Of a stretch of DNA of 64,000 bases, positions 1 through 64,000 are shown piece by piece. The notes below the pieces were generated by a model that ran no database searches, had not been told where the DNA came from, and worked only from the letters and a program-made list of their open reading frames with translations. The DNA is from Anaerorudis cellulosivorans (lineage in GTDB: Bacteria > Bacteroidota > Bacteroidia > Bacteroidales > Dysgonomonadaceae): the NCBI RefSeq assembly GCF_025943985.1, contig NZ_JAPCWE010000004.1, positions 1 through 64,000 on the forward strand, written 5' to 3'. How positions within the stretch are numbered: position 1 is the stretch's first letter; the number at the start of each line of letters is the position of its first letter. The translations under genes were made by a program, and so were the position numbers.

Positions 1-50
1 TTCCTTCACATAGAATCGAATTAAAAGGAGATAGTTTAAGAAAAAAAAGA

Positions 51-58
51 TAACTTTG
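51..58 (+). promoter_or_regulatory. Possible -7 element near the element end
   Basis: TAACTTTG matches the Bacteroidota -7 consensus TAnnTTTG. It lies just inside the presumed insertion sequence end and points toward the truncated gene, so it could drive outward transcription. No clear -33 TTTG is seen. Confidence 0.3.
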
Positions 59-75
59 CCAAATTGATAGTTCAG

Positions 76-122
76 CCAGTGGGTGGGTATCACCGGAATC
101 ACTGGGTGGATATCACCGGAAT
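76..122. mobile_element. Probable insertion sequence end (two direct repeats)
   Basis: Two 20-base copies, at 80-99 and 103-122, read tgggtgg(g/a)tatcaccggaat. They differ at one base and are spaced by 23 bases. Short repeats at an element end are a feature of some IS21-family elements. Immediately to the right begins a gene fragment lacking its start, which fits an element inserted into that gene. The transposase genes would lie left of the window and are not visible, so the family assignment is inference. Confidence 0.45.
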
Positions 123-599
123 ATCAATACATCTTCGGGTATGTATGCGGGGAACCGTCTTTTGTCTGATTTATTCATCGAACAACACCTTTCGACTTAT
201 GTTCCTATAACGTATCTACGCGATTTAATTATCGAACTCGAACACAAACTTGTTAGCTATTTCCCTGCTTATAACGGTTTCTTGGGGGTTGACATGATGA
301 TATGTCGAAATAAAGAACATGATTATCGCATTCATCCTTGTGTGGAGATTAATATGCGGATGAATATGGGATTGGTCGCACGGGCTTTTTATGATCGTTT
401 TGTGCATGAAGCTTCAGAAGGGATATTTAAAACTGTCTTTTTTAAACAAAATGGTGAATCATTGCAGTATAAAACAAAAATGGTGGCAGAGGATCCTCTT
501 ATTGTCAAGGATAATCGTATCGTTTCGGGATTTTTGCCATTGAATCCTGTAAGTGAAGAAACTAAATTCATGTCATTTGCTCACATCGTTTCAGGATAG
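123..599 (+). pseudogene. 5'-truncated ATP-grasp-like protein (C-terminal part)
   Basis: The frame is open through the repeat region and encodes about 155 residues; the first ATG is at 141. The motif NGFLGVDMMIC followed by HPCVEINMRMNMG resembles the C-terminal half of an ATP-grasp fold, with a metal-binding Asp and a later E-x-N-x-R. The N-terminal and central ATP-grasp regions are missing. The in-frame codons before the ATG read NTSSG, which looks like genuine protein continuing upstream, so the gene was probably cut by the element at its left. It ends cleanly with TAG. The substrate is unknown. The family assignment is from motif reading only. Confidence 0.5.
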
Positions 600-674
600 T
601 TTCATCAGCTATTAATGGGAAAATAAATTTCCTCTATTTTGTGGGTTTTTGCTTGTAATTAACTCGCAATTATG

Positions 675-682
675 TAACTTTA
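675..682 (+). promoter_or_regulatory. Possible promoter of tRNA-Ser(CGA)
   Basis: TAACTTTA lies 13 bases before the tRNA 5' end and matches TAnnTTTG at all but the last base. A TTTTG at 647-651 could be the -33 element, with slightly long spacing. Confidence 0.35.
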
Positions 683-695
683 CATCGTTTTTGAA

Positions 696-782
696 GGAAA
701 GCTGCCGGAGTGGTCGATCGGGCTTGACTCGAAATCAAGTGTACGGGTTACCGTACCGGGGGTTCGAATCCCTCGCTTTCCG
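696..782 (+). tRNA. tRNA-Ser (anticodon CGA)
   Basis: An 87-base cloverleaf with acceptor arms GGAAAGC and GCTTTCC. The anticodon loop ctcgaaa sits between cttga and tcaag, giving anticodon CGA, which reads UCG. A long variable arm (gtacgggttaccgtac) is typical of class II tRNA-Ser, and the T loop is ggttcgaatcc. The discriminator base is G and CCA is not encoded. It stands alone between the truncated ATP-grasp-like gene and the mutL cluster on the other strand. Confidence 0.95.
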
Positions 783-870
783 CTAAATCACAATGTTTTA
801 TAGCTATTAAAAGCGAACAAATTTTACTACATTAAAATGCTGTTAACCTCATTGGATACCCGTATTTTAT

Positions 871-2712
871 TCATAGCAATTTCATTCTCTTTTCAATCTC
901 ATCATCACTTATCACCGAGATAATGGTATTTCCATCCGGAGTGTAGTTAGGCAAGTGGCAGGCAAAAAGCTGATCGATGAGATGCGTCATTTCTTCGGGC
1001 GATAAGGTTTTCCCATAAGGAATAGCGGTTAGACGAGCAAGTGAAAGTGCGATAGATTCCTGAATTTCTGATTTTACATCGAGCGCGGTTTCTGTCCTTT
1101 TTTCAATTAGGGATTGAATCAGCGGGATCGGATTGGAAGTTCCTATTTCAGAAGGAATCCCTTGAATGACAAATGTGTGATTACCTAAATTGTTTAATTC
1201 GAATCCCACAGCCTGAAGATCTTCCATAATTGAGGATAAAGTAGCCGCTTCAGAAGGCGTTAGTTCGATAATTTCGGGGAAAAGTACGCGTTGTGAAACA
1301 CCTTTTTTATTTTTAATTTGTTCTAAAAAAGTATCGAAAAGAATGCGAATATGTGCCCGATGCTGATCAATAATCATTAATCCCGATTTAACCGAAGTAA
1401 GAATATATTTTTGTTTGTATTGGTAATGTCCGGGTAAATTTTCGGAGTGAGCATTTTTTTTGTCGGTGGAATCGAATAAATCCGAATTTGTTTGCGACGA
1501 TGACTTGATTTTGTCTTCCGTTGGTTTATCTTTTTCGAATCGTTGAAAAAGGGTTTCCCAATCGAAGCGAGGTGGGGAATGATGATATGAATTTCGTTGT
1601 GTAGTATAAAAGGGGTTATAATTGGGATCAATATTTACCTTCGGCATCGTTGTTTTTTTCGATTTGTCATAAATAGGGATTTCCACTGCATCTTCCCTGT
1701 CGAAATCGATAGGAGGCAAGGCATTGAATTTGCCTAAAGCTTCTTTTATCGTTACCATAAGGATTTGCCAAAGCGCCTGCTCATTTTCGAATTTTACTTC
1801 GGTTTTTGTCGGATGTATGTTGACGTCGATTGATGCCGGATCTACTTCAAAATAGATGAAATATGCCGGGTTTTCATTCGGTTGCAATAGGTGTTCAAAT
1901 GCTGTCATCACTGCCCTGTGAAAATAAGGATGGCGAATAAAACGTCCGTTGACGAAGAAAAATTGGCTTGCACGACTTTTTTTTGCGCTTTCAGGCTTAG
2001 TAACATAGCCGTAAATTTTCCCCAACGTAGTTTCTTCGTTAATTTTAATCAATTGTTGATTGATGTTTTTCCCTTCCAGTTGTACAATTCGCTTACGCAG
2101 TACTGATGGAGGAAGTTGAAGTGTCTGCATTTCGTTTTCGAAAAGCAAAAATTCGATATCGGGATGTGCCAGGACTATGCGCTCGATTTCCATGAGAATA
2201 TTTCTTCGTTCCGATTCGTTGGATTTAAGGAACTTGCGGCGAGCAGGGACGTTGAAGAAAATGTTTTTAACCGAGATGATTGTGCCTTTTGTGCACGAAA
2301 CAGCTTCCTGCTTTTCAACTTTTGATCCGGAAATGGATAGAAGCGTGCCTATTTCATCTTCTTCTCTCCGGGTTTTAACCTCTACTTGAGAAATAGCGGC
2401 AATAGATGGTAACGCTTCACCACGAAAACCCATTGTGGTGAGCGAAAACAGATCATCAACTTTCTGAATTTTAGAAGTTGCATGGCGTTCAAAGGCTATC
2501 CTGGCATCGGTAGCCGACATGCCTTTCCCGTTGTCGATCACCTGAATAAGTGTTCTTCCTGCATCTTTAATAATAACTTGAATTTGGGTGGCTCCTGCAT
2601 CAATAGAATTTTCAATGAGTTCTTTAACGACTGATGCCGGTCGTTGAATTACTTCCCCTGCCGCAATCTGATTAGCAATGGAATCGGGTAGGAGATGAAT
2701 GATATCGGGCAT
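871..2712 (-). CDS. mutL: DNA mismatch repair protein MutL
   Basis: A 613-residue MutL, the GHKL ATPase that couples MutS mismatch recognition to excision. The N-terminal ATPase motifs are intact: ENSIDAG at 34-40, DNGKG at 60-64 and GFRGEAL at 95-101, followed by the transducer domain. A charged, low-complexity linker covers about 340-430 before the C-terminal dimerisation domain. The endonuclease motif DQHA-x2-E-x4-E of many MutL proteins reads DQHRAHIRILFD here (from residue 449), without the conserved glutamates. The C-terminal CPHGRP-like site reads CHLPNYTPDG. Nicking activity is therefore doubtful. The start ATG gives a normal N-terminus. It is the last gene of a minus-strand cluster with envelope genes. 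Confidence 0.97.
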   Translation of the reverse strand: MPDIIHLLPDSIANQIAAGEVIQRPASVVKELIENSIDAGATQIQVIIKDAGRTLIQVIDNGKGMSATDARIAFERHATSKIQKVDDLFSLTTMGFRGEALPSIAAISQVEVKTRREEDEIGTLLSISGSKVEKQEAVSCTKGTIISVKNIFFNVPARRKFLKSNESERRNILMEIERIVLAHPDIEFLLFENEMQTLQLPPSVLRKRIVQLEGKNINQQLIKINEETTLGKIYGYVTKPESAKKSRASQFFFVNGRFIRHPYFHRAVMTAFEHLLQPNENPAYFIYFEVDPASIDVNIHPTKTEVKFENEQALWQILMVTIKEALGKFNALPPIDFDREDAVEIPIYDKSKKTTMPKVNIDPNYNPFYTTQRNSYHHSPPRFDWETLFQRFEKDKPTEDKIKSSSQTNSDLFDSTDKKNAHSENLPGHYQYKQKYILTSVKSGLMIIDQHRAHIRILFDTFLEQIKNKKGVSQRVLFPEIIELTPSEAATLSSIMEDLQAVGFELNNLGNHTFVIQGIPSEIGTSNPIPLIQSLIEKRTETALDVKSEIQESIALSLARLTAIPYGKTLSPEEMTHLIDQLFACHLPNYTPDGNTIISVISDDEIEKRMKLL

Positions 2713-2734
2713 AATTTAAGATAATCTGCAGTTT

Positions 2735-3061
2735 TTAGCTCAAAATCCAAAAAAATAAAATTGCCAATAAAAACAGGAGTATAACGATGAGTAATCCGTT
2801 ATTGGTAAGAAACGAACTTTTTCCTGCTTCTTCGCGCTCTTTACGGCGCTTCAGGTGTTTAGTCTGAGCGAGAAATTCTCCTCGGATTTCTTCAGCTTTA
2901 TTGGTGTCTTCTTCAGGAGTTAATGCGTTCATCTCTTTCTTTATCTCGTGAATGCGTCGATTCAGTTTTTCCTTTCGCTCTTCTTCATCGGGATCGTAAA
3001 GGATGGGTTTATATTTATATTGACGAGGTTTTCGGTTATTGTAAAAAAAGAACGTTCCCAT
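2735..3061 (-). CDS. Small tail-anchored membrane protein, unknown function
   Basis: 108 residues. The N-terminal part is charged and Lys/Glu/Arg-rich, probably helical or coiled coil. It is followed by one hydrophobic segment at about 86-106 close to the C-terminus, so the protein is predicted to be anchored with its bulk in the cytoplasm. No catalytic motif is seen. It lies 22 bases upstream of mutL and 72 bases downstream of the OstA-like gene on the same strand, which suggests cotranscription. I do not recognise a named family and no function is assigned. Confidence 0.75.
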   Translation of the reverse strand: MGTFFFYNNRKPRQYKYKPILYDPDEEERKEKLNRRIHEIKKEMNALTPEEDTNKAEEIRGEFLAQTKHLKRRKEREEAGKSSFLTNNGLLIVILLFLLAILFFWILS

Positions 3062-3133
3062 ATGCTGTGTGTTTGTTTTGTATTTGTGTGAATTTATAAA
3101 ATGAACATTATACCGACTATTATTTGCCGTTTA

Positions 3134-4762
3134 TCAAAGATTTTCTTCTCTCACGAATCGTCGCGGAGGTTGAACAATTTCTGAAGCTCTTCGTTCGGTT
3201 TTTCTGAATATATCGTTTTTATCCATAGGTCGTAAGTAATCCATCCAAACAAATCCTTTTAGAACTTTATCTTCAGGAGCAGTTTTGCTTAGTGGAATAG
3301 TTACACCTTTTGTGGCTGACCATAATTTTAGTTTTTCGAGTTTATTGTTTTCGATATCCATTGATAAGAAGGGACTTTCCGTTTTGTTGACTCCGATAAG
3401 GGTACTGTCTTTTTCCATTAAGTAATATAACGATTCGGCACTCCCTTCTACTAATACATGACGTATTTCACCGTCGATGAACGAAACGGTCATATTGCGT
3501 CCTTTTAACTGATTATATTGATCTTCTATTGGTCTTTTTTGAATGGTGAATGCATAATATCTTACAAATGCTTTTTCGATTGTGCTGTCATTTAAAAGTA
3601 TATCGATTCGATCGCCCAGTACCTGATTATCTTCGTTCCAGATTACCGGATCTTTTTTCAGGTATATGGTGGAATCTTTCGAAACATAATGCATTGTATC
3701 GCAGATTCCCTGTAAATCAATCCGGTAGAATCGTGCGTTTGGATATGCTTTCATTTCTCTTCCCAGCGAATCGGTTGTCATTTTCAAGGTATCGGCATGG
3801 ATGTAAAGGCTGTCTTTTTGTGAATATTCTATAGCACATGCAGAGTCGGTAGCCAATGCAAATTCCGTTTTTTCATTATAATATCCGTAATTGCCCTTGA
3901 GAATGACTTTTTTAACCGTATCTTGAAGAAACATATGACCGTAAACTTTTCCGATCCCGGTAATTCTGTTATAATAAATAGTATCTCCTATAAGGATTTG
4001 GGTGCTGTCTTTGCTGATTACCTGAGAATGATCCAACAGTAGACAATCATCAGTTTCAGTGTTATACCAGCCCCGTGTAGTATAAATATATCCACTATCC
4101 GAAACAAGTGTTGATGGTCCCAAAATATCGGCAATTTTAGTTTCCGTATTATATTTGAGTGTATCCGCATACAAGGTATATTTTTCATTTACCAGCTTTA
4201 CGTTCTCGCTAAACAATGCCTCTTTGCTTGTAGGATTGTATTGCCCCCATGTGGATGTCAATTCGTTTTTGTCGTCAACGAGCATTCCGCCATCAAAATA
4301 ATAGCCGAGATTTTCCATGCGATCATAATCCAGGCTATCGGTAAAAAGTGTTGCTCGCCGGTCCTCCATACGCACATTATAACGCAGGCGAGCAAGTTTT
4401 CGATTGCCATCATAATGAAGATAATCTCCATAGACAAAAATAGTATCGCCTTGTTCCATCCGGACGTTGCTGAATGCTTCAAAAATATTCTCCCGCTCAT
4501 ACCAATAAGCACTGTCGCAATACATGTATGCACCCTCATGATACAGCACAACGCTGTCTTTAAGAATTTGTGCATCGAAATTTTGCCTTTTGTACAGTAG
4601 GTCAGCCTGTTTGAGTTCGATGATTTTTATATTTTGATTGGCAAACGACGCAGGTGGTGGCTGTTGAGCATAAATACCTGCGACAAGGGCAAAAAGCACA
4701 CCTATTGCTGCAAAAAACAGATTCCCGGAGTAGTTATTCGAATGTTTTTTGTGTTGTTTCAT
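3134..4762 (-). CDS. OstA/LptA-like periplasmic protein
   Basis: 542 residues. A signal anchor or signal peptide (hydrophobic about 14-32, ending near YAQQ) is followed by a long series of beta-rich repeats such as DSLDYDR, ADTLKYN and GDTIYYNR. These are characteristic of the OstA-like/LptA fold that carries lipopolysaccharide across the periplasm. It is much longer than E. coli LptA (under 200 residues), as is usual for the Bacteroidota OstA-like family. The neighbour at 4789-6156 is a SurA-like chaperone on the same strand only 26 bases away, so a shared role in outer-membrane assembly is likely. The exact role relative to the LptD-like protein at 52873-55599 is unknown. Confidence 0.85.
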   Translation of the reverse strand: MKQHKKHSNNYSGNLFFAAIGVLFALVAGIYAQQPPPASFANQNIKIIELKQADLLYKRQNFDAQILKDSVVLYHEGAYMYCDSAYWYERENIFEAFSNVRMEQGDTIFVYGDYLHYDGNRKLARLRYNVRMEDRRATLFTDSLDYDRMENLGYYFDGGMLVDDKNELTSTWGQYNPTSKEALFSENVKLVNEKYTLYADTLKYNTETKIADILGPSTLVSDSGYIYTTRGWYNTETDDCLLLDHSQVISKDSTQILIGDTIYYNRITGIGKVYGHMFLQDTVKKVILKGNYGYYNEKTEFALATDSACAIEYSQKDSLYIHADTLKMTTDSLGREMKAYPNARFYRIDLQGICDTMHYVSKDSTIYLKKDPVIWNEDNQVLGDRIDILLNDSTIEKAFVRYYAFTIQKRPIEDQYNQLKGRNMTVSFIDGEIRHVLVEGSAESLYYLMEKDSTLIGVNKTESPFLSMDIENNKLEKLKLWSATKGVTIPLSKTAPEDKVLKGFVWMDYLRPMDKNDIFRKTERRASEIVQPPRRFVREENL

Positions 4763-4788
4763 TTTTTAATGAAAGAGCTGAAACCTTA

Positions 4789-6156
4789 TTATTTTATCCA
4801 TCCCGGGTATTTGAAATCACAATTTTTCCACGCAGGGTCAATCCTTACATAGGTATTTTTTATTTTTTCACGCAGCCATTGGTCTATCATTTCTTGTCTT
4901 CGGGCATTTTCGGCCATTGTTTTTATAATCTGATAGTCGTTGTTAAGATTGGCTTTATGTCCTTCGATACGGTTAGTTAATTTTACCATTGCTGCAACTT
5001 GTTTGCCGTTTTTATCGAGCATGATAAAGGGTTCTGATATTTCGCCAACCTTCATATTGCCAATTACATTGGCAATATCCTGATTGAGCTCATTTAATTG
5101 AAAACGGGGAGTGCCGTAATAACTGCTCTGACGGTTGGAATTTACCATAATACCCTTGTTGTTTCGGGTGTCTTTATCCGCTGATAAAAATGTTGCCGCT
5201 TCTTCAAACGTGAATTTCTTTTCTTCTATTGCTGTTTTAACCGAGTCGAGCTGAGCAAGTGCTTTATCTAATTCTTCTTTTGGAACTTTAGGTTTTAACA
5301 AAATATGCCGAAAATTGGCTCTATCTCCCCTTCGTTCAATGAGTTGAATAATATGAAATCCGTATTCTGTTTCCACAATGTTTGAAACTTTATTGGGATC
5401 ATTTAATGCGAATGCCACATTTGCAAATTCAGGAACAAACGATGTTCGATCCGAAAAGCCTAATTCACCACCTCGTACGGCAGATGCAGGATCTTCGGAA
5501 TAAAGTAGTGCCAATGTCGAAAAGCTGGCTTTTCCACTGGATATTTGTTCGGTGAAATCGCGGAGTCGGGCTTTTACTGCATCAATTTCACTCAGCGGAA
5601 TTATTGGATTTGCTGTAATAATTTGCACTTCTACCGTAGTGGGAATGAAGGGTACACTATCTTGTGGAAGTTTATTGTAGTATTTCCTTATTTCCGATGG
5701 AGTTAACGTGATTTCGCCAAATCGCTTTTGCTGAACACCCTGTATGAGTTGCCCCTCTCGTACCATTCTTCTTGTATCTTCACGAAGGGAACTCATGTCT
5801 TTCTGAAAATATTCCTCGACCTTCTCTGCTGAACCAATATTGGCTATGTATTCATTTATATAGAGCTCGGCTATCCGATTAACTTCGCCCTCTTCTATTT
5901 TAATACTGTCTAGTTTGGCTTGGTCGAGAAACAATTTGTTTACGGCTAATTGTTCCGGAATAAAACAATACGGATCGCCTTCGATTCGTTGATTTTGCAT
6001 CAACATTTCTTTGCGATATTCTTCAACTTCCGATTTTAGGATAGCCTCGTCACCTACTACCCATACAATTTCGTCGATAATGTTATTTTGAGAAATGATA
6101 TGTTGGGTATTTAATAATGTAATAAATAAAAAAAATATCTTTATCCGTTGTTTCAT
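4789..6156 (-). CDS. SurA-like parvulin peptidyl-prolyl isomerase
   Basis: 455 residues with an N-terminal signal peptide (hydrophobic about 6-21, then SQNN). A SurA-type N-terminal chaperone domain follows, with DEIVWVVGDEAILKSEVE near the start. Then come parvulin (PPIC) segments: SEDPASAVRGGELGF and FVPEFANVAF with GFHIIQL mark the first, and RANFRHILLKP opens a second. The family folds outer-membrane beta-barrel proteins in the periplasm. It is the first gene of the minus-strand run through OstA-like and mutL. The 269-base gap upstream of it shows no exact TAnnTTTG; the nearest sequence, TAGACTTTG, has one extra base. Confidence 0.9.
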   Translation of the reverse strand: MKQRIKIFFLFITLLNTQHIISQNNIIDEIVWVVGDEAILKSEVEEYRKEMLMQNQRIEGDPYCFIPEQLAVNKLFLDQAKLDSIKIEEGEVNRIAELYINEYIANIGSAEKVEEYFQKDMSSLREDTRRMVREGQLIQGVQQKRFGEITLTPSEIRKYYNKLPQDSVPFIPTTVEVQIITANPIIPLSEIDAVKARLRDFTEQISSGKASFSTLALLYSEDPASAVRGGELGFSDRTSFVPEFANVAFALNDPNKVSNIVETEYGFHIIQLIERRGDRANFRHILLKPKVPKEELDKALAQLDSVKTAIEEKKFTFEEAATFLSADKDTRNNKGIMVNSNRQSSYYGTPRFQLNELNQDIANVIGNMKVGEISEPFIMLDKNGKQVAAMVKLTNRIEGHKANLNNDYQIIKTMAENARRQEMIDQWLREKIKNTYVRIDPAWKNCDFKYPGWIK

Positions 6157-6425
6157 AAAAAATTTCTCCCTTTAAAATCAATGTAAAAATAGAGATAAAA
6201 TCATTAATAACCAAATCGTTCTAGGGTTAAAGTAATTTATAAAGTAATGCAAAGTCTAAAATTTTTTTATGATTCGATTGTGTTGGGCATTTTCCTCCTT
6301 TTAATAAGGAATATGATCATGAGTATAGCTGCCGGGAACGAAAATGCGTTTCCAAAATAAAATACAGTGATAAAGCTATCGCGTGAAGCGCTGCAGATTT
6401 CTTTATGGGGATGACGAGTAATAGG

Positions 6426-9167
6426 TTATTCTTCTTCAATGGCGGCTTGTGCTGCTGCTAATCGGGCGATGGGTACACGATAAGGTGAGCAGGAAACATA
6501 ATCTAATCCTACTTTGTGGCAAAATTTAACTGAAGAAGGTTCCCCGCCGTGTTCGCCACAAATACCGCATTTGAGGTCAGGGCGTACTTCTCGTCCACGT
6601 TTAACCGCTATTTCAATGAGTTGACCTACACCAATCTGATCGAGTGACACAAAAGGATCTTCTTTCAGTATACCTTTATCGAGGTACATGGGCAGAAATT
6701 TAGCTACATCGTCGCGACTATACCCGAAGGTCATTTGTGTGAGGTCGTTAGTTCCAAAAGAGAAAAATTCGGCACTTCTCGCTATTTTGAATGCCGTAAG
6801 AGCTGCGCGAGGAACTTCGATCATTGTACCTACTTTGTAATCGATAGATTCGCCTTTTTCTTCAAAGACGGTTTTTGCTGTACGGTCAATAACTTCTTTT
6901 TGAGCATCAAATTCACTGACGATACTGGTGAGTGGGACCATGATTTCAGGGATTACCTCGTTGCCTTTTTTCTTTACTTCCAATGCAGCTTCCAGAATGG
7001 CACGTGTTTGCATTTCAGTTATTTCGGGATAAAGATTGCCCAGGCGGCAGCCGCGCAAGCCCAACATCGGATTTGCTTCTATGAGGCTGTTGACCCGATC
7101 GCGCACCTCTTCGTATGAAAGATTCATGACATCGGCCATTTCACGTTGCCCCGCTTCATCGTGAGGAACAAATTCGTGCAATGGGGGGTCCAGCAGACGA
7201 ATGGTAACCGGAAATCCGTCCATAACCTTAAAAATTTCAATGAAATCATTGCGTTGAAGAGGCAACAGTTTGGATAGCGCTTTCCGCCTGCCGGATTCGT
7301 CTTTTGCCAGAATCATTTCGCGCATGCTTTGGATTTTTCCTCCTTCAAAAAACATGTGTTCTGTACGGCAAAGGCCGATACCTTGTGCGCCAAAACGGCG
7401 TCCGATAGCTGCGTCGCGTGGGGTGTCGGCATTTTGGCGAACTTTTAGTCGAGCATATTTATCGGTAAGGTCCATCAGTTCGGCAAAATATCCGCTGATC
7501 TCGGCTTCCTGCGTTTGTATTTTTCCTATATAAACATAACCGGTAGAGCCATCCAGCGAAATCCAGTCTCCTTCTTTTAGTGTATGACCTTTTACCGAAA
7601 GCGTTTTCTTTTTGTAGTCGATCACCAAATCGTTGGCTGCCGAAACGCAACATTTTCCCATTCCTCGTGCAACAACTGCAGCATGTGAAGTCATGCCACC
7701 TCGTGCAGTGAGGATTCCTTCGGCAATATTCATGCCTCGAAGGTCTTCAGGGGATGTTTCTATGCGGCAAAGAATTACTTTTTTCCCTTCTTTGCGCCAT
7801 GCTTCTGCTTCGTCGGCATGGAAAACAATTTGTCCTGTTGCAGCGCCGGGTGAGGCAGGCAAACCACGAGTGAGCACGGTAGCTTTTTTTAGTGCTTCTT
7901 TATCGAAGACCGGATGAAGCAATTCATCGAGCTTTTCGGGTTGACAACGTTTGAGTACCGTTTTTTCATCAATGTATCCCTGATGGTGCATATCGATGGC
8001 AATTCTCACCATAGCGGTACCTGTTCGTTTTCCCGAACGGGTTTGTAATAACCATAATTTACCTTCCTGAATAGTAAATTCAATATCCTGCATGTCTTTG
8101 AAATATTCTTCAAGCTTCTGTTGTATCTCGAAAAGCTCTTTGGCACACTTTGGCATTGTTTCTTCAAGAGAGGGATATTTTAATGCCCTTTCTTCTTCTG
8201 AAATTCCTTGTAATTTTGCCCATCGGCGAGAACCTTCGAGGGTAATCTGTAACGGTGTACGGATGCCGGCTACCACATCTTCGCCTTGAGCATTGATCAG
8301 ATATTCTCCATTGAAGATATCTTCACCTGTAGCTGCATCGCGGGTAAAAGCAACGCCTGTGGCTGAAGTGTTACCCATGTTTCCAAAGACCATCGCTTGC
8401 ACATTGACTGCTGTGCCCCAGTCGTCGGGTATCTTGTTTATTTTTCGGTAGATAATGGCACGTTCGTTTTTCCAACTGTCAAAAACAGCAATAATAGCAC
8501 CCCAGAGCTGTTCCCATGGATCTTCCGGAAAATCCTTTCCGGTATTCTTTTTTACAGCTTCCTTAAATTGAGTGACTAATGTTTTCAGATCTTCTACTGT
8601 TAAGTCTGCATCTTGTTTAATTCCTTTTGAAGTTTTTAGCTTTTCTATAATCTCTTCAAAAGGATCCATGTCTTCTTTATTTTGTGGTTTCATGCCAAGT
8701 ACCACGTCGCCGTACATTTGCACAAAACGGCGGTATGAATCCCATGCGAAACGTTCGTTGTTCCATTTTTTTACGATACCTTCCACAACTTCATCATTTA
8801 TCCCCAGATTTAATACGGTGTCCATCATTCCCGGCATAGAAATACGGGCACCTGAACGTACGGATACCAAACACGGATTTATTTTGTCGCCAAACGTTGT
8901 ACCCATGATGGATTCAATATGTTTTATGCCTTTTTTAACTTCCGGTTTCAGGAGTTCTAAGACGCGCTCTTTCCCCAATTTGTTATATTCGGTACATACT
9001 TCGGTGGTAATGGTGAAACCGGGAGGAACAGGAAGTCCGATTAAATTCATTTCGGCTAAATTAGCACCTTTTCCTCCGAGCAGGTCCTTCATATCGGCAC
9101 GACCTTCAGCAGCTCCGTTGCCAAAGGTGTAAACTCTCTTTTTTGTTGGATTTTGAGCATTTAACAT
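6426..9167 (-). CDS. ppdK: Pyruvate, phosphate dikinase
   Basis: 913 residues, the usual length. It interconverts pyruvate, ATP and phosphate with phosphoenolpyruvate, AMP and pyrophosphate in the cytoplasm, a common route in anaerobic Bacteroidales. The N-terminal ATP-grasp domain begins with GGKGANLAEM. The swivelling phosphohistidine domain has GGMTSHAAVVARGMG near residue 489. The C-terminal PEP/pyruvate barrel ends with CGICGEHGGEPSS near residue 867, including the catalytic cysteine. It appears to be monocistronic: its own promoter lies upstream at 9204-9211, and 269 bases separate its stop from the next gene. Confidence 0.98.
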   Translation of the reverse strand: MLNAQNPTKKRVYTFGNGAAEGRADMKDLLGGKGANLAEMNLIGLPVPPGFTITTEVCTEYNKLGKERVLELLKPEVKKGIKHIESIMGTTFGDKINPCLVSVRSGARISMPGMMDTVLNLGINDEVVEGIVKKWNNERFAWDSYRRFVQMYGDVVLGMKPQNKEDMDPFEEIIEKLKTSKGIKQDADLTVEDLKTLVTQFKEAVKKNTGKDFPEDPWEQLWGAIIAVFDSWKNERAIIYRKINKIPDDWGTAVNVQAMVFGNMGNTSATGVAFTRDAATGEDIFNGEYLINAQGEDVVAGIRTPLQITLEGSRRWAKLQGISEEERALKYPSLEETMPKCAKELFEIQQKLEEYFKDMQDIEFTIQEGKLWLLQTRSGKRTGTAMVRIAIDMHHQGYIDEKTVLKRCQPEKLDELLHPVFDKEALKKATVLTRGLPASPGAATGQIVFHADEAEAWRKEGKKVILCRIETSPEDLRGMNIAEGILTARGGMTSHAAVVARGMGKCCVSAANDLVIDYKKKTLSVKGHTLKEGDWISLDGSTGYVYIGKIQTQEAEISGYFAELMDLTDKYARLKVRQNADTPRDAAIGRRFGAQGIGLCRTEHMFFEGGKIQSMREMILAKDESGRRKALSKLLPLQRNDFIEIFKVMDGFPVTIRLLDPPLHEFVPHDEAGQREMADVMNLSYEEVRDRVNSLIEANPMLGLRGCRLGNLYPEITEMQTRAILEAALEVKKKGNEVIPEIMVPLTSIVSEFDAQKEVIDRTAKTVFEEKGESIDYKVGTMIEVPRAALTAFKIARSAEFFSFGTNDLTQMTFGYSRDDVAKFLPMYLDKGILKEDPFVSLDQIGVGQLIEIAVKRGREVRPDLKCGICGEHGGEPSSVKFCHKVGLDYVSCSPYRVPIARLAAAQAAIEEE

Positions 9168-9203
9168 ATTGGTCGATTTTATTTATAATGTATTATCTTT
9201 CGG

Positions 9204-9211
9204 CAAAAATA
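9204..9211 (-). promoter_or_regulatory. ppdK promoter -7 element
   Basis: On the minus strand the sequence is TATTTTTG, an exact TAnnTTTG match, 36 bases before the ppdK start codon. Confidence 0.6.
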
Positions 9212-9232
9212 GTAAAAAAAGATACAAAACTA

Positions 9233-10072
9233 TCATTTGTTTGCATCCGGTTTCAGGCGTTGTTTTTTATTAGATTCCTTGAGGGTTGATGTTTGATTCG
9301 GTGGTTCGAAATTTTGTCTTTTACTTAATGAGATGTTATAAATCTGAATATTATGATGAAAATTCATTCTATCTTGTAAATGAATAAATCCGGACAGTTT
9401 CTGTAACGTGTCATTTGTTATATATTTTGATGCACTGATCGAATAGGATTGATTTGAAGTCACCGGATTATTTTTATATAGGATTGTGTCGCGATATTCA
9501 AGAATAAGCATGGAAGTAAGCTTCGGTACGATTTGTTTAGATAGTCCGATGACATCAAAACGAAAATCAAAATCATTTTGATCAATTAGCTTTGAAATAT
9601 CTGCTTCATTCAGCGCGAAAGAGAAGCCGCTTTTAGATCCCATCATGTCGAAATTGTATATTGGTGGAATATAGGATGGGGACTGATTTTTTCTTTGCTT
9701 TTCCTGATCGCGGGAATACTGTTGCATTATTTGCTGTTCAATATTTTTTTGTTCGCGTAAAATACGTGCTTTTATCGAATCGTTAATTTTAAGATAAATA
9801 TCAATATGGTCGGCATACCAAGAGAGTGATGTATCCCATTGTGCTTCGGTAACACCATGCTTGCGGAAAACCTGTTGCATGAATGCCTCTTTTTTTTCGG
9901 GAGTATCGAAGGTCGCATAATCGTTCTCAATCATGGCTTCAGCAATATAGATATCATACATCAGCTTTTCCATCTCTTTTTTGCTCAGTACTTCTTTTGG
10001 ACGGTTGCATGAAAAAACAAGTATTCCTGATGTTGCAATGAATAGAACATATGCAATAACCTTATATTTCAT
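9233..10072 (-). CDS. DUF4296-type lipoprotein
   Basis: 279 residues with a lipoprotein signal sequence: lysines at 2 and 4, hydrophobic about 6-20, lipobox LVFSC with Cys22. The following region (SKKEMEKLMYDIYIAEAMIEND) matches the start of DUF4296, a Bacteroidota domain of unknown function. The C-terminal half is less conserved-looking and ends basic. It overlaps the 3' end of lspA by 11 bases, so the two are translationally coupled; LspA would be the peptidase that processes it. The function is unknown. Confidence 0.85.
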   Translation of the reverse strand: MKYKVIAYVLFIATSGILVFSCNRPKEVLSKKEMEKLMYDIYIAEAMIENDYATFDTPEKKEAFMQQVFRKHGVTEAQWDTSLSWYADHIDIYLKINDSIKARILREQKNIEQQIMQQYSRDQEKQRKNQSPSYIPPIYNFDMMGSKSGFSFALNEADISKLIDQNDFDFRFDVIGLSKQIVPKLTSMLILEYRDTILYKNNPVTSNQSYSISASKYITNDTLQKLSGFIHLQDRMNFHHNIQIYNISLSKRQNFEPPNQTSTLKESNKKQRLKPDANK

Positions 10073-10745
10073 TGTTTAAACCTTTTTCTTTGGCAAGTTT
10101 CTTTTGGGCAAGGATTTCCCTTTCTTTTTTAGATAAAAGAGAGTAAGATAATGTTTTACGGTAAAACAACAACAATATAATCACTCCAATTGTAATGGAA
10201 GCATCAGCAATGTTAAAAATAAAACGAAAAAACAGCACCTCTTTCCCTCCCACCAGCGGTACCCACTCGGGTATTGAGGTTTCGATAATTGGGAAATAGA
10301 GCATATCTACTACCTTACCATGTAACAGTGGTGCATACCCTTCTCCAAAAGGAACAAATGAAGCAACATGGCCGGGATAGCTGGCTTCGAAAATAGTGCC
10401 ATAGAACACACTGTCGATAATGTTTCCTGAAGCACCTGCCAATATAAGGGATATGCAAACGATAAATCCTGTTTTATAATTTTGTTTTATCAGTTTATTC
10501 AAATAAATAATGATGGCGATGACAGCAATAATCCGAAAGGCTGAAAGGAATAATTTCCCCACAGCTTCTATTCCGAAAGCCATACCGTTATTTTCCACAA
10601 AGTAAATCTTGAATCCCGGGGCTATATCGATAGATTCATAAAGCCCCATGTGTGTCTTTACCCATATTTTTGTAAGCTGGTCGATAAGAAGAACCAGAAA
10701 AACAACCAGTATGGCAATAAGGCTTTTGGGTATATTTCTTTTCAT
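10062..10745 (-). CDS. lspA: Lipoprotein signal peptidase (SPase II)
   Basis: 227 residues, longer than the roughly 160 of E. coli because of loop and tail extensions, as in other Bacteroidota. Four hydrophobic membrane segments are visible. The two catalytic aspartates lie in GNIIDS (near 110) and FNIADAS (near 180). It removes signal peptides from diacylated prolipoproteins in the inner membrane. It lies between the DksA-like gene (95 bases upstream) and the DUF4296 lipoprotein, all on the minus strand. Confidence 0.96.
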   Translation of the reverse strand: MKRNIPKSLIAILVVFLVLLIDQLTKIWVKTHMGLYESIDIAPGFKIYFVENNGMAFGIEAVGKLFLSAFRIIAVIAIIIYLNKLIKQNYKTGFIVCISLILAGASGNIIDSVFYGTIFEASYPGHVASFVPFGEGYAPLLHGKVVDMLYFPIIETSIPEWVPLVGGKEVLFFRFIFNIADASITIGVIILLLFYRKTLSYSLLSKKEREILAQKKLAKEKGLNNEI

Positions 10746-10840
10746 AGAGAAACCTTTATCTTATATATTCATCCCTTTTACGGAAAGGAAAAATATTTTA
10801 TTTCCACCGCGATTATCCGGATTAACATACAAGATGCCTA

Positions 10841-11224
10841 TTATTTTTTATTAGCTGCTTTTTTTGCTTCAATACTCAGTGTGGCGTGAGGTACGGCACG
10901 AAGACGTTCTTTGGGAATAAGTTTACCTGTTTCACGGCAAATTCCGTAAGTACCGTTTTCAATACGTATAAGAGCTGCCTGAAGATTTTGGATGAATTTT
11001 AATTGACGTTGTGCCAATCTGCCAGCCTCTTCTTTTGACAATGTGGATGCCCCTTCTTCCAGAATTTTAAATGTTGGAGAAGTGTCGATAGTATCATTGC
11101 CGTCAGCATTCATAACTGCTGCTCGCAATATTTCGTATTCATGTTTTGCCTGTTCGAGTTTTTCGTTTATCAGAATCCGAAATTCTTCCAGTTCCTCTTC
11201 TGAATATCTTGTTTTTTCACTCAT
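10841..11224 (-). CDS. TraR/DksA-like regulator with incomplete zinc finger
   Basis: 127 residues. An N-terminal helical hairpin of the DksA coiled-coil type is followed by a C-terminal segment GTYGICRETGKLIPKERLRAVPHA. This aligns with the DksA C4 zinc finger, but only the first cysteine remains; the later positions read Gly and Ser/Ala. DksA/TraR proteins bind RNA polymerase in its secondary channel. The fold may persist without zinc, and activity is inferred. It lies between ileS and lspA on the same strand and has its own -7 element at 11263-11270. Confidence 0.88.
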   Translation of the reverse strand: MSEKTRYSEEELEEFRILINEKLEQAKHEYEILRAAVMNADGNDTIDTSPTFKILEEGASTLSKEEAGRLAQRQLKFIQNLQAALIRIENGTYGICRETGKLIPKERLRAVPHATLSIEAKKAANKK

Positions 11225-11262
11225 ATCTTTTAGTCTTTATTGTTTTTTTCTATTTTTTGTTC

Positions 11263-11270
11263 CAAATATA
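11263..11270 (-). promoter_or_regulatory. Promoter -7 element of the DksA-like gene
   Basis: On the minus strand TATATTTG, an exact consensus match, 38 bases before the start. It may serve lspA and the lipoprotein gene as well. Confidence 0.55.
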
Positions 11271-11288
11271 CAAATAAACTATCAATTT

Positions 11289-14200
11289 TCAATTGATTTT
11301 TTTGATAGTAATAGTTAACGGTTGTTCGTCTATTTCGATTTCGTCTTCTAATTTTTTTGATGATAATATAATGTTGTTTGCCAATACTTGCGATTTAATA
11401 TATTCTGCGTTTTCACGAATGGCTTCTTCAAATATAGGATTTGTCGATATTTCGAGGGATATTCTGTCTGTGATCTCGAAATCCTTTGCTTTACGAAGAT
11501 TTTGAACCCGATTTATTAATTCGCGCGCAATGCCTTCTTTCCGTAATTCATCAGTAATGGTAATATCCAATCCAACTGTGATTTTGTCTGCATTACCAAC
11601 CAGCCAACCGGGAATGTCTTCCGAAATGATCTCTACATCATCCCGTTGAATTTCAACTTCCTGACCATTTATATTGAAAATCAGTATGCCGTTTTTTTCA
11701 AGTGTTTCGATCTCTTCTTGTGATATTTCTTGCAGAAGAGGAACAAGTTGTTTCATGATTTTTCCGTAGCGGGGTCCCAGTTTTTTGAAATCGGGTTTCA
11801 CTCTCTTTACCAACATGGCGTTGGCAGAATTTGCAAAATTCAGCTCTTTTACGTTTACTTCATTTAAGATGAGCGATTTTACGGTGCTGATGTTATGCTT
11901 TTGGGTTTCATCCGCTGTGGAAATCATGATTTGAGACAGGGGTTGTCTTACCTTGATGTTCACTTTTCGACGCAAAGAAAGAACGATTGACGAAGTTATT
12001 TTTGCCAGATACATTTGTTCTTCAAGCTGTTTATCGATATTGTTCTCGTCAGCTTTGGGGAAGTCGGCCAAATGAACCGATTCAAACTTTTCACTTTCTG
12101 TTACCGATGTCAAATCAAGATAGAGCTTGTCGGCATAAAAAGGCGCGATAGGAGCCATGAGTTTAGCCACGGTAATCAAACATTCATAGAGTGTTTGGTA
12201 AGCAGAAAGTTTATCGTTAGTCATTTTTCCGCCCCAAAAACGTTTCCGGTTGAGACGAACATACCAATTGCTAAGGTTGTCGATTACGAAATCGGTAATT
12301 GCACGCCCGGCTTTTGTCGGTTCGTATGATGCGAAATCTTCATCTACAACTTTAATGAGCGTATTTAGCTCGGAAATGATCCATCGATCAATTTCAGGAC
12401 GTTCTTCAATGGGAATTTGCGGGTATTGGTTGTAAAAATCGTCCACATTGGCATACAAGGCAAAAAATGAATAGGTATTGTAGAGAGTCCCAAAGAATTT
12501 GCGACGTGCTTCTTCAACCCCTTCAATATCGAATTTCAGATTTTCCCAAGGAGATGCATTGGTAATCATATACCACCGCAATGGGTCGGATCCGTATTTC
12601 TCTATCGTTTCGAAAGGATCTACGACATTACCCAGCCGTTTCGACATCTTGTTCCCATTTTTGTCGAGCACCAGTCCGTTGGAAATTACATTTCGAAACG
12701 CAACGCTGTCTTTTACCATTGTAGAAATGGCATGAAGCGTAAAAAACCACCCCCGTGTTTGATCGACCCCTTCTGCAATGAAATCGGCCGGATAAACCTT
12801 CCGAAATTCTTCTTCCGAAATATGAGGATAGAACACCTGTCCAAACGGCATTGCTCCCGAATCGAACCATACATCGATAAGATCGGTTTCGCGTTTCATT
12901 GGTTTTCCGCTGTCTGAAACCAATATCACATTATCTACATATGGACGATGCAGGTCTATTTTTTCATAAGGGATATCGCGGCAATTATTCAGATCGATAT
13001 TTTTCCATGGGATTTCTTTCATTACGCCGGCATTCAATGCTTTTTGCATTTCATTAAACAATTCCTCCACCGATCCGATGCATTTTTCTTCTTTTCCGTC
13101 TTCTGTACGCCAGATAGGTAAAGGAGTACCCCAATAACGACTGCGGCTTAAATTCCAATCCTGCAGGTTCTCGAGCCATTTGCCAAAACGTCCCGTACCG
13201 GTAGAAGCCGGCTTCCAATTGATTGTTTGGTTGAGCGCTATCATTCGTTCTTTGCAAGCCGTGGTGCGGATAAACCAACTATCCAACGGATAATACAAAA
13301 TGGGTTTATCGGTACGCCAGCAGTGTGGATAAGTGTGCACTTGTTTCTCGATTCGGAATGCTTTGTTTTGCTGTTTCATCATTACACAAAGATCAATATC
13401 AAGTGTAGGATCATCCTCTGTAAGTGTTTCGTCGTATTCGTTTTTCACATAACGACCTGCATATTCGGCATATAAATCGACATTCACGTTGTCTTTTACA
13501 AAATCAGGATCGAGATCTTCCAATATGAAATATTTTCCTGTTAAATCGACCATTGGCCGGAGATTGCCGTCTTTATCCTTCAGCATTAATCCCGGCACAT
13601 TGTACTCTTTTCCCACTTTGGCATCGTCTGCTCCAAAGGTGGGGGCAATATGTACGATGCCTGTACCTTCTTCCGTAGTAACGAAATCGGCAGCAACAAC
13701 CTGAAAGGCATTATCGGAAGCTTTTACCCAGGGTATAAGCTGTTCGTAATGCATTCCTGCCAGCTCTGCTCCTTTCCATGTTTTCTCCAATATATTGAAA
13801 GGGATATTTTTATCGCCGGGTTTGTAATCTTCCAGTGATAAATTTTTGTTTTTCTCGGGGAAATATACAGGTATCCGATCCTTTGCGAGTATGGCAGTCA
13901 TGGGGTTCCCTGTATAGGGATTATAGGTTTGAACCGCTGCATACTCTATATCGGGATTTACGGCCAGTAATACGTTCGAAGGCAGCGTCCATGGAGTGGT
14001 GGTCCATGCCAAGAAAAAGGCCTCGCCAAATTGCTGCATTTCAGGCAATGGATCTTTAATCTTGAATTGTGCCGTGCATGTTGTATCTTTTACGTCGCGA
14101 TAACAGCCGGGTTGATTCAGTTCATGTGTGCTCAGTCCGGTTCCGGCAGCAGGAGAATAGGGTTGAATGGTATACCCTTTGTATAGGTACCCTTTTTTGT

Positions 14201-14705
14201 ACAGGTCGTTGAGTAAGTACCACAGGGTTTCGATGTACCGGTTATCATACGTGATGTACGGATTTTTCATATCTACCCAGTAACCCATTTTTCGGGTAAG
14301 GTCTTCCCACTCTTTGGTGTATTTCATTACTTCCCTTTTGCAGGTAGCATTGAATTCTTCTACAGAAATTTTCTTTCCGATATCTTCTTTAGTAATACCC
14401 AACATTTTTTCCACTCCGAGTTCCACGGGCAGACCATGAGTATCCCATCCGGCTTTTCGGTTTACGAGGAATCCTTTCATGGTTTTATAGCGGCAAAAGA
14501 TGTCTTTAATGGAACGGGCTATTACGTGATGAATGCCCGGCATTCCGTTTGCAGAAGGAGGTCCTTCATAAAACACAAATGCAGGATGTCCTTGGCGAAT
14601 TTCCAGACTTTTTTGGAATATTTCCTTTTCATCCCATTCCTTCAACATTTCTTTGTTCACCTCTGAAAGATCCAATTGATTATATTCCGAAAATTTCTTT
14701 TTCAT
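11289..14705 (-). CDS. ileS: Isoleucyl-tRNA synthetase
   Basis: 1138 residues from the ATG at 14705. I prefer this start to an in-frame one at 14768 because it gives the family N-terminus (MKKKFSEYNQLDLSEV), has GAGGTG upstream, and the -7 element at 14739-14746 lies between the two starts. The class I signature HIGH appears as GIHH (57-60) and KMSKR lies near 684. A large CP1 editing insertion and a C-terminal anticodon-binding region are present. The length fits the long, eukaryote-like IleS form. It charges tRNA-Ile in the cytoplasm. Confidence 0.98.
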   Translation of the reverse strand: MKKKFSEYNQLDLSEVNKEMLKEWDEKEIFQKSLEIRQGHPAFVFYEGPPSANGMPGIHHVIARSIKDIFCRYKTMKGFLVNRKAGWDTHGLPVELGVEKMLGITKEDIGKKISVEEFNATCKREVMKYTKEWEDLTRKMGYWVDMKNPYITYDNRYIETLWYLLNDLYKKGYLYKGYTIQPYSPAAGTGLSTHELNQPGCYRDVKDTTCTAQFKIKDPLPEMQQFGEAFFLAWTTTPWTLPSNVLLAVNPDIEYAAVQTYNPYTGNPMTAILAKDRIPVYFPEKNKNLSLEDYKPGDKNIPFNILEKTWKGAELAGMHYEQLIPWVKASDNAFQVVAADFVTTEEGTGIVHIAPTFGADDAKVGKEYNVPGLMLKDKDGNLRPMVDLTGKYFILEDLDPDFVKDNVNVDLYAEYAGRYVKNEYDETLTEDDPTLDIDLCVMMKQQNKAFRIEKQVHTYPHCWRTDKPILYYPLDSWFIRTTACKERMIALNQTINWKPASTGTGRFGKWLENLQDWNLSRSRYWGTPLPIWRTEDGKEEKCIGSVEELFNEMQKALNAGVMKEIPWKNIDLNNCRDIPYEKIDLHRPYVDNVILVSDSGKPMKRETDLIDVWFDSGAMPFGQVFYPHISEEEFRKVYPADFIAEGVDQTRGWFFTLHAISTMVKDSVAFRNVISNGLVLDKNGNKMSKRLGNVVDPFETIEKYGSDPLRWYMITNASPWENLKFDIEGVEEARRKFFGTLYNTYSFFALYANVDDFYNQYPQIPIEERPEIDRWIISELNTLIKVVDEDFASYEPTKAGRAITDFVIDNLSNWYVRLNRKRFWGGKMTNDKLSAYQTLYECLITVAKLMAPIAPFYADKLYLDLTSVTESEKFESVHLADFPKADENNIDKQLEEQMYLAKITSSIVLSLRRKVNIKVRQPLSQIMISTADETQKHNISTVKSLILNEVNVKELNFANSANAMLVKRVKPDFKKLGPRYGKIMKQLVPLLQEISQEEIETLEKNGILIFNINGQEVEIQRDDVEIISEDIPGWLVGNADKITVGLDITITDELRKEGIARELINRVQNLRKAKDFEITDRISLEISTNPIFEEAIRENAEYIKSQVLANNIILSSKKLEDEIEIDEQPLTITIKKIN

Positions 14706-14738
14706 ATTAAAATTACACCTCGTATAAAATTTAAGTTG

Positions 14739-14746
14739 CAAAGGTA
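14739..14746 (-). promoter_or_regulatory. ileS promoter -7 element
   Basis: On the minus strand TACCTTTG, an exact TAnnTTTG, 33 bases before the chosen ileS start. Confidence 0.6.
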
Positions 14747-14799
14747 GTGATAAATTGAAAATTAGCAATCAAAAATCGTCAATTAGTGAGAAAATTGAG

Positions 14800-14807
14800 T
14801 AGCTTTG
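14800..14807 (+). promoter_or_regulatory. Promoter -7 element of the EEP phosphodiesterase gene
   Basis: TAGCTTTG, an exact consensus match, 24 bases before the start at 14832. It is divergent from the ileS promoter. Confidence 0.55.
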
Positions 14808-14831
14808 TAAAATGTAAAAAACAATTAGGGA

Positions 14832-15689
14832 ATGAAAAAAACAGTGACTTTTTTATTTTGTTTTACGTTAGCTGCTATATTGACGACAGCTTTTACCCAA
14901 GAGAAAAAAACGTGCACATTAAATGTGGCAACGTTCAATTTGCGTATGGATACGCCAAGTGATGGCGAAAATGCATGGCCTCACAGAAAAGAAAAGGTGA
15001 AAGGGTTGATCCGTTTTCACGATTTCGATATCTGTGGCACACAAGAGGGTTTCAAACATCAGTTAGACGATATATTGGAATTGGGTAATTATGCTTATGT
15101 GGGAGTAGGGCGCGATGATGGCAAGAATGCCGGTGAGCATTCGGCAATTCTGTATAAGAAAGATCGTTTAGATGTGCTCGAGAAAGGCAATTTCTGGTAT
15201 TCCGAAACGCCTGATGTTCCGGGGAAAGGTTGGGATGCAACGTGTTGCAACCGCATCTGTTCTTGGGCCAAGTTTAAAGATAAAAAATCGGGGAAAGAGT
15301 TTTATGTTTTTAATTCGCATTATGATCATGAGGGAAGGATTGCTCGCAAGAATTCATCGTTGCTGTTATTAAAAAGGATAAGCAAAATTGCGGGGAATCT
15401 GCCCGTATTCTGTACAGGCGATTTCAATGCGACACCCGACGATGAACCCATTCAGATCATTTACGATGACGGTAAACTCATGGATTCTTACCGGATTACC
15501 CGGCAACCGCCTTACGGAACGGAGGGCACTTTTAATTCTTTTAATCTGAACTCACCCATGAAAGACAGGATCGACTATATTTGGGTAACAAAAAACATAA
15601 CGGTTATTAAATATGGCACACTCAATGAACAACAACATGGGCGATTCCCTTCGGATCATTTTCCTGTGTTAATCAAGGCTGTTTTTTAA
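14832..15689 (+). CDS. Exported endonuclease/exonuclease/phosphatase family protein
   Basis: 285 residues with a Sec signal peptide (hydrophobic about 5-21, ending TAFTQ). The DNase I-like EEP fold motifs are in order: NVATFNLRMDTP, GTQEGFKHQ (catalytic Glu), FNSHYDHEG, CTGDFNATPDDEP, RIDYIWV and SDHFPVL (catalytic His). The family hydrolyses phosphodiester or phosphomonoester bonds in nucleic acids, lipids or inositol phosphates; the substrate cannot be told from the sequence. It is a single gene, convergent with the aspartate aminotransferase gene. Confidence 0.9.
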   Translation: MKKTVTFLFCFTLAAILTTAFTQEKKTCTLNVATFNLRMDTPSDGENAWPHRKEKVKGLIRFHDFDICGTQEGFKHQLDDILELGNYAYVGVGRDDGKNAGEHSAILYKKDRLDVLEKGNFWYSETPDVPGKGWDATCCNRICSWAKFKDKKSGKEFYVFNSHYDHEGRIARKNSSLLLLKRISKIAGNLPVFCTGDFNATPDDEPIQIIYDDGKLMDSYRITRQPPYGTEGTFNSFNLNSPMKDRIDYIWVTKNITVIKYGTLNEQQHGRFPSDHFPVLIKAVF

Positions 15690-15750
15690 AAAACAGTGAT
15701 TCCGGTCAGTGAACCATACAAGGTGATTAACGTGGAGCCCGGAAAATAGA

Positions 15751-15785
15751 AATAGGAGGAAAATAAAATAAAGTCTCCTCCTATT
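15751..15785 (-). terminator. Terminator between convergent genes
   Basis: A 10-bp perfect stem AATAGGAGGA/TCCTCCTATT with a 15-base loop. On the minus strand it is followed by a T-rich stretch (TCTATTTTCC), so it probably ends the aminotransferase transcript, and possibly the opposing one as well. Confidence 0.6.
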
Positions 15786-15812
15786 CGATTGATTTAATCT
15801 GATAAGAATATT

Positions 15813-17009
15813 TTATGCCAGTTTTGCCAATGCTTCTTTTATGCGGGCGATTGCCTTAGCTATATTTTCATCGGATGTTGCATAGGATAATCGGATGCAT
15901 TTGGGTGCACCAAATGCTGCACCACCTACACAGGCTACATGCCCTTCTTCCAGTAAATACATGGCCAGATCGGAGGCATTTTCAATGATTCGTCCGTTAT
16001 ATGATTTTCCGAAATAGCTGTCACATTGCGGGAAAATATAAAAAGCACCCATCGGATCGTTAACCTTCAAACCCGGAATTTTATTGAGAAGGTTCACGAT
16101 AAGATTTTTTCTTCTTTCAAAAGCCTGCCGCATGATTTCCACACACGTCTGATCACCGGTATACGCGCTTAAGGCCGCTTTTTGGGAAATCGATGACGGT
16201 CCCGACGTATATTGCCCCTGCAATGTACTGCAAGCCGATGCCAGCCATTTGGGAGCGGCGATCCATCCGATGCGCCACCCTGTCATGGCGTAAGCCTTCG
16301 ATACTCCGTTTGCTATGATTACACGTTGGCGAATTTTATCAAATTGTGCGATGCTTTCGTGTCTCCCAACATAATTGATATGCTCGTAAATCTCGTCCGA
16401 GATTATGAATACCCGGGGATGAGCAGCTAGGACCTCAGCCAATTTCTCGACTTCTTTTTTAGTGTAAACACTTCCTGTCGGATTTGAAGGAGAACACAGG
16501 ATAAGCGCTTTTGTCTTGGGGGTAATGGCTTTTTCCAGTTGTTCCGGAGTAATTTTAAAATTTTGTTCGATGTCAGCTGCAATAAAAACCGATTTTCCTT
16601 CAGCCAGTTTAACCATTTCGGGATAGCTCACCCAATAAGGCGCGGGAATGATTACCTCATCATTTTTGTCTATCAATGCCAATATGACATTGCAAATGGA
16701 TTGTTTTGCTCCATTGGAGCAGACGATTTGGTCGGGTGCGAAGTCCAGCTGATTTTCTTTTTTCAGCTTTTCGCATATTGCTTTTCGCAAATCAAGGTAG
16801 CCCGGTACAGGAGAATAAAAAGTGAAATTATCGTCGATGGCTTTTTTGGCAGCTTCTTTTATGTGTTCAGGGGTATTGAAATCGGGTTCCCCAACACTGA
16901 GATTGATCACGTCAATTCCCTGAGCTTTCAGCTCATTACTTTTTTGCGACATGGCAAATGTTTCCGACGGAGAAAGCATCGTTATTCGAGAAGATAAGGA
17001 ATCATTCAT
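15813..17009 (-). CDS. aspC: Aspartate aminotransferase (class I PLP enzyme)
   Basis: 398 residues from the ATG at 17009. An in-frame start at 17066 lies upstream of the -7 element at 17047-17054 and is rejected. Fold-type I aminotransferase motifs: GEPDFNTPEHI near the N-terminus, SNGAKQSI, APYWVSYPEM, SPSNPTGSVY, SDEIYEH and VSKAYAMTGWRIG with the PLP lysine. The sequence resembles the aspartate/prephenate aminotransferase subgroup I-gamma, so it transfers the amino group between aspartate and 2-oxoglutarate; specificity is inferred. It is a single gene. Confidence 0.92.
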   Translation of the reverse strand: MNDSLSSRITMLSPSETFAMSQKSNELKAQGIDVINLSVGEPDFNTPEHIKEAAKKAIDDNFTFYSPVPGYLDLRKAICEKLKKENQLDFAPDQIVCSNGAKQSICNVILALIDKNDEVIIPAPYWVSYPEMVKLAEGKSVFIAADIEQNFKITPEQLEKAITPKTKALILCSPSNPTGSVYTKKEVEKLAEVLAAHPRVFIISDEIYEHINYVGRHESIAQFDKIRQRVIIANGVSKAYAMTGWRIGWIAAPKWLASACSTLQGQYTSGPSSISQKAALSAYTGDQTCVEIMRQAFERRKNLIVNLLNKIPGLKVNDPMGAFYIFPQCDSYFGKSYNGRIIENASDLAMYLLEEGHVACVGGAAFGAPKCIRLSYATSDENIAKAIARIKEALAKLA

Positions 17010-17046
17010 AAACTGTATTTTTTGACTTTTTGAACAATAATCTGCG

Positions 17047-17054
17047 CAAATATA
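17047..17054 (-). promoter_or_regulatory. Aminotransferase promoter -7 element
   Basis: On the minus strand TATATTTG, an exact match, 37 bases upstream of the chosen start at 17009. Confidence 0.6.
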
Positions 17055-17130
17055 ATGAAAATTCATTTTCTGTGTGTTTTTTTGCGGAATTTTGTAAGAA
17101 AAAAAGGTTTGTCAATATCAATCAACAAAA

Positions 17131-17152
17131 TAACCGCTCAAAAAAGCGGTTA
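17131..17152 (-). terminator. Terminator of tRNA-Ser(GCT)
   Basis: Hairpin TAACCGCT/AGCGGTTA (8 bp, 6-base loop) four bases beyond the tRNA 3' end. On the minus strand it is followed by TTTTGTTG. Confidence 0.6.
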
Positions 17153-17156
17153 TTTG

Positions 17157-17243
17157 CGGAAGCTGGGGGATTCGAACCCCCGGTACGATTACTCGTACGG
17201 CAGTTTAGCAAACTGCTGGTTTCAGCCACTCACCCAAACTTCC
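17157..17243 (-). tRNA. tRNA-Ser (anticodon GCT)
   Basis: An 87-base class II cloverleaf. Acceptor strands GGAAGTT and AGCTTCC pair with one G-U. The anticodon stem GCAGT/ACTGC encloses TTGCTAA, so the anticodon is GCT, reading AGC and AGU. A long variable arm (CGTACGAGTAATCGTAC) and GGTTCGAATCC T loop are present. The discriminator is G and CCA is not encoded. Confidence 0.95.
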
Positions 17244-17269
17244 GGATGAAGTATTTGCAAAATCGCTTG

Positions 17270-17277
17270 CAAATATA
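17270..17277 (-). promoter_or_regulatory. tRNA-Ser(GCT) promoter -7 element
   Basis: On the minus strand TATATTTG, an exact match, 26 bases before the tRNA 5' end. Confidence 0.55.
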
Positions 17278-17331
17278 CGAGTTTGTTTTCAGCTTATCAA
17301 AGAATATTTAAATTTTTCATGAAAATATTCC

Positions 17332-17339
17332 TACATTTG
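17332..17339 (+). promoter_or_regulatory. mltG promoter -7 element
   Basis: TACATTTG, an exact consensus match, 29 bases before the mltG start. Confidence 0.55.
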
Positions 17340-17368
17340 CATTCCTTTTTTATGGTAAAATCGGTCTA

Positions 17369-18412
17369 ATGAAAAAGAACTCAAAAAGAAAGCGGTACAA
17401 AAAGGCGTGGTGGATTTTTTCTTTTGCTGTATTGTTGATGGCTGGCGCTATTTTTTATTTAAGAAATACTGTTCTTAAACCTTTTACACCGGATACAACC
17501 GTTTACATCTATATTGATGAAAGAAAAGATTTCGAAGACATCGTTTATCAATTGAAGGAAAAAGCCAATTTGCCGTCTGAAAAAATTTTTACCATGTTGG
17601 CCAAGCGGATGAAGTATTTGTCCAACATCAAAACCGGTTGTTATGCCGTTAAAAATGGCATGACCATGATGGAGTTAATCCGTATTCTGCGTGCAGGAAT
17701 GCAAACTCCCATAAACGTTACTTTCAATAATATACGCACCAAAGCCGATCTTGCTTCCCGCCTTTCACAACAACTCATGGTAGATAGCATTTCTTTGATG
17801 ACTGCTTTGAATGATCCCGAAAAAGTCGGAGAGTTGGGTTTTGATACCGGTACGGTTGTATGCATGTTTATTCCCAATACGTATGAAGTATATTGGGATA
17901 TTGGTCTCGATAAACTGCTTTTGCGAATGAAACGCGAATACGACACTTTCTGGAATGATGTGCGGAAGACTAAAGCTCAAAAGATTGGCTTGACGCCGGT
18001 AGAAGTTTCCATCTTGGCTTCCATTGTTGAAGAAGAAGCTACCTATCCCGATGAATATCCTATTATAGCCGGGCTTTATTTGAATCGTTTGCGAAGAGGG
18101 ATGAAACTTGAGGCCGATCCGACGGTGAAATTTGCCGTTGGGGATTTTTCGTTAAGGCGTATTTTGTTTAAACATTTAGAGGTTGATTCACCTTATAATA
18201 CATATAAATATGCCGGATTGCCGCCGGGACCCATTCGCATACCTTCTATTGAAGCTATCGATGCTGTTCTTTCACCTCAGCAGCACAGTTACCTGTTTAT
18301 GTGTGCAAAAGAGGATCTTTCGGGCAGGCATAATTTTGCATCTACCCATTCTGAACATGTACGCAATGCGTTACGCTATCAGCGGGCACTAAATGAACGA
18401 AAAATCTATTAA
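17369..18412 (+). CDS. mltG: Endolytic peptidoglycan transglycosylase MltG
   Basis: 347 residues. A lysine-rich start and one membrane segment at about 15-31 anchor it in the inner membrane. The YceG/MltG domain follows: TVYIYIDE (LysM-like part), FIPNTYEVYWD, the catalytic-glutamate region ILASIVEEEATYPDEYPIIAGLYLNRL, then LEADPTVKFA and SPYNTYKYAGLPPGPI. It cleaves nascent glycan strands and so limits strand length during synthesis. It ends convergently with the aldo/keto reductase gene, overlapping it by 4 bases. Confidence 0.96.
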   Translation: MKKNSKRKRYKKAWWIFSFAVLLMAGAIFYLRNTVLKPFTPDTTVYIYIDERKDFEDIVYQLKEKANLPSEKIFTMLAKRMKYLSNIKTGCYAVKNGMTMMELIRILRAGMQTPINVTFNNIRTKADLASRLSQQLMVDSISLMTALNDPEKVGELGFDTGTVVCMFIPNTYEVYWDIGLDKLLLRMKREYDTFWNDVRKTKAQKIGLTPVEVSILASIVEEEATYPDEYPIIAGLYLNRLRRGMKLEADPTVKFAVGDFSLRRILFKHLEVDSPYNTYKYAGLPPGPIRIPSIEAIDAVLSPQQHSYLFMCAKEDLSGRHNFASTHSEHVRNALRYQRALNERKIY

Positions 18413-19230
18413 AAAGTAATTTCGTCGGGATGAGATCCCACCCGTTGATCTCTATTCAACGAATTAATTCGTTTCATATCCTCTTCCGATAGTTTAAAAT
18501 CAAAAATATCCAGGTTTTCTTTTTGACGTAATAAATTTGATGATTTGGGGATAACTACGATCCCGCGTTGTATATCCCATCGCAGTACTACTTGTGCTGG
18601 TGTTTTACTGTATTTATCGGCTATTTTTTTGAGAATGGGTTCTTCAAGCAAGTTATTTTTCTTGGCACAGAAAGGACTCCAAGCTTCAGGAACGATATTT
18701 TTTTTGTGTAGGTAATTTACCAATTTTTCCTGATTCAGATAAGGGTGAAGCTCTATTTGATCTACAGCCGGGACAATCGATGCTGTTTTAAGCAGTTCTT
18801 CCAGATGATGTTCAAGATAATTGCTGACTCCTATAGCCCTCGTTTTCCCACCGGCATAAATTTTTTCCATTTCTTTCCAAACCGATACATATTTTCCTTT
18901 CACCGGCCAATGTACAAGATACAAGTCCACGTATTCTGTTCCAAGGCGTTGCAGGCTGCTTTCAAAAGCACCTTGCACATTGTTTTTCCGGATATCGTCG
19001 TTCCATAGTTTGGTAGTCAAAAAAATTTCTTCACGCGGCACGCCACTATCTCTGATAGCTCTTCCCACAGCTTCTTCGTTTTCGTATATCATTGCTGTAT
19101 CAATATGTCGGTATCCCACATCGAGAGCCATTCGTACTGTATCGTATGCAATTTTATCATCGGTTAATCGAAAAACACCTAATCCTATATAAGGAATTTT
19201 AATTCCGTTGTTTAATGTCGCGTATTCCAT
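18409..19230 (-). CDS. Aldo/keto reductase
   Basis: 273 residues, a complete single-domain (beta/alpha)8 NADPH-dependent reductase. Signature segments: GYRHIDTAMIYENEEAVG with the catalytic Asp and Tyr, TTKLWNDD with the catalytic Lys, LVHWP with the catalytic His, and the C-terminal cofactor-binding part VVIPKSSN. It resembles the 2,5-diketo-gluconate reductase subgroup; the physiological substrate is unknown. Twelve bases separate it from ribF upstream on the same strand, so the two may form an operon. Confidence 0.94.
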   Translation of the reverse strand: MEYATLNNGIKIPYIGLGVFRLTDDKIAYDTVRMALDVGYRHIDTAMIYENEEAVGRAIRDSGVPREEIFLTTKLWNDDIRKNNVQGAFESSLQRLGTEYVDLYLVHWPVKGKYVSVWKEMEKIYAGGKTRAIGVSNYLEHHLEELLKTASIVPAVDQIELHPYLNQEKLVNYLHKKNIVPEAWSPFCAKKNNLLEEPILKKIADKYSKTPAQVVLRWDIQRGIVVIPKSSNLLRQKENLDIFDFKLSEEDMKRINSLNRDQRVGSHPDEITF

Positions 19231-19242
19231 AATTTTCTCTTT

Positions 19243-20175
19243 TTAGTTGTTAAGTCTTTCCATTACTGTAATTTTGTCGTGTCTTATTTGTTCGACTAGA
19301 GATTTTATGTTCTCAAATTTCAGATCGGGGCGGATAAAATCGATAAATTCAACGGTCAATGATTGATTGTACAGATCTCCTTCGAAGTCAAATATATTTA
19401 CCTCCATGCTGATCTCGTTATCGTTTTGTAATGTCGGCCGTGTACCGATGTATAACATTCCTTTGTAAATTTCATTTTCGAGTCGGACAAAAACGGCATA
19501 AACGCCTAATGCCGGAATTACCTTATATTTTTCCCATGCCTGAATATTGGCTGTTGGAAAACCGATGGTGCGGCCCACCTTATACCCTTCGATAATTTTT
19601 CCCGAAAATTTGTAATTGTACGATAGTAATTTATTCGCCAATTTGATTTTTCCTTCGGCCAGTAAACGACGTATCTGGGATGAGCTTACATGATGGTCTT
19701 CAAAACGCAGTTCGGTTGCCTGCATAACATTAATTCCCAATTCGTTGCCATATTGCACATACTCTGGAAATCCTTCTTCCCTGTTATGCCCAAAACGATG
19801 ATCGTGCCCCACAATCAAGGTGTGTACATCGATTTTTTCCTTCAGTGTCTTTCCCATAAATTCTTTTGCTGTCAACGCTGAAAGTTCAACAGTGAAAGGC
19901 ATACTCACACAATAATCGATTCCTGTGGTTTCCAGTTGTTCCAGTTTTTCCTCATATCCACACAAAAGTTTCGGTTGATAGTCTTGTTGTAAAACTTTAC
20001 GTGGATGTTCAGGAAAAGTAATTACTGCTGCCGGCAAATTCAATTGCTTTGCCTTCGCTTTTACCTGATTGATTAAATGTCGGTGCCCTATGTGTACTCC
20101 GTCGAAGAACCCGAGAGTGGCAACCAATGGCTTGTGTTTGATGTGCTCTGTTTTTGATAAATCGATAAGTTCCAA
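19243..20175 (-). CDS. ribF: Bifunctional riboflavin kinase / FAD synthetase
   Basis: 310 residues, the usual length. The N-terminal nucleotidyltransferase domain has GFFDGVHIGHRHLI (near 22-35, HxGH motif), and the substrate loop has HDHRFGHNREG-like sequence. The C-terminal riboflavin kinase domain has GRTIGFPTANI (PTAN motif) and GMLYIGTRPT. It converts riboflavin to FMN and then FAD in the cytoplasm. It lies just upstream of the aldo/keto reductase gene. Confidence 0.97.
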   Translation of the reverse strand: MELIDLSKTEHIKHKPLVATLGFFDGVHIGHRHLINQVKAKAKQLNLPAAVITFPEHPRKVLQQDYQPKLLCGYEEKLEQLETTGIDYCVSMPFTVELSALTAKEFMGKTLKEKIDVHTLIVGHDHRFGHNREEGFPEYVQYGNELGINVMQATELRFEDHHVSSSQIRRLLAEGKIKLANKLLSYNYKFSGKIIEGYKVGRTIGFPTANIQAWEKYKVIPALGVYAVFVRLENEIYKGMLYIGTRPTLQNDNEISMEVNIFDFEGDLYNQSLTVEFIDFIRPDLKFENIKSLVEQIRHDKITVMERLNN

Positions 20176-20300
20176 AACAAGTGATCTTTTTGTTTGTCTT
20201 CAAATAAACACATGAACCCCCTTTTTGGTTTAAAAAATAAGGTGGAAAAACCTTTTGGAATATTTTTTCGGGAATATAAATGAATAATTCAATATTTCCT

Positions 20301-20308
20301 TATCTTTG
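20301..20308 (+). promoter_or_regulatory. DUF1080 lipoprotein promoter -7 element
   Basis: TATCTTTG, an exact match, 56 bases before the start at 20365. Confidence 0.6.
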
Positions 20309-20364
20309 CAAAACATGAAATGAATTGCCCGTATTTAATTAAATAATATAAAAAAGAAGGAATC

Positions 20365-21636
20365 ATGAAAACAAAAATTTTATTTGTTTGCGTAATGGTG
20401 GCGGGAATATTTTTTGTTTCTTGCCAAAAAGGAGAAAAAAATAATGTGTTGACTAAAGCAGAAGAAGCCGAAGGATGGAAATTGTTGTTTGATGGCAAAA
20501 CATTGAATGGTTGGCGCGATTACAATGGCGATTCATTAACTGTTCCCTGGACAGTTGAAAACGGAACGATTAAGGCATTGGGTAAAGGGAGTGATGCAAG
20601 TGGATATATCGTGACCGATGATATTTATGAAAATTTTGAGTTGGTATGGGATTGGAAAATAGCCCAAGGCGGGAACAGTGGTATGTTGTATCACGTTGTG
20701 GAACATCCCAAATTTAAGGTACCCTACATCACAGGTCCCGAATATCAGTTGATCGATGAAGAAAATTTTCCCCAACCTCTTGAAGAGTGGCAAAAAACGG
20801 CGGCCGATTATGCCATGCATATCCCCGATCCCGCAAAGAAGCATTTGAAACCTGCCGGAGAATGGAATACTTCGAAAATCGTGTTCGATAACGGACATGT
20901 TGAACATTGGCTCAATGGCGAAAAAGTGCTGGAATTCGAAGCATGGACAGACAAGTGGTTTGAACTGAAAAACAGTGGGAAATGGAAAGATGCTCCTGAA
21001 TACGGATTAGCCCACAAAGGGGTAATTTGCCTTCAAGATCATGGCTCGGCCGCATGGTTTCGCAATCTTAAAATTAAAGAATTGCCTAGAAAAACAAAGG
21101 AAGTAGTGCTTTTCAATGGTGTCGATTTACATGGTTGGGAGATATATGGAACCGAGAAATGGTATGTTGAAGATAGTGTTTTGGTATGTGAAAGCGGCCC
21201 GGACAAAAAATATGGTTACCTTGCAACACGCGAATATTACGATGATTTTGATCTTACGCTCGATTTCAAGCAAGAAGCCAATGGAAATTCGGGTGTATTT
21301 TTCCGCTCTTTTATTGAACCAGGTGAGATTATCAATGGATGGCAAGTGGAAGTAGCACCCAAGGGGAACGATACAGGTGGCATTTATGAATCGTATGGGA
21401 GAGGATGGCTCGTTCAGATCCCAGACGAAAAAGAAAATATCTTGAAAGAAGGAGAATGGAATACATTGCGCATACGCGTACAAGGGGACAACGTAAAAAC
21501 ATGGTTGAACGGAGAAGAAATGGTAGATCTGAGTGACGAAAAAATAGGTAAGGGACAAGGTCGTATTGCATTGCAAATACATGATGGCGGCGGTATTAAA
21601 GTCCGCTGGAAAAACTTGAAACTGAAGACCCTATAA
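20365..21636 (+). CDS. Two-domain DUF1080 (3-keto-disaccharide hydrolase) lipoprotein
   Basis: 423 residues. A lipoprotein signal ends in FFVSC (Cys at about 19). Two tandem DUF1080 domains follow. The first begins GWKLLFDGKTLNGWRDY, has GGNSGMLYHVVE, and ends AAWFRNLKIKEL. The second begins VVLFNGVDLHGWEIYG, has GNSGVFFRSF, and ends IKVRWKNLKLKTL. DUF1080 is a concanavalin-like beta-sandwich family with known 3-keto-glycoside hydrolase members. Envelope glycan metabolism is likely but the substrate is not evident. It is a single gene with its own promoter and terminator. Confidence 0.9.
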   Translation: MKTKILFVCVMVAGIFFVSCQKGEKNNVLTKAEEAEGWKLLFDGKTLNGWRDYNGDSLTVPWTVENGTIKALGKGSDASGYIVTDDIYENFELVWDWKIAQGGNSGMLYHVVEHPKFKVPYITGPEYQLIDEENFPQPLEEWQKTAADYAMHIPDPAKKHLKPAGEWNTSKIVFDNGHVEHWLNGEKVLEFEAWTDKWFELKNSGKWKDAPEYGLAHKGVICLQDHGSAAWFRNLKIKELPRKTKEVVLFNGVDLHGWEIYGTEKWYVEDSVLVCESGPDKKYGYLATREYYDDFDLTLDFKQEANGNSGVFFRSFIEPGEIINGWQVEVAPKGNDTGGIYESYGRGWLVQIPDEKENILKEGEWNTLRIRVQGDNVKTWLNGEEMVDLSDEKIGKGQGRIALQIHDGGGIKVRWKNLKLKTL

Positions 21637-21656
21637 CAATATAATTTTCATTTGAC

Positions 21657-21698
21657 AAACCCGTTGAACTAACCTGGAAATGTTCAGCGGGTTTTTTT
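21657..21698 (+). terminator. Terminator of the DUF1080 gene
   Basis: A 13-bp stem (AAACCCGTTGAAC with GTTCAGCGGGTTT, one G-U pair) with a 12-base loop, followed by T7. It lies 20 bases after the stop codon. Confidence 0.85.
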
Positions 21699-21775
21699 GG
21701 CATCTTTTTTGTACTAAAAAAATAAAACGATGAACGTTATTTTTTTAGAGGATAGTTTTTTACGAAAAAACAACC

Positions 21776-21783
21776 TATCTTTG
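21776..21783 (+). promoter_or_regulatory. rsfS promoter -7 element
   Basis: TATCTTTG, an exact match, 25 bases before the rsfS start. Confidence 0.6.
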
Positions 21784-21808
21784 TCTTATTAACTCACTAA
21801 AGCAGCGA

Positions 21809-22168
21809 ATGAAAGAAAAAAACAGGTTATTAGAAAGCATAATAGAAGGGATACAGGGAAAAAAAGGGAAAAACATTACCACTATAGAATTGAGCGGAAT
21901 TGCGGGTTCCATCTGCGATTATTTTGTTATTTGTGAAGGAAACACTCCTACACAAGTTTCGGCTGTTGCCGAATCTATAGAAGAAATTGTAAGAAAGAAT
22001 ACAAAAGAAAAGCCACTCCGAATTCATGGACAACAACGGGCAGAATGGATCGGTATGGATTACGGCACAGTTATAGTGCATATTTTTTTGCCTGAGCTTC
22101 GTTCTTTCTACAATATCGATCACTTGTGGGCTGACGCTTTTCTCAAAAATATTCCTGGTTTAGAATAA
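21809..22168 (+). CDS. rsfS: Ribosome silencing factor RsfS
   Basis: 119 residues, full length for the RsfS/Iojap family. Visible family segments: DYFVICEGNTPTQVSAVAE, RIHGQQRAEWIGMDYG (family usual form GxxxxxWxxxDYG), VIVHIFLPELRSFYNIDHLW. The protein binds L14 on the 50S subunit and blocks subunit joining when nutrients are scarce. It lies 61 bases upstream of ftsH on the same strand and probably shares its promoter. Confidence 0.97.
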   Translation: MKEKNRLLESIIEGIQGKKGKNITTIELSGIAGSICDYFVICEGNTPTQVSAVAESIEEIVRKNTKEKPLRIHGQQRAEWIGMDYGTVIVHIFLPELRSFYNIDHLWADAFLKNIPGLE

Positions 22169-22229
22169 AAACTTATTTCTTTCAAAATTGTTACATTCGT
22201 ACATTATTAATTTTTTTGGGAATTTTTAA

Positions 22230-24359
22230 ATGGATAACAGCAATAAAAATTTAAACAGACAATCACCCTCAAACCCCAATAAAGGCAATAAACCTCCAAA
22301 ATCATCTTTTAATGCTTATTGGATTTATACCCTTGTTTTTGTGGCATTGTTGGCATTGTATTTTTTTGGGGGCAATGCTACAGTAAAAGAAGTATCATGG
22401 TCTGATTTTCAGCAGTATATAAATGAAAATCGCATTGAAAGCATTGTCATCTACAGCAATAAAGAAATGGCGGAAGCTAAAGTCAGAAAAGAATCTGTAA
22501 ACTATATCTTTGGGGATAAAGCCAATGCCGCCACAGGGAATCCGGTGATTGCCGTCCGCATCCCATCTGCAGAAGGTGCTTCGGAATTTGTCGATAAAGT
22601 GAAATCGGAAAAAGGATATAATATTGAGGTACGTTTTGATACGACATCCGAAATATGGGGAATTCTGCTTACGGCTTTACCTTTTATTTTATTGATCGTT
22701 TTTTGGATTTGGATGATGCGAAGAATGCAAAGCGGTGCAGGTGGTGGAGGCGGGAATATCTTCAGTGTAGGAAAATCTAAAGCACAGCTTTTTGATAAAG
22801 ATTCGGGAGTAAAAGTTACGTTCAAAGATGTTGCCGGACTTTCGGAAGCCAAGGAAGAGGTTCAGGAAATAGTGGAATTTCTAAAACATCCCGACAATTA
22901 CACCAATTTAGGTGGAAAAATCCCTAAAGGAGCATTGTTGATAGGCCCTCCGGGAACAGGTAAAACCCTGTTGGCAAAGGCTGTTGCCGGTGAAGCTAAT
23001 GTTCCTTTTTTCTCCATTTCGGGGTCCGATTTTGTTGAAATGTTTGTTGGAGTAGGCGCTTCGCGTGTGCGCGATCTCTTTCGTCAGGCAAAAGAAAAAG
23101 CCCCGTGCATTGTTTTTATTGACGAGATTGATGCGGTAGGACGTGCTAGGGGCAAAAATGTCAATTTCGGAGCAAACGACGAACGTGAAAATACGTTGAA
23201 TCAACTGCTAACCGAGATGGATGGATTCAGTTCTAACAGCGGAGTCATCATTCTTGCAGCAACCAATCGTGCCGATATTCTGGATAAAGCTTTGTTGCGT
23301 GCCGGTCGTTTCGATCGCCAGATCTATGTTGAATTGCCCGATTTAAATGACCGGAAGGAAATATTCAATGTTCATCTTCGTCCGATTAAAATTGATGAAA
23401 CGGTAGATGTTGATTTTTTGGCTCGTCAAACGCCCGGCTTTTCGGGTGCCGATATAGCCAATGTGTGCAATGAAGCAGCATTGATTGCTGCACGCAGGAA
23501 AAAAAAGTTTGTACAGAAAGATGATTTTTTGAGTGCGGTAGATCGCATAATCGGTGGATTGGAAAAGAAAAATAAAATTATCACGCAGGATGAAAAACGC
23601 TCCATTGCACTTCATGAAGCCGGTCATGCAACGCTGAGCTGGTTTTTAAAGTATGCTAATCCCTTAGTCAAAGTCACCATTGTTCCGCGCGGGAAAGCCT
23701 TGGGCGCTGCTTGGTATTTACCTGAAGAACGGCAAATTACCACCAAAGAACAAATGCTCGACGAGATGTGTGCATTATTGGGTGGTCGTGCTGCAGAAGA
23801 ATTGTTTACAGGAACTATTTCATCGGGGGCAATGAATGATCTGGAGAGGGTTACAAAACAAGCATATGCCATGATTATGTATATGGGTATGAGTGAAAAA
23901 TTAGCCAACTTGTGCTATTATGATTCTACCGGTCAGGAATATTCTTTTTCTAAACCATACAGTGAGGAAACGGCGAAAGTGATCGATAGCGAAGTAAAAG
24001 CCCTGATATCGGAACAATATGAGCGTGCTAAAGCCATTCTTTTGGAGCATAAGGAAGGTCATGGCAAATTGGCTGCAATTCTTTTGGAAAGAGAGATTAT
24101 CTATGCAGAAGATTTGGAAGCGATTTTTGGTAAACGTCCGTGGATATCGCGCTCACAAGAGATTTTGGAAAGCAATAAGAATACGAAAACAGACGATAGC
24201 ACCATCCGTTCGAAACCTCAGAAAGTAAACGCTGTTAGTGAAATGGACGATGATGTTGCTTCTAAAGCTTCTTCTATTAAAAAAGAAGACGAAATAAAAG
24301 AGTATGAGTTATCCGATGACAAAAAAGAAGTCCATATGCCACCTAATGATGAAAATTAA
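22230..24359 (+). CDS. ftsH: ATP-dependent zinc metalloprotease FtsH
   Basis: 709 residues. Two membrane segments (about 29-46 and 146-163) flank a periplasmic domain, then a Gly-rich linker. The AAA+ module has [13 protein letters not shown] (Walker A), [13 protein letters not shown] (Walker B) and the SRH region [20 protein letters not shown]. The zinc site is HEAGH. A low-complexity acidic/lysine tail follows the protease domain. It degrades unfolded or excess membrane and regulatory proteins at the inner membrane. Upstream is rsfS, and a strong terminator follows the stop. Confidence 0.98.
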
Positions 24360-24375
24360 TTCCTTTTAAATTAAT

Positions 24376-24412
24376 AACGAGGGCACTCAATATAACGTTA
24401 GGTGCCCTCGTT
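24376..24412 (+). terminator. Terminator of ftsH
   Basis: An 11-bp perfect stem AACGAGGGCAC/GTGCCCTCGTT with a 15-base loop, 17 bases after the ftsH stop. The T-run is weak (TTGCTTT). Confidence 0.7.
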
Positions 24413-24506
24413 GCTTTATGACAATTTTTTCTTTTTATTGATTTTAGATTTTATTAATAAGAATCAATCTAAATTAGCTCGAACAAAATGCCTCTCTTTT
24501 TCGTTA

Positions 24507-24514
24507 TATATTTG
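24507..24514 (+). promoter_or_regulatory. Superoxide dismutase promoter -7 element
   Basis: TATATTTG, an exact match, 10 bases before the first ATG at 24525 and 22 before the ATG at 24537. Confidence 0.55.
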
Positions 24515-24524
24515 GATGTGACTA

Positions 24525-25223
24525 ATGACAAATAAAATGAAAAAATTATATGCCTATTTTGCAGGATTAGTTGCGATGAGCATGGTTTTATGCAACAATT
24601 CAAATGCTCAAAGTAGTAATAATATTAACTCTAAAAACAGTAAAAGTATGAAATTCGAAAAAGTACCGCTTCCTTATGCTCCTGATGCTCTTGAGCCGGT
24701 CATCAGCAAAACAACAATTGAATTCCATTACGGTAAACATCATCAGGCTTATGTGGATAATTTAAATAAACTTATCGTCGGAACAGAGTTTGAGAATGCC
24801 GATTTGGAAACGATCGTAAAAATGAGTGAGGGGGCTATATTCAATAATGCAGGTCAAGTACTGAATCATAATCTTTATTTCACTTCGTTTTCTCCAAACG
24901 GAGGAGGTAAGCCAAAAGGCAAATTGGCAGAAGCGATAGATGAACAATTTGGATCATTCGAGAAATTTCAGGGATTATTCAATGATGCCGGAGTCTCATT
25001 GTTCGGTTCGGGATGGGTTTGGCTGGCTAAAGACGAGAATGGCAAACTTTCTATCGAAAAGGAAAGTAATGCCGGTAATCCGATAAGAAAAGGATTGACT
25101 CCAATCTTGGGATTCGATGTTTGGGAACATGCTTATTATCTCGACTATCAGAATCGCCGGGCAGATCACCTGAAAGAATTATGGGAGATTATAGACTGGG
25201 ACGTTGTCAGTCAGCGTTATTAA
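24525..25223 (+). CDS. Iron/manganese superoxide dismutase with signal peptide
   Basis: 232 residues. The SOD domain starts at an internal Met42 (FEKVPLPYAPDALEP) and carries all metal ligands: HYGKHHQAYV, LNHNLYF and DVWEHAYYLDY. Ahead of it is a 40-residue extension: lysines, a hydrophobic stretch (about 9-22), then SNAQ, a plausible Sec signal peptide with cleavage after AQ. An ATG at 24537 could also start the signal peptide. Canonical SodB of Bacteroidales starts at the Met equivalent to 24648, so a cytosolic form from that codon is possible. It dismutates superoxide. It stands alone with its own promoter and terminator. Confidence 0.93.
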   Translation: MTNKMKKLYAYFAGLVAMSMVLCNNSNAQSSNNINSKNSKSMKFEKVPLPYAPDALEPVISKTTIEFHYGKHHQAYVDNLNKLIVGTEFENADLETIVKMSEGAIFNNAGQVLNHNLYFTSFSPNGGGKPKGKLAEAIDEQFGSFEKFQGLFNDAGVSLFGSGWVWLAKDENGKLSIEKESNAGNPIRKGLTPILGFDVWEHAYYLDYQNRRADHLKELWEIIDWDVVSQRY

Positions 25224-25265
25224 TTGAAGGCAGTTTATATCCGGTAGAATGGACATGTGTGGGGG

Positions 25266-25299
25266 ATAGAGACGTCGAAAAACCGACGTCTCTATTTTT
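25266..25299 (+). terminator. Terminator of the superoxide dismutase gene
   Basis: A 12-bp perfect stem (ATAGAGACGTCG/CGACGTCTCTAT) with loop AAAAAC, then TTTTTAG. The convergent obgE ends 21 bases further on. Confidence 0.85.
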
Positions 25300-25320
25300 A
25301 GTTGTATTGTATCTCTTTAT

Positions 25321-26478
25321 TTAAAAATCTTCTTCGTAGTAATTGATCGTGTTTCCCGAATCATTGTCGTTACTATCATTTTCATTTTCGTTGTTTGCGG
25401 TATCCTCGGCTTCATCGAGGGAGGTGGATGTTATATCCAAATTTCGGTGAACCAATGTGTCTTTTAACAGAACATGAGGATCAAAATCTTCGAAGTCGAG
25501 TGTTTCCCAAAGAATATCTTTTAGTTTATCGATGCCAAAACGCGTAATGGAGGAAATAAATACATAGGGAATATCGGGTAAATCTTGTGCTATCTTTTTC
25601 ATTTTCTCCTCGTCCACTATATCCGATTTAGAGATGGCCAAAACACGACGCTTATCTGCCAATTGGGGATTGTATTGGATCAGTTCGTTTACCAGCGTGT
25701 CGTATTCTTTGCGTATATCTTCAGCATCGGCCGGAATAACAAAGAGCAGCAGGGCATTGCGTTCAATGTGTCTCAAAAAGCGCAAACCGAGACCTTTTCC
25801 CTTACTTGCCCCTTCGATGATACCGGGGATGTCTGCCATTACAAACGATTTTCCATCTCGATATTCCACCATTCCCAAATTTGGTTCTAACGTGGTGAAA
25901 GGGTAATCTGCAATTTTGGGTTTTGCAGCAGAAACTACCGACAGCAAGGTCGATTTTCCAGCGTTTGGAAAACCTACCAAACCTACGTCGGCCAAAAGCT
26001 TCAGTTCCATGATCACCCATCGTTCCTCTGAAGGTTCTCCGGGTTGTGCATAACGCGGAGTTTGATTGGTTGCCGATTTGAATCGGGCATTTCCTTGTCC
26101 GCCCCTGCCGCCTTTTAATAAAATAACTTCTTGGCCATGTTCCGATATATCGCATAAAAATTCCCCTGTATCGGCATCATATACTACCGTTCCGCAAGGC
26201 ACTTCAATGATTTTGCTTTCTCCTTTTTTACCCGATGATTGGTTACGTGATCCGCTGTGGCCGTTTTCGGCAAAAAAATGGCGTTGATAGCGTAAATGCA
26301 ACAGGGTGCGACAATTGCGGTTTCCGCGCAGGATAATATTTCCACCATCCCCGCCATCGCCCCCGTCAGGTCCACCTTTTGGCAAATATTTTGCCCTGTG
26401 GAAATGGACAGACCCACTGCCACCTTTCCCTGAGCGACAAAATATTTTCACATAATCAACAAAATTGGATTCCGTCAT
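25321..26478 (-). CDS. obgE: GTPase Obg
   Basis: 385 residues. A glycine-rich N-terminal Obg domain ([21 protein letters not shown], then GGDGGDGG) precedes the G domain with [12 protein letters not shown] (G1), DIPGII (G3) and a SKSD-type G4. The C-terminal tail is rich in Asn, Asp and Glu. Obg binds the 50S subunit and acts in ribosome maturation and stress control. Its ATG overlaps the stop of adk by 4 bases (ATGA), so the two are translationally coupled. Confidence 0.97.
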
Positions 26479-27062
26479 TCTTTTTTCTTTGCAATAATAT
26501 TGTCGACTGCTTGTACAATGGAAGCAAAAATCTCTTCAATAGAGCCTTTCCCTTTAATCTCTACCAGCTTTCCTTGTTTGGCGTAGAATTCCTTTAAAGG
26601 AGCAGTTTGGTTATAATAAACTTTCAATCGCGATTCAATGGTTTCGCGGTTATCGTCAGAACGGCCCATTAGTTCTCCTCGTTTGAGAAGTCGGTCAATG
26701 AGCTCTTCATCGTCAACCTCAAGGCTGATGACAATGGATATTTCTTGTCCGTATTTTTTCAGTATTTTATCAAGAGCCTCTCCCTGAGCCAGCGTTCGAG
26801 GGAATCCGTCAAAAATAAACCCTTTAGCATCCGGATTTTTTTTGATGGTCTCTTCCAACATGCCAATGACTACTTCGTCGGGAACTAATTGGCCTTTAAC
26901 GATATAATTTTCGGCCATTTTTCCTAATTCGCTCTTTTCTGCTATCTCAGCTCTTAACAAATCTCCCGTCGAGATGTGTTTCAGTCCGTATTTTTCTTTC
27001 AAATAATTGCTTTGTGTGCCTTTTCCCGAACCGGGTGCTCCAAAAATAACAATGTTCAACAT
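26475..27062 (-). CDS. adk: Adenylate kinase
   Basis: 195 residues from the ATG at 27062. This start gives the usual N-terminus with the P-loop ([17 protein letters not shown]) and lies just after a consensus -7 element; an open frame back to 27188 is rejected. Other motifs: [29 protein letters not shown], and a LID region with [10 protein letters not shown]. It equilibrates ATP and AMP with ADP in the cytoplasm. It is first in a two-gene operon with obgE. Confidence 0.97.
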
Positions 27063-27102
27063 AGTTTGCTTTTTAATTAGTATGTTTATATTTCTTTCAT
27101 CA

Positions 27103-27110
27103 CAAATATA
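27103..27110 (-). promoter_or_regulatory. adk-obgE promoter -7 element
   Basis: On the minus strand TATATTTG, an exact match, 40 bases before the adk start. Confidence 0.6.
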
Positions 27111-27180
27111 CGTCATTCGTTTCTTTTTTTTTGGTGAATAACGATTGAAACAATGGCGATTTTGTTGTTTGATAAATAAA

Positions 27181-27207
27181 AACGGCACTTTTGAGTGCCG
27201 TTTTTTT
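27181..27207 (-). terminator. Terminator of tRNA-Cys, possibly bidirectional
   Basis: A perfect 9-bp stem AACGGCACT/AGTGCCGTT with a 4-base loop. T-runs flank it on both strands. On the minus strand it lies 15 bases beyond the tRNA-Cys 3' end. Confidence 0.8.
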
Positions 27208-27217
27208 CTTGTTCGAG

Positions 27218-27288
27218 AGGTACCTGGCGGATTCGAACCGCCGTAAACGGTTTTGCAGACCGCTACCTAGCCACTCGGTCAAGGTACC
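27218..27288 (-). tRNA. tRNA-Cys (anticodon GCA)
   Basis: A 71-base cloverleaf. Acceptor strands GGTACCT/AGGTACC, anticodon loop CTGCAAA giving GCA, T loop GGTTCGAATCC, and discriminator T as expected for tRNA-Cys. CCA is not encoded. Confidence 0.95.
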
Positions 27289-27302
27289 GAGTAAAGTGGC
27301 TA

Positions 27303-27310
27303 CAAAGATA
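27303..27310 (-). promoter_or_regulatory. tRNA-Cys promoter -7 element
   Basis: On the minus strand TATCTTTG, an exact match, 14 bases before the tRNA 5' end. Confidence 0.55.
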
Positions 27311-27347
27311 ATACATTTTCCCGATTTAATAAAACAACGGATATATT

Positions 27348-28715
27348 TTATGCAAAGAGACGTTTGAAAGCTTCTTCAACTTTTCGTACCGTTTCAATCT
27401 TTATCGCTGTTATTGCAGTAAAACCTTTCAGATTATGTGCCGGGATGAGGATGGAGGAAAAGCCGAGTTTCTCCGCTTCAAGGATGCGTTGTTCAATGCG
27501 GTTAACGGGGCGGATTTCTCCCGAAAGCCCTACTTCTCCTGTCAAACAAATGTTTCTGTCTATGGAGATATCGAGACTTGACGATAGAATGGCGCTGATT
27601 ATCGATAAATCCAATCCGGGATCGCTTACGCGCAGACCGCCTGCTATATTGAGAAAAACATCCTTTTGCGAAAGTTTGAATCCCGCTCTTTTTTCCAATA
27701 CGGCCAGCAGCATGTTCATTCTTCGGATATCGAAACCGGTGGATGAACGTTGGGGTGTACCATAGGCCGCCGTGCTTACCAGTGCCTGAGTTTCGATCAA
27801 AAAAGGTCGGATACCTTCGATTGCGGCGGCGATGCTCACGCCGCTCAATCCTTCATGGTTTTGGGTGAGCAGTAGCTCCGATGGATTGATTACTTCACGC
27901 AACCCCGACGAGTTCATTTCGTATATGCCGACTTCGGATGTACTGCCGAAGCGATTTTTTATGCTTCGTAGAATGCGATACATGTAATGTTGATCGCCTT
28001 CGAACTGCAAAACCGTATCCACAATATGTTCCAGAATTTTAGGTCCTGCAATGTTGCCTTCTTTGGTGATATGTCCGATAAGCATCACGGGTATACCCGA
28101 TTGTTTCGCAAACTTCAAAATCGAAACAGCGCATTCGCGCACCTGAGAAATGCTTCCCGGCGACGATTCCAGCGCATCGCTGTAAACCGTTTGAATGGAG
28201 TCGATGACAACCAATTGGGGTAATGTGTTTTTGATATGGGTAAAAATCTGATCGAGATTGGTTTCGCAAACAACCAGGCAGTTCTCGTTTTGTATCCCGA
28301 TTCTGTCCGCACGTAGTTTTATTTGTCTGGCACTTTCTTCTCCCGACACATAGAGCGACCGAATGTGCGGTAGTTTTAATAGAGTTTGCAGTACCAAGGT
28401 AGATTTTCCGATACCCGGTTCCCCTCCTATCAACACCACCGATGCAGGAACAAGTCCTCCACCAAGCACACGGTTCAATTCGGTATCGATAAGGTTAATG
28501 CGCGGTTCTTCATCGGCTTTTATTTCGCCAAGAGACAATGGCTGACTTTTTATGCCCGAAAAAGAACGCGTATCTTCCTCGTTTGAGGAATCGTTTTTGC
28601 CAACGAGTTCTTCTACGAATGTTCCCCATTCGCCACAAGCCGGACAACGCCCCATCCATTTGGGTGATTCATTGCCGCAATTGCTGCAAAAATAAACCGA
28701 TTTGAGTTTTGCCAT
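27348..28715 (-). CDS. radA: DNA repair protein RadA
   Basis: 455 residues, the usual length. A C4 zinc finger lies near the start (CSNCGNESPKWMGRCPACG), followed by the RecA-like ATPase with GGEPGIGKSTLVLQ. The RadA-specific KNRFG motif (SIKNRFGSTSEVG) comes next, and then a C-terminal Lon-protease-like domain with GEVGLSGEIRPV. RadA promotes branch migration in recombination. It appears to be a single gene. Confidence 0.97.
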   Translation of the reverse strand: MAKLKSVYFCSNCGNESPKWMGRCPACGEWGTFVEELVGKNDSSNEEDTRSFSGIKSQPLSLGEIKADEEPRINLIDTELNRVLGGGLVPASVVLIGGEPGIGKSTLVLQTLLKLPHIRSLYVSGEESARQIKLRADRIGIQNENCLVVCETNLDQIFTHIKNTLPQLVVIDSIQTVYSDALESSPGSISQVRECAVSILKFAKQSGIPVMLIGHITKEGNIAGPKILEHIVDTVLQFEGDQHYMYRILRSIKNRFGSTSEVGIYEMNSSGLREVINPSELLLTQNHEGLSGVSIAAAIEGIRPFLIETQALVSTAAYGTPQRSSTGFDIRRMNMLLAVLEKRAGFKLSQKDVFLNIAGGLRVSDPGLDLSIISAILSSSLDISIDRNICLTGEVGLSGEIRPVNRIEQRILEAEKLGFSSILIPAHNLKGFTAITAIKIETVRKVEEAFKRLFA

Positions 28716-28728
28716 CGTTCTTTCTTCG

Positions 28729-28736
28729 CAAAGTTA
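28729..28736 (-). promoter_or_regulatory. radA promoter -7 element
   Basis: On the minus strand TAACTTTG, an exact match, 13 bases before the radA start. Confidence 0.55.
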
Positions 28737-28901
28737 GCCATTATTTGCAAGTCAAACGATTAAAATGTGGGTATATCCTCTTGTTTTACCGTAAAAATCT
28801 ACAAATTATCATGAAATAATTTTAATTCGAAACCGATAGGGGATTCATTTTTTCCATATTCGTTTATAATTAGAACAATAAAAAGTGAGTGACGGAGTGT
28901 T

Positions 28902-29522
28902 TTAGAATTCGATTTTTAATTGTTTTTCAAACAACGTAAAACTTTTGCGATGGTGAGGAGTGATTCCATTTTTTTTGATTGCCTCGCGATGCGAAAGGGT
29001 AGGATATCCTTTGTTTTGCGCCCACCCGTAATCCGGAAATTCGTTGTGAAGATTTTTCATGTATTCGTCCCGATAAGTTTTCGCCAAAATGGAAGCGGCT
29101 GCTATCGACATGTATTTTCCGTCACCTTTTACAATACACATATGAGGGATATCTTCGTATGGATTAAAGCGGTTTCCGTCCACCAGAATATGTTGCGGTC
29201 GTATGGAGAGCTTGTCCAATGCTTTGTGCATGGCTTTTATGGATGATTGAAGAATGTTTATTTCGTCGATTTCCCGAACAGAGCACCAAGCCACGCCATA
29301 GCACAAAGCCTGGTTTTCTATAAGGTTTCGCAGTTCGTTGCGATCTTTTTCCGAAAGTTGTTTAGAGTCGTTCAGCTTGGCACATTCAAAACCGGGAGGG
29401 AGGATAACGGCGGCGGCAAAGACAGGCCCTGCAAGACATCCACGTCCTGCTTCGTCGCAACCTGCTTCCAAGCAATTGCTATGCATGTAACATGCCAGAT
29501 GCGGAGACGGTTTTGGTTTCAT
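28902..29522 (-). CDS. rnhB: Ribonuclease HII
   Basis: 206 residues. The active site opens with [18 protein letters not shown], the DEAGRG motif. Later acidic and structural motifs are ILVDGNRF and the segment [17 protein letters not shown]. It removes ribonucleotides and RNA primers from DNA-RNA hybrids. Its start codon overlaps the stop of the phosphoesterase gene by 4 bases (ATGA), so it is translationally coupled. Confidence 0.97.
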
Positions 29523-30766
29523 AAGGCAAGTTCCACCTTGTTGTCGGCAGGCGGATAATCCAATTGAAATGTTGACGAATCGAAATTTTCCTGCCCCATT
29601 ATTTTACTGAAATTTTTTATTGCGTGTGCCATTTCTTCTGTAAGTTGTTCATCGCCGCAAACATGCAATAGGTTCATCTGAACAATAACATGAGCTAGCG
29701 CCTGTCGGATTTCTTTGGGTAACGGTATGTTGAGGCTGTTGATTTTCGATGAAGCCAAAGCTTCTGTTTGTTGGCTGAGTTTCTCTTTGTATTCTTCTGC
29801 CAATTGAGGTTTTGGAGGGATCGAATTTACAACATGGGTGTTTATTTTCAATGTATCATTTTCAAGGAGAATCAAGCGATAGGGAAATGGGTATTGAGCC
29901 AGACTTCCGGTTTCCACATCGGTAATCGTATTTCCGGCGGTCGAGGTGTAAGATGTGATGTCATTGGAATGAAAGTGTCCGGTAAAAACAATTTTTAATC
30001 CGCTGTCTGCAAGAATTTCCGCATTTTTCTTCCGGTCATCAACCAGATATTCCGGGAAGAAGGTGCTTTGATACGGCATATGTTCCACTAAGCCGTGATG
30101 CATCATTCCAATTATGTTGATATTTTTTTCTTTTGCTTGGGAGAAAATTTCCAATGCCCATTGCAGCGTTTGTGGGAGAATTCTTCCGGATGAAAGTGTA
30201 GAGGTGCGGTATTCGTTGTATCGATTGGTATCGAAACACAGCAGCCATAGGGAATCGTTTATAAATGCAAGGTAGCTCAGCGATGCGGTATCGCGTTTCA
30301 AGGCTTTTCCGTAGCCGAAATCCGCATAGATCTGCGCAAATTCTTCGGCTGTAACATTCTCTGCAGGTTCGGTTTTGTCTCCCGTGTATTTTTTTGCTGT
30401 GGGAACATTGATGTCATGATTACCCGGAACAACAAAGATTTGTGTTCCGTTTTTTGTTAACGGCAGCAGTTTCTCCTTAAAATCCAGATGGCTCTGCTTT
30501 TCCCCGTCTTTGGTTATATCGCCTGGTATGAGTAAAATATCGGGAGATTCATCGCGCAAATCGGTCACTACTTTATCTAGTACCGCATGAAGATCTTCCG
30601 TATTCCTCCCCGTCGCTGTTTCGTATTTTTCTAATGCAGCGCCTTTCCCTGCAAGTTGAGACGAAAGATAATGTACATCGCTGATGACTGCTATTTTTAT
30701 TGGTTTTGCTGCCCAAAGCGATAGTTGGGAGGTTAGGAAAAACAGGATATATAAAAATCGTTTCAT
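29519..30766 (-). CDS. Exported calcineurin-like metallophosphoesterase
   Basis: 415 residues with a signal peptide (hydrophobic about 4-18, ending WAA). The metal-binding motifs of the calcineurin-like phosphoesterase family are complete: [31 protein letters not shown] and [11 protein letters not shown]-terminal part of about 130 residues carries no motif I recognise. It is probably periplasmic or at the cell surface; the substrate is unknown. It is the upstream member of a pair with rnhB. Confidence 0.92.
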
Positions 30767-30864
30767 TACAGGGGATTCTAAATAAAATGGCTTTATCGGG
30801 GAAATAGATAAAAAAATGTGCCGATAATAGCGAGTTAGGCTAATGGCAGCAACGGTTGATGTTT

Positions 30865-32265
30865 TTATGAATTAAGCAATCGCTCAATTTCTTCAATATT
30901 GGCACGAAATCCTTTATCGACTTCCACAAGATCTTTGACGGCGTTGCAGGCATGAAGAACAGTGGAGTGATTTCTGTTGCCTACTTGTGCACCAATTTGA
31001 GAAAGTGACAGTTCGGTGTGTTTTTTAGTAAAATACATGATTACCTGGCGAGCTTGAACAATTTCTCTTTTTCGCGATGCAGAGTGAACAAGTTCTTTCT
31101 TGATGTTGAAAAAATTACAAACAGTATCTTGAATTTTTTGTACGGTAATGCGTTTTTTCTCGAATTTGATGGTTTGTTCCATTACCCTGCGGGCAAGGTT
31201 CATGTCAATATCGCGGTCGTTGATGATGGAATGTGCCATCAGCGAAACAATAACACCTTCGAGGTCGCGTACGTTATCGGTCACATTTTCAGCAATGTAG
31301 TCGATGACTTCATTTGAGATGGACAACCCATCGGAAAGTACTTTGTGTTTCAATATTTTCTTGCGCAATTCTTTGTCGGGACGTTCCAGACTTGTGGTCA
31401 ATCCCCAGCGGAAACGAGTCAGTAATCGTTCTTCCATTCCCAGCATATCCATGGGAGCGCAATCGGAAGTCATTACCAGCTGTTTGTTGTTTTGATGCAA
31501 GTGGTTGAAGATGTGGAAGAAGGTATTTTGTGTCTTTTCCAATCCCGATAGTTCTTGAATATCGTCGATAATTAACACATCGATTCCCTGATAGAAATTA
31601 ATAAAGTCGTTTATGGTATTGAAACGTCGGGCATCTGTAAATTGCACCTTAAAAAGGTGTGCAGAGATATAGAGCACTTTCTTTTCCGGATATCGATCCA
31701 GAATTTTTGAACCAATGGCGTGGCAAAGATGAGTTTTCCCTACTCCCGAATTGCCATAGACGAATAAGGGATTAAAAGCGGTTTTTGCAGGATTCTCGGC
31801 CACTGCTTCTGCAGCTGTGCGGGCTAATCGGTTACTCTCACCTTCAAAAAAATTGTTAAAGGTATATTTGGAGTTTATTTGAGAATCGAATTCGGGTGTT
31901 TCTACGCGTTCAAAAGGGTTGGGAACTTTGACGGCTATTTTTTTTGTAAAATTTTTGTCTCCTGACTGCGCCTTGGTTTCTCCACGAAGCTCTACTGTCG
32001 TATTGGTTTCTGTTTCAATCAACACGCGGTAATTCAAGATTGTTCCCTCTCCAATTTCGCGATAAAGTGTCTGTTGAATAAGATCAAGGTATTTTTCTTC
32101 AAGATATTCATAAAAAAACTGGCTTGGCACCTGCACTGTCAGCACATTATCTTTATAGTTTAAGGGTATGATGGGTGCAAACCAGGTATTAAACGCAGCT
32201 TCGGTAATATTATCCCGAATGACATTTAGACAGTTATTCCATAAAATCTTGAAATCTCCTTTCAT
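30865..32265 (-). CDS. dnaA: Chromosomal replication initiator DnaA
   Basis: 466 residues from the ATG at 32265 (MKGDFKILWNNCLN); an in-frame TTG at 32307 is a weaker start. Domain I (about 1-85), a variable linker, and the AAA+ domain with GNSGVGKTHLCHA (Walker A near 170) and LIIDDIQ (Walker B) are clear. The C-terminal helix-turn-helix carries the DnaA signature GNRNHSTVLHAC. It opens the replication origin. The neighbours are not the classic dnaN/recF set: recF is 13 kb away, and the upstream gap shows only one DnaA-box-like 9-mer. Confidence 0.98.
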   Translation of the reverse strand: MKGDFKILWNNCLNVIRDNITEAAFNTWFAPIIPLNYKDNVLTVQVPSQFFYEYLEEKYLDLIQQTLYREIGEGTILNYRVLIETETNTTVELRGETKAQSGDKNFTKKIAVKVPNPFERVETPEFDSQINSKYTFNNFFEGESNRLARTAAEAVAENPAKTAFNPLFVYGNSGVGKTHLCHAIGSKILDRYPEKKVLYISAHLFKVQFTDARRFNTINDFINFYQGIDVLIIDDIQELSGLEKTQNTFFHIFNHLHQNNKQLVMTSDCAPMDMLGMEERLLTRFRWGLTTSLERPDKELRKKILKHKVLSDGLSISNEVIDYIAENVTDNVRDLEGVIVSLMAHSIINDRDIDMNLARRVMEQTIKFEKKRITVQKIQDTVCNFFNIKKELVHSASRKREIVQARQVIMYFTKKHTELSLSQIGAQVGNRNHSTVLHACNAVKDLVEVDKGFRANIEEIERLLNS

Positions 32266-32307
32266 TAGTTTATTTGAACTTGTTTTCTTGTTGCTTCTCG
32301 AGTACAA

Positions 32308-32621
32308 ATTTTGGAAATATTTTTCAGAAAAAAAAATGGGTTTCTATTTTAAAAACAGCCAACAAAACACAGGATTAATAATCAACCTGATAATAATAAA
32401 TAATTAAATATCAATTATATATAAATACGCTCTTTTGGGAAACTATTGTAAATCAGCATTTCTATTAAGTGTGAAAAAGTCCTTGAAAATGAGAAAATCA
32501 CTTCATTTTTGTCCCTTAAATGCAATAATACAAATACTTTTATGATTTTTATAAGAAATGTATTTATTTAGAGCAATTCTATTTAAATGTTTCTAGTATA
32601 AAGCACAAATAGGCTTCAATT
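32308..32621. other. AT-rich gap upstream of dnaA
   Basis: This gene-free stretch is very AT-rich. One 9-mer at 32470-32478 fits the DnaA-box pattern TTWTNCACA (TTTTTCACA on the minus strand). No cluster of boxes, no strong hairpin and no exact TAnnTTTG in front of dnaA were found. It holds the dnaA upstream region but is not convincing as an origin. Confidence 0.4.
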
Positions 32622-33518
32622 CTAGAATAGGCGCAATTTTACACTTAAATATTTTTTCGGATTTTTTCTTACATCTTCCAGCAATTTTGTTGCAGTGTTG
32701 ATGGTAACGATTAAACTGTCGTGGAGTTCTGAACCGTTTGTAAGTTTTCCCAACGAATTGTCGGGTGTGTTTATTTTTTGAGATAGTAAATTCAAATTTG
32801 TAATTGTTTCGTCAAGCGACACTAATGTATGGTTGAGATCAGCTGCGTATAATTCATCGCTAACTTTTTTCAGATTATCGATCACTACAGTCAGATCTTG
32901 TGTAATTTCAGGAATCTCTTTCCCTATATTATAAATGATATTGTTGATATTATGTGCAGAAGCTTGTAATTCATCTACAGTTCTATTAATTCCGCTGATG
33001 GATTGCTGCCATGCAGGATTGGTGAGTAATTGGTTCAATGCTATGACGGTAGAATCAATGTGTAAGAGGAGAGAATCGGCTTTTGGGACAATTTTTTCGG
33101 CACTATCCATCATCCCCGCTGATCGCCCTCCGAGCAGGGTATCGCCGGGATTCAAATAACGGGTAGCCTTATTATTGATTTTCAGTTTAACCGGTGATCC
33201 GCCAAGCAGGTCAGTGCCGAACTCAAGCGTACTCCCTTCTTTTATTTTAAAGTCGTTATTCAATCTTATTTCTACTGCAAACTTCAGTGGATCGGTACTG
33301 ATTATCCTAATAGAACTAACTAATCCGATCTGATAACCGTTTACCAATACCGGAGATGAGATATTTAATCCGGAGACATCGTCAAAAACAGCAATATAAT
33401 TATTCTGTTTTTGAAAAATATTTATTCCTTTCAAAAAATTAATGCCAAAGTAAATTATTGCAAGACTGATAAGGAAGGATAATCCGATGCTTGCGTTTTT
33501 GCTTAATTTCAATTTCAT
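32622..33518 (-). CDS. MCE/MlaD-family lipid-transport protein
   Basis: 298 residues. A basic start and one membrane segment (about 9-28) are followed by an MCE domain: NYIAVFDDVSGLNISSPVLVNG, VRLNND-like strand, and LLGGSPVKL. A long helical C-terminal region contains many Asn/Leu repeats. MlaD-type proteins form hexameric rings that shuttle phospholipids between the membranes. No permease or ATPase partner gene is adjacent. It lies 19 bases downstream of the amidase gene on the same strand, which suggests one envelope-related transcript. Confidence 0.92.
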   Translation of the reverse strand: MKLKLSKNASIGLSFLISLAIIYFGINFLKGINIFQKQNNYIAVFDDVSGLNISSPVLVNGYQIGLVSSIRIISTDPLKFAVEIRLNNDFKIKEGSTLEFGTDLLGGSPVKLKINNKATRYLNPGDTLLGGRSAGMMDSAEKIVPKADSLLLHIDSTVIALNQLLTNPAWQQSISGINRTVDELQASAHNINNIIYNIGKEIPEITQDLTVVIDNLKKVSDELYAADLNHTLVSLDETITNLNLLSQKINTPDNSLGKLTNGSELHDSLIVTINTATKLLEDVRKNPKKYLSVKLRLF

Positions 33519-33537
33519 AAATAATTATGTTAGTTAA

Positions 33538-34611
33538 TTATTGAATTCGAATACCATTTTGAAATTTAACGATGAAGGCGTCTTTAAATTTTGGTTGTAC
33601 CTCGTTTAAAATTTTTATGATCTCTGATAGATCGGTTGCACTGCCGTAAGTATATTTATAGACTGTTCCGTCTTTATAAAAACTCACAGGGGATAATCCT
33701 TTAAAAGCAGGAGAACCGGCTTCGTATTTTTTGGGCGAAGTCAGAAATTGAACCCGATATTCGATTGCGGTTTCCGATGAAATTGTCTTTTGGTGTTGAT
33801 TAGTCGTTTCATTCGAAAAAATCCGGTTTTTTTTATCGTAATCTCTTTTGTATTCCTTGAATGCCATGTAAATTGAATTTGCCATGGAATTTTGCCCGGC
33901 AGTACTTTTTAAGTATTTCTCATCGTTCGGATTGCTGATATATCCTAATTCGACAAGGATACTCGGCATGGCAACTTCGCGTAGCACAAGGAAGCCGGCT
34001 TGTCTGACATCACGGTTTATTCTGTTGGAATTATGAACTAATTGGTGTTGAACCAGCGAGGCAAGACGAAGGCTTTGTTTGAGATATTGATCGGACATGA
34101 ATTCAAAGATAATGTATGATTCCGGTTCTTGAGGATTAAAACCTTCATACTTTTGTGAATAATCTTCTTCGAGTAAAATAACGGAGTTTTCTTTTTTGGC
34201 CACTTCAAGATTGTCTTTGCTTCTATGTAATCCCAAAATAAAGGTTTCTACGCCTTGAGGCGATTGTTGTCGTTTGGATAATGCATTGCAATGAATGGAG
34301 ATAAAAAGATCAGCCTTTGCGCTATTGGCAATATCAGCTCTTCGATCCAACGCAACAAAACTGTCGTCCTTGCGCGTATAAACTACTTTCACATCGGGGT
34401 GTTTTTTTTCAATCAATGCGCCCAGCTTTTTTGCTACCGAAAGTGTGATATCTTTTTCGCGCGATGAGGATCCGAGTGCTCCGGGATCTTTGCCACCATG
34501 GCCCGCATCAATCACTACCGTAAATTCCTTTTGCTGACTTGCCACAGGGAATACGGGAAAAAGCAATCCTGCGAAAATAAGTAAAAACAATACTTCGAAA
34601 TATCGAGACAT
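33538..34611 (-). CDS. N-acetylmuramoyl-L-alanine amidase
   Basis: 357 residues from the ATG at 34611. This start is preferred to 34662 because the signal peptide begins there (MSRYFEVLFLLIFAG) and a -7 element lies at 34626-34633. The Amidase_3 domain has the zinc-site motifs VVIDAGHGGKDPGA, HCNALSK and VELGYISNPNDEKYL. The C-terminal part after about 270 looks like a SPOR-type peptidoglycan-binding domain (YRVQFLTSPKKY). It cleaves the amide bond between MurNAc and the stem peptide, probably during cell separation. Confidence 0.95.
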   Translation of the reverse strand: MSRYFEVLFLLIFAGLLFPVFPVASQQKEFTVVIDAGHGGKDPGALGSSSREKDITLSVAKKLGALIEKKHPDVKVVYTRKDDSFVALDRRADIANSAKADLFISIHCNALSKRQQSPQGVETFILGLHRSKDNLEVAKKENSVILLEEDYSQKYEGFNPQEPESYIIFEFMSDQYLKQSLRLASLVQHQLVHNSNRINRDVRQAGFLVLREVAMPSILVELGYISNPNDEKYLKSTAGQNSMANSIYMAFKEYKRDYDKKNRIFSNETTNQHQKTISSETAIEYRVQFLTSPKKYEAGSPAFKGLSPVSFYKDGTVYKYTYGSATDLSEIIKILNEVQPKFKDAFIVKFQNGIRIQ

Positions 34612-34625
34612 GCCTTTTCTTTTTG

Positions 34626-34633
34626 CAAAAATA
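34626..34633 (-). promoter_or_regulatory. Amidase promoter -7 element
   Basis: On the minus strand TATTTTTG, an exact match, 14 bases before the chosen start. It supports the start at 34611. Confidence 0.55.
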
Positions 34634-34730
34634 GTGATAAAAATCGGATTAAATATTTCCAAATAATCATTTTACTGACTGAATAAAGGATATTAAGGTT
34701 TAATGACTTTTCTCATTTCGAAATTTTCAC

Positions 34731-34738
34731 TACCTTTG
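34731..34738 (+). promoter_or_regulatory. rpe promoter -7 element
   Basis: TACCTTTG, an exact match, 19 bases before the rpe start. Confidence 0.6.
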
Positions 34739-34757
34739 AAAAATTAATTAAACGCTT

Positions 34758-35411
34758 ATGAATCATCATTTAATAGCACCTTCTATTCTCTCCGCTAACT
34801 TTTTGGATCTTCGCAAAGATGTGGAAATGTTGGACAACAGCGAAGCGGATTGGATACATTTAGATATTATGGATGGAGTTTTTGTTCCAAATATCTCTTT
34901 CGGCTTCCCGGTGATTAATTCGCTTCAATACATAACCGATAAACCCCTGGATGTTCATTTAATGATTGTTCAGCCCGAAAAATTTGTTTTGGAAGTAGCC
35001 CGCGTGGGTGCCTATGTGATGAATGTGCATTATGAGGCATGTGTTCATCTGCATAGAGTTATTGAAGAAATCAAAAAAGCCGGGATGAAGGCAGCAGTTA
35101 CATTAAATCCGCATACGCCAATCGCTTTACTTGAAGATATTTTGCATGAGTTGGATATGGTTTTGTTGATGTCGGTAAATCCCGGATTCGGAGGTCAGCA
35201 TTTTATCGATCATTCTATAAAGAAAGTTTCGGCTTTAAAGGAAATGATTGTAAAAAAAAATCTTTCTACCCTCATTGAGGTTGACGGGGGCATTAATCTG
35301 GAAACAGGCAAACGACTGATTAATGCCGGAGCTGATGTACTTGTTGCCGGGAATTTTGTTTTTTCTTCTGAAAATCCCATAGAAACTATTCATCGATTAA
35401 AAAGTTTATAA
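34758..35411 (+). CDS. rpe: Ribulose-phosphate 3-epimerase
   Basis: 217 residues, a complete TIM barrel. Motifs: APSILSANFLDL near the start, HLDIMDGVFVPN with metal-binding His and Asp, DVHLMI, VNPGFGGQHF and VDGGIN. It interconverts ribulose-5-phosphate and xylulose-5-phosphate in the pentose phosphate pathway. It begins a plus-strand run that continues with comEC 57 bases on. Confidence 0.98.
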   Translation: MNHHLIAPSILSANFLDLRKDVEMLDNSEADWIHLDIMDGVFVPNISFGFPVINSLQYITDKPLDVHLMIVQPEKFVLEVARVGAYVMNVHYEACVHLHRVIEEIKKAGMKAAVTLNPHTPIALLEDILHELDMVLLMSVNPGFGGQHFIDHSIKKVSALKEMIVKKNLSTLIEVDGGINLETGKRLINAGADVLVAGNFVFSSENPIETIHRLKSL

Positions 35412-35468
35412 AAGTCTTTTTTATCAATTTTTTTATCAATACGAACTTTTTGCGTTAGCAATGAGAAT

Positions 35469-37433
35469 GTGATGACTCATATAATAGGGAAAACACCTTT
35501 TCTGCGTTTGCTCATTCCCGTTGTGACGGGGATTGTTGCCAATGAATTTGTTCACCCCGTCCCTTCAGCTCTTGTTTTCGGTTTTGCAGGTTTTTTTATC
35601 ATGTTGCTTTCCTTTTTTATTCCGGAAAACAGAGAATTTCAATATCGATGGGTATTTGGTTTCGGATTGTTCTTGTTCGTTTTTTCTGTGATTACATTGC
35701 AATACCGGCAGAAGGTCGCAGACACTTCATTAGGCTATTTAAACGAAAATGTCACTTGTAAAGGGATTGTTCTTGATATTCCGCAGCAAAAACATCGTTC
35801 TGTTCAATGCAATATCAAATTGATAGGTCCTGAACAGAAAAAAGTGATCCTTTATTTTGAAAAAGATGCAAAGAGTATCGATCTTCGGCCTGGTGATGAG
35901 ATTGTATTTCATGCCAAGATGGAGCCTTTCAAAAATTTTGGCAATCCTGATGATTTCAACTATGTCCGGTTTATGAGAATAAAGGGTTTTGCAGGATCGG
36001 CGTATGTTCCATCTCAACAATGGAGTAAAACGGGAAATAACATTCAATCGGTTTATACTTTATCGCAGAATTTACGGGCTAAAGTGCTTCATCTTTATGA
36101 ATCTTTCGGTTTAAATTCCGATGAATATGCTTTCATTGCGGCTCTTACCTTAGGATACAAGGCCAATCTTTCCAACGATCTGCAAGATGCTTTTCGTGCA
36201 TCGGGTACAGCACATGTGTTGGCTGTAAGTGGATTGCATGTCGGAGTTGTTTATCTTATCCTTAGCGTGCTTTTTTCTTTTCTTAAGAATTCCGGCAAAA
36301 AAATAGTTTTGAAACAGTTACTGATCATCCTTTTTCTTTGGGGTTATGTTTTCCTTACGGGATTGTCTGTTTCCGTTATTCGTGCGGCAATTATGCTTTC
36401 TTTTTTTTGTTTGGGTAAGATTTTTAACAGAGAGAGATTTTCTTATAATATTCTTGCGGCAGCAGCTTTTTTAATTCTTGTTTTTAATCCGTTGAGCTTT
36501 TTCGAAGTGGGCTTTCAAATGAGTTTTTTGTCGGTCTTTGCTATTTTGTTTTTTAAACCAAAACTCGATAAGTTATGCACTCCTTCTCATCGATTTTTTC
36601 TGAAAATTCGGGATCTTTTTACTCTGTCCTTATCGGCACAGTTGGGAGTTTTTCCCCTTGTCTTGTACTATTTTGGAACATTTCCAACCTATTTTTTTGT
36701 TACGAATTTATTGGTCGTTCCTCTTGTTAGTTTAGTAATCTATGCAGTATTGCCGGTTATCCTTTTCTCGGGACTGAGTCAAGCGGGTTTCATCATTTTT
36801 TATTCATTATTTCAAACAATGAGTTGGTTGCTCAATGTGTTGATCCGGATAGTTATTCATATTGTTTATGTGTTTGAATCGTTGCCTTATGCACAGATTT
36901 CCAATCACTATCTTTCTTTTTTTCAGGTGGTACTCCTTTTTATTGTTTTATTTGCTTTTGGTGGATATATGACGAAAAAGCGGTTTAACTATCTTTTTGT
37001 TGTATTGGGATCCATTCTCGTATTTTTGCTTACAGATACCCATACGATTATTAACAGAACTCTGCCTAGATTTATTGTTTATAACCGACCGGGAATGAGC
37101 GAGCTGGGAATTGTTGTGGATAACAGGTCAACGACTGTTATAAGAGAAGGAAATGGCATATTGCCTTATTCTGCCAAGAGAATTGTTAAATTATCGGAAA
37201 ATATCTACCAATCGAAAATAGCTGAAAAAACGTTTTCGGTCGATTTTTTAATCCTATCGGCAGACAATTCTTTCTCTATGTATACGTTGAACAGTTATTT
37301 TTTACCTGAAACGGTCATTCTTGATAGTTCTCTTTCGAAACATACGGTCATGCGTATAATAGAGGAGTGCCGGCAATTACATATAAAAGTGCATGATGTA
37401 TCGCAAATGGGCGCATTTTCTATAAATTTGTAG
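35469..37433 (+). CDS. ComEC/Rec2-type DNA-uptake channel protein
   Basis: 654 residues with many membrane segments. The N-terminal soluble DUF4131-like part (about 90-200) is followed by the Competence domain, marked by ALTLGYKANL and SGTAHVLAVSGLHVGVVY. The C-terminal 130 residues are a reduced soluble part. Metal ligands of the metallo-beta-lactamase domain found in longer ComEC proteins (HxHxDH) are absent. ComEC moves single-stranded DNA across the inner membrane in transformation. Whether this organism is competent is unknown. The next gene, nrnA-like, begins 48 bases on. Confidence 0.88.
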   Translation: MMTHIIGKTPFLRLLIPVVTGIVANEFVHPVPSALVFGFAGFFIMLLSFFIPENREFQYRWVFGFGLFLFVFSVITLQYRQKVADTSLGYLNENVTCKGIVLDIPQQKHRSVQCNIKLIGPEQKKVILYFEKDAKSIDLRPGDEIVFHAKMEPFKNFGNPDDFNYVRFMRIKGFAGSAYVPSQQWSKTGNNIQSVYTLSQNLRAKVLHLYESFGLNSDEYAFIAALTLGYKANLSNDLQDAFRASGTAHVLAVSGLHVGVVYLILSVLFSFLKNSGKKIVLKQLLIILFLWGYVFLTGLSVSVIRAAIMLSFFCLGKIFNRERFSYNILAAAAFLILVFNPLSFFEVGFQMSFLSVFAILFFKPKLDKLCTPSHRFFLKIRDLFTLSLSAQLGVFPLVLYYFGTFPTYFFVTNLLVVPLVSLVIYAVLPVILFSGLSQAGFIIFYSLFQTMSWLLNVLIRIVIHIVYVFESLPYAQISNHYLSFFQVVLLFIVLFAFGGYMTKKRFNYLFVVLGSILVFLLTDTHTIINRTLPRFIVYNRPGMSELGIVVDNRSTTVIREGNGILPYSAKRIVKLSENIYQSKIAEKTFSVDFLILSADNSFSMYTLNSYFLPETVILDSSLSKHTVMRIIEECRQLHIKVHDVSQMGAFSINL

Positions 37434-37441
37434 TATATTTG
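37434..37441 (+). promoter_or_regulatory. Promoter -7 element of the DHH phosphoesterase gene
   Basis: TATATTTG, an exact match directly after the comEC stop and 40 bases before the start at 37482. A second match, TAAATTTG, lies at 37423-37430. Confidence 0.5.
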
Positions 37442-37481
37442 CAGCAAAAGACGATGTAGATCGGATAGCTTAAAAGATTGA

Positions 37482-38531
37482 ATGAGAGCAGCCACAATTA
37501 CAGATATCATCCCCAAAGAACTAATCGACGAAATTCGTTCTTTCATTAATAATTACAATAAAATACTCATCACTACTCACCTTTCTCCTGACGGTGATGC
37601 TTTAGGGGCGTCTTTGGCATTGTATCATTATCTTTTTCGTAGAGGAAAGGATGTGAAACTTATTGTTCCTAATTCGTTCCCCTATTTTTTGAAATGGATG
37701 AAAGGGACGGAAAATGTTTTGGTTTATGAGTATAATCCTGAAGTCGGACAACATCTTATAATGAATGCAGAATTAATTTTTTGCCTTGATTTCAATGTTC
37801 CCAAGCGGATTGGTAAAATGGCTTCTTTTGTAACGGCTTCTAACGCGAAAAAGATATTGATAGACCATCATCCATATCCTGAAAACTCCTGTGACGTAGT
37901 GATTTCTTATCCTGAAATTTCTTCCACCAGTGAGTTGATTTTTCGTTTGCTTTATCAAGCGGGTGAGTATGAGTATATAGATAAAGATATTGCAGAATGT
38001 ATCTATTGCGGTATGATGACGGATACCGGAGGGTTTACATACAATTCCAATGATCCTGAAATATTCGAGATTATCAGCCTGCTGCTGAGAAAGCAAATCG
38101 ACAAAGATGCGATTTATTCGAATGTTTACCACAATTATACAGAAGAACGTTTTCGGTTATTGGGATTTACGTTGTTGAAGCGGATGAAAATTTACATTGA
38201 CATTCATTCTGCCCTTATTTATCTGTCGAAAGAAGATCAACAAAGGTATAAGTCTAAAAAGGGAGATACGGAAGGTTTTGTAAATTATCCGCTTAGCATA
38301 CGGGGTATCGTTTTTTCCGCTTTCATTTATGAGGACGATAATTACATCAAATTATCTTTTCGTTCCCAAGGGAACTTTGCTTGTAATGAATTCGCTGCAG
38401 AATTTTTTCAAGGTGGAGGACATTTGAATGCTGCGGGAGGTGAATTTTATGGAACCCTGGAAGAAGCTATTGTTTTATTTGAAACAGGACTCAAAAAATA
38501 TGAATTGAAGTTGAAAAGTGCATCTCGCTGA
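37482..38531 (+). CDS. DHH-family phosphoesterase (NrnA/oligoribonuclease-like)
   Basis: 349 residues. The DHH domain contains THLSPDGDALGASLAL (metal site), FCLDFNV, LIDHHPYPE (DHH motif) and GMMTDTGGF. The C-terminal DHHA1 domain ends with GGGHLNAAGGEF. Members degrade nanoRNA, pAp or cyclic-dinucleotide products such as pApA. Because a c-di-AMP synthase (cdaA) lies at 46006-46767, a role in breaking down pApA is possible but is inference. It is followed by the DUF4827 gene. Confidence 0.92.
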   Translation: MRAATITDIIPKELIDEIRSFINNYNKILITTHLSPDGDALGASLALYHYLFRRGKDVKLIVPNSFPYFLKWMKGTENVLVYEYNPEVGQHLIMNAELIFCLDFNVPKRIGKMASFVTASNAKKILIDHHPYPENSCDVVISYPEISSTSELIFRLLYQAGEYEYIDKDIAECIYCGMMTDTGGFTYNSNDPEIFEIISLLLRKQIDKDAIYSNVYHNYTEERFRLLGFTLLKRMKIYIDIHSALIYLSKEDQQRYKSKKGDTEGFVNYPLSIRGIVFSAFIYEDDNYIKLSFRSQGNFACNEFAAEFFQGGGHLNAAGGEFYGTLEEAIVLFETGLKKYELKLKSASR

Positions 38532-38609
38532 AATTTATTCAACGAATGTTTTTAGGTCAGAAGAATCGTTTATTTTTCATAAATAAATATTTTTTGAAGT
38601 TGAATTATT

Positions 38610-38617
38610 TATTTTTG
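38610..38617 (+). promoter_or_regulatory. Promoter -7 element of the DUF4827 gene
   Basis: TATTTTTG, an exact match, 27 bases before the chosen start at 38645. Confidence 0.5.
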
Positions 38618-38644
38618 TACCAAATTCGAATTTTATTGCTAAGA

Positions 38645-39190
38645 ATGAGAAAAATAAGTTTTGTAATAGTAGCCATTGCTGTTTTTTTGTTTATAGGGAA
38701 TTCCTGCGACAATCAGAAAACATATGCGGAATATTTGAAAGATGAATCCAAAGGTATTAAGCAATTCATCGCGGAAAACGAACTCGTCGTTCTCGATGAA
38801 TATCCCGAAGATCATGTATTTGAACCAAACGAGTTTTACCGTGATCCGGCTACAGGGGTATATTATAATGTGATTGATTCGGGGGGGCGAAAAGCAACTT
38901 TTGGTGAGGAAGTTTACATTCGTTTTAAGGGGTTGACATACTTTTTGGATGGCGATACTACACAATACGCTAATATTCTTAGTCCCGATCCGGAAATTTT
39001 GGTCTACGGAAACCCCACTACATACTCATGCAATGCCTGGGTCGTGCCATTGGTCCATGTAGGACATTTGGGTAGAGTAAAATTGATAGTTCCGTTTAAT
39101 CAAGGACTTGCATATGATAAATCATATTATCGTACAGCCTACTATGGAAATCTACAGTATCGTATAGAAAATCCTAATCCGATAAACTGA
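38645..39190 (+). CDS. DUF4827-like lipoprotein
   Basis: 181 residues from the ATG at 38645. An earlier in-frame ATG at 38546 is rejected because the lipoprotein signal (lysine, hydrophobic about 5-17, lipobox IGNSC) begins at the later one and the -7 element lies between them. The mature part (YAEYLKDESKGIKQFIAEN, later YFLDGDTTQYANI) resembles DUF4827, a Bacteroidales family. The C-terminal pattern of VGHLGRVKLIVPFNQG recalls FKBP-like folds, but no catalytic assignment is made. It lies 16 bases before glmM. Confidence 0.8.
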   Translation: MRKISFVIVAIAVFLFIGNSCDNQKTYAEYLKDESKGIKQFIAENELVVLDEYPEDHVFEPNEFYRDPATGVYYNVIDSGGRKATFGEEVYIRFKGLTYFLDGDTTQYANILSPDPEILVYGNPTTYSCNAWVVPLVHVGHLGRVKLIVPFNQGLAYDKSYYRTAYYGNLQYRIENPNPIN

Positions 39191-39206
39191 AATCAATAAA
39201 AAAGAC

Positions 39207-40589
39207 ATGACACTTATTAAATCTATTTCGGGGATTCGTGGTACAATAGGGGGAAAAGCAGGAGATAACCTGACACCGCTTGATGTCGTAAAATTTACGG
39301 CTGCATATGCTACGTTTATCGAAAAAAATCTGCATGGGAAAGAGAAAAAAATTGTTGTTGGACGTGATGCACGCCTTTCAGGTGAAATGATTCACCGACT
39401 TGTTGTAGCAACACTCAACGGAATGGGCTTTAATGTGGTGGATATCGGTATGGCTACAACTCCCACCACCGAAATTGCCGTAGTTAAAGAAAATGCTGCA
39501 GGTGGTATTATTCTGACTGCAAGTCATAATCCCAAGCATTGGAATGCATTGAAATTGCTGAATTTCAATGGGGAATTTCTGAATGCAAAGGAAGGTCAAC
39601 AAATTTTGGATATTGCCGGATCCGAAGATTTTGTTTTTTCACCGGTGGAGGAATTAGGTAAAACCATAAGTAAATCTTATCTTCAGCAGCATATTCAACA
39701 TATATTGTCGCTTGATTTGGTGGATGTTGAAGCGATTAAGTCGGCTAAGTTGAGAGTGGCGGTCGATGCTGTAAACTCCATAGGAGGAATAGCTGTGCCT
39801 GAGTTACTTTACGCATTGGGAATAAAAGAAGTATTCAAATTGCATTGTTCTCCCCATGGCATTTTTTCGCACAATCCCGAGCCGCTGCCACAACATTTGA
39901 CCGAACTTGCTTCTCTGATGAAAAGTTCACATGCCGATATTGGGTTTGCTGTTGATCCCGATGTGGACAGACTGGTTGTTTATTGCGAAAACGGGGAACC
40001 GTTTGGTGAAGAATATACCCTTGTTGCTGTGGCTGACTATGTATTACAGCATAAACCCGGAAATACAGTGTCGAATTTGAGTTCAAGTCGTGCTTTGCGT
40101 GATATTACCGAAGCTCGGGGTGGTAAATATTATGCTGCAGCCGTGGGTGAAGTTAATGTCGTCGCTAAAATGAAAGAAGTAAATGCAGTGATTGGAGGTG
40201 AAGGAAACGGTGGAGTTATTTATCCTTCATCGCATTATGGACGTGATGCTTTGGTAGGAATAGGCTTGTTTTTGACTTATCTGGCAAAATCGGGTAAAAA
40301 GGGTTCCGATTTGCGTGCTTCTTATCCTGCCTACTATATGGCAAAACAAAAAATAGAGCTGACGCCCGATATTGATATAAATTTGGTTTTGAATGCTATC
40401 AAGGAAGAATTTAAAGATCATGAAATTACCGATATCGATGGGGTGAAAATCGATTTTCCCGATAAATGGGTACATTTAAGAAAATCGAACACAGAACCGA
40501 TCATTCGGATTTATTCTGAAGCACGATCTCCCGAAGAAGCCGAAAATATCGGAAAACAGATTATAGAAATGATAAATAAATTCAAATGA
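39207..40589 (+). CDS. glmM: Phosphoglucosamine mutase
   Basis: 460 residues, an alpha-D-phosphohexomutase. The phosphoserine loop is TASHNPKHWNALK, the metal-binding loop is DPDVDRLV, the sugar-binding loop is GEGNGGV, and the C-terminal phosphate loop is RKSNTEPIIRIYSEA. It starts with the usual SISGIRGTIGG. It converts glucosamine-6-phosphate to glucosamine-1-phosphate for UDP-GlcNAc, peptidoglycan and LPS. The related phosphomannomutase activity cannot be excluded from sequence alone. Confidence 0.93.
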   Translation: MTLIKSISGIRGTIGGKAGDNLTPLDVVKFTAAYATFIEKNLHGKEKKIVVGRDARLSGEMIHRLVVATLNGMGFNVVDIGMATTPTTEIAVVKENAAGGIILTASHNPKHWNALKLLNFNGEFLNAKEGQQILDIAGSEDFVFSPVEELGKTISKSYLQQHIQHILSLDLVDVEAIKSAKLRVAVDAVNSIGGIAVPELLYALGIKEVFKLHCSPHGIFSHNPEPLPQHLTELASLMKSSHADIGFAVDPDVDRLVVYCENGEPFGEEYTLVAVADYVLQHKPGNTVSNLSSSRALRDITEARGGKYYAAAVGEVNVVAKMKEVNAVIGGEGNGGVIYPSSHYGRDALVGIGLFLTYLAKSGKKGSDLRASYPAYYMAKQKIELTPDIDINLVLNAIKEEFKDHEITDIDGVKIDFPDKWVHLRKSNTEPIIRIYSEARSPEEAENIGKQIIEMINKFK

Positions 40590-40674
40590 TTAGCTCTAAT
40601 TTGAGAGGTTTTTTAATATTGGTTTGCAGCGGATTCAGGCAATATTTTTAAGACGAGGATAACTGTATTACATA

Positions 40675-41505
40675 ATGAAAGATAAGTTAATCAGCTATGA
40701 TGATATAAGAAAAATTCATCCGATTTTCAGAGGAAAACATGGAGATAATTTCATCAACTTGATAATGAAGGTGTCGGGATTGAATTACGTAAATGAAATC
40801 TACGATAGATCAAAACACCTTACCGGTCCTGCATTTTGTAAAGATGTGTTGGATAAACTGGAAATAATACGCATCTGGCAGAATATTGAAGTCTTGGATA
40901 GATATAAAGACAAACCCTTTATTACTGTGTCTAACCACGCATATGGACACATAGACGGCATTGCTGCAATTGAATTGGTAGGAAGTCGCGTAAATGATTA
41001 TAAAATGATGGTTAACTTTGTGTTGGGAATGATTGATACCATGTCTGAAAATTTTATTGTGGTTAATCCTTTTAAATCGGAAAAAAATCGAGACGTTACC
41101 CTAAACGGCATAAAAGAATGCATCGATCATATTCGTCAAGGACATCATCTTGGTTTTTTCCCTGCCGGTGCTATTTCGGATTTTGCAAGAAAAGGATATA
41201 AAATAACGATTGCCGACAGGAAATGGCAGCCTTCTGTTGTAAAATTGATTAAAAAAGCCCGAGTCCCGGTGATTCCCATGCATTTTTCTGGTGGAAATTC
41301 ACCGCGTTTTTATGCTTTACGCCTTTTGGGATGGCAGGTACGTACATTAGGCCTATGTCATGAATTAAACAATAAAAAAGGGAAAAAAATGGTAATTACC
41401 ATCGGAGACCCCATTATGCCGGGAGAAATATCGAAATATAAAGACATTGAAGAACTTGGAGAATTTTTAAAATCGAGAACGTATGCTTTAGGGAATGTCA
41501 AATAA
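40675..41505 (+). CDS. Lysophospholipid acyltransferase family protein
   Basis: 276 residues, PlsC/LPLAT superfamily. The acceptor site reads SNHAYGHIDGIAAIEL, with five residues between His and Asp instead of the canonical four; this variant occurs in the hemolysin-like/ornithine-lipid type branch. FFPAGAISDF corresponds to the second acyltransferase motif, and VIPMHFSG to the fourth. It should transfer an acyl chain to a lyso- or aminolipid at the inner membrane; the acceptor is unknown. It ends just before the sigma-54 activator gene. Confidence 0.85.
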   Translation: MKDKLISYDDIRKIHPIFRGKHGDNFINLIMKVSGLNYVNEIYDRSKHLTGPAFCKDVLDKLEIIRIWQNIEVLDRYKDKPFITVSNHAYGHIDGIAAIELVGSRVNDYKMMVNFVLGMIDTMSENFIVVNPFKSEKNRDVTLNGIKECIDHIRQGHHLGFFPAGAISDFARKGYKITIADRKWQPSVVKLIKKARVPVIPMHFSGGNSPRFYALRLLGWQVRTLGLCHELNNKKGKKMVITIGDPIMPGEISKYKDIEELGEFLKSRTYALGNVK

Positions 41506-41511
41506 ATTTAG

Positions 41512-41519
41512 TATTTTTG
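41512..41519 (+). promoter_or_regulatory. Promoter -7 element of the sigma-54 activator gene
   Basis: TATTTTTG, an exact match, 50 bases before the chosen start at 41570. Confidence 0.5.
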
Positions 41520-41569
41520 ATATCCTATCCTGTTATGGATTTTATTTTTTGCGGTTTAGAGATTCATTT

Positions 41570-42850
41570 ATGGCAAAACAAAATATTCAACAAGTAAAAC
41601 AACGATTCGGCATCATAGGTACTTCACCTGAGTTGGATCGCGCTATCGATATCGCTTTGCAAGTAGCTCCCACAGATTTGTCTGTTCTCATTACCGGTGA
41701 AAGCGGAGTGGGTAAAGAAATTTTTCCTCAAATAATACATCAGTACAGTGGGAGGAAACACGGCCCTTATTTTGCAGTAAATTGTGGATCTATTCCTGAG
41801 GGGACAATTGATTCTGAGCTTTTTGGTCACGAAAAAGGATCGTTTACGGGCGCAACGGCTACCCGTAAGGGTTATTTCGAAGTGGCAGATGGCGGGACTC
41901 TTTTCCTTGACGAAGTGGCTGAACTACCCCTTCCTACTCAGGCGAGGTTATTAAGGGTACTCGAAACAGGAGAATTCATCAAAGTGGGTTCGTCAAAAGT
42001 AGAAAAAAGTGATGTGCGGGTGGTTGCTGCTACCAATATGAATATGGTGCAAGCTGTGGAAAAAGGGAGATTTAGAGAAGATTTATATTATCGCTTAAAT
42101 TCGGTTCCTATCCGCATTCCTCCTCTTCGCCAGCGGAAAGAAGACATTCCTTTGCTTTTTCATAAATTTGCTACCGATTTTGCCGAAAAATATATGATAC
42201 CACCTATTAGCTTAACGAATGCTGCAAAAGAAATGCTCATGGATTATCGGTGGCCGGGCAATATACGGCAATTAAAAAATATAACGGAACAGATTTCTAT
42301 TATTGAACAAGAAAGGATCATAACCCCCGAAATATTGAAACGATACTTGCCAACCGAAGAAGTAGGCATGGTACCTGTACGTTTATTCGATGTGAAAGAG
42401 ACCGAACAAAAAACGTTTGCAAATGAACGTGAAATTTTATATCAGGTTTTGTTTGATATGAAAAAGGATATCATGGATTTGAAACAAGTTGTTGCCACTA
42501 TTTTAACTGCTTCAGGTGACAAAATGAAATCCACTTTTACGCCAGAACGAGCTCATAGTGATTCTTCTTTTGTTTCACACGACCCTGCTTCATTGAATTT
42601 GCCATTTAAATATGGCAGAGAGGTTTCTGATGCTTCTTTTAAAGAGGATGTATCAAAGCATGAGGAAGAAATTCAGGAAGCTACGGAATATGAAGAACGA
42701 ACGCTTTCGTTGGAAGATGTAGAGAAAGATATGATTGTGAAAGCATTGGAACGTCATAACGGCAAACGAAAACCGGCTGCTCATGATTTGAAAATATCAG
42801 AACGAACATTATATCGGAAAATTAAAGAATATAAGCTGGAAAATTTATGA
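41570..42850 (+). CDS. Sigma-54-dependent transcriptional activator without receiver domain
   Basis: 426 residues from the ATG at 41570; an earlier start at 41495 overlaps the acyltransferase and lies upstream of the promoter, so it is rejected. The AAA+ domain begins near residue 18: GESGVGKEIF (Walker A), GSFTGA (sigma-54 contact loop), GTLFLDEVAEL (Walker B), RFREDLYYRLN and WPGNIRQLKN. The C-terminus is a Fis-type helix-turn-helix (RHNGKRKPAAHDLKISERTL). There is no N-terminal receiver or GAF domain. About 110 residues between the two domains are low-complexity. The stop overlaps lptE by 4 bases, so this gene is coupled to an envelope operon. Confidence 0.94.
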   Translation: MAKQNIQQVKQRFGIIGTSPELDRAIDIALQVAPTDLSVLITGESGVGKEIFPQIIHQYSGRKHGPYFAVNCGSIPEGTIDSELFGHEKGSFTGATATRKGYFEVADGGTLFLDEVAELPLPTQARLLRVLETGEFIKVGSSKVEKSDVRVVAATNMNMVQAVEKGRFREDLYYRLNSVPIRIPPLRQRKEDIPLLFHKFATDFAEKYMIPPISLTNAAKEMLMDYRWPGNIRQLKNITEQISIIEQERIITPEILKRYLPTEEVGMVPVRLFDVKETEQKTFANEREILYQVLFDMKKDIMDLKQVVATILTASGDKMKSTFTPERAHSDSSFVSHDPASLNLPFKYGREVSDASFKEDVSKHEEEIQEATEYEERTLSLEDVEKDMIVKALERHNGKRKPAAHDLKISERTLYRKIKEYKLENL

Positions 42851-43356
42851 AACGTATCCCTTTTTTTGTTCTTGCAGGGATTAGTGTTTTATTGGCTTCT
42901 TGTTCCATTTCTTATCGATTCAATGGAGCCTCAGTCGATTATAATACAACAAAGACCTTATATTTAGCTAACTTTCCCAATCAAGCTGCTTTAATATATC
43001 CTCCTCTTGAACAGCGATTTAACGAGGAGCTGAAAGATATGTTTATCAGGAATACCCAGCTTCGACTTGTAAATCAAAACGGAGATCTGGAAATTGAGGG
43101 GGAAATTGTTGGGTACGAACTTACTCCAATGGCCGTGCAAGAAGATGCTTTTGCTTCGGAAACCCGGTTAACCATGACAGTGAAGATGCGTTATCGTAAT
43201 AATAAAGATGAAGGTCAGGATAAAGAGGAAACAATATCGGCTTATCGAAATTTTCCTAGTGATCGCTTGTTAACCGATGTGCAAGATCAATTGATTGAGG
43301 AACTTTGTAAAGATATAATTGATCAGATATTCAATGCCACGATGTCAAATTGGTAA
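42847..43356 (+). CDS. lptE: LptE-family LPS assembly lipoprotein
   Basis: 169 residues with a lipoprotein signal (lysine, hydrophobic about 4-16, lipobox LLASC). The mature part (SISYRFNGASVDY, later LEIEGEIVGYELTP) fits the Bacteroidota LptE family, which acts as a plug for the LptD barrel. Its start overlaps the stop of the sigma-54 activator gene (ATGA). The TPR-like gene begins 14 bases after its stop. An LptD-like protein is encoded at 52873-55599. Confidence 0.85.
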   Translation: MKRIPFFVLAGISVLLASCSISYRFNGASVDYNTTKTLYLANFPNQAALIYPPLEQRFNEELKDMFIRNTQLRLVNQNGDLEIEGEIVGYELTPMAVQEDAFASETRLTMTVKMRYRNNKDEGQDKEETISAYRNFPSDRLLTDVQDQLIEELCKDIIDQIFNATMSNW

Positions 43357-43370
43357 ATTGTATTTTTCTG

Positions 43371-44138
43371 ATGATCAGTTCTGAATTATATAGTTGGATT
43401 GAAAATCCCGAAGTATTGAACAATGCCACACTTGGCAAATTGGAGGAAACATTGGATGAATATCCTTATTTTCAGACCCTTCTTTTGCTTTATCAAAAGA
43501 ATCTGCAACTGGTACAACATCCTCTATATTCGGCTAAATTGGCTAAAACGGCTCTTTTTTGTGTCGATAGAAAAAAACTATTTTATTTGATTAACAGAGG
43601 GGATTATGCTGTTTTTTTAAAAGATGATGAGGTAGAAAAAAACGTTCAAGAAGATCGAACGCAAGCATTGATCGACTCTTTTTTTAATACCATCGGAGAA
43701 GAAACGAAGGCCGATAACGCTGCTTTCACCAATTTGGGGATAGATATAATTTCATCTGATTATTTATTGTATCTGGAATCGGTTGAACAAAAAAACACGG
43801 GAACAGCAGAGGACAGTTCAGGAAAGAATCTATTGCAACATCACGATATTATTGATCAATTTATTGAAAATGCCGATTTGAATGCTCCCTTTTCATTATC
43901 TGATAATGAGGTGTCTATTAATAAAGAACAAAATGCTTATATATCAGATAATGAAATCGATGATGATAAATTTTTAACCGAAACCCTGGCAAGAATTTAT
44001 ATTAAACAAAAAAAATATGAACAAGCGCTTACAATTATTAAGCGTTTAAGTTTGAATTTTCCAAAAAAAAGTGCTTACTTTGCCGACCAAATTCATTTTT
44101 TGGAGTATTTGATTATAAACGAAAAAAATAAAAAATAA
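43371..44138 (+). CDS. TPR-like protein, unknown function
   Basis: 255 residues from the ATG at 43371. An in-frame ATG at 43350 adds seven residues and would overlap lptE; I prefer the later one. No signal peptide or membrane segment is evident. The N-terminal half is helical (ELYSWIENPEVLNNATLGKLEE) and the middle acidic. The C-terminal segment FLTETLARIYIKQKKYEQAL resembles one tetratricopeptide repeat. It sits between lptE and secG, so a role in envelope biogenesis is possible, but no function can be assigned. Confidence 0.75.
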   Translation: MISSELYSWIENPEVLNNATLGKLEETLDEYPYFQTLLLLYQKNLQLVQHPLYSAKLAKTALFCVDRKKLFYLINRGDYAVFLKDDEVEKNVQEDRTQALIDSFFNTIGEETKADNAAFTNLGIDIISSDYLLYLESVEQKNTGTAEDSSGKNLLQHHDIIDQFIENADLNAPFSLSDNEVSINKEQNAYISDNEIDDDKFLTETLARIYIKQKKYEQALTIIKRLSLNFPKKSAYFADQIHFLEYLIINEKNKK

Positions 44139-44145
44139 TCTCGAT

Positions 44146-44544
44146 ATGTATATTTTCCTTACTATTCTTATTTTAATTGCAGCTATTTTGTTGATCCTTA
44201 TTGTACTGGTTCAAAAATCTAAAGGGGGAGGATTAGCTGCCGGATTCTCATCATCCAATCAAATTATGGGTGTACGAAAGACTACGGATTTTCTGGAAAA
44301 AACTACGTGGACGCTTGCCGCCGTTATCATTATTTTAAGCATTTTTACTGCAAAATATACAGCATCGCATTCTCAAGGACCTCAATCTCAAGTTGAAGTG
44401 CAGCAACCTGCTCCTCTTAGTCCTAGTGCAGCCCCCGATGTGACACCTGCCATGCCAATGCCTTCGCAAACGCTACCCAATCAGGGCACTCAACAGCAGG
44501 ATCAAAGTCAAACGGATACGCAGCCAATAGAAAAAGCGGAGTAA
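44146..44544 (+). CDS. secG: Preprotein translocase subunit SecG
   Basis: 132 residues. Two membrane segments (about 2-22 and 54-72) flank the conserved cytoplasmic loop VLVQKSKGGGLAAGFSSSNQIMG. A Pro/Gln/Ser-rich tail of about 50 residues follows, longer than in E. coli SecG and presumably unstructured. It is part of the SecYEG channel. It is the last gene of the plus-strand operon that includes lptE. Confidence 0.94.
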   Translation: MYIFLTILILIAAILLILIVLVQKSKGGGLAAGFSSSNQIMGVRKTTDFLEKTTWTLAAVIIILSIFTAKYTASHSQGPQSQVEVQQPAPLSPSAAPDVTPAMPMPSQTLPNQGTQQQDQSQTDTQPIEKAE

Positions 44545-44581
44545 TACATTCCGGTTTTACGTTGAAATTGAGTAGGCGAAT

Positions 44582-44875
44582 TTATCGAAGTATAATATCG
44601 TATACAATAGGCATTCCTGCAGCCTCATTGAGTTTCTCGATGAGGCTTTCTTTATTCATTTGTAATTCTGCCCTTAATACTGATGATGAAAGCTGAACAT
44701 AAAGGGTGTTTCGTTTTAAATAAACATTTTTTGTGTACTTGCTTACTCCTGAACCAAGCAATTCACGCCAGGCAGCAACTGCCCGGTGCTCGGCTATTTT
44801 GGTTCTAAGAAAAGTGTTTTCTTCAAAATATTCCGACAAAATGTCGCCAATGGATTTAGATTCGTGTTTAAGCAT
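44582..44875 (-). CDS. DUF721 (DciA-like) protein
   Basis: 97 residues, a single DUF721 domain: AAWRELLGSGVSKYTKNVYLKRNTLYV and LRAELQMNKESL. DUF721 includes DciA, the replicative-helicase operator of bacteria lacking DnaC/DnaI. This gene follows recF by 6 bases on the same strand, a replication-linked context that supports such a role. DciA function here is inference. Confidence 0.85.
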   Translation of the reverse strand: MLKHESKSIGDILSEYFEENTFLRTKIAEHRAVAAWRELLGSGVSKYTKNVYLKRNTLYVQLSSSVLRAELQMNKESLIEKLNEAAGMPIVYDIILR

Positions 44876-44881
44876 AAAAAA

Positions 44882-45991
44882 TTAATCGGTTATTCGGTTA
44901 ATGTAGCCATTTTTCACCGAATAGAGGTGATAATCGGTATGCGCTGTTTTTTCCAGCATCTTGTCAAGTGATTTACGATTAGTATCGGAAATAAATATTT
45001 GTCCAAATTCGTTTTCTAAAACAAGTTTGATGATTTCCTCCACCCGTGAGCTATCCAAGCGGTCAAAAATATCGTCCAACAATAGAAGGGGTTTGGTTTT
45101 TGTCGTTTCGAGTAAAAAATGAAATTGAGCTAATTTCATTGACACAAAAAAAGTTTTATTCTGACCCTGTGATCCCGTCTTCTTAATAGGGAAATCGTTC
45201 AGTAGCATTTCCAGATCGTCTTTGTGGATGCCAACCGTAGTAAACCCCAGCATCATGTCCTTCTTTCTGTTTCTTTTTAACAGGTGATGAAGATCACTCT
45301 CTTTGAGTTGAGAAATGTAATTAAGCGAAACTGTTTCATTTGATCGGCTAATCAAGTTATAGAAACGATTGAAAATAGGAATAAATCGGTCGATGAAAGC
45401 TTTGCGTTTTTCAAAAATAAGCGTTCCTTCATCTGTTATTTGTTCTTCCCATATTTCGAGTAAGTTGAGATCAATGTTTTCCTCTTCGTTTTTTAATATG
45501 ATATTTCGTTGTTGTAAAGCTCTGTTGTAGCGGATCAGGGAGTGCATGTAATTTTTGTCGAATTGGGAAATAACCATATCCATGAATCTGCGTCGTTCAT
45601 CGCTACCTCCAATTATCAGTTCATTATCGGCGGGCGAGATCATAACTAATGGAATAAATCCTATATGGTCTGAAAGTCGTTCATACTCTTTTTTGTTGCG
45701 CTTGAATTGTTTTTTTTGTCGTCGCCGGATAGCGCAATATACTTCTTCTATAGAATGATCGGGAAATTCGTATTTCCCTTGAAGCATGCAGAAATCGGAA
45801 TGGTGACAGATAATTTGGGAATCGACAGGATTTGTATGACTTTTACAAAAAGATAAATAGTAAATGGCATCCAACAGATTTGTTTTTCCCATACCGTTGT
45901 TGCCAATAAAACAATTAAGTTTGGGAGATAGATCAAGTTCTATCTGCGACAGATTTTTGTAATTAATAATGGACAATTGTCGTAAAAACAT
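44882..45991 (-). CDS. recF: DNA replication and repair protein RecF
   Basis: 369 residues, an SMC-like ATPase. Motifs: GNNGMGKTNLLDAI (Walker A near 30-43), GSDERRRFMD, the signature segment KKTGSQGQNKTFFVSMKLAQF, and LLLDDIFDRLDSSR (Walker B and D-loop). RecF helps load RecA on gapped DNA with RecO and RecR. It is not beside dnaA or dnaN but is coupled to the DUF721 gene downstream. Confidence 0.97.
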   Translation of the reverse strand: MFLRQLSIINYKNLSQIELDLSPKLNCFIGNNGMGKTNLLDAIYYLSFCKSHTNPVDSQIICHHSDFCMLQGKYEFPDHSIEEVYCAIRRRQKKQFKRNKKEYERLSDHIGFIPLVMISPADNELIIGGSDERRRFMDMVISQFDKNYMHSLIRYNRALQQRNIILKNEEENIDLNLLEIWEEQITDEGTLIFEKRKAFIDRFIPIFNRFYNLISRSNETVSLNYISQLKESDLHHLLKRNRKKDMMLGFTTVGIHKDDLEMLLNDFPIKKTGSQGQNKTFFVSMKLAQFHFLLETTKTKPLLLLDDIFDRLDSSRVEEIIKLVLENEFGQIFISDTNRKSLDKMLEKTAHTDYHLYSVKNGYINRITD

Positions 45992-46005
45992 TAAGTAAAT
46001 CTCTT

Positions 46006-46767
46006 TTATTCTTCAATTAACAACTGCTGCAATTCTTCAGGCGTAACGTTCATTTTAAGTCGTCCTTTCCATGCATATGAAATTTTTCCTCTTTCTTCCG
46101 AAACAATAATTGTTTTAGCATCGGTTTCTTGTGAAATCCCAAGTCCTGCCCGATGTCTTAATCCGAGATATTTGGGAATATTCGGGTTTTGCGACAGGGG
46201 TAAAATGCATCCGGCAGCTCTGATTTTTTTCCCAACAATAATCATGGCCCCATCGTGCAAAGGACTGTTTTTGAAAAAGATGCTTTCAATTAATCGTGAT
46301 GAAATATCGGCATTGATAATTTCCCCTGTTTGTTCATATAATCCTAACTGAATATCACCCTGAATGACAATGAGTGCTCCGGTGTTGGATTTTGCCATAT
46401 TCATACAAGCTAATACTACTGCAGTTAGATGTGAATTGTCTTTCTTTTGTTTATTATTTGGAAAGAAAAGCTTCGATATGAATTTCCATCCTTTTTTTGA
46501 TCCTAATGACATGAGAAATCGTCGGATTTCATCTTGGAATAAAATTACCAGCAGGAATAGACCTACGCTTACAAATTGATCCAGGATGGCTCCTAATAAA
46601 ACCATGTTAAATACTTGAGAAACCAGCACCCAAATAATTAAGAAGACCAGTATTCCCATGAACAAAGGACGTATGCCGGATATCTTTACTATGTTATAAA
46701 GATAATAGAGCAGAAGAGCTACAAGAAAGATATCAATAAAATCTTTTATGCCGAAATGTTCAAACAT
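46006..46767 (-). CDS. cdaA: Diadenylate cyclase CdaA
   Basis: 253 residues from the ATG at 46767 (MFEHFGIKDFIDI). An upstream frame extends into folP and is rejected. Three N-terminal membrane segments are followed by the DisA_N/DAC domain with the active-site motifs HDGAMIIVGKKI (DGA) and LGLRHRAGLGIS (RHR). It makes cyclic di-AMP from two ATP. It begins 3 bases after the folP stop. Unlike in Firmicutes, glmM is 6 kb away rather than adjacent. Confidence 0.96.
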   Translation of the reverse strand: MFEHFGIKDFIDIFLVALLLYYLYNIVKISGIRPLFMGILVFLIIWVLVSQVFNMVLLGAILDQFVSVGLFLLVILFQDEIRRFLMSLGSKKGWKFISKLFFPNNKQKKDNSHLTAVVLACMNMAKSNTGALIVIQGDIQLGLYEQTGEIINADISSRLIESIFFKNSPLHDGAMIIVGKKIRAAGCILPLSQNPNIPKYLGLRHRAGLGISQETDAKTIIVSEERGKISYAWKGRLKMNVTPEELQQLLIEE

Positions 46768-46769
46768 GG

Positions 46770-47639
46770 TCAACTTGTTTCGTTTTGTCGGGTTAAGGGA
46801 ATTTCGAATTTTTTGAGTTCCGATATAATCCGTATGCATTCTACCGCTTCTTTCACGTCGTGTACACGGAGAATATCACTACCATAAATTAATGCATAGG
46901 TATTTAAAATAGTGCTGCCATTCAGGCATTTTGATGGATCGGAATCGAGAAGCCGATAAATCATCGATTTTCGTGAAATTCCCACCAGCAGAGGGAAATC
47001 AATAATATCGAAATACCTGAGATAAGCCATCAGTTGATAGTTTTGCGATAATGTCTTGCTGAAGCCGAAACCGGGATCAATAATAATATCATTTACTCCC
47101 AATAGATTGAGTTGGGCTGTTTTTTCGGAAAAATAGTAGAAAATATCTTGAATAAAGTTATCGTAATTTGTCAATTGCTGCATGGTTTGAGGAGTGCCAC
47201 GCATATGCATAAGAATATAGGGAACGTTTAGTTGAGCTACTGTTGCAAACATGTTTTTATCGATTTGCCCGCCTGAAATGTCGTTTATCATGTCAACTCC
47301 ATATTTTTCGACAGCGCTTTTGGCTACCTCTGCGTAAAAAGTGTCTACCGATAAAATGGCATCGGGAAATTCTTTTCTGATAATTTTAAGAGCAGGTTCC
47401 AACCGATTAAGTTCCTCTTTCTCAGAAAGTAAAACGGATGATGGTGAAGTGGATTGCCCTCCTATATCGATAATAGTTCCACCTTCTTCCAGAATTTGGT
47501 TTGCTCTTTCGAGAATTTCTTTTTCCGAGTTTTTACGGCTTTCTGAGTAAAAAGAATCGGGAGTAATATTAATGATACCCATTACTAATGGAGTTGAGAG
47601 ATCCATTAGTGATCCTTTTATGTTGAGAAATTTTTTCAT
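46770..47639 (-). CDS. folP: Dihydropteroate synthase
   Basis: 289 residues. TIM-barrel motifs: MGIINITPDSFYSESRK, IIDIGGQSTSPSS, MINDISGGQID, ILMHMRGTPQTMQ and DPGFGFSKT. It condenses p-aminobenzoate with dihydropterin pyrophosphate in folate synthesis, the target of sulfonamides. It lies between nadB (3 bases upstream) and cdaA (2 bases downstream), a tight minus-strand operon. Confidence 0.97.
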   Translation of the reverse strand: MKKFLNIKGSLMDLSTPLVMGIINITPDSFYSESRKNSEKEILERANQILEEGGTIIDIGGQSTSPSSVLLSEKEELNRLEPALKIIRKEFPDAILSVDTFYAEVAKSAVEKYGVDMINDISGGQIDKNMFATVAQLNVPYILMHMRGTPQTMQQLTNYDNFIQDIFYYFSEKTAQLNLLGVNDIIIDPGFGFSKTLSQNYQLMAYLRYFDIIDFPLLVGISRKSMIYRLLDSDPSKCLNGSTILNTYALIYGSDILRVHDVKEAVECIRIISELKKFEIPLTRQNETS

Positions 47640-47642
47640 TTC

Positions 47643-49223
47643 TTATAATGTGGAAGTTGGCAACTGATACGGATAATCTATATTGTAATGCAATCCGCGA
47701 CTTTCTTTTCGTGCCATTGCCTGTTTGATTACCAAGTATCCCACTTTTATGATATTACGTAACTCACAAATTTCCCGAGAAACTACCGAGCGTTGAAATA
47801 AGCTTTCTGTTTCGCGAAATAAAATATTCAATCTTGCCATTGCACGCTGTAAGCGAAGATCGGAGCGGACAATGCCGACATACGACGACATGATTTCATT
47901 TACCTCTTTATAGCTCTGGGTTATCAATACCATTTCTTCAGGTAGTGTAGTACCTTCTGCATTCCATGGGGGGATATTCTCCTGAAAAGAGTAATCTTTG
48001 AATCGGGAAATGGAATGTTTGGCCGCTGCATCGGCAAAAACAACGGCTTCGATAAGTGAATTGGAGGCCAATCGGTTTGCTCCGTGCAAACCGGTACAAG
48101 CACATTCTCCATTTGCATACAATCGTTTAATGCTGGTTTCCCCGTTAATGTTTACCCGTATTCCACCACACAAATAGTGGGCAGCAGGTGCTACGGGAAT
48201 GTAATCTTTGGTGATGTCGATGCCATACGACTTGCATTTTTCGTAAATGTTGGGAAAATGTTTTTTTGTTTCTTCCGGATCTTTGTGTGTAACATCCAAA
48301 TATACATAATCGTCACCACGATTTTTCATTTCCGTATCGATGGCTCTTGCAACAATATCTCGCGGCGCCAACGATTCTCGTTTGTCGTATTTATTCATGA
48401 ATTCTTTGCCGTCTTTTGTCCTCAGGATGGCTCCATATCCTCGCACCGCTTCACTAATCAGAAATGAAGGGCGGTCACCGGGATGATACAGGGCGGTAGG
48501 ATGAAATTGTACAAATTCCATTCCTTTAATTTCGCCTTTTGCACGGGATACCATAGCGATACCGTCTCCGGTCGCAACCAACGGATTGGTGGTCGTCTGA
48601 TAAATACAGCCGATTCCACCTGTAGCCATCATGGTTATTCGGGATAGAAACGTATCGATTTGGTTCGTTTTCTGATCCAGGATGTAAGCGCCATAGCATT
48701 CGATCCCTTGGGTTTCAGATGTAATTATTTGCCCTAGATGGTGTTGAGTGAGAATTTCAATTGCAAAATGGTTGTCGAACACATCGATATTGGGGTGGTT
48801 TTTAATTGCATTAATCAACCTAAGTTGGATTTCCGCGCCGGTATTGTCTTTGTGATGAAGAATGCGAAATTCGGAATGGCCGCCCTCTTTATGGAGATCG
48901 AAATTTCCTTGTTCATCTTTATCGAAATCAACACCCCAACTGATCAGTTCTTTAATTTGTGCAGGTGCTTCTCGCACTACTTTTTCTACTACTGCCACAT
49001 CGCACAATCCCGCACCTGCATCTAAGGTGTCTGCAATATGCTTATCGAAATTATCCCAAGGATTGGTTACGGAAGCTATTCCTCCTTGTGCATAGTAGGT
49101 ATTGGCATCTTCCAACGAGTTTTTTGCAATGATAGCCACTTTGCCATAATTGGCAACTTTTAATGCAAAGCTCATTCCTGCTATGCCTGAACCTATTACT
49201 AAAAAGTCATATTTATAAGTCAT
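47643..49223 (-). CDS. nadB: L-aspartate oxidase
   Basis: 526 residues, full length. The N-terminal FAD motif is IGSGIAGMSFALKVA; further motifs are TYYAQGGIASV, EFVQFHPTALYHPG, EAVRGYGAIL and GLHGANRLASNSL. It oxidises L-aspartate to iminoaspartate for NAD synthesis. Fumarate reductase subunits share the fold, but the aspartate-oxidase segments and gene context favour NadB. A GAAGGAG Shine-Dalgarno sequence lies 11 bases before the start. No nadA or nadC is in the window. Confidence 0.96.
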   Translation of the reverse strand: MTYKYDFLVIGSGIAGMSFALKVANYGKVAIIAKNSLEDANTYYAQGGIASVTNPWDNFDKHIADTLDAGAGLCDVAVVEKVVREAPAQIKELISWGVDFDKDEQGNFDLHKEGGHSEFRILHHKDNTGAEIQLRLINAIKNHPNIDVFDNHFAIEILTQHHLGQIITSETQGIECYGAYILDQKTNQIDTFLSRITMMATGGIGCIYQTTTNPLVATGDGIAMVSRAKGEIKGMEFVQFHPTALYHPGDRPSFLISEAVRGYGAILRTKDGKEFMNKYDKRESLAPRDIVARAIDTEMKNRGDDYVYLDVTHKDPEETKKHFPNIYEKCKSYGIDITKDYIPVAPAAHYLCGGIRVNINGETSIKRLYANGECACTGLHGANRLASNSLIEAVVFADAAAKHSISRFKDYSFQENIPPWNAEGTTLPEEMVLITQSYKEVNEIMSSYVGIVRSDLRLQRAMARLNILFRETESLFQRSVVSREICELRNIIKVGYLVIKQAMARKESRGLHYNIDYPYQLPTSTL

Positions 49224-49250
49224 ATAGGTATATTTGCTCCTTCTATCTTA

Positions 49251-49258
49251 CAAATTTA
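49251..49258 (-). promoter_or_regulatory. nadB-folP-cdaA promoter -7 element
   Basis: On the minus strand TAAATTTG, an exact match, 27 bases before the nadB start. Confidence 0.55.
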
Positions 49259-49518
49259 TAAATTAAACTTTAATCATGGTCATTTTAAATTCAAAATAGT
49301 CCATTCACAGCGAAAATCTTTTTTAATTCATTGTTTATTCTTGCAGATAAACAATGAGTTATGCTTTGTTTTAGAACGTGGAATTTGTTTCATTAAAAAG
49401 TACAGTTATTTATTTGGTTAAATATTGGAATTCTATTGCTATATTCGCAATAAAATATTTTCTTTGTTATAAGATACTGTTCATTACGACATTTATTTTT
49501 AATTTGTTATATACCCAT

Positions 49519-50793
49519 ATGAAAGCATTTTCATTAACCTTATTATTTTTGTTATGTGCAACGGTTACAATTCTGAATGCAGCCGCTTTGCAGCAAAAAA
49601 ATGATTCTACCTATTACTTGTTGCGTGGACGAGTGTTGGGAGAAGATACGCGCGAACCATTGGTTTATGCAGGTGTTTCTGTGATAAATTCAAATATTTC
49701 CACCATTACCAACCAAGATGGATATTTTTCGATCAAGGTTCCGGAATCGGCAAAGAATTCACAGCTCATTATTCGACATTTAGGATACCGAAATAAAGTC
49801 ATCCCCGTTATAACGTTGATTGATAGACTAAACGATTATATAATGATGCAGCCATCTTCTATCTTGCTGGAAGAGGTTGAAGTAGTTTCAGGAGATGGAG
49901 GACCATTGGTACGTGAAGCATTGCTTCGCATTCCGGATAATTATCCTGATGTTCCGAACATGATGATCGCTTTTTATCGGGAATCGATCAAAAAAAGGAA
50001 TACTTATATATCACTTGTTGAAGCCGTGGTAGATATTTACAAGGCATCGTATCGCTCCTTCGAAAACGATCAGGCTCGTATTTACATGGGACGTAAAGCA
50101 ACCGATATCAGTCCCCGCGATACGATTTTGCTTAAATTTCAGGGAGGACTTACTGATGCTCTATTGCTTGATATTGCTAAGAATCCGGAGGTTGTTTTTG
50201 GGAAAGAGGGTGAAGAATACCTTTTTACTATCGAAAATATCGTTAGTTTTAACGATAAACCCAATTATGTAATCTCTTTTTTACCACGTCCCGGTATTGA
50301 GGATATTCTTTTCCGGGGGAAAATCTATTTGGATGCAAAAAGTTTGGCTTTCACCCGAATGGAATTTAATATGAATGTTGAAAATCGAAAAGATGCGGCG
50401 AACATTTTTATTAAAAAGAAACCGCTCAAGATGAAAGTGGATATGAATTACGCAAAATATATTGTGGATTATATCGAGAAAGACGATAAATGGTATTTCA
50501 ATCATAGCAGAACGGATGTTGCTTTTAAAGTAAATTGGTCAAACCGATTCTTTGGCCTTTTTGCCCCTATGTATACGATCAGTTCTGAAATTGCCATTAC
50601 CGATCGTTATACAGATGATGTGGTTAAATTTCCGCGAAATGAGCGGATTCGTTCAACTGATGTTATTGCTGAAAAAGTAGAAGATTTTCAAAATTCCGAT
50701 TTTTGGGGCGAATATAATGTTATTGAACCCGATGAAGAAATATCTACTGCAATTAAAAAGCTTAGTGGCAAACTTCGTCGTCGTCAGCAATAA
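49519..50793 (+). CDS. Exported protein with carboxypeptidase-regulatory-like domain
   Basis: 424 residues from the ATG at 49519, where a signal peptide begins ([15 protein letters not shown], ending NAAA); the frame is open upstream to a GTG at 49378, which I reject. An N-terminal CarboxypepD_reg-like beta-sandwich ([32 protein letters not shown]) is followed by about 300 residues of beta-rich sequence. TonB-dependent receptors carry such a domain, but there is no plug or barrel here. It is probably periplasmic or outer-membrane associated. The function is unknown. Confidence 0.82.
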
Positions 50794-50830
50794 TAATTTG
50801 GAAATGCTTGGCGATTAAAAAAATAACCGT

Positions 50831-50838
50831 TACCTTTG
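50831..50838 (+). promoter_or_regulatory. rpsO promoter -7 element
   Basis: TACCTTTG, an exact match, 29 bases before the rpsO start at 50868. Confidence 0.6.
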
Positions 50839-50867
50839 CAGCCCTAAGTTATTTAATTATTAAGTAT

Positions 50868-51137
50868 ATGTATTTAGACGCAGAGAAAAAGAAGGAAATC
50901 TTTGCTCGATACGGGAAGTCTAACACTGATACCGGCTCACCGGAAGCGCAGATAGCATTGTTTTCGTACCGTATTGCGCATTTGACTGAACATTTAAAGT
51001 CAAATAAAAAAGATTATAACACCGAAAGAGCTTTGAAAATTTTAGTAGGTAAACGTCGTCGTTTACTTGATTACCTGATTGAAACCGATATCGAAAGGTA
51101 TAGAGCAATTATCAAAGAATTGGGTATAAGGAAATAA
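50868..51137 (+). CDS. rpsO: Ribosomal protein S15
   Basis: 89 residues from the ATG at 50868, the normal S15 length; an upstream in-frame ATG at 50808 precedes the promoter and is rejected. Motifs: [37 protein letters not shown] and [11 protein letters not shown]. It binds the central domain of 16S rRNA. It is a single gene with its own promoter and a strong terminator. The short 5' leader leaves little room for a structured autoregulatory element. Confidence 0.98.
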
Positions 51138-51155
51138 ATTTTCAAGAAAAAGTCA

Positions 51156-51194
51156 AAAAACGAGTAAATAATTAATTATTATTTGCTCGTTTTT
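51156..51194 (+). terminator. rpsO terminator
   Basis: A 17-bp stem (one G-U pair) between 51156-51172 and 51178-51194 with a 5-base loop. The right arm ends in a T-run. Confidence 0.9.
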
Positions 51195-51341
51195 GTTTTT
51201 GATCCATGTCAATTTGGAGCATCGAAATAGATTGATTTTTAAATAAATAACCTATAGGGATTACTATAAACCCTTAAAAACATATTGTAAAAGTATGTTT
51301 TATAATATGCTTTTTTATTTGCTTTTTTTATAAGACTCATA

Positions 51342-51349
51342 TAAATTTG
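51342..51349 (+). promoter_or_regulatory. Promoter of candidate small RNA
   Basis: TAAATTTG is an exact -7 match with TTTG 20 bases upstream at 51318-51321 as a -33 element. No open reading frame follows. Confidence 0.5.
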
Positions 51350-51355
51350 TAACCG

Positions 51356-51442
51356 ATAACCTAAAACAATCTTTTTACCTTAATTACTAGTCCATATAAA
51401 CCGTGACAAAAGAGACCATCTTGAGCAAGGTGGTCTCTTTTT
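51356..51442 (+). ncRNA. Candidate small RNA of about 85 bases
   Basis: A gene-free interval between rpsO and rarA contains a full promoter (51318-51349) and, about 60 bases later, a strong intrinsic terminator. The terminator has a 12-bp stem at 51411-51422/51427-51438 with loop GAGC and T-run. The rpsO transcript ends earlier at its own terminator, so this hairpin needs another source. The rarA start is at 51590, with its own -7 element beyond the hairpin. The remaining bases of this 450-base gap show nothing else. No Rfam family is recognised. Confidence 0.45.
51411..51442 (+). terminator. Strong orphan terminator
   Basis: AGAGACCATCTT pairs with AAGGTGGTCTCT (one T-G pair) around loop GAGC, then TTTT. 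No protein gene lies just upstream. Confidence 0.85.
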
Positions 51443-51557
51443 AGTAGTCTGCGAGTAGAAATCGGGAGGAATAATGTGAATTATTTGAATCATCGTGAGA
51501 ATAGAAAATTCAGGAGGATGATTTTTTATCTGTGTGTGTAAATTAAAAATTAACCCG

Positions 51558-51565
51558 TACATTTG
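51558..51565 (+). promoter_or_regulatory. rarA promoter -7 element
   Basis: TACATTTG, an exact match, 24 bases before the rarA start. Confidence 0.55.
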
Positions 51566-51589
51566 TAAATAACAATTGGAGATAGTTAT

Positions 51590-52858
51590 ATGAATCCACC
51601 GTTGGCAGAACGGATGCGTCCTCAAAATCTGGACGATTTTATCGGGCAAAGGCATTTGGTCGGTAAAGGGGCTGTTTTGCGAAAAATGATCGATTCGGGA
51701 AGAGTGCCTTCGCTTATTTTTTGGGGACCTCCGGGGGTGGGGAAAACCACGCTAGCAAATATTATTGCAAATACCCTTCATGCTCCCTTTTATAAGTTGA
51801 GTGCAATTAATTCAGGAGTAAAAGATGTGCGTGATGTAATTGAAAAAGCGAAAAGCGAACGTTTTTTTGACACGATAAGCCCTATTTTATTTATCGATGA
51901 GATTCATCGATTTAGTAAATCGCAGCAAGATTCGCTGTTGAATGCGGTTGAAACAGGAGCAATCACGCTCATTGGCGCAACAACCGAGAATCCTTCATTC
52001 GAGGTAATTCGTCCCTTATTGTCTCGCTGTCAAGTCTATGTGTTGAAGCCGCTTGAAAAAAAGGATCTCGAAATTTTGCTTCATCGCACTTTGGCGCAAG
52101 ATGTTTTTTTGAAGGATAAACAGATAGAAGTTAAAGAAACGAATGCTTTATTTCGTTTCGCAGGTGGTGATGCACGTAAGCTGTTGAATATTATAGAGCT
52201 GGTTGTTACGGCTGAAAATAGCGATAAAATCGTGATTACCGATAAAAGTGTTACCGAACGATTGCAAGAAAATCCGGCAGCCTATGATAAAGGTGGAGAA
52301 ATGCACTATGATATTATTTCAGCATTTATTAAATCTATCCGTGGGAGCGATCCTGATGCAGCGATTTATTGGCTGGCACGAATGGTTGCGGGGGGTGAGG
52401 ACCCTGCTTTTATTGCACGTCGGTTGGTTATTTTGGCAGCCGAAGACATTGGATTAGCTAATCCCAATGCCTTGTTATTGGCGAATGCCTGTTTTGATAC
52501 TTTACAGAAAATCGGCTGGCCCGAAGGGCGTATTGTGTTGGCCGAAACAACGATTTATTTAGCCGCCTCACCCAAGAGCAATTCGGCTTACCTTGCTATA
52601 GATAAAGCGCTGGGCGAAGTCGGGCAAAGTGGCGATCTCCCTGTTCCTCTTCATTTGCGCAATGCACCAACAGCGTTGATGAAAGAACTTGATTATGGCA
52701 AAGATTACAAATATGCGCACGATTTTGAAAATCATTTTGTGGAACAGGATTATTTGCCTCCTGAAATTAAAAATTATCGTTTTTGGGAACCACAGAACAA
52801 TTCTTCTGAAGCAAAATTAAGCGAATGGATGAAAAAATTATGGGGAAACAAAAAATAA
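51590..52858 (+). CDS. rarA: Replication-associated recombination protein A (AAA+ ATPase)
   Basis: 422 residues, MgsA/RarA/WRNIP1 family. It starts PPLAERMRPQNLDDFIGQRHLVG. The AAA+ motifs are GPPGVGKTTLANII (Walker A), LFIDEIHRF (Walker B) and GATTENPSFEV (sensor 1). The C-terminal tetramerisation domain includes SAFIKSIRGSDPDAAIYWLARM. It acts at stalled replication forks. It has its own promoter and converges with the LptD-like gene. Confidence 0.96.
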   Translation: MNPPLAERMRPQNLDDFIGQRHLVGKGAVLRKMIDSGRVPSLIFWGPPGVGKTTLANIIANTLHAPFYKLSAINSGVKDVRDVIEKAKSERFFDTISPILFIDEIHRFSKSQQDSLLNAVETGAITLIGATTENPSFEVIRPLLSRCQVYVLKPLEKKDLEILLHRTLAQDVFLKDKQIEVKETNALFRFAGGDARKLLNIIELVVTAENSDKIVITDKSVTERLQENPAAYDKGGEMHYDIISAFIKSIRGSDPDAAIYWLARMVAGGEDPAFIARRLVILAAEDIGLANPNALLLANACFDTLQKIGWPEGRIVLAETTIYLAASPKSNSAYLAIDKALGEVGQSGDLPVPLHLRNAPTALMKELDYGKDYKYAHDFENHFVEQDYLPPEIKNYRFWEPQNNSSEAKLSEWMKKLWGNKK

Positions 52859-52872
52859 ACAGTTCTGATCTT

Positions 52873-55599
52873 TTAATACCACTTCAATGAATCGTATGGT
52901 GAACTATGTTGCTGATATTTCAGGTCTTGTAATAAAGAGGAATTGGCACGGATAATGAAATTATATGATCTATAGGGGCCTACAGGAATAAAACTAGCCG
53001 ACATGCTCCAGCAGTGCAAGTTGCGTGTTAAGGTACAGTTCACGTAAGAAAAACGTTTAGTTTCGAAATTATAGTCGGTATTGAAAGTGAAATTCCAGTT
53101 TTTCGTAGGTTGAAGCGAACCGCTTAATCCAAAACTGTGTGTCAATTTTCCTTTATAATCCATCTTGTTTTTATCAAATTCTCCATATCCATAACGCAGG
53201 GAATAATTAAAAGAAAGATTCCAATTTATTCCATTTTTCAGGTAACCGTCAGCATCATATTCTCCGGTATCTTGATTGGATTCATCGAACAAGCTTTTTG
53301 GAGGGGTTTCTTCAGTGGGGTTTTCGCTCAACGTTCTATCATCGGTAAGATTATCAGCGGATTGGTTTTCTCTTTCCTTCTCATTTTCTTGTTCATCCTT
53401 TTTCCCAAACCATTTTTTGAAAGTGTCCTGATTGAGAGAGTAAGAAAAAGAGGTGCCTGTACTCATGAGTTTTCCGATTCCTTTCCCGTTGAATGCACGA
53501 AGTTTGTCAACATGCACCGGCCTTCCGTTCGAATCCAGTTCATATAAATAAGGATCCCAAGTAGCACTTAAGCTAAGTGTATACGATTTACTTAGTTTGA
53601 GACGTAAAGCGGTGTTGATATTACTCCATTTCATGGAATCGGCCATCATGTTGTAACTAAATCCAATATCCAAGTCATCAATAAGACTGATTTTCCGGTA
53701 ACCTGTGGAGTCGTTTTCGTCGCGAATTTTCATCTCGAGGTTATTTTTAAAACTAAATCCGATGCTTCCGTTCTCTCCCATTGGAGCTGTTCCGAACATC
53801 ATGCCGGAATAGGGCGAATAAGTGTATTCTATATCTTCACCATATTCATTTTTGTAGGTATATTTTTCGTAAAAATTATAACGGGATGAGCTGAAATCGG
53901 GAGAATAGCTTAAACTGATGGATGGAGTAAAAACATGGCGTATGGCTTGTATTTTATTTCCGAATATTTTCCATGGTGTATACATTCCGTAAAGTTTGGT
54001 GTTAAAACTAAGGGAAGTGCTATAGTCGTATACGCGATTGAATCCGTAAACCGTATCGACTCTCACATTCTTTTTTTGAATGGAATCCCATGCTTCTACG
54101 AAGCGTGAAGTGTACCATCTTTCGTTATAATTAATTGAAGGGGATATCTGAATGTAATCGAAGGCTGTAAATGTGGCACTAACGGGAATACTGTGACGCA
54201 TGCCGTTTGTCCAATCTTTGATAATATTTGATTGGAGAAATTTATTTTCTTTGGTCGTGATAGAATTCCTGAATTCTCCCGAGTAGCTCATCGATATTTT
54301 TTCGTACCAACGTTCGGCTCCTACAGCCTTTTTGCGTTTAAGCGGGAAGATACGACTCATGTTTACCGAAAAGTTAGGTAAGGTTACCGAAACCGTGGAA
54401 TCTCGCGATATTTGATTGATATTCATTGAAGCAGACAAGCTCCAAGGCGAATTAGGGAAGCGTTGGGTGAGATTTACACTTGAACTTTTGGTATTGTTTG
54501 TCGATTCCCGTGAATACAATTGGGTCATATCGTTTTTCTCGTATTTACTGGTAGAAAAATTCACACTTGCCGACAACGTGCGATACATGTTTGCTTTTGG
54601 ATCTTGCGAATGTGTCCAGCTGATACGGAAGTCTTTGGATACCGAATAATCAGGTAACCCTTTATCACCAAGAACAGTATTAAGATAGTAGGCATTGAAA
54701 TTTCCGGAGAATTTGTACCGTTTTCGGTAATTCGATTGTGCGCCGATTCCCCAAGTTCCTTTGGTATATATTTCTCCCGTGACAGCCAAATCGACATAAT
54801 CGTTTATAGCAAAATAATATCCGCCGTTGTGAAGATAAAAACCCCGTTCCATTTCATCTCCGTAGGAGGGCATGATTATACCGGAAGAATAGGTTTTGGT
54901 GAAAGGGAAAAAAGCGAAAGGCAAGACGATCGGAAACAGGGGGACATCTGCCACAACCAGCCATGCCGGTCCCGTTACTACATCTTTTTCGGGACGAACT
55001 TTTGCTTTCGATAAATTCAGGTAGAAATGGGGGTGTTCATGATTATCGCAGGTTGTATATTTTGCGTTTAGCATATAAAACGAATTATCGGGATTTTTTT
55101 TCGCTTCATTGGCTACTATATATCCTTCCCCTTGTTGGGTTACCACATGATTAATGAAAGCTTTCCCGGTTTTAAAGTTATAACTTACTTTTTTCATTTC
55201 GTACTGAGTGCCATTTTCTTCAAAAACAGGATATCCAAATTCTTTACCGACAGAATCAATACCAAAAGTGGCAGAAATAATACTGCTATCCAGGTCCAAC
55301 GTAATATATTCGCCTTTGATGCTGATATTGCCATATTTTACATTGGCATCGCCATATAAATGGACGATATTATCTTTTGTAAAAACAAGGGAATCTGCAG
55401 CGGAATAATCAACCGGCGCTTCAAGTGTTTCTTTTTTTGCTTTTAGGGAGTCTGTTTTTGTAGTATCGGCAGGGGTTGCTGAGATGGAGTCGTTTTGGGA
55501 TAACAAATTATTACTCTCCTCTTTTATTTGAGCAAAAGGAGATTGAGAAAAAAAAGTGAATACTAAGAAAAAAAATATGCTTATTTCGAGATGTTTCAT
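52873..55599 (-). CDS. Putative LPS assembly protein LptD-like (OstA + beta-barrel)
   Basis: 908 residues. A signal peptide (about 1-23, SPFAQ) and a Ser/Thr/Lys-rich linker precede an OstA/LptA-type domain (about 60-200: LYGDANVKYGNISIKGEYI). The rest is a long region of alternating aromatic beta strands with a C-terminal aromatic-rich end, fitting an outer-membrane barrel (FFPFTKTYSSGIIMPSYG). A charged insertion lies near 750-790. By family and length it resembles the Bacteroidota LptD-like proteins that insert LPS into the outer leaflet. lptE lies at 42847-43356. The assignment is fairly confident, though other OstA-like barrels exist. Confidence 0.85.
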   Translation of the reverse strand: MKHLEISIFFFLVFTFFSQSPFAQIKEESNNLLSQNDSISATPADTTKTDSLKAKKETLEAPVDYSAADSLVFTKDNIVHLYGDANVKYGNISIKGEYITLDLDSSIISATFGIDSVGKEFGYPVFEENGTQYEMKKVSYNFKTGKAFINHVVTQQGEGYIVANEAKKNPDNSFYMLNAKYTTCDNHEHPHFYLNLSKAKVRPEKDVVTGPAWLVVADVPLFPIVLPFAFFPFTKTYSSGIIMPSYGDEMERGFYLHNGGYYFAINDYVDLAVTGEIYTKGTWGIGAQSNYRKRYKFSGNFNAYYLNTVLGDKGLPDYSVSKDFRISWTHSQDPKANMYRTLSASVNFSTSKYEKNDMTQLYSRESTNNTKSSSVNLTQRFPNSPWSLSASMNINQISRDSTVSVTLPNFSVNMSRIFPLKRKKAVGAERWYEKISMSYSGEFRNSITTKENKFLQSNIIKDWTNGMRHSIPVSATFTAFDYIQISPSINYNERWYTSRFVEAWDSIQKKNVRVDTVYGFNRVYDYSTSLSFNTKLYGMYTPWKIFGNKIQAIRHVFTPSISLSYSPDFSSSRYNFYEKYTYKNEYGEDIEYTYSPYSGMMFGTAPMGENGSIGFSFKNNLEMKIRDENDSTGYRKISLIDDLDIGFSYNMMADSMKWSNINTALRLKLSKSYTLSLSATWDPYLYELDSNGRPVHVDKLRAFNGKGIGKLMSTGTSFSYSLNQDTFKKWFGKKDEQENEKERENQSADNLTDDRTLSENPTEETPPKSLFDESNQDTGEYDADGYLKNGINWNLSFNYSLRYGYGEFDKNKMDYKGKLTHSFGLSGSLQPTKNWNFTFNTDYNFETKRFSYVNCTLTRNLHCWSMSASFIPVGPYRSYNFIIRANSSLLQDLKYQQHSSPYDSLKWY

Positions 55600-55645
55600 T
55601 CAAAAATAGCCCGACAGCATGAATAATTGATCATTTAATATGGAA

Positions 55646-55653
55646 CAAAAGTA
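55646..55653 (-). promoter_or_regulatory. LptD-like gene promoter -7 element
   Basis: On the minus strand TACTTTTG, an exact match, 46 bases before the start at 55599. Confidence 0.45.
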
Positions 55654-55665
55654 TAAAAATAAAAT

Positions 55666-56970
55666 TTAAGTGAGATTGAATAAGGTTTTTTTAAATGCAT
55701 TATAATCATTCGAAAGTTGGAAAGCTTGTTTTTTGCGTTGCATAAAAGCGGATAATCTATCGGGAACCTCGACATCTTGACCTATGCATTTTTCTACGGT
55801 TTCTTTAAATTTTGCCGGATGTGCAGTAGCAAGGAAAACACCGGTTTCGTCGGTTTTTTTCCCATCTTTCAAGGCCTGATATGCACATGCTCCGTGAGGA
55901 TCCAGCAGATAACCGGTTTTCTCGTAAACGATTCGGATAGTATTTTTGATTTCTTCATCGGTGTATGTACTTGCCGAAATATCGTTTTGTATAGCTTTGT
56001 GTGAATGATTGTAAAGATCGAGAATACGCTCAAAATTGCTGGGATTACCCACATCCATTGCGTTAGCAATGGTTTGAATTGAAGCCCTTGGGTTGTAATT
56101 ACCACTATTGAGGTATTGATAAAAAACATCGTTCCGATTGTTGGCAGCAATAAACCGTTTGATGGGCAATCCCATTCTTTTTGCAAATAAACCGGCAGCC
56201 AGATTCCCCAAATTGCCACTCGGTACAGCGACAACTGCATTATCTTCGAGCTGTTGTTTTGCTAATTGGGAATAGGCATAAAAATAGTAAATGGATTGAG
56301 GCAGAAAGCGGGCAATATTAATAGAATTGGCTGAGGTGAGGTACATTTTTTTGTTGAGTTCTTCGTCCACGAAAGCCGATTTTACCAATGCCTGACAATC
56401 GTCGAATGTGCCATTGATTTCCAATGCAACAATATTTTGTCCAAGGGTTGTGAATTGCGCTTCTTGAATCTCGCTTACTTTACCTGATGGATACAAAATA
56501 AACACTTGAATGCCTTCTACGCCTAAAAAACCGTTAGCAACCGCACTTCCTGTGTCTCCTGATGTTGCAACCAATACTTTCAGGTTTTCGTGATGTTGTT
56601 CTTTTACAAAATAGGATAACATGCGAGACATGAAACGCGCTCCAACGTCTTTAAAAGCAAATGTCGGTCCGTGAAAGAGTTCCAGTACATATATACCTTC
56701 TTCCACTTTTTTGAGCGGGATGTCGAAATTGAGTGATTCGATTACGATAGCATTCAATTTTTCTTTATCAATATCTTCTCCGAAGAATTTTTCGGCAACT
56801 ATTTTTGCAATATCTGTTAAGCTGAGATTCCCGATTTTATTGAAAAAATCGGCAGGCAACCGGTTTATTTTTTCAGGCATATATAATCCTTTATCAGGTG
56901 CAAGTCCTTTTATTACGGCTTCTTGCAAAGAAGCAATTGGGGCAATATGTCTTGTACTGTAGTATTTCAT
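55666..56970 (-). CDS. thrC: Threonine synthase
   Basis: 434 residues, PLP-dependent fold-type II, the long (yeast-like) class. It begins with YYSTRHIAPIASLQEAVIKGLAPDKGLYMPE. The PLP lysine lies in HGPTFAFKDVGARF, and ATSGDTGSAVANGF is the phosphate-binding segment. Further on is SGNLGNLAAGL. It converts O-phosphohomoserine to threonine. It is the last gene of the thrA-apgM-thrC operon; its start lies only 1 base after the apgM stop. Confidence 0.97.
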   Translation of the reverse strand: MKYYSTRHIAPIASLQEAVIKGLAPDKGLYMPEKINRLPADFFNKIGNLSLTDIAKIVAEKFFGEDIDKEKLNAIVIESLNFDIPLKKVEEGIYVLELFHGPTFAFKDVGARFMSRMLSYFVKEQHHENLKVLVATSGDTGSAVANGFLGVEGIQVFILYPSGKVSEIQEAQFTTLGQNIVALEINGTFDDCQALVKSAFVDEELNKKMYLTSANSINIARFLPQSIYYFYAYSQLAKQQLEDNAVVAVPSGNLGNLAAGLFAKRMGLPIKRFIAANNRNDVFYQYLNSGNYNPRASIQTIANAMDVGNPSNFERILDLYNHSHKAIQNDISASTYTDEEIKNTIRIVYEKTGYLLDPHGACAYQALKDGKKTDETGVFLATAHPAKFKETVEKCIGQDVEVPDRLSAFMQRKKQAFQLSNDYNAFKKTLFNLT

Positions 56971-56971
56971 T

Positions 56972-58189
56972 TTATTCTGGTTGTTCTGAAAATAATGTTT
57001 TTATAAATTCGTTGCCATGCAAAAGTCCGTAGCTTCCCTTTCGGGCTGCAAATTCGTCATATGTCATCACATCATCCGGCTTTATATATCGGTGATAGAT
57101 TACAAAGGGAACAGCTCCTCGAGTGTGAGTGCGGATAGCACAAGGAGTTGGGTGATCAGGCAAAACGGCAATGGTAACCGGCTCGTTCATTTTCTCGATC
57201 TCTTCATAAATGGGTTTTACGATTCGTGAATCAAGGTTTTCGATGGTTTTTATTTTCAGCGGCACGTTACCTTCGTGCCCGGCTTCATCACTGGCTTCAA
57301 TATGAAGATAAACGAAATCTTTTTCTTTTAGTGCTTTTATTGCAGCTTGAGCCTTCCCTTCATAATTCGTATCATATAATCCTGTGGCACCTTCCACCAT
57401 TATCACTTCCAATCCGGCATAAACGCCGATTCCGCGAATCAAATCTACTGCTGAGATAACTGCTCCGTTTTTTATCGGGAACATATCTTTCAAAGCTTTC
57501 ATGGCGGGTCTGTATCCGGGAGACCATAGCCAGATACTATTGGCAGGATCTTTCCCTTCAGCTTTGCGTTTATGGTTAATGGGATGGTCTGCCAAAAAAC
57601 GCTGAGAAGCAAAAATGAGATCGTTAAGTCGATCAGCGGTTGCTTTTGAAGGTTCGTCTATCGGTTTTATTAACGAAGGTCGGAACGGCTTTTCAGGAAT
57701 GTCGTGTGGAGGTGTACATAGGATGTTTTTGTTGCCTCCTTTCATCTTTAATAAATGTCGATAAGATACTCCGGGATAAAAACTGATGGTTTCGTCTCCC
57801 AGTTTCTCGTTAAGGAAAGCGATGAGTTCCTTTGCTTCAGCGGTTGAAATGTGTCCGGCGGAATGGTTTTTTAAAAGTTCTCCTTCTATACATACCAGAT
57901 TACAGCGCATAGCCATTTCTCCCGGCAGAATATCGACACCCATGCTGGCCGCTTCCAAAACGCCACGTCCCTCGTAGACATGAGGGATATCATATCCTAG
58001 TACCGATAAATTTGCGATCTCGCTTCCTGGGGGGAAACCATCGGGAACCGTATCAAGTAATCCGTTTCGGCCTTTGGCAGCCAATAAATCCATATAAGGG
58101 GTGTGCGCAACTTGTAATGGCGTTTTATTTCCCAATTGTTCAATGGGCTCATCAGCCATGCCATCGCCAAGTATAATGATATATTTCAT
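56972..58189 (-). CDS. apgM: Archaeal-type cofactor-independent phosphoglycerate mutase; possible homoserine kinase analogue
   Basis: 405 residues from the ATG at 58189 (MKYIIILGDGMADEPIEQLG); an earlier in-frame start at 58264 lies inside thrA and is rejected. The alkaline-phosphatase-like metalloenzyme fold shows the metal site GDGMADEP, NLSVLGYDIP, HIEASDEAGHEG and LPDHPTPCAIRTHTRG. Formally it interconverts 2- and 3-phosphoglycerate. It lies between thrA and thrC, exactly where a homoserine kinase would be expected, and no thrB is in the window. A role as a homoserine kinase substitute has been proposed in comparative genomics. That function here is inference. Confidence 0.92.
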   Translation of the reverse strand: MKYIIILGDGMADEPIEQLGNKTPLQVAHTPYMDLLAAKGRNGLLDTVPDGFPPGSEIANLSVLGYDIPHVYEGRGVLEAASMGVDILPGEMAMRCNLVCIEGELLKNHSAGHISTAEAKELIAFLNEKLGDETISFYPGVSYRHLLKMKGGNKNILCTPPHDIPEKPFRPSLIKPIDEPSKATADRLNDLIFASQRFLADHPINHKRKAEGKDPANSIWLWSPGYRPAMKALKDMFPIKNGAVISAVDLIRGIGVYAGLEVIMVEGATGLYDTNYEGKAQAAIKALKEKDFVYLHIEASDEAGHEGNVPLKIKTIENLDSRIVKPIYEEIEKMNEPVTIAVLPDHPTPCAIRTHTRGAVPFVIYHRYIKPDDVMTYDEFAARKGSYGLLHGNEFIKTLFSEQPE

Positions 58190-58202
58190 AACCAAAAAAT
58201 AA

Positions 58203-60647
58203 TTATCGGATGTTTGCAATGGAAATGATATCCGAAAAAACGCCTGCTGCCGTAACGTTGGCACCGGCGCCGTATCCTTTTATCACCATTGGGTATTCGT
58301 TGTAACGTTCTGTTGTGATCATGATGATATTATTGCTCCCTTCCAAGTCGTAAAAAGGATGTCCTTGTCCAACTTCGTGTAACCCAACTTCACATTGTCC
58401 ATTCTCGTAAATAGCTACGAAACGAAGTTTTTTCCCTTCCTCTTCGAGCTTTTTTCGCCGAATTTCAAATGCTTCGTCTATTTCGGGTATTGTTTCCCAA
58501 AATTCATCCAAGGTCCCTTCAAAATATTTTTCAGGGATAAATAATTTCTTTTTCACATCACTTTGTTCCACTTTGGCTCCTGCTTCGCGAGAGAGGATTA
58601 CCAATTTGCGAATTACATCGAGTCCACTCAAATCAATCCGTGGATCGGGTTCGGCATAATGGGCATCAACAGCCATACGGACGGCTTTACTAAAAGGAAT
58701 ATCTTTGCTTAGTGTGTTGAAGATAAAATTCAATGTACCCGAAAGCACAGCTTCAAGTTTTATGATTTTATCACCCGAATTAATGAGTGAATTCATTGTA
58801 TTAATTATGGGGAGTCCGGCTCCGACATTTGTTTCGAAAAGAAATTTAACACCCGACTTTCGGGCAGTTTCTTTCAAACGGCGATATGTTTCGTAGGAAG
58901 ATGAAGTGGCAATTTTGTTTGCTGTGACTACAGATATATTTTTCGACATTAGTTCTTCGTACAGATCAGCAATTTCTTTGCTTGCGGTACAGTCCACAAA
59001 AACGGCATTAAAGATGTTCATATTTAGTATTTCGTCCCGAATAATAGCAGGCGAACTTTTTATGCCGCTTGTTGCCAGTTCTTTTTGGTAATCGTCGAGA
59101 GATATGCCTCCCCGGTTAAACAAGGCTTTACGACTGTTAGCTATACCCACAATATTGATTCGTAATTTGTTTTGCTCTTCAAGGGTATGCTTTTGTTGGC
59201 GTATTTGGGAGAGTAGTTTATTTCCTACCGTACCGGTTCCGACGACAAACAGATTCAGTTCCTGATAGGGGGAGAGAAAGAACGAGTCGTGTATCACGTT
59301 CAATGCTTTTCTTAGGTCATTCTTTGAAATCACGCATGAAATATTGGTTTCCGATGCTCCTTGTGCCAATGCTACCACACTGATACCGCTTCGGCCTAAT
59401 GTGCCGAAAAATTTTCCTGCAATTCCCGGAACATGTTTCATGTTTTGTCCTACTATAGCTATAGTAGAAAGATCGTATTCAACCGTAATTTCATTGATAC
59501 TTCCCATTGCGATTTCTTGGGCAAATTCTTTGTTTAGTACTTTTTGAGCAAGTGCGGCATCTTGCGTTCTGACGCCGATTGAGGTACTGCTTTCCGATGA
59601 TGCCTGTGAAACAAGAAAAACACTTATTCCGTTGTTTGCCAATGCTGTAAAAATGCGTTTATTTACTCCAATCACACCTACCATACCTAATCCTTGTATA
59701 GTAATCAGCGCTGTATCTTTAATAGACGAAATGCCTTTGATAATTTTCCCATTGCGTTTAGGCTCTATATTGCGAATAAGTGTTCCTCCCGATTGAGGAT
59801 TAAATGTATTTTTTATGCGGATGGGGATATTTTTGTGATAAACGGGGAAAATTGTGGGAGGATAAATCACTTTTGCTCCAAAATTTGATAATTCGATTGC
59901 CTCGATAAACGAAAGTTCATCGATCACATATGCCGAATTGATGATTTTGGGATCGGCAGTCATAAAACCATCAACATCAGTCCATATTTCAAGGGCTGAA
60001 GCATCCATTGCTGCAGCTATAAGTGCTGCGGTATAATCCGATCCGCCACGACCAAGATTGGTAATGTCGTTTTCTTCGCTACTCGATGAAATAAATCCGG
60101 GCACCAACATTACCTTTGGAAGAGGAGATTCTGAAAATGTTTTCCTAATGAGTTCGTAACAAAGGGGGATATTGGGAATATGGCTGTTGAACTGGATTGA
60201 AGTTTTAATGAACTGCGTTGGATCGTAAAGCTTTGCCCCGTCAATCACTTTACTGATAATAAGTGAAGATAATCGTTCGCCGTAACTCACAATTTTATCG
60301 GATGTTTTTTGCGACAAATCGCCGATGAGGAATACGCCACGTAAAATGTTTCGTAAATCATCATACAAGATCTGTATTTTTTGTTTTATTTCTTCTTTTT
60401 CTTGGCTTGAGATTATCATTTTTTCTATCATTTCTTCGTGCATAAGAATGACTTCTTCCAGAATGGTTTTGTATCCGGCATTCGACTTAACTGCAAAATC
60501 GGCCGCAAGTAAAAGTCTGTCGGTAACACCGCCTAACGCCGAAACAACAACAATTACCGGTTCTATTTCTGATTCGATAATTTTTTTTACTATCTGTAGA
60601 CCTTCGGGAGTTCCTACGGAAGTCCCACCAAATTTCATAACTTTCAT
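58203..60647 (-). CDS. thrA: Bifunctional aspartokinase / homoserine dehydrogenase
   Basis: 814 residues. The N-terminal aspartokinase has MKVMKFGGTSVGTPEGLQ and TNLGRGGSDYTAALIAAA. Two ACT-type regulatory domains (about 310-450; IQGLGMVGVIGVNKRIF and IVGQNMKHVPGIAG) sit in the middle. The C-terminal homoserine dehydrogenase opens with FVVGTGTVGNKLL and includes DCTASKEIADLY and GTLNFIFNTLS. It catalyses the first and third steps from aspartate toward homoserine, normally under threonine feedback. It is the first structural gene of the thr operon, preceded by a leader with attenuator features. Confidence 0.97.
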   Translation of the reverse strand: MKVMKFGGTSVGTPEGLQIVKKIIESEIEPVIVVVSALGGVTDRLLLAADFAVKSNAGYKTILEEVILMHEEMIEKMIISSQEKEEIKQKIQILYDDLRNILRGVFLIGDLSQKTSDKIVSYGERLSSLIISKVIDGAKLYDPTQFIKTSIQFNSHIPNIPLCYELIRKTFSESPLPKVMLVPGFISSSSEENDITNLGRGGSDYTAALIAAAMDASALEIWTDVDGFMTADPKIINSAYVIDELSFIEAIELSNFGAKVIYPPTIFPVYHKNIPIRIKNTFNPQSGGTLIRNIEPKRNGKIIKGISSIKDTALITIQGLGMVGVIGVNKRIFTALANNGISVFLVSQASSESSTSIGVRTQDAALAQKVLNKEFAQEIAMGSINEITVEYDLSTIAIVGQNMKHVPGIAGKFFGTLGRSGISVVALAQGASETNISCVISKNDLRKALNVIHDSFFLSPYQELNLFVVGTGTVGNKLLSQIRQQKHTLEEQNKLRINIVGIANSRKALFNRGGISLDDYQKELATSGIKSSPAIIRDEILNMNIFNAVFVDCTASKEIADLYEELMSKNISVVTANKIATSSSYETYRRLKETARKSGVKFLFETNVGAGLPIINTMNSLINSGDKIIKLEAVLSGTLNFIFNTLSKDIPFSKAVRMAVDAHYAEPDPRIDLSGLDVIRKLVILSREAGAKVEQSDVKKKLFIPEKYFEGTLDEFWETIPEIDEAFEIRRKKLEEEGKKLRFVAIYENGQCEVGLHEVGQGHPFYDLEGSNNIIMITTERYNEYPMVIKGYGAGANVTAAGVFSDIISIANIR

Positions 60648-60762
60648 GTTGATTATGAATGATTAACCCGTTTTTTTAACGGCAATTGAATACTAAAGAA
60701 TAAAGGAATATTTTTGGAAACGAGAACCGAACGGTTCGTGAAAAACAAGAAATTGTTTGCGG

Positions 60763-60794
60763 AAAAAAAATCAGATAACCCCCCAAGGGGTCAT
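60763..60794 (-). terminator. Candidate attenuator hairpin in the thr leader
   Basis: On the minus strand ATGACCCC-TTGG-GGGGTTAT makes an 8-bp stem (one G-T pair), then CTGA and T8. It ends about 115 bases before thrA. A ribosome paused on the Thr codons 16 or 18 would cover the 5' arm. Confidence 0.5.
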
Positions 60795-60842
60795 TGTCAT
60801 TGAGGAAAGGGTTTGAACGTATGTTGAATAAAAATTATTCAT
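60771..60842 (-). CDS. Threonine operon leader peptide
   Basis: A 23-codon frame, MNNFYSTYVQTLSSMTMTPWGVI with a TGA stop, not previously marked because of its size. It starts 21 bases after the -7 element. Four of 23 residues are Thr, two of them in MTMT near the end. The frame's 3' half overlaps a hairpin at 60775-60794 followed, after four bases, by T8 at 60763-60770. This is the layout of a transcription-attenuation leader. Translation is not proven. Confidence 0.6.
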   Translation of the reverse strand: MNNFYSTYVQTLSSMTMTPWGVI

Positions 60843-60862
60843 CGTTGACGTTTAATTTGTTG

Positions 60863-60870
60863 CAAAGATA
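60863..60870 (-). promoter_or_regulatory. thr operon promoter -7 element
   Basis: On the minus strand TATCTTTG, an exact match. Transcription starting about seven bases on leaves a 14-base untranslated stretch before the leader peptide and about 210 bases before thrA. Confidence 0.6.
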
Positions 60871-60922
60871 GGTTTTTATCGGATAAAATGAAATAAAAAA
60901 TGGAAAAAAAATAGGAGCAGGT

Positions 60923-60970
60923 CTAAAAACAAAAAACCGTCTCTTAACTGAGACGGTTTTTTGTTTTTAG
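60923..60970 (-). terminator. tsf terminator, 21-bp perfect inverted repeat
   Basis: 60923-60943 is the exact reverse complement of 60950-60970 (core CCGTCTC/GAGACGG with A- and T-rich outer arms) with loop ttaact. It follows the tsf stop on the minus strand and separates the ribosomal operon from the thr operon. The A/T-rich outer arms give T-runs on both strands. Confidence 0.9.
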
Positions 60971-60983
60971 AATCGAAAATGAA

Positions 60984-61805
60984 TTATGCATTTAACGAAA
61001 CACGTTTAAAATCAACAACCTCCAAATCTTTATCGTGTTGTTTTAGAAATTCACCAACAGTTAATTTGTTGTCCTTTATGTATTCCTGTTGCAACAAAGT
61101 AACTTCTTTGTAGAATTTCTGCAGAGCACCTTCGGCAATTCTGTCCAACAAATTATCGGGTTTACCTGCTTCCCGGGCTTTTTCGCGTGCAATCTCCAAT
61201 TCTTTTTCCTTAACTTCGGCCGGTATACCTTCGGGAGTTATGGATATGGGATTCATAGCTGCAATTTGCATGGCTATATCTTTTGCTACTTGCTCATCCA
61301 CATTAGGTTTGTTGAAACCCACTATAGTAGCTAACTTATTTCCCATATGCACATATGCTGTAACATAAGGTGCAGAAATATGTTCGTAGTATCCCAGCTC
61401 CATTTTTTCGCCTGTTGCTCCAATTTTATCGGTTATGAGATCTGCAATTGTTCCTTTAGGGAGCTGAATTGCAAGCAATTCATCCAACGTTTCGGGCTTG
61501 TGCTCCATCGCTGCATCCAGTATTTGTTGCGTAAGGGCAACAAATTCGGCATTCTTTGCTACAAAATCGGTTTCGCACTGTAATGCTACGATTGCAGCAA
61601 AATTGTTTTCAGCTTTGGCAAGAACGCATCCTTCGGATGCTTCGCGATCTTCGCGTTTTGCAGCGACTGCCTGTCCTTTTTTTCGGATGATTTCCATCGC
61701 TTTATCAAAATCTCCGTTTGCTTCGGTCAATGCATTTTTGCAATCCATCATCCCCGCTCCTGTCATTTTACGAAGATGCTGGATTTCTGCCATTGTAACT
61801 GCCAT
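60984..61805 (-). CDS. tsf: Elongation factor Ts
   Basis: 273 residues. The N-terminal UBA-like domain begins AVTMAEIQHLRKMTGAGMMDCKNAL. The conserved core segment IVALQCETDFVAKN follows, then HISAPYVTAYVHMGNKLATIVG. EF-Ts exchanges GDP for GTP on EF-Tu. It lies 23 bases downstream of rpsB as the last gene of the ribosomal operon. Confidence 0.98.
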   Translation of the reverse strand: MAVTMAEIQHLRKMTGAGMMDCKNALTEANGDFDKAMEIIRKKGQAVAAKREDREASEGCVLAKAENNFAAIVALQCETDFVAKNAEFVALTQQILDAAMEHKPETLDELLAIQLPKGTIADLITDKIGATGEKMELGYYEHISAPYVTAYVHMGNKLATIVGFNKPNVDEQVAKDIAMQIAAMNPISITPEGIPAEVKEKELEIAREKAREAGKPDNLLDRIAEGALQKFYKEVTLLQQEYIKDNKLTVGEFLKQHDKDLEVVDFKRVSLNA

Positions 61806-61828
61806 AATATATTATCCTTTTTTATTAT

Positions 61829-62680
61829 TTATTCTTCTTCGTCTTTTGCGTATTTGCTAACCATAGCTGCATTCATGGCTTCTTTGTCTTCTTTCTTTAC
61901 TCGTTCTTTCTTTGCAGCTTTTGCTTTTCTTTCTCTGCGTGGTGCGTTTTCCTCTTCCTGTTCTTCTGCTGCAGCAGCATCGGCTTTTTCGGCTTTTCGT
62001 TCTTCCAAACCTTCTTTTATAGCTTCACAGATATATCCAACAATCAGTTCGATGGCTTTTGCCGAATCATCATTTGCCGGGATCACGAAATCAACGTTTG
62101 TTGGATCGGAATTTGTATCCACAATGGCAAAAACCGGTATGCCTAACCGATTGGCTTCTTTCACGGCAATGTGTTCCTTCATTACGTCTACCACAAATAG
62201 TGCTGCCGGAAGTCGGGTGAGATCTTGAATGGAACCGAGCATTTTTTCGAGTTTTGCGCGTTGACGTGTAATTTGCAGTTTCTCGCGTTTCGATAATGTG
62301 TCAAATGTTCCGTCTTTCATCATTTTGTCGATATTGCTCATCTTTTTCACCGCTTTGCGGATCGTAGGGAAATTGGTGAGCATACCTCCAGGCCAACGTT
62401 CTACCACATAAGGCATGTTAATGCTTTTTGCCTTTTCTGAAACGATGTCTTTTGCTTGCTTTTTGGTTGCAACGAAAAGGATTTTTTTACCCGATTTTGC
62501 AATTTGTTTCAATGCGGCAGCCGCTTCCTCGGTTTTGGCAATTGTTTTGTGAAGATCTATAATATGAATGCCGTTGCGTTCCATGAAGATGTATGGAGCC
62601 ATTGCCGGATTCCATTTTCTTTTTAAATGTCCGAAGTGAGCTCCGGCTTCAAGAAGTTGGTCAAATTCTAATTTTACCAT
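61829..62680 (-). CDS. rpsB: Ribosomal protein S2
   Basis: 283 residues. Family motifs: LLEAGAHFGHLKRKWNPAMAPYIF near the start, VERWPGGMLTNFPTIR and the PVFAIVDTNSDPTNVDFVIPANDDS segment. The C-terminal tail after about 230 is rich in Ala, Glu, Lys and Arg, a lineage extension. It is part of the 30S subunit and cotranscribed with tsf. A 200-base gap separates it from rpsI upstream. Confidence 0.98.
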   Translation of the reverse strand: MVKLEFDQLLEAGAHFGHLKRKWNPAMAPYIFMERNGIHIIDLHKTIAKTEEAAAALKQIAKSGKKILFVATKKQAKDIVSEKAKSINMPYVVERWPGGMLTNFPTIRKAVKKMSNIDKMMKDGTFDTLSKREKLQITRQRAKLEKMLGSIQDLTRLPAALFVVDVMKEHIAVKEANRLGIPVFAIVDTNSDPTNVDFVIPANDDSAKAIELIVGYICEAIKEGLEERKAEKADAAAAEEQEEENAPRRERKAKAAKKERVKKEDKEAMNAAMVSKYAKDEEE

Positions 62681-62881
62681 GTTTGTTTTAATTATTTATT
62701 CGTTTACATTCTTTTTCTTAATCGAATCAGAAGGTAAATTATCGGGTTTAATTTTCTCCGATAATGTCCTTATGATTTAGATACTAAACGTTTGTTTACG
62801 TGGCTTACTGTTAATTCTTCATGTATATACATGGGAAAGAATAGAACAATTGCCGTTTCCTTAAACCGTTTACCCAAAAGA
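62681..62881 (-). other. Gap upstream of rpsB, possible leader
   Basis: No gene is seen. An 8-bp hairpin ATTATCGG/CCGATAAT lies at 62738-62745/62758-62765. Spacing and position before rpsB would suit an autoregulatory leader, but no known family is recognised. Confidence 0.3.
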
Positions 62882-63268
62882 TTAACGTTTTGAAAATTGA
62901 AATTTCTTTCTTGCTTTGGGTTGTCCCGGTTTTTTACGTTCAACAACTCGGGGATCACGAGTCATGAATCCTTCAGCTTTCAAAAGAGGCTTGTCTTCGG
63001 GATTAATTTTCACCAATGCACGGGCAATGGCTAATCTTGCAGCTTCTGATTGGCCTTTATGTCCACCACCGTTCAGATTGATTTTGATATCGTATTTTTC
63101 GGCCGCATTGAGTTTATTCAGGGGTTGTTTAACAACATATTGTAGGAGAGGCGACGGAAAATAGTTCTCGAGTTCGCGTTTATTGATAATAATTTTTCCG
63201 TTCCCTTCGCTCACATATACTCTGGCTACTGCGGCTTTACGTCTTCCTATTGCATTTACTACTTCCAT
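62882..63268 (-). CDS. rpsI: Ribosomal protein S9
   Basis: 128 residues, full length. It starts MEVVNAIGRRKAAVARVYV. The conserved segment NGGGHKGQSEAARLAIARAL follows, and the basic tail PGQPKARKKFQFSKR reaches the decoding site. It begins 2 bases after the rplM stop, in the usual L13-S9 order. Confidence 0.98.
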   Translation of the reverse strand: MEVVNAIGRRKAAVARVYVSEGNGKIIINKRELENYFPSPLLQYVVKQPLNKLNAAEKYDIKINLNGGGHKGQSEAARLAIARALVKINPEDKPLLKAEGFMTRDPRVVERKKPGQPKARKKFQFSKR

Positions 63269-63270
63269 TT

Positions 63271-63726
63271 TTATCTGAGTGTATTAATGTCTATTTTTTT
63301 TGGTTTTTGAGCTTGATGCGGATGTTCACTTCCTGCGTATACGTACAGATTGTCAAGGATGGCACTGGCGAGTTTGTTTTTCGGCAACATGCCCTTAACT
63401 ACTTTTCTAAATAGTTTATCGGGATTTTTCTTTATCAACTCTGCAGGAGTGGATGTTTTTTGTCCTCCGGGATAACCCGAGTAACGATAATATACGCGAT
63501 CCGTCCATTTATTCCCTGTTAATTCAACTTTATCGGCGTTCACGATAATGACATTATCGCCGCAATCTACGTGAGGAGTATAGCTCGGTTTGTATTTTCC
63601 TCTTAATAACTTTGCAACTTTAGAACACAAACGTCCCAAATGTTGGCCGGTTGCATCAATTTCAACCCATTCTTTTTGAGCTGTTTCTTTATTTACAGAA
63701 ATGGTTTTATAACTTAATGTATCCAC
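63271..63726 (-). CDS. rplM: Ribosomal protein L13
   Basis: 151 residues, full length. Conserved parts: WVEIDATGQHLGRLCSKVAKLLRGK, HVDCGDNVIIVNADKVELTGNKW, and GMLPKNKLASAILDNLYVYAGSEHPHQAQKP. It helps early 50S assembly. It is first in the minus-strand operon rplM-rpsI-rpsB-tsf, with a promoter about 130 bases upstream. Confidence 0.98.
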   Translation of the reverse strand: MDTLSYKTISVNKETAQKEWVEIDATGQHLGRLCSKVAKLLRGKYKPSYTPHVDCGDNVIIVNADKVELTGNKWTDRVYYRYSGYPGGQKTSTPAELIKKNPDKLFRKVVKGMLPKNKLASAILDNLYVYAGSEHPHQAQKPKKIDINTLR

Positions 63727-63856
63727 TTTCCTTATTTTTAATTTGTTAAAAATAAGCCCATTTGTATTGCTTCCCGTTTTGTCTTGCTAAGGGTGGATAG
63801 ACAAACAAAAAGCTCAAAATCAGACTTTAAGCAACTTGTTTATAATAATCGGACTG

Positions 63857-63864
63857 CAAAGTTA
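63857..63864 (-). promoter_or_regulatory. rplM operon promoter -7 element
   Basis: On the minus strand TAACTTTG, an exact match, 130 bases before the rplM start. This leaves a leader of about 124 bases without a gene. The remaining bases up to 64000 hold nothing I can assign. Confidence 0.55.
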
Positions 63865-64000
63865 CAATATTTCAGAGAATTAACAAAGAATCTTTTGTGA
63901 ATTTATTGGCGTGTCTATTCATTTTTTTATTTTGGTGTACAACAGCAGCAGGTGTATGCGAAAATCGGGTTTTGTAAATCTCGACGAATAACGAAAATTT

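Follow-up and report, generated by a model that had tools for sequence, protein, structure and literature searches.

A threonine-rich leader frame that ends in its own hairpin precedes thrA in Anaerorudis cellulosivorans and other Bacteroidales and is probably a threonine sensor

How could a ribosome on a short leader frame signal to the genes that follow when no separate antiterminator is apparent, and would threonine and methionine be read jointly by it? Both questions are raised by the layout found ahead of thrA in the window, the whole stretch of 64,000 nucleotides of A. cellulosivorans DNA that was analysed. The order on the minus strand is the leader, thrA, a proposed homoserine kinase gene and thrC, and tsf is upstream of the leader. 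The thrA product is aspartate kinase / homoserine dehydrogenase I of 814 amino acids (58203..60647; NF006959, 1003.7 bits, cut-off 726), the apgM-like proposed homoserine kinase (56972..58264; TIGR02535, 559.7 bits, cut-off 446.3) matches its model from residue 26 of the frame, and thrC encodes threonine synthase (55666..56970; TIGR00260, 317.5 bits, cut-off 167.1). ThrA was found in all 101 genomes of the window's family, taken to be the Dysgonomonadaceae, and that of the nearest named genome, Bacteroidales bacterium UBA1410 (L033), is 97% identical. One family genome, G089, has two thrA copies with equal scores (on C48 and C51) and a contamination of 7%.

The leader promoter has the -7 element TATCTTTG (60863..60870, minus strand), which fits TAnnTTTG, the sequence that we take to be the Bacteroides -7 consensus. 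Downstream of it on the same strand is a frame of 23 codons closed by TGA, MNNFYSTYVQTLSSMTMTPWGVI* (60771..60842), with Thr at codons 7, 11, 16 and 18 and internal Met at codons 15 and 17. Within its last codons lies hairpin H1, AUGACCCC-UUGG-GGGGUUAU (60775..60794, minus strand), whose eight pairs join arms 60794-60787 and 60782-60775 across a UUGG loop with a predicted energy of -11.1 kcal/mol, one flanking base on each side included, and whose 5′ arm is the codons ATG ACC CC(T). A run of eight T (60763..60770, minus strand) begins 4 nt past the stem, C and TGA occupying the gap. A sequence-only reading of this DNA had pointed to the exact -7 element, the frame with its four Thr codons, an 8-bp hairpin overlapping the final codons and the T run, and each was confirmed on the minus strand. 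H1 is the sole terminator-like site listed between the promoter and thrA on that strand. Three further hairpins of the same strand follow it. H2, AAACAA-UUUC-UUGUUU (60743..60758), is a weak A-U hairpin that came from local folding of 36 leaders, in which many relatives have a GC-richer hairpin at roughly that position; H3, GAACC-GUUC-GGUUC (60724..60737), covaries in relatives; and H4, CCGUU-AAAAA-AACGG (60668..60682), directly 5′ of thrA, recurs in relatives with covariation judged by eye. Between tsf and the leader, at 60911-60975, there is a strong terminator (-31.5 kcal/mol), a long and nearly perfect palindrome flanked on either side by A and T runs, which perhaps works on both strands. 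The interval 60600-61000 is unique in its own genome, except that this palindrome matches its own opposite strand.

By itself the window leader is unconvincing, since base shuffling gives p = 0.057 for four Thr in 22 codons and the fold of the entire leader does not surpass that of shuffles (z -0.20, 84 of 200 equally good), and it is the relatives that decide. These same two figures are what an explanation by chance, with an AT-rich leader that holds a fortuitous frame and hairpin, has in its favor, and that explanation, to which we give almost no credence, is refuted by the frame, codons and stem conserved in relatives. A short Thr-rich frame ending in H1 was found in 54 of the 90 family genomes inspected, and frame and H1 are present in every uncut leader (54) of eight genera, so that the lack of conservation which the sequence-only reading had named as telling against it was not what was seen. 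The 36 leaders without frame and H1 are from genus g2 (20), g3 (6) and five small genera (8), with two cut by contig ends. Eleven of the 101 genomes, with thrA truncated, split or represented by distant matches only, were left out (G028 and G071 were usable), and two of the 90 inspected have fewer than 180 nt upstream of thrA.

Over the 50 distinct family leaders 281 of the 1011 codons in frame (27.8%) are for Thr, versus 3.7% in the other two frames and a shuffle mean of 78, with the proviso that frames were chosen to have at least three Thr, which favors the Thr share, and yet no uncut leader in the eight genera failed. Met accounts for 10.7% of the in-frame codons of these leaders, and as 41 of 685 codons outside H1 are Met, its enrichment is partly, not wholly, due to the H1 sequence. 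A second family, that of G152, is presumably the Bacteroidaceae, the named leaders matched by its model R2 (described below) being mostly from Bacteroides and Phocaeicola. Its 39 distinct frames have 24.3% Thr and 13.5% Met, where the stop was the one whose frame has most Thr codons and the start the farthest in-frame ATG within 32 codons, a choice that biases toward Thr and also Met. TAnnTTTG occurs 8-80 nt 5′ of the frame in 49 of the 50 distinct family leaders (2.9 expected by shuffling) and in 38 of the 39 Bacteroidaceae leaders (1.8 expected). In the window's family the Thr codons outside H1 are spread over ACA (90), ACT (76), ACC (57) and ACG (9), versus ACC in 49 of 49 inside it, which argues for selection that keeps the amino acid outside H1 and the stem inside. 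Synonymous one-base codon variants before H1 numbered 12/30 and 9/18, the neutral expectation being 0.25 and 0.24. Seven leaders (L014, L022, L023, L028, L120, L121 and L123) have a frame that stops at a TAG within the H1 loop and not past the stem, from which the final codons Trp-Gly-Val look dispensable. The 23-residue peptide, a very short query, had no match to Pfam or NCBIfam families up to E 10. The suggestion of a threonine leader peptide for a thr operon gains support from the conservation of frame and Thr codons together with thrA, the proposed homoserine kinase gene and thrC downstream, and very probably the frame is the Thr sensor part of ribosome-mediated control before thrA; perhaps methionine is sensed by the leader as well.

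The H1 stem is almost invariant and its loop variable (UUGG, CUGG, UCAG, UUAG, UAUG and others). Relatives have a ninth pair, between the third base of the codon preceding the ATG and the third base of the codon preceding the stop, where the window leader has an A.C mismatch. It is formed in 47 of 54 leaders (C-G 28, U-A 12, G-C 5, A-U 1, U-G 1; one of the 47, L133, has a shifted 3′ arm), and since shuffles, which here and in the alignments below ignore the relatedness of leaders, give a mean of 28.7 and a maximum of 39 in 10000 draws, this covariation, for which the sequence-only reading had proposed to look, marks H1 as a stem evidently selected as RNA. Among distinct rows 31 of 36 have the pair, with 0/10000 shuffles as good; four of the seven exceptions are all the leaders of the target genus. 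In alignment A1, 28 of the 54 family leaders chosen by us for similar length, H1 and H3 together have a covariation of 0.194 versus 0.097 shuffled (0/500), and seven of the nine pairs in H1 are invariant; double-change pairs (139/500) and further pair types (89/500), two of the five measures, are not above shuffles. Alignment A2, of 14 of the 16 Bacteroidaceae leaders with the divergent L065 and L096 left out, has 0.226 versus 0.139 shuffled (0/500) with double-change pairs and pair types unexceptional (202/500 and 129/500 shuffles); there H1 is 91.7% paired over the 14 leaders with no double change, and the support comes from two other hairpins, which follow H1 and do have double changes. Bare RNAalifold on 36 leaders returned H1 alone.

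Models built from the leaders behave as expected of an element tied to thrA. Up to E 1, R1 matches the target genome at a single place, the leader, and it has one match in each of 55 of the 101 family genomes, 55/55 before thrA with coordinates compared by eye. R2 has one match in each of 48 of 151 second-family genomes, the best 30 of the 48 all preceding thrA (30/30); the counts for both models include training members. Across 198 order-wide genomes R2 gave five matches, two of them strong and from the same second family, and three weak with no thrA among the reading frames listed nearby.

As to what the sensor does, we regard it as an even call that the element attenuates the operon of thrA, the homoserine kinase gene and thrC by way of the ribosome, with H1 as a weak terminator here. 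The ribosome on the leader frame would report the supply of charged Thr-tRNA, and probably of Met-tRNA too, and the output would be H1, built from the frame's own last codons, no separate antiterminator having been found. With ample threonine the ribosome would finish and leave, H1 would form and, with its T tail, most likely act as a weak intrinsic terminator at which part of the transcripts end; under threonine shortage, the 5′ arm would be masked by a ribosome waiting at Thr16 or Thr18, and RNA polymerase would continue into thrA. Translation, stalling, the sign of the response and termination at H1 are what we infer.

The footprint of a ribosome extends about 12 nt past the codon that it occupies (PMC4833913). 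From Thr16 or Thr18 the ribosome would thus cover the H1 5′ arm, as the sequence-only reading had it, but its reach is to 60810 from Thr7 and to 60798 from Thr11, both short of 60794. Of the 281 family Thr codons 133 are H1-covering and 148 are not, and every distinct leader has both kinds (50/50 in the window's family and 39/39 in Bacteroidaceae, 89 in all). A stall at a non-covering Thr codon leaves H1 free, which is the wrong sign for a simple terminator, as starvation would lower expression. Also, with the stop against or inside H1, a finishing ribosome would cover H1 for a while, so that the proposal that a terminator forms once the ribosome finishes is helped by the T-rich tails enriched in the family and hampered by this brief covering. 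The early non-covering Thr codons are the chief weakness of a mechanism by covering of the arm: it leaves three options, namely that stalls at the late Thr codons prevail, that pauses of the polymerase govern the timing, or that forming H1 is not what turns expression off.

The non-covering codons favor an alternative, quite possible if less so than the attenuator, in which the frame senses Thr (and Met) but H1 is not a terminator and instead alters the fate of the message otherwise, together in Bacteroidaceae with a helix, P1, described below. Candidate routes are Rho access, RNA decay and thrA translation, and H1 formed on an early stall would in that case mark the ON state. A point against this alternative is the T-rich tail enriched downstream of H1 in the family to which the window belongs. 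Under a permissive criterion, 37 of 54 family leaders, that of the window among them, and 2 of 39 Bacteroidaceae leaders have a terminator-like H1; under a second criterion that differs little from it, 36 of the 54 have a T-rich tail behind H1, versus 17.5% at other positions of these leaders. The conservation of the T run, which the sequence-only reading had proposed to test, is seen as an enrichment in the family but is patchy, the tail being missing in two of the four target-genus members, the longest T run being 2 or fewer in 13 of the 54, and eight T in a row occurring in one. In Bacteroidaceae, where a consistent T tail is lacking, the H1 pairing in A2 is as high as given above, which again is more readily accommodated by an H1 that does not terminate, as are the further hairpins between H1 and thrA. 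Against such an H1, no clear conserved pairing was found that links it to the thrA start. For the window's family the terminator model is plausible.

P1 pairs the start of the frame (often UACUAUC) with the segment directly after the stop (GAUAGUA) in Bacteroidaceae. Its two strands change together, as in CAUUAUC/GAUAAUG (L190), ACAAUC/GAUUGU (L203), CUAUAUACA/UGUAUAUAG (L202) and ACACAUUAUA/UAUAAUGUGU (L183), and little or none of it is present in several leaders, e.g., L185, L199 and L081. Pairing is better with the strand from the same leader than with one exchanged between leaders (z -5.9, 0/2000), with a mean Watson-Crick run of 6.4 versus 5.4 (0/5000) and at least six pairs in 26 of 39 leaders versus 39% of exchanged pairs. 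A ribosome at the Thr codons beside P1 would block it. P1 thus speaks for the non-terminator alternative, while in the window's family its counterpart is outside the best 10 of 36 region pairs, which speaks against. In both groups these tests covered 36 region pairs. They drew on the 39 distinct leaders among 43 from Bacteroidaceae and, of the 50 distinct ones in the window's family, on the 34 with at least 145 nt after the stop. In the window's family the segments around H3 also stand out (z -4.6). Weaker signals (z -3.6 to -2.1), for which lineages are confounded, were left aside: in the window's family, the part from codon 10 to H1 with the 30 nt immediately upstream of thrA (z -3.6, 0/2000, energies near -4), the beginning of the frame with the H2 region (z -2.3) and those 30 nt with the thrA start (z -2.1); in Bacteroidaceae, the 5′ UTR with the corresponding 30 nt (z -2.9) and the -60 with the -30 segment (z -2.4).

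A classical four-segment attenuator would have H1 as the 1:2 protector, the H1 3′ arm with the H3 5′ arm as antiterminator and H3 as terminator. It is suggested by the complement GGUUAU/AUAACC in a few leaders (L011, L013 and L026 among them) and by a stop so placed that a ribosome there covers segment 2. Yet the 3′ arm and the H3 region have a mean longest run of 6.3 versus 6.5 shuffled over 34 leaders, so this route to an antiterminator was rejected, and no long T run was seen directly at the base of H3 in 36 leaders; such an attenuator is improbable. Folding of 23 leaders with the end of the 5′ arm and all before it masked likewise gave, among the folds listed, no H1 partner common to species, and the earlier remark that there is no strong alternative antiterminator holds by both approaches. 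H2 as terminator was ruled out, as sites 20-39 nt past H1 occur in just 5 of 54 leaders. Some folds suggest that the conserved UUUUCACAUCC, which lies past the stop, sequesters the thrA start, but this was also rejected, changes in either strand being uncompensated on inspection; pairing of the post-stop segment with the thrA start is outside the best 10 of 36 region pairs in the window's family and weak in Bacteroidaceae (z -1.9, 59/2000). Two other observations concern the stretch past the stop. In leaders of g8 and g9 a well conserved UUUUCACAUCCG, mostly without predicted pairing and with no pairing partner found, comes soon after it, and a T-rich stretch without predicted pairing recurs by eye ~15-20 nt past H3 in both families.

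Enterobacterial-type thrL (RF00506, Thr_leader) is like the window leader in having a short Thr-rich frame before thrA and an expected response to Thr-tRNA. Thr and Ile codons abound in it, and past the frame comes a GC-rich terminator, whereas the codons here are for Thr and Met, the hairpin is the end of the frame, and there is no Rfam match: in the window the leader matched nothing at gathering score, and RF00506 is absent among 32 matches up to E 5 on 60600-60990. The organism's own genome offers two further comparisons, leader frames whose presence counts in favor of the attenuator reading. Its trp leader (L209:59-194, G000:C20), upstream of a trpE-like gene, matches Bacteroid-trp (RF01692), like the thr leader a Bacteroidota leader peptide before amino-acid genes, and has two Trp codons side by side and, well beyond the frame, a strong terminator of 15 pairs; RF01692 itself has no match on the thr leader. 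Its his leader (L207:1319-1375, G000:C1), before hisG and with no Rfam match at gathering score, shares with the thr leader the promoter type and a short codon-rich frame (MKVNMLHHHHFHTCLQAR; MLHHHHFHTCLQAR), which follows TAnnTTTG and includes HHHHFH, but has downstream a GC-rich 11-pair terminator with a T run. The thr leader of the window has no strong terminator downstream of H1, unlike these two, and this too favors the non-terminator alternative. A simple scan of one strand found no such frame before the gene read as ilvD. In pyrBI-type coupling attenuators the terminator overlaps the leader frame, as H1 does here, and the ribosome itself blocks the terminator; unlike the case here, nucleotide supply is sensed, through polymerase speed, and not amino-acid codons. 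In layout the thr leader thus stands apart from RF00506 and, within its own genome, from the his and trp leaders. A conserved frame rich in codons for the product, with the biosynthetic operon for threonine downstream, would place it with leader-peptide attenuators, its translation being presumed; as no conserved mutually exclusive antiterminator was found, it is not filed under the classical form.

Most of what is known about regulation by leader peptides comes from Proteobacteria and Actinobacteria. For Bacteroidota, Rfam has the trp leader RF01692, but nothing was found there that matches this thr leader, and the open-licence literature, to which the search was confined, yielded no thr leader of Bacteroidota. 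Vitreschak et al. 2004 (FEMS) may list Bacteroidetes attenuators. Short frames in B. thetaiotaomicron leaders recall attenuation, with thrA not named in the portion of PMC7366714 used here, and a 2010 survey states that before its own Bacillus finding such regulation had been shown outside Proteobacteria and Actinobacteria for ermC alone (PMC2965389).

More tentatively still, the thr operons of Bacteroidales may have a distinct design, with a Thr and Met frame, last codons that are themselves the output hairpin, and no antiterminator. In Bacteroidaceae, with P1 formed from the frame start and the post-stop segment, the ribosome would open one of two helices, the output would not be intrinsic termination, and H1 on an early stall may be the ON state. 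Whichever way the output is read, an element before thrA with one match per genome and covarying stems is a target testable in Bacteroides.
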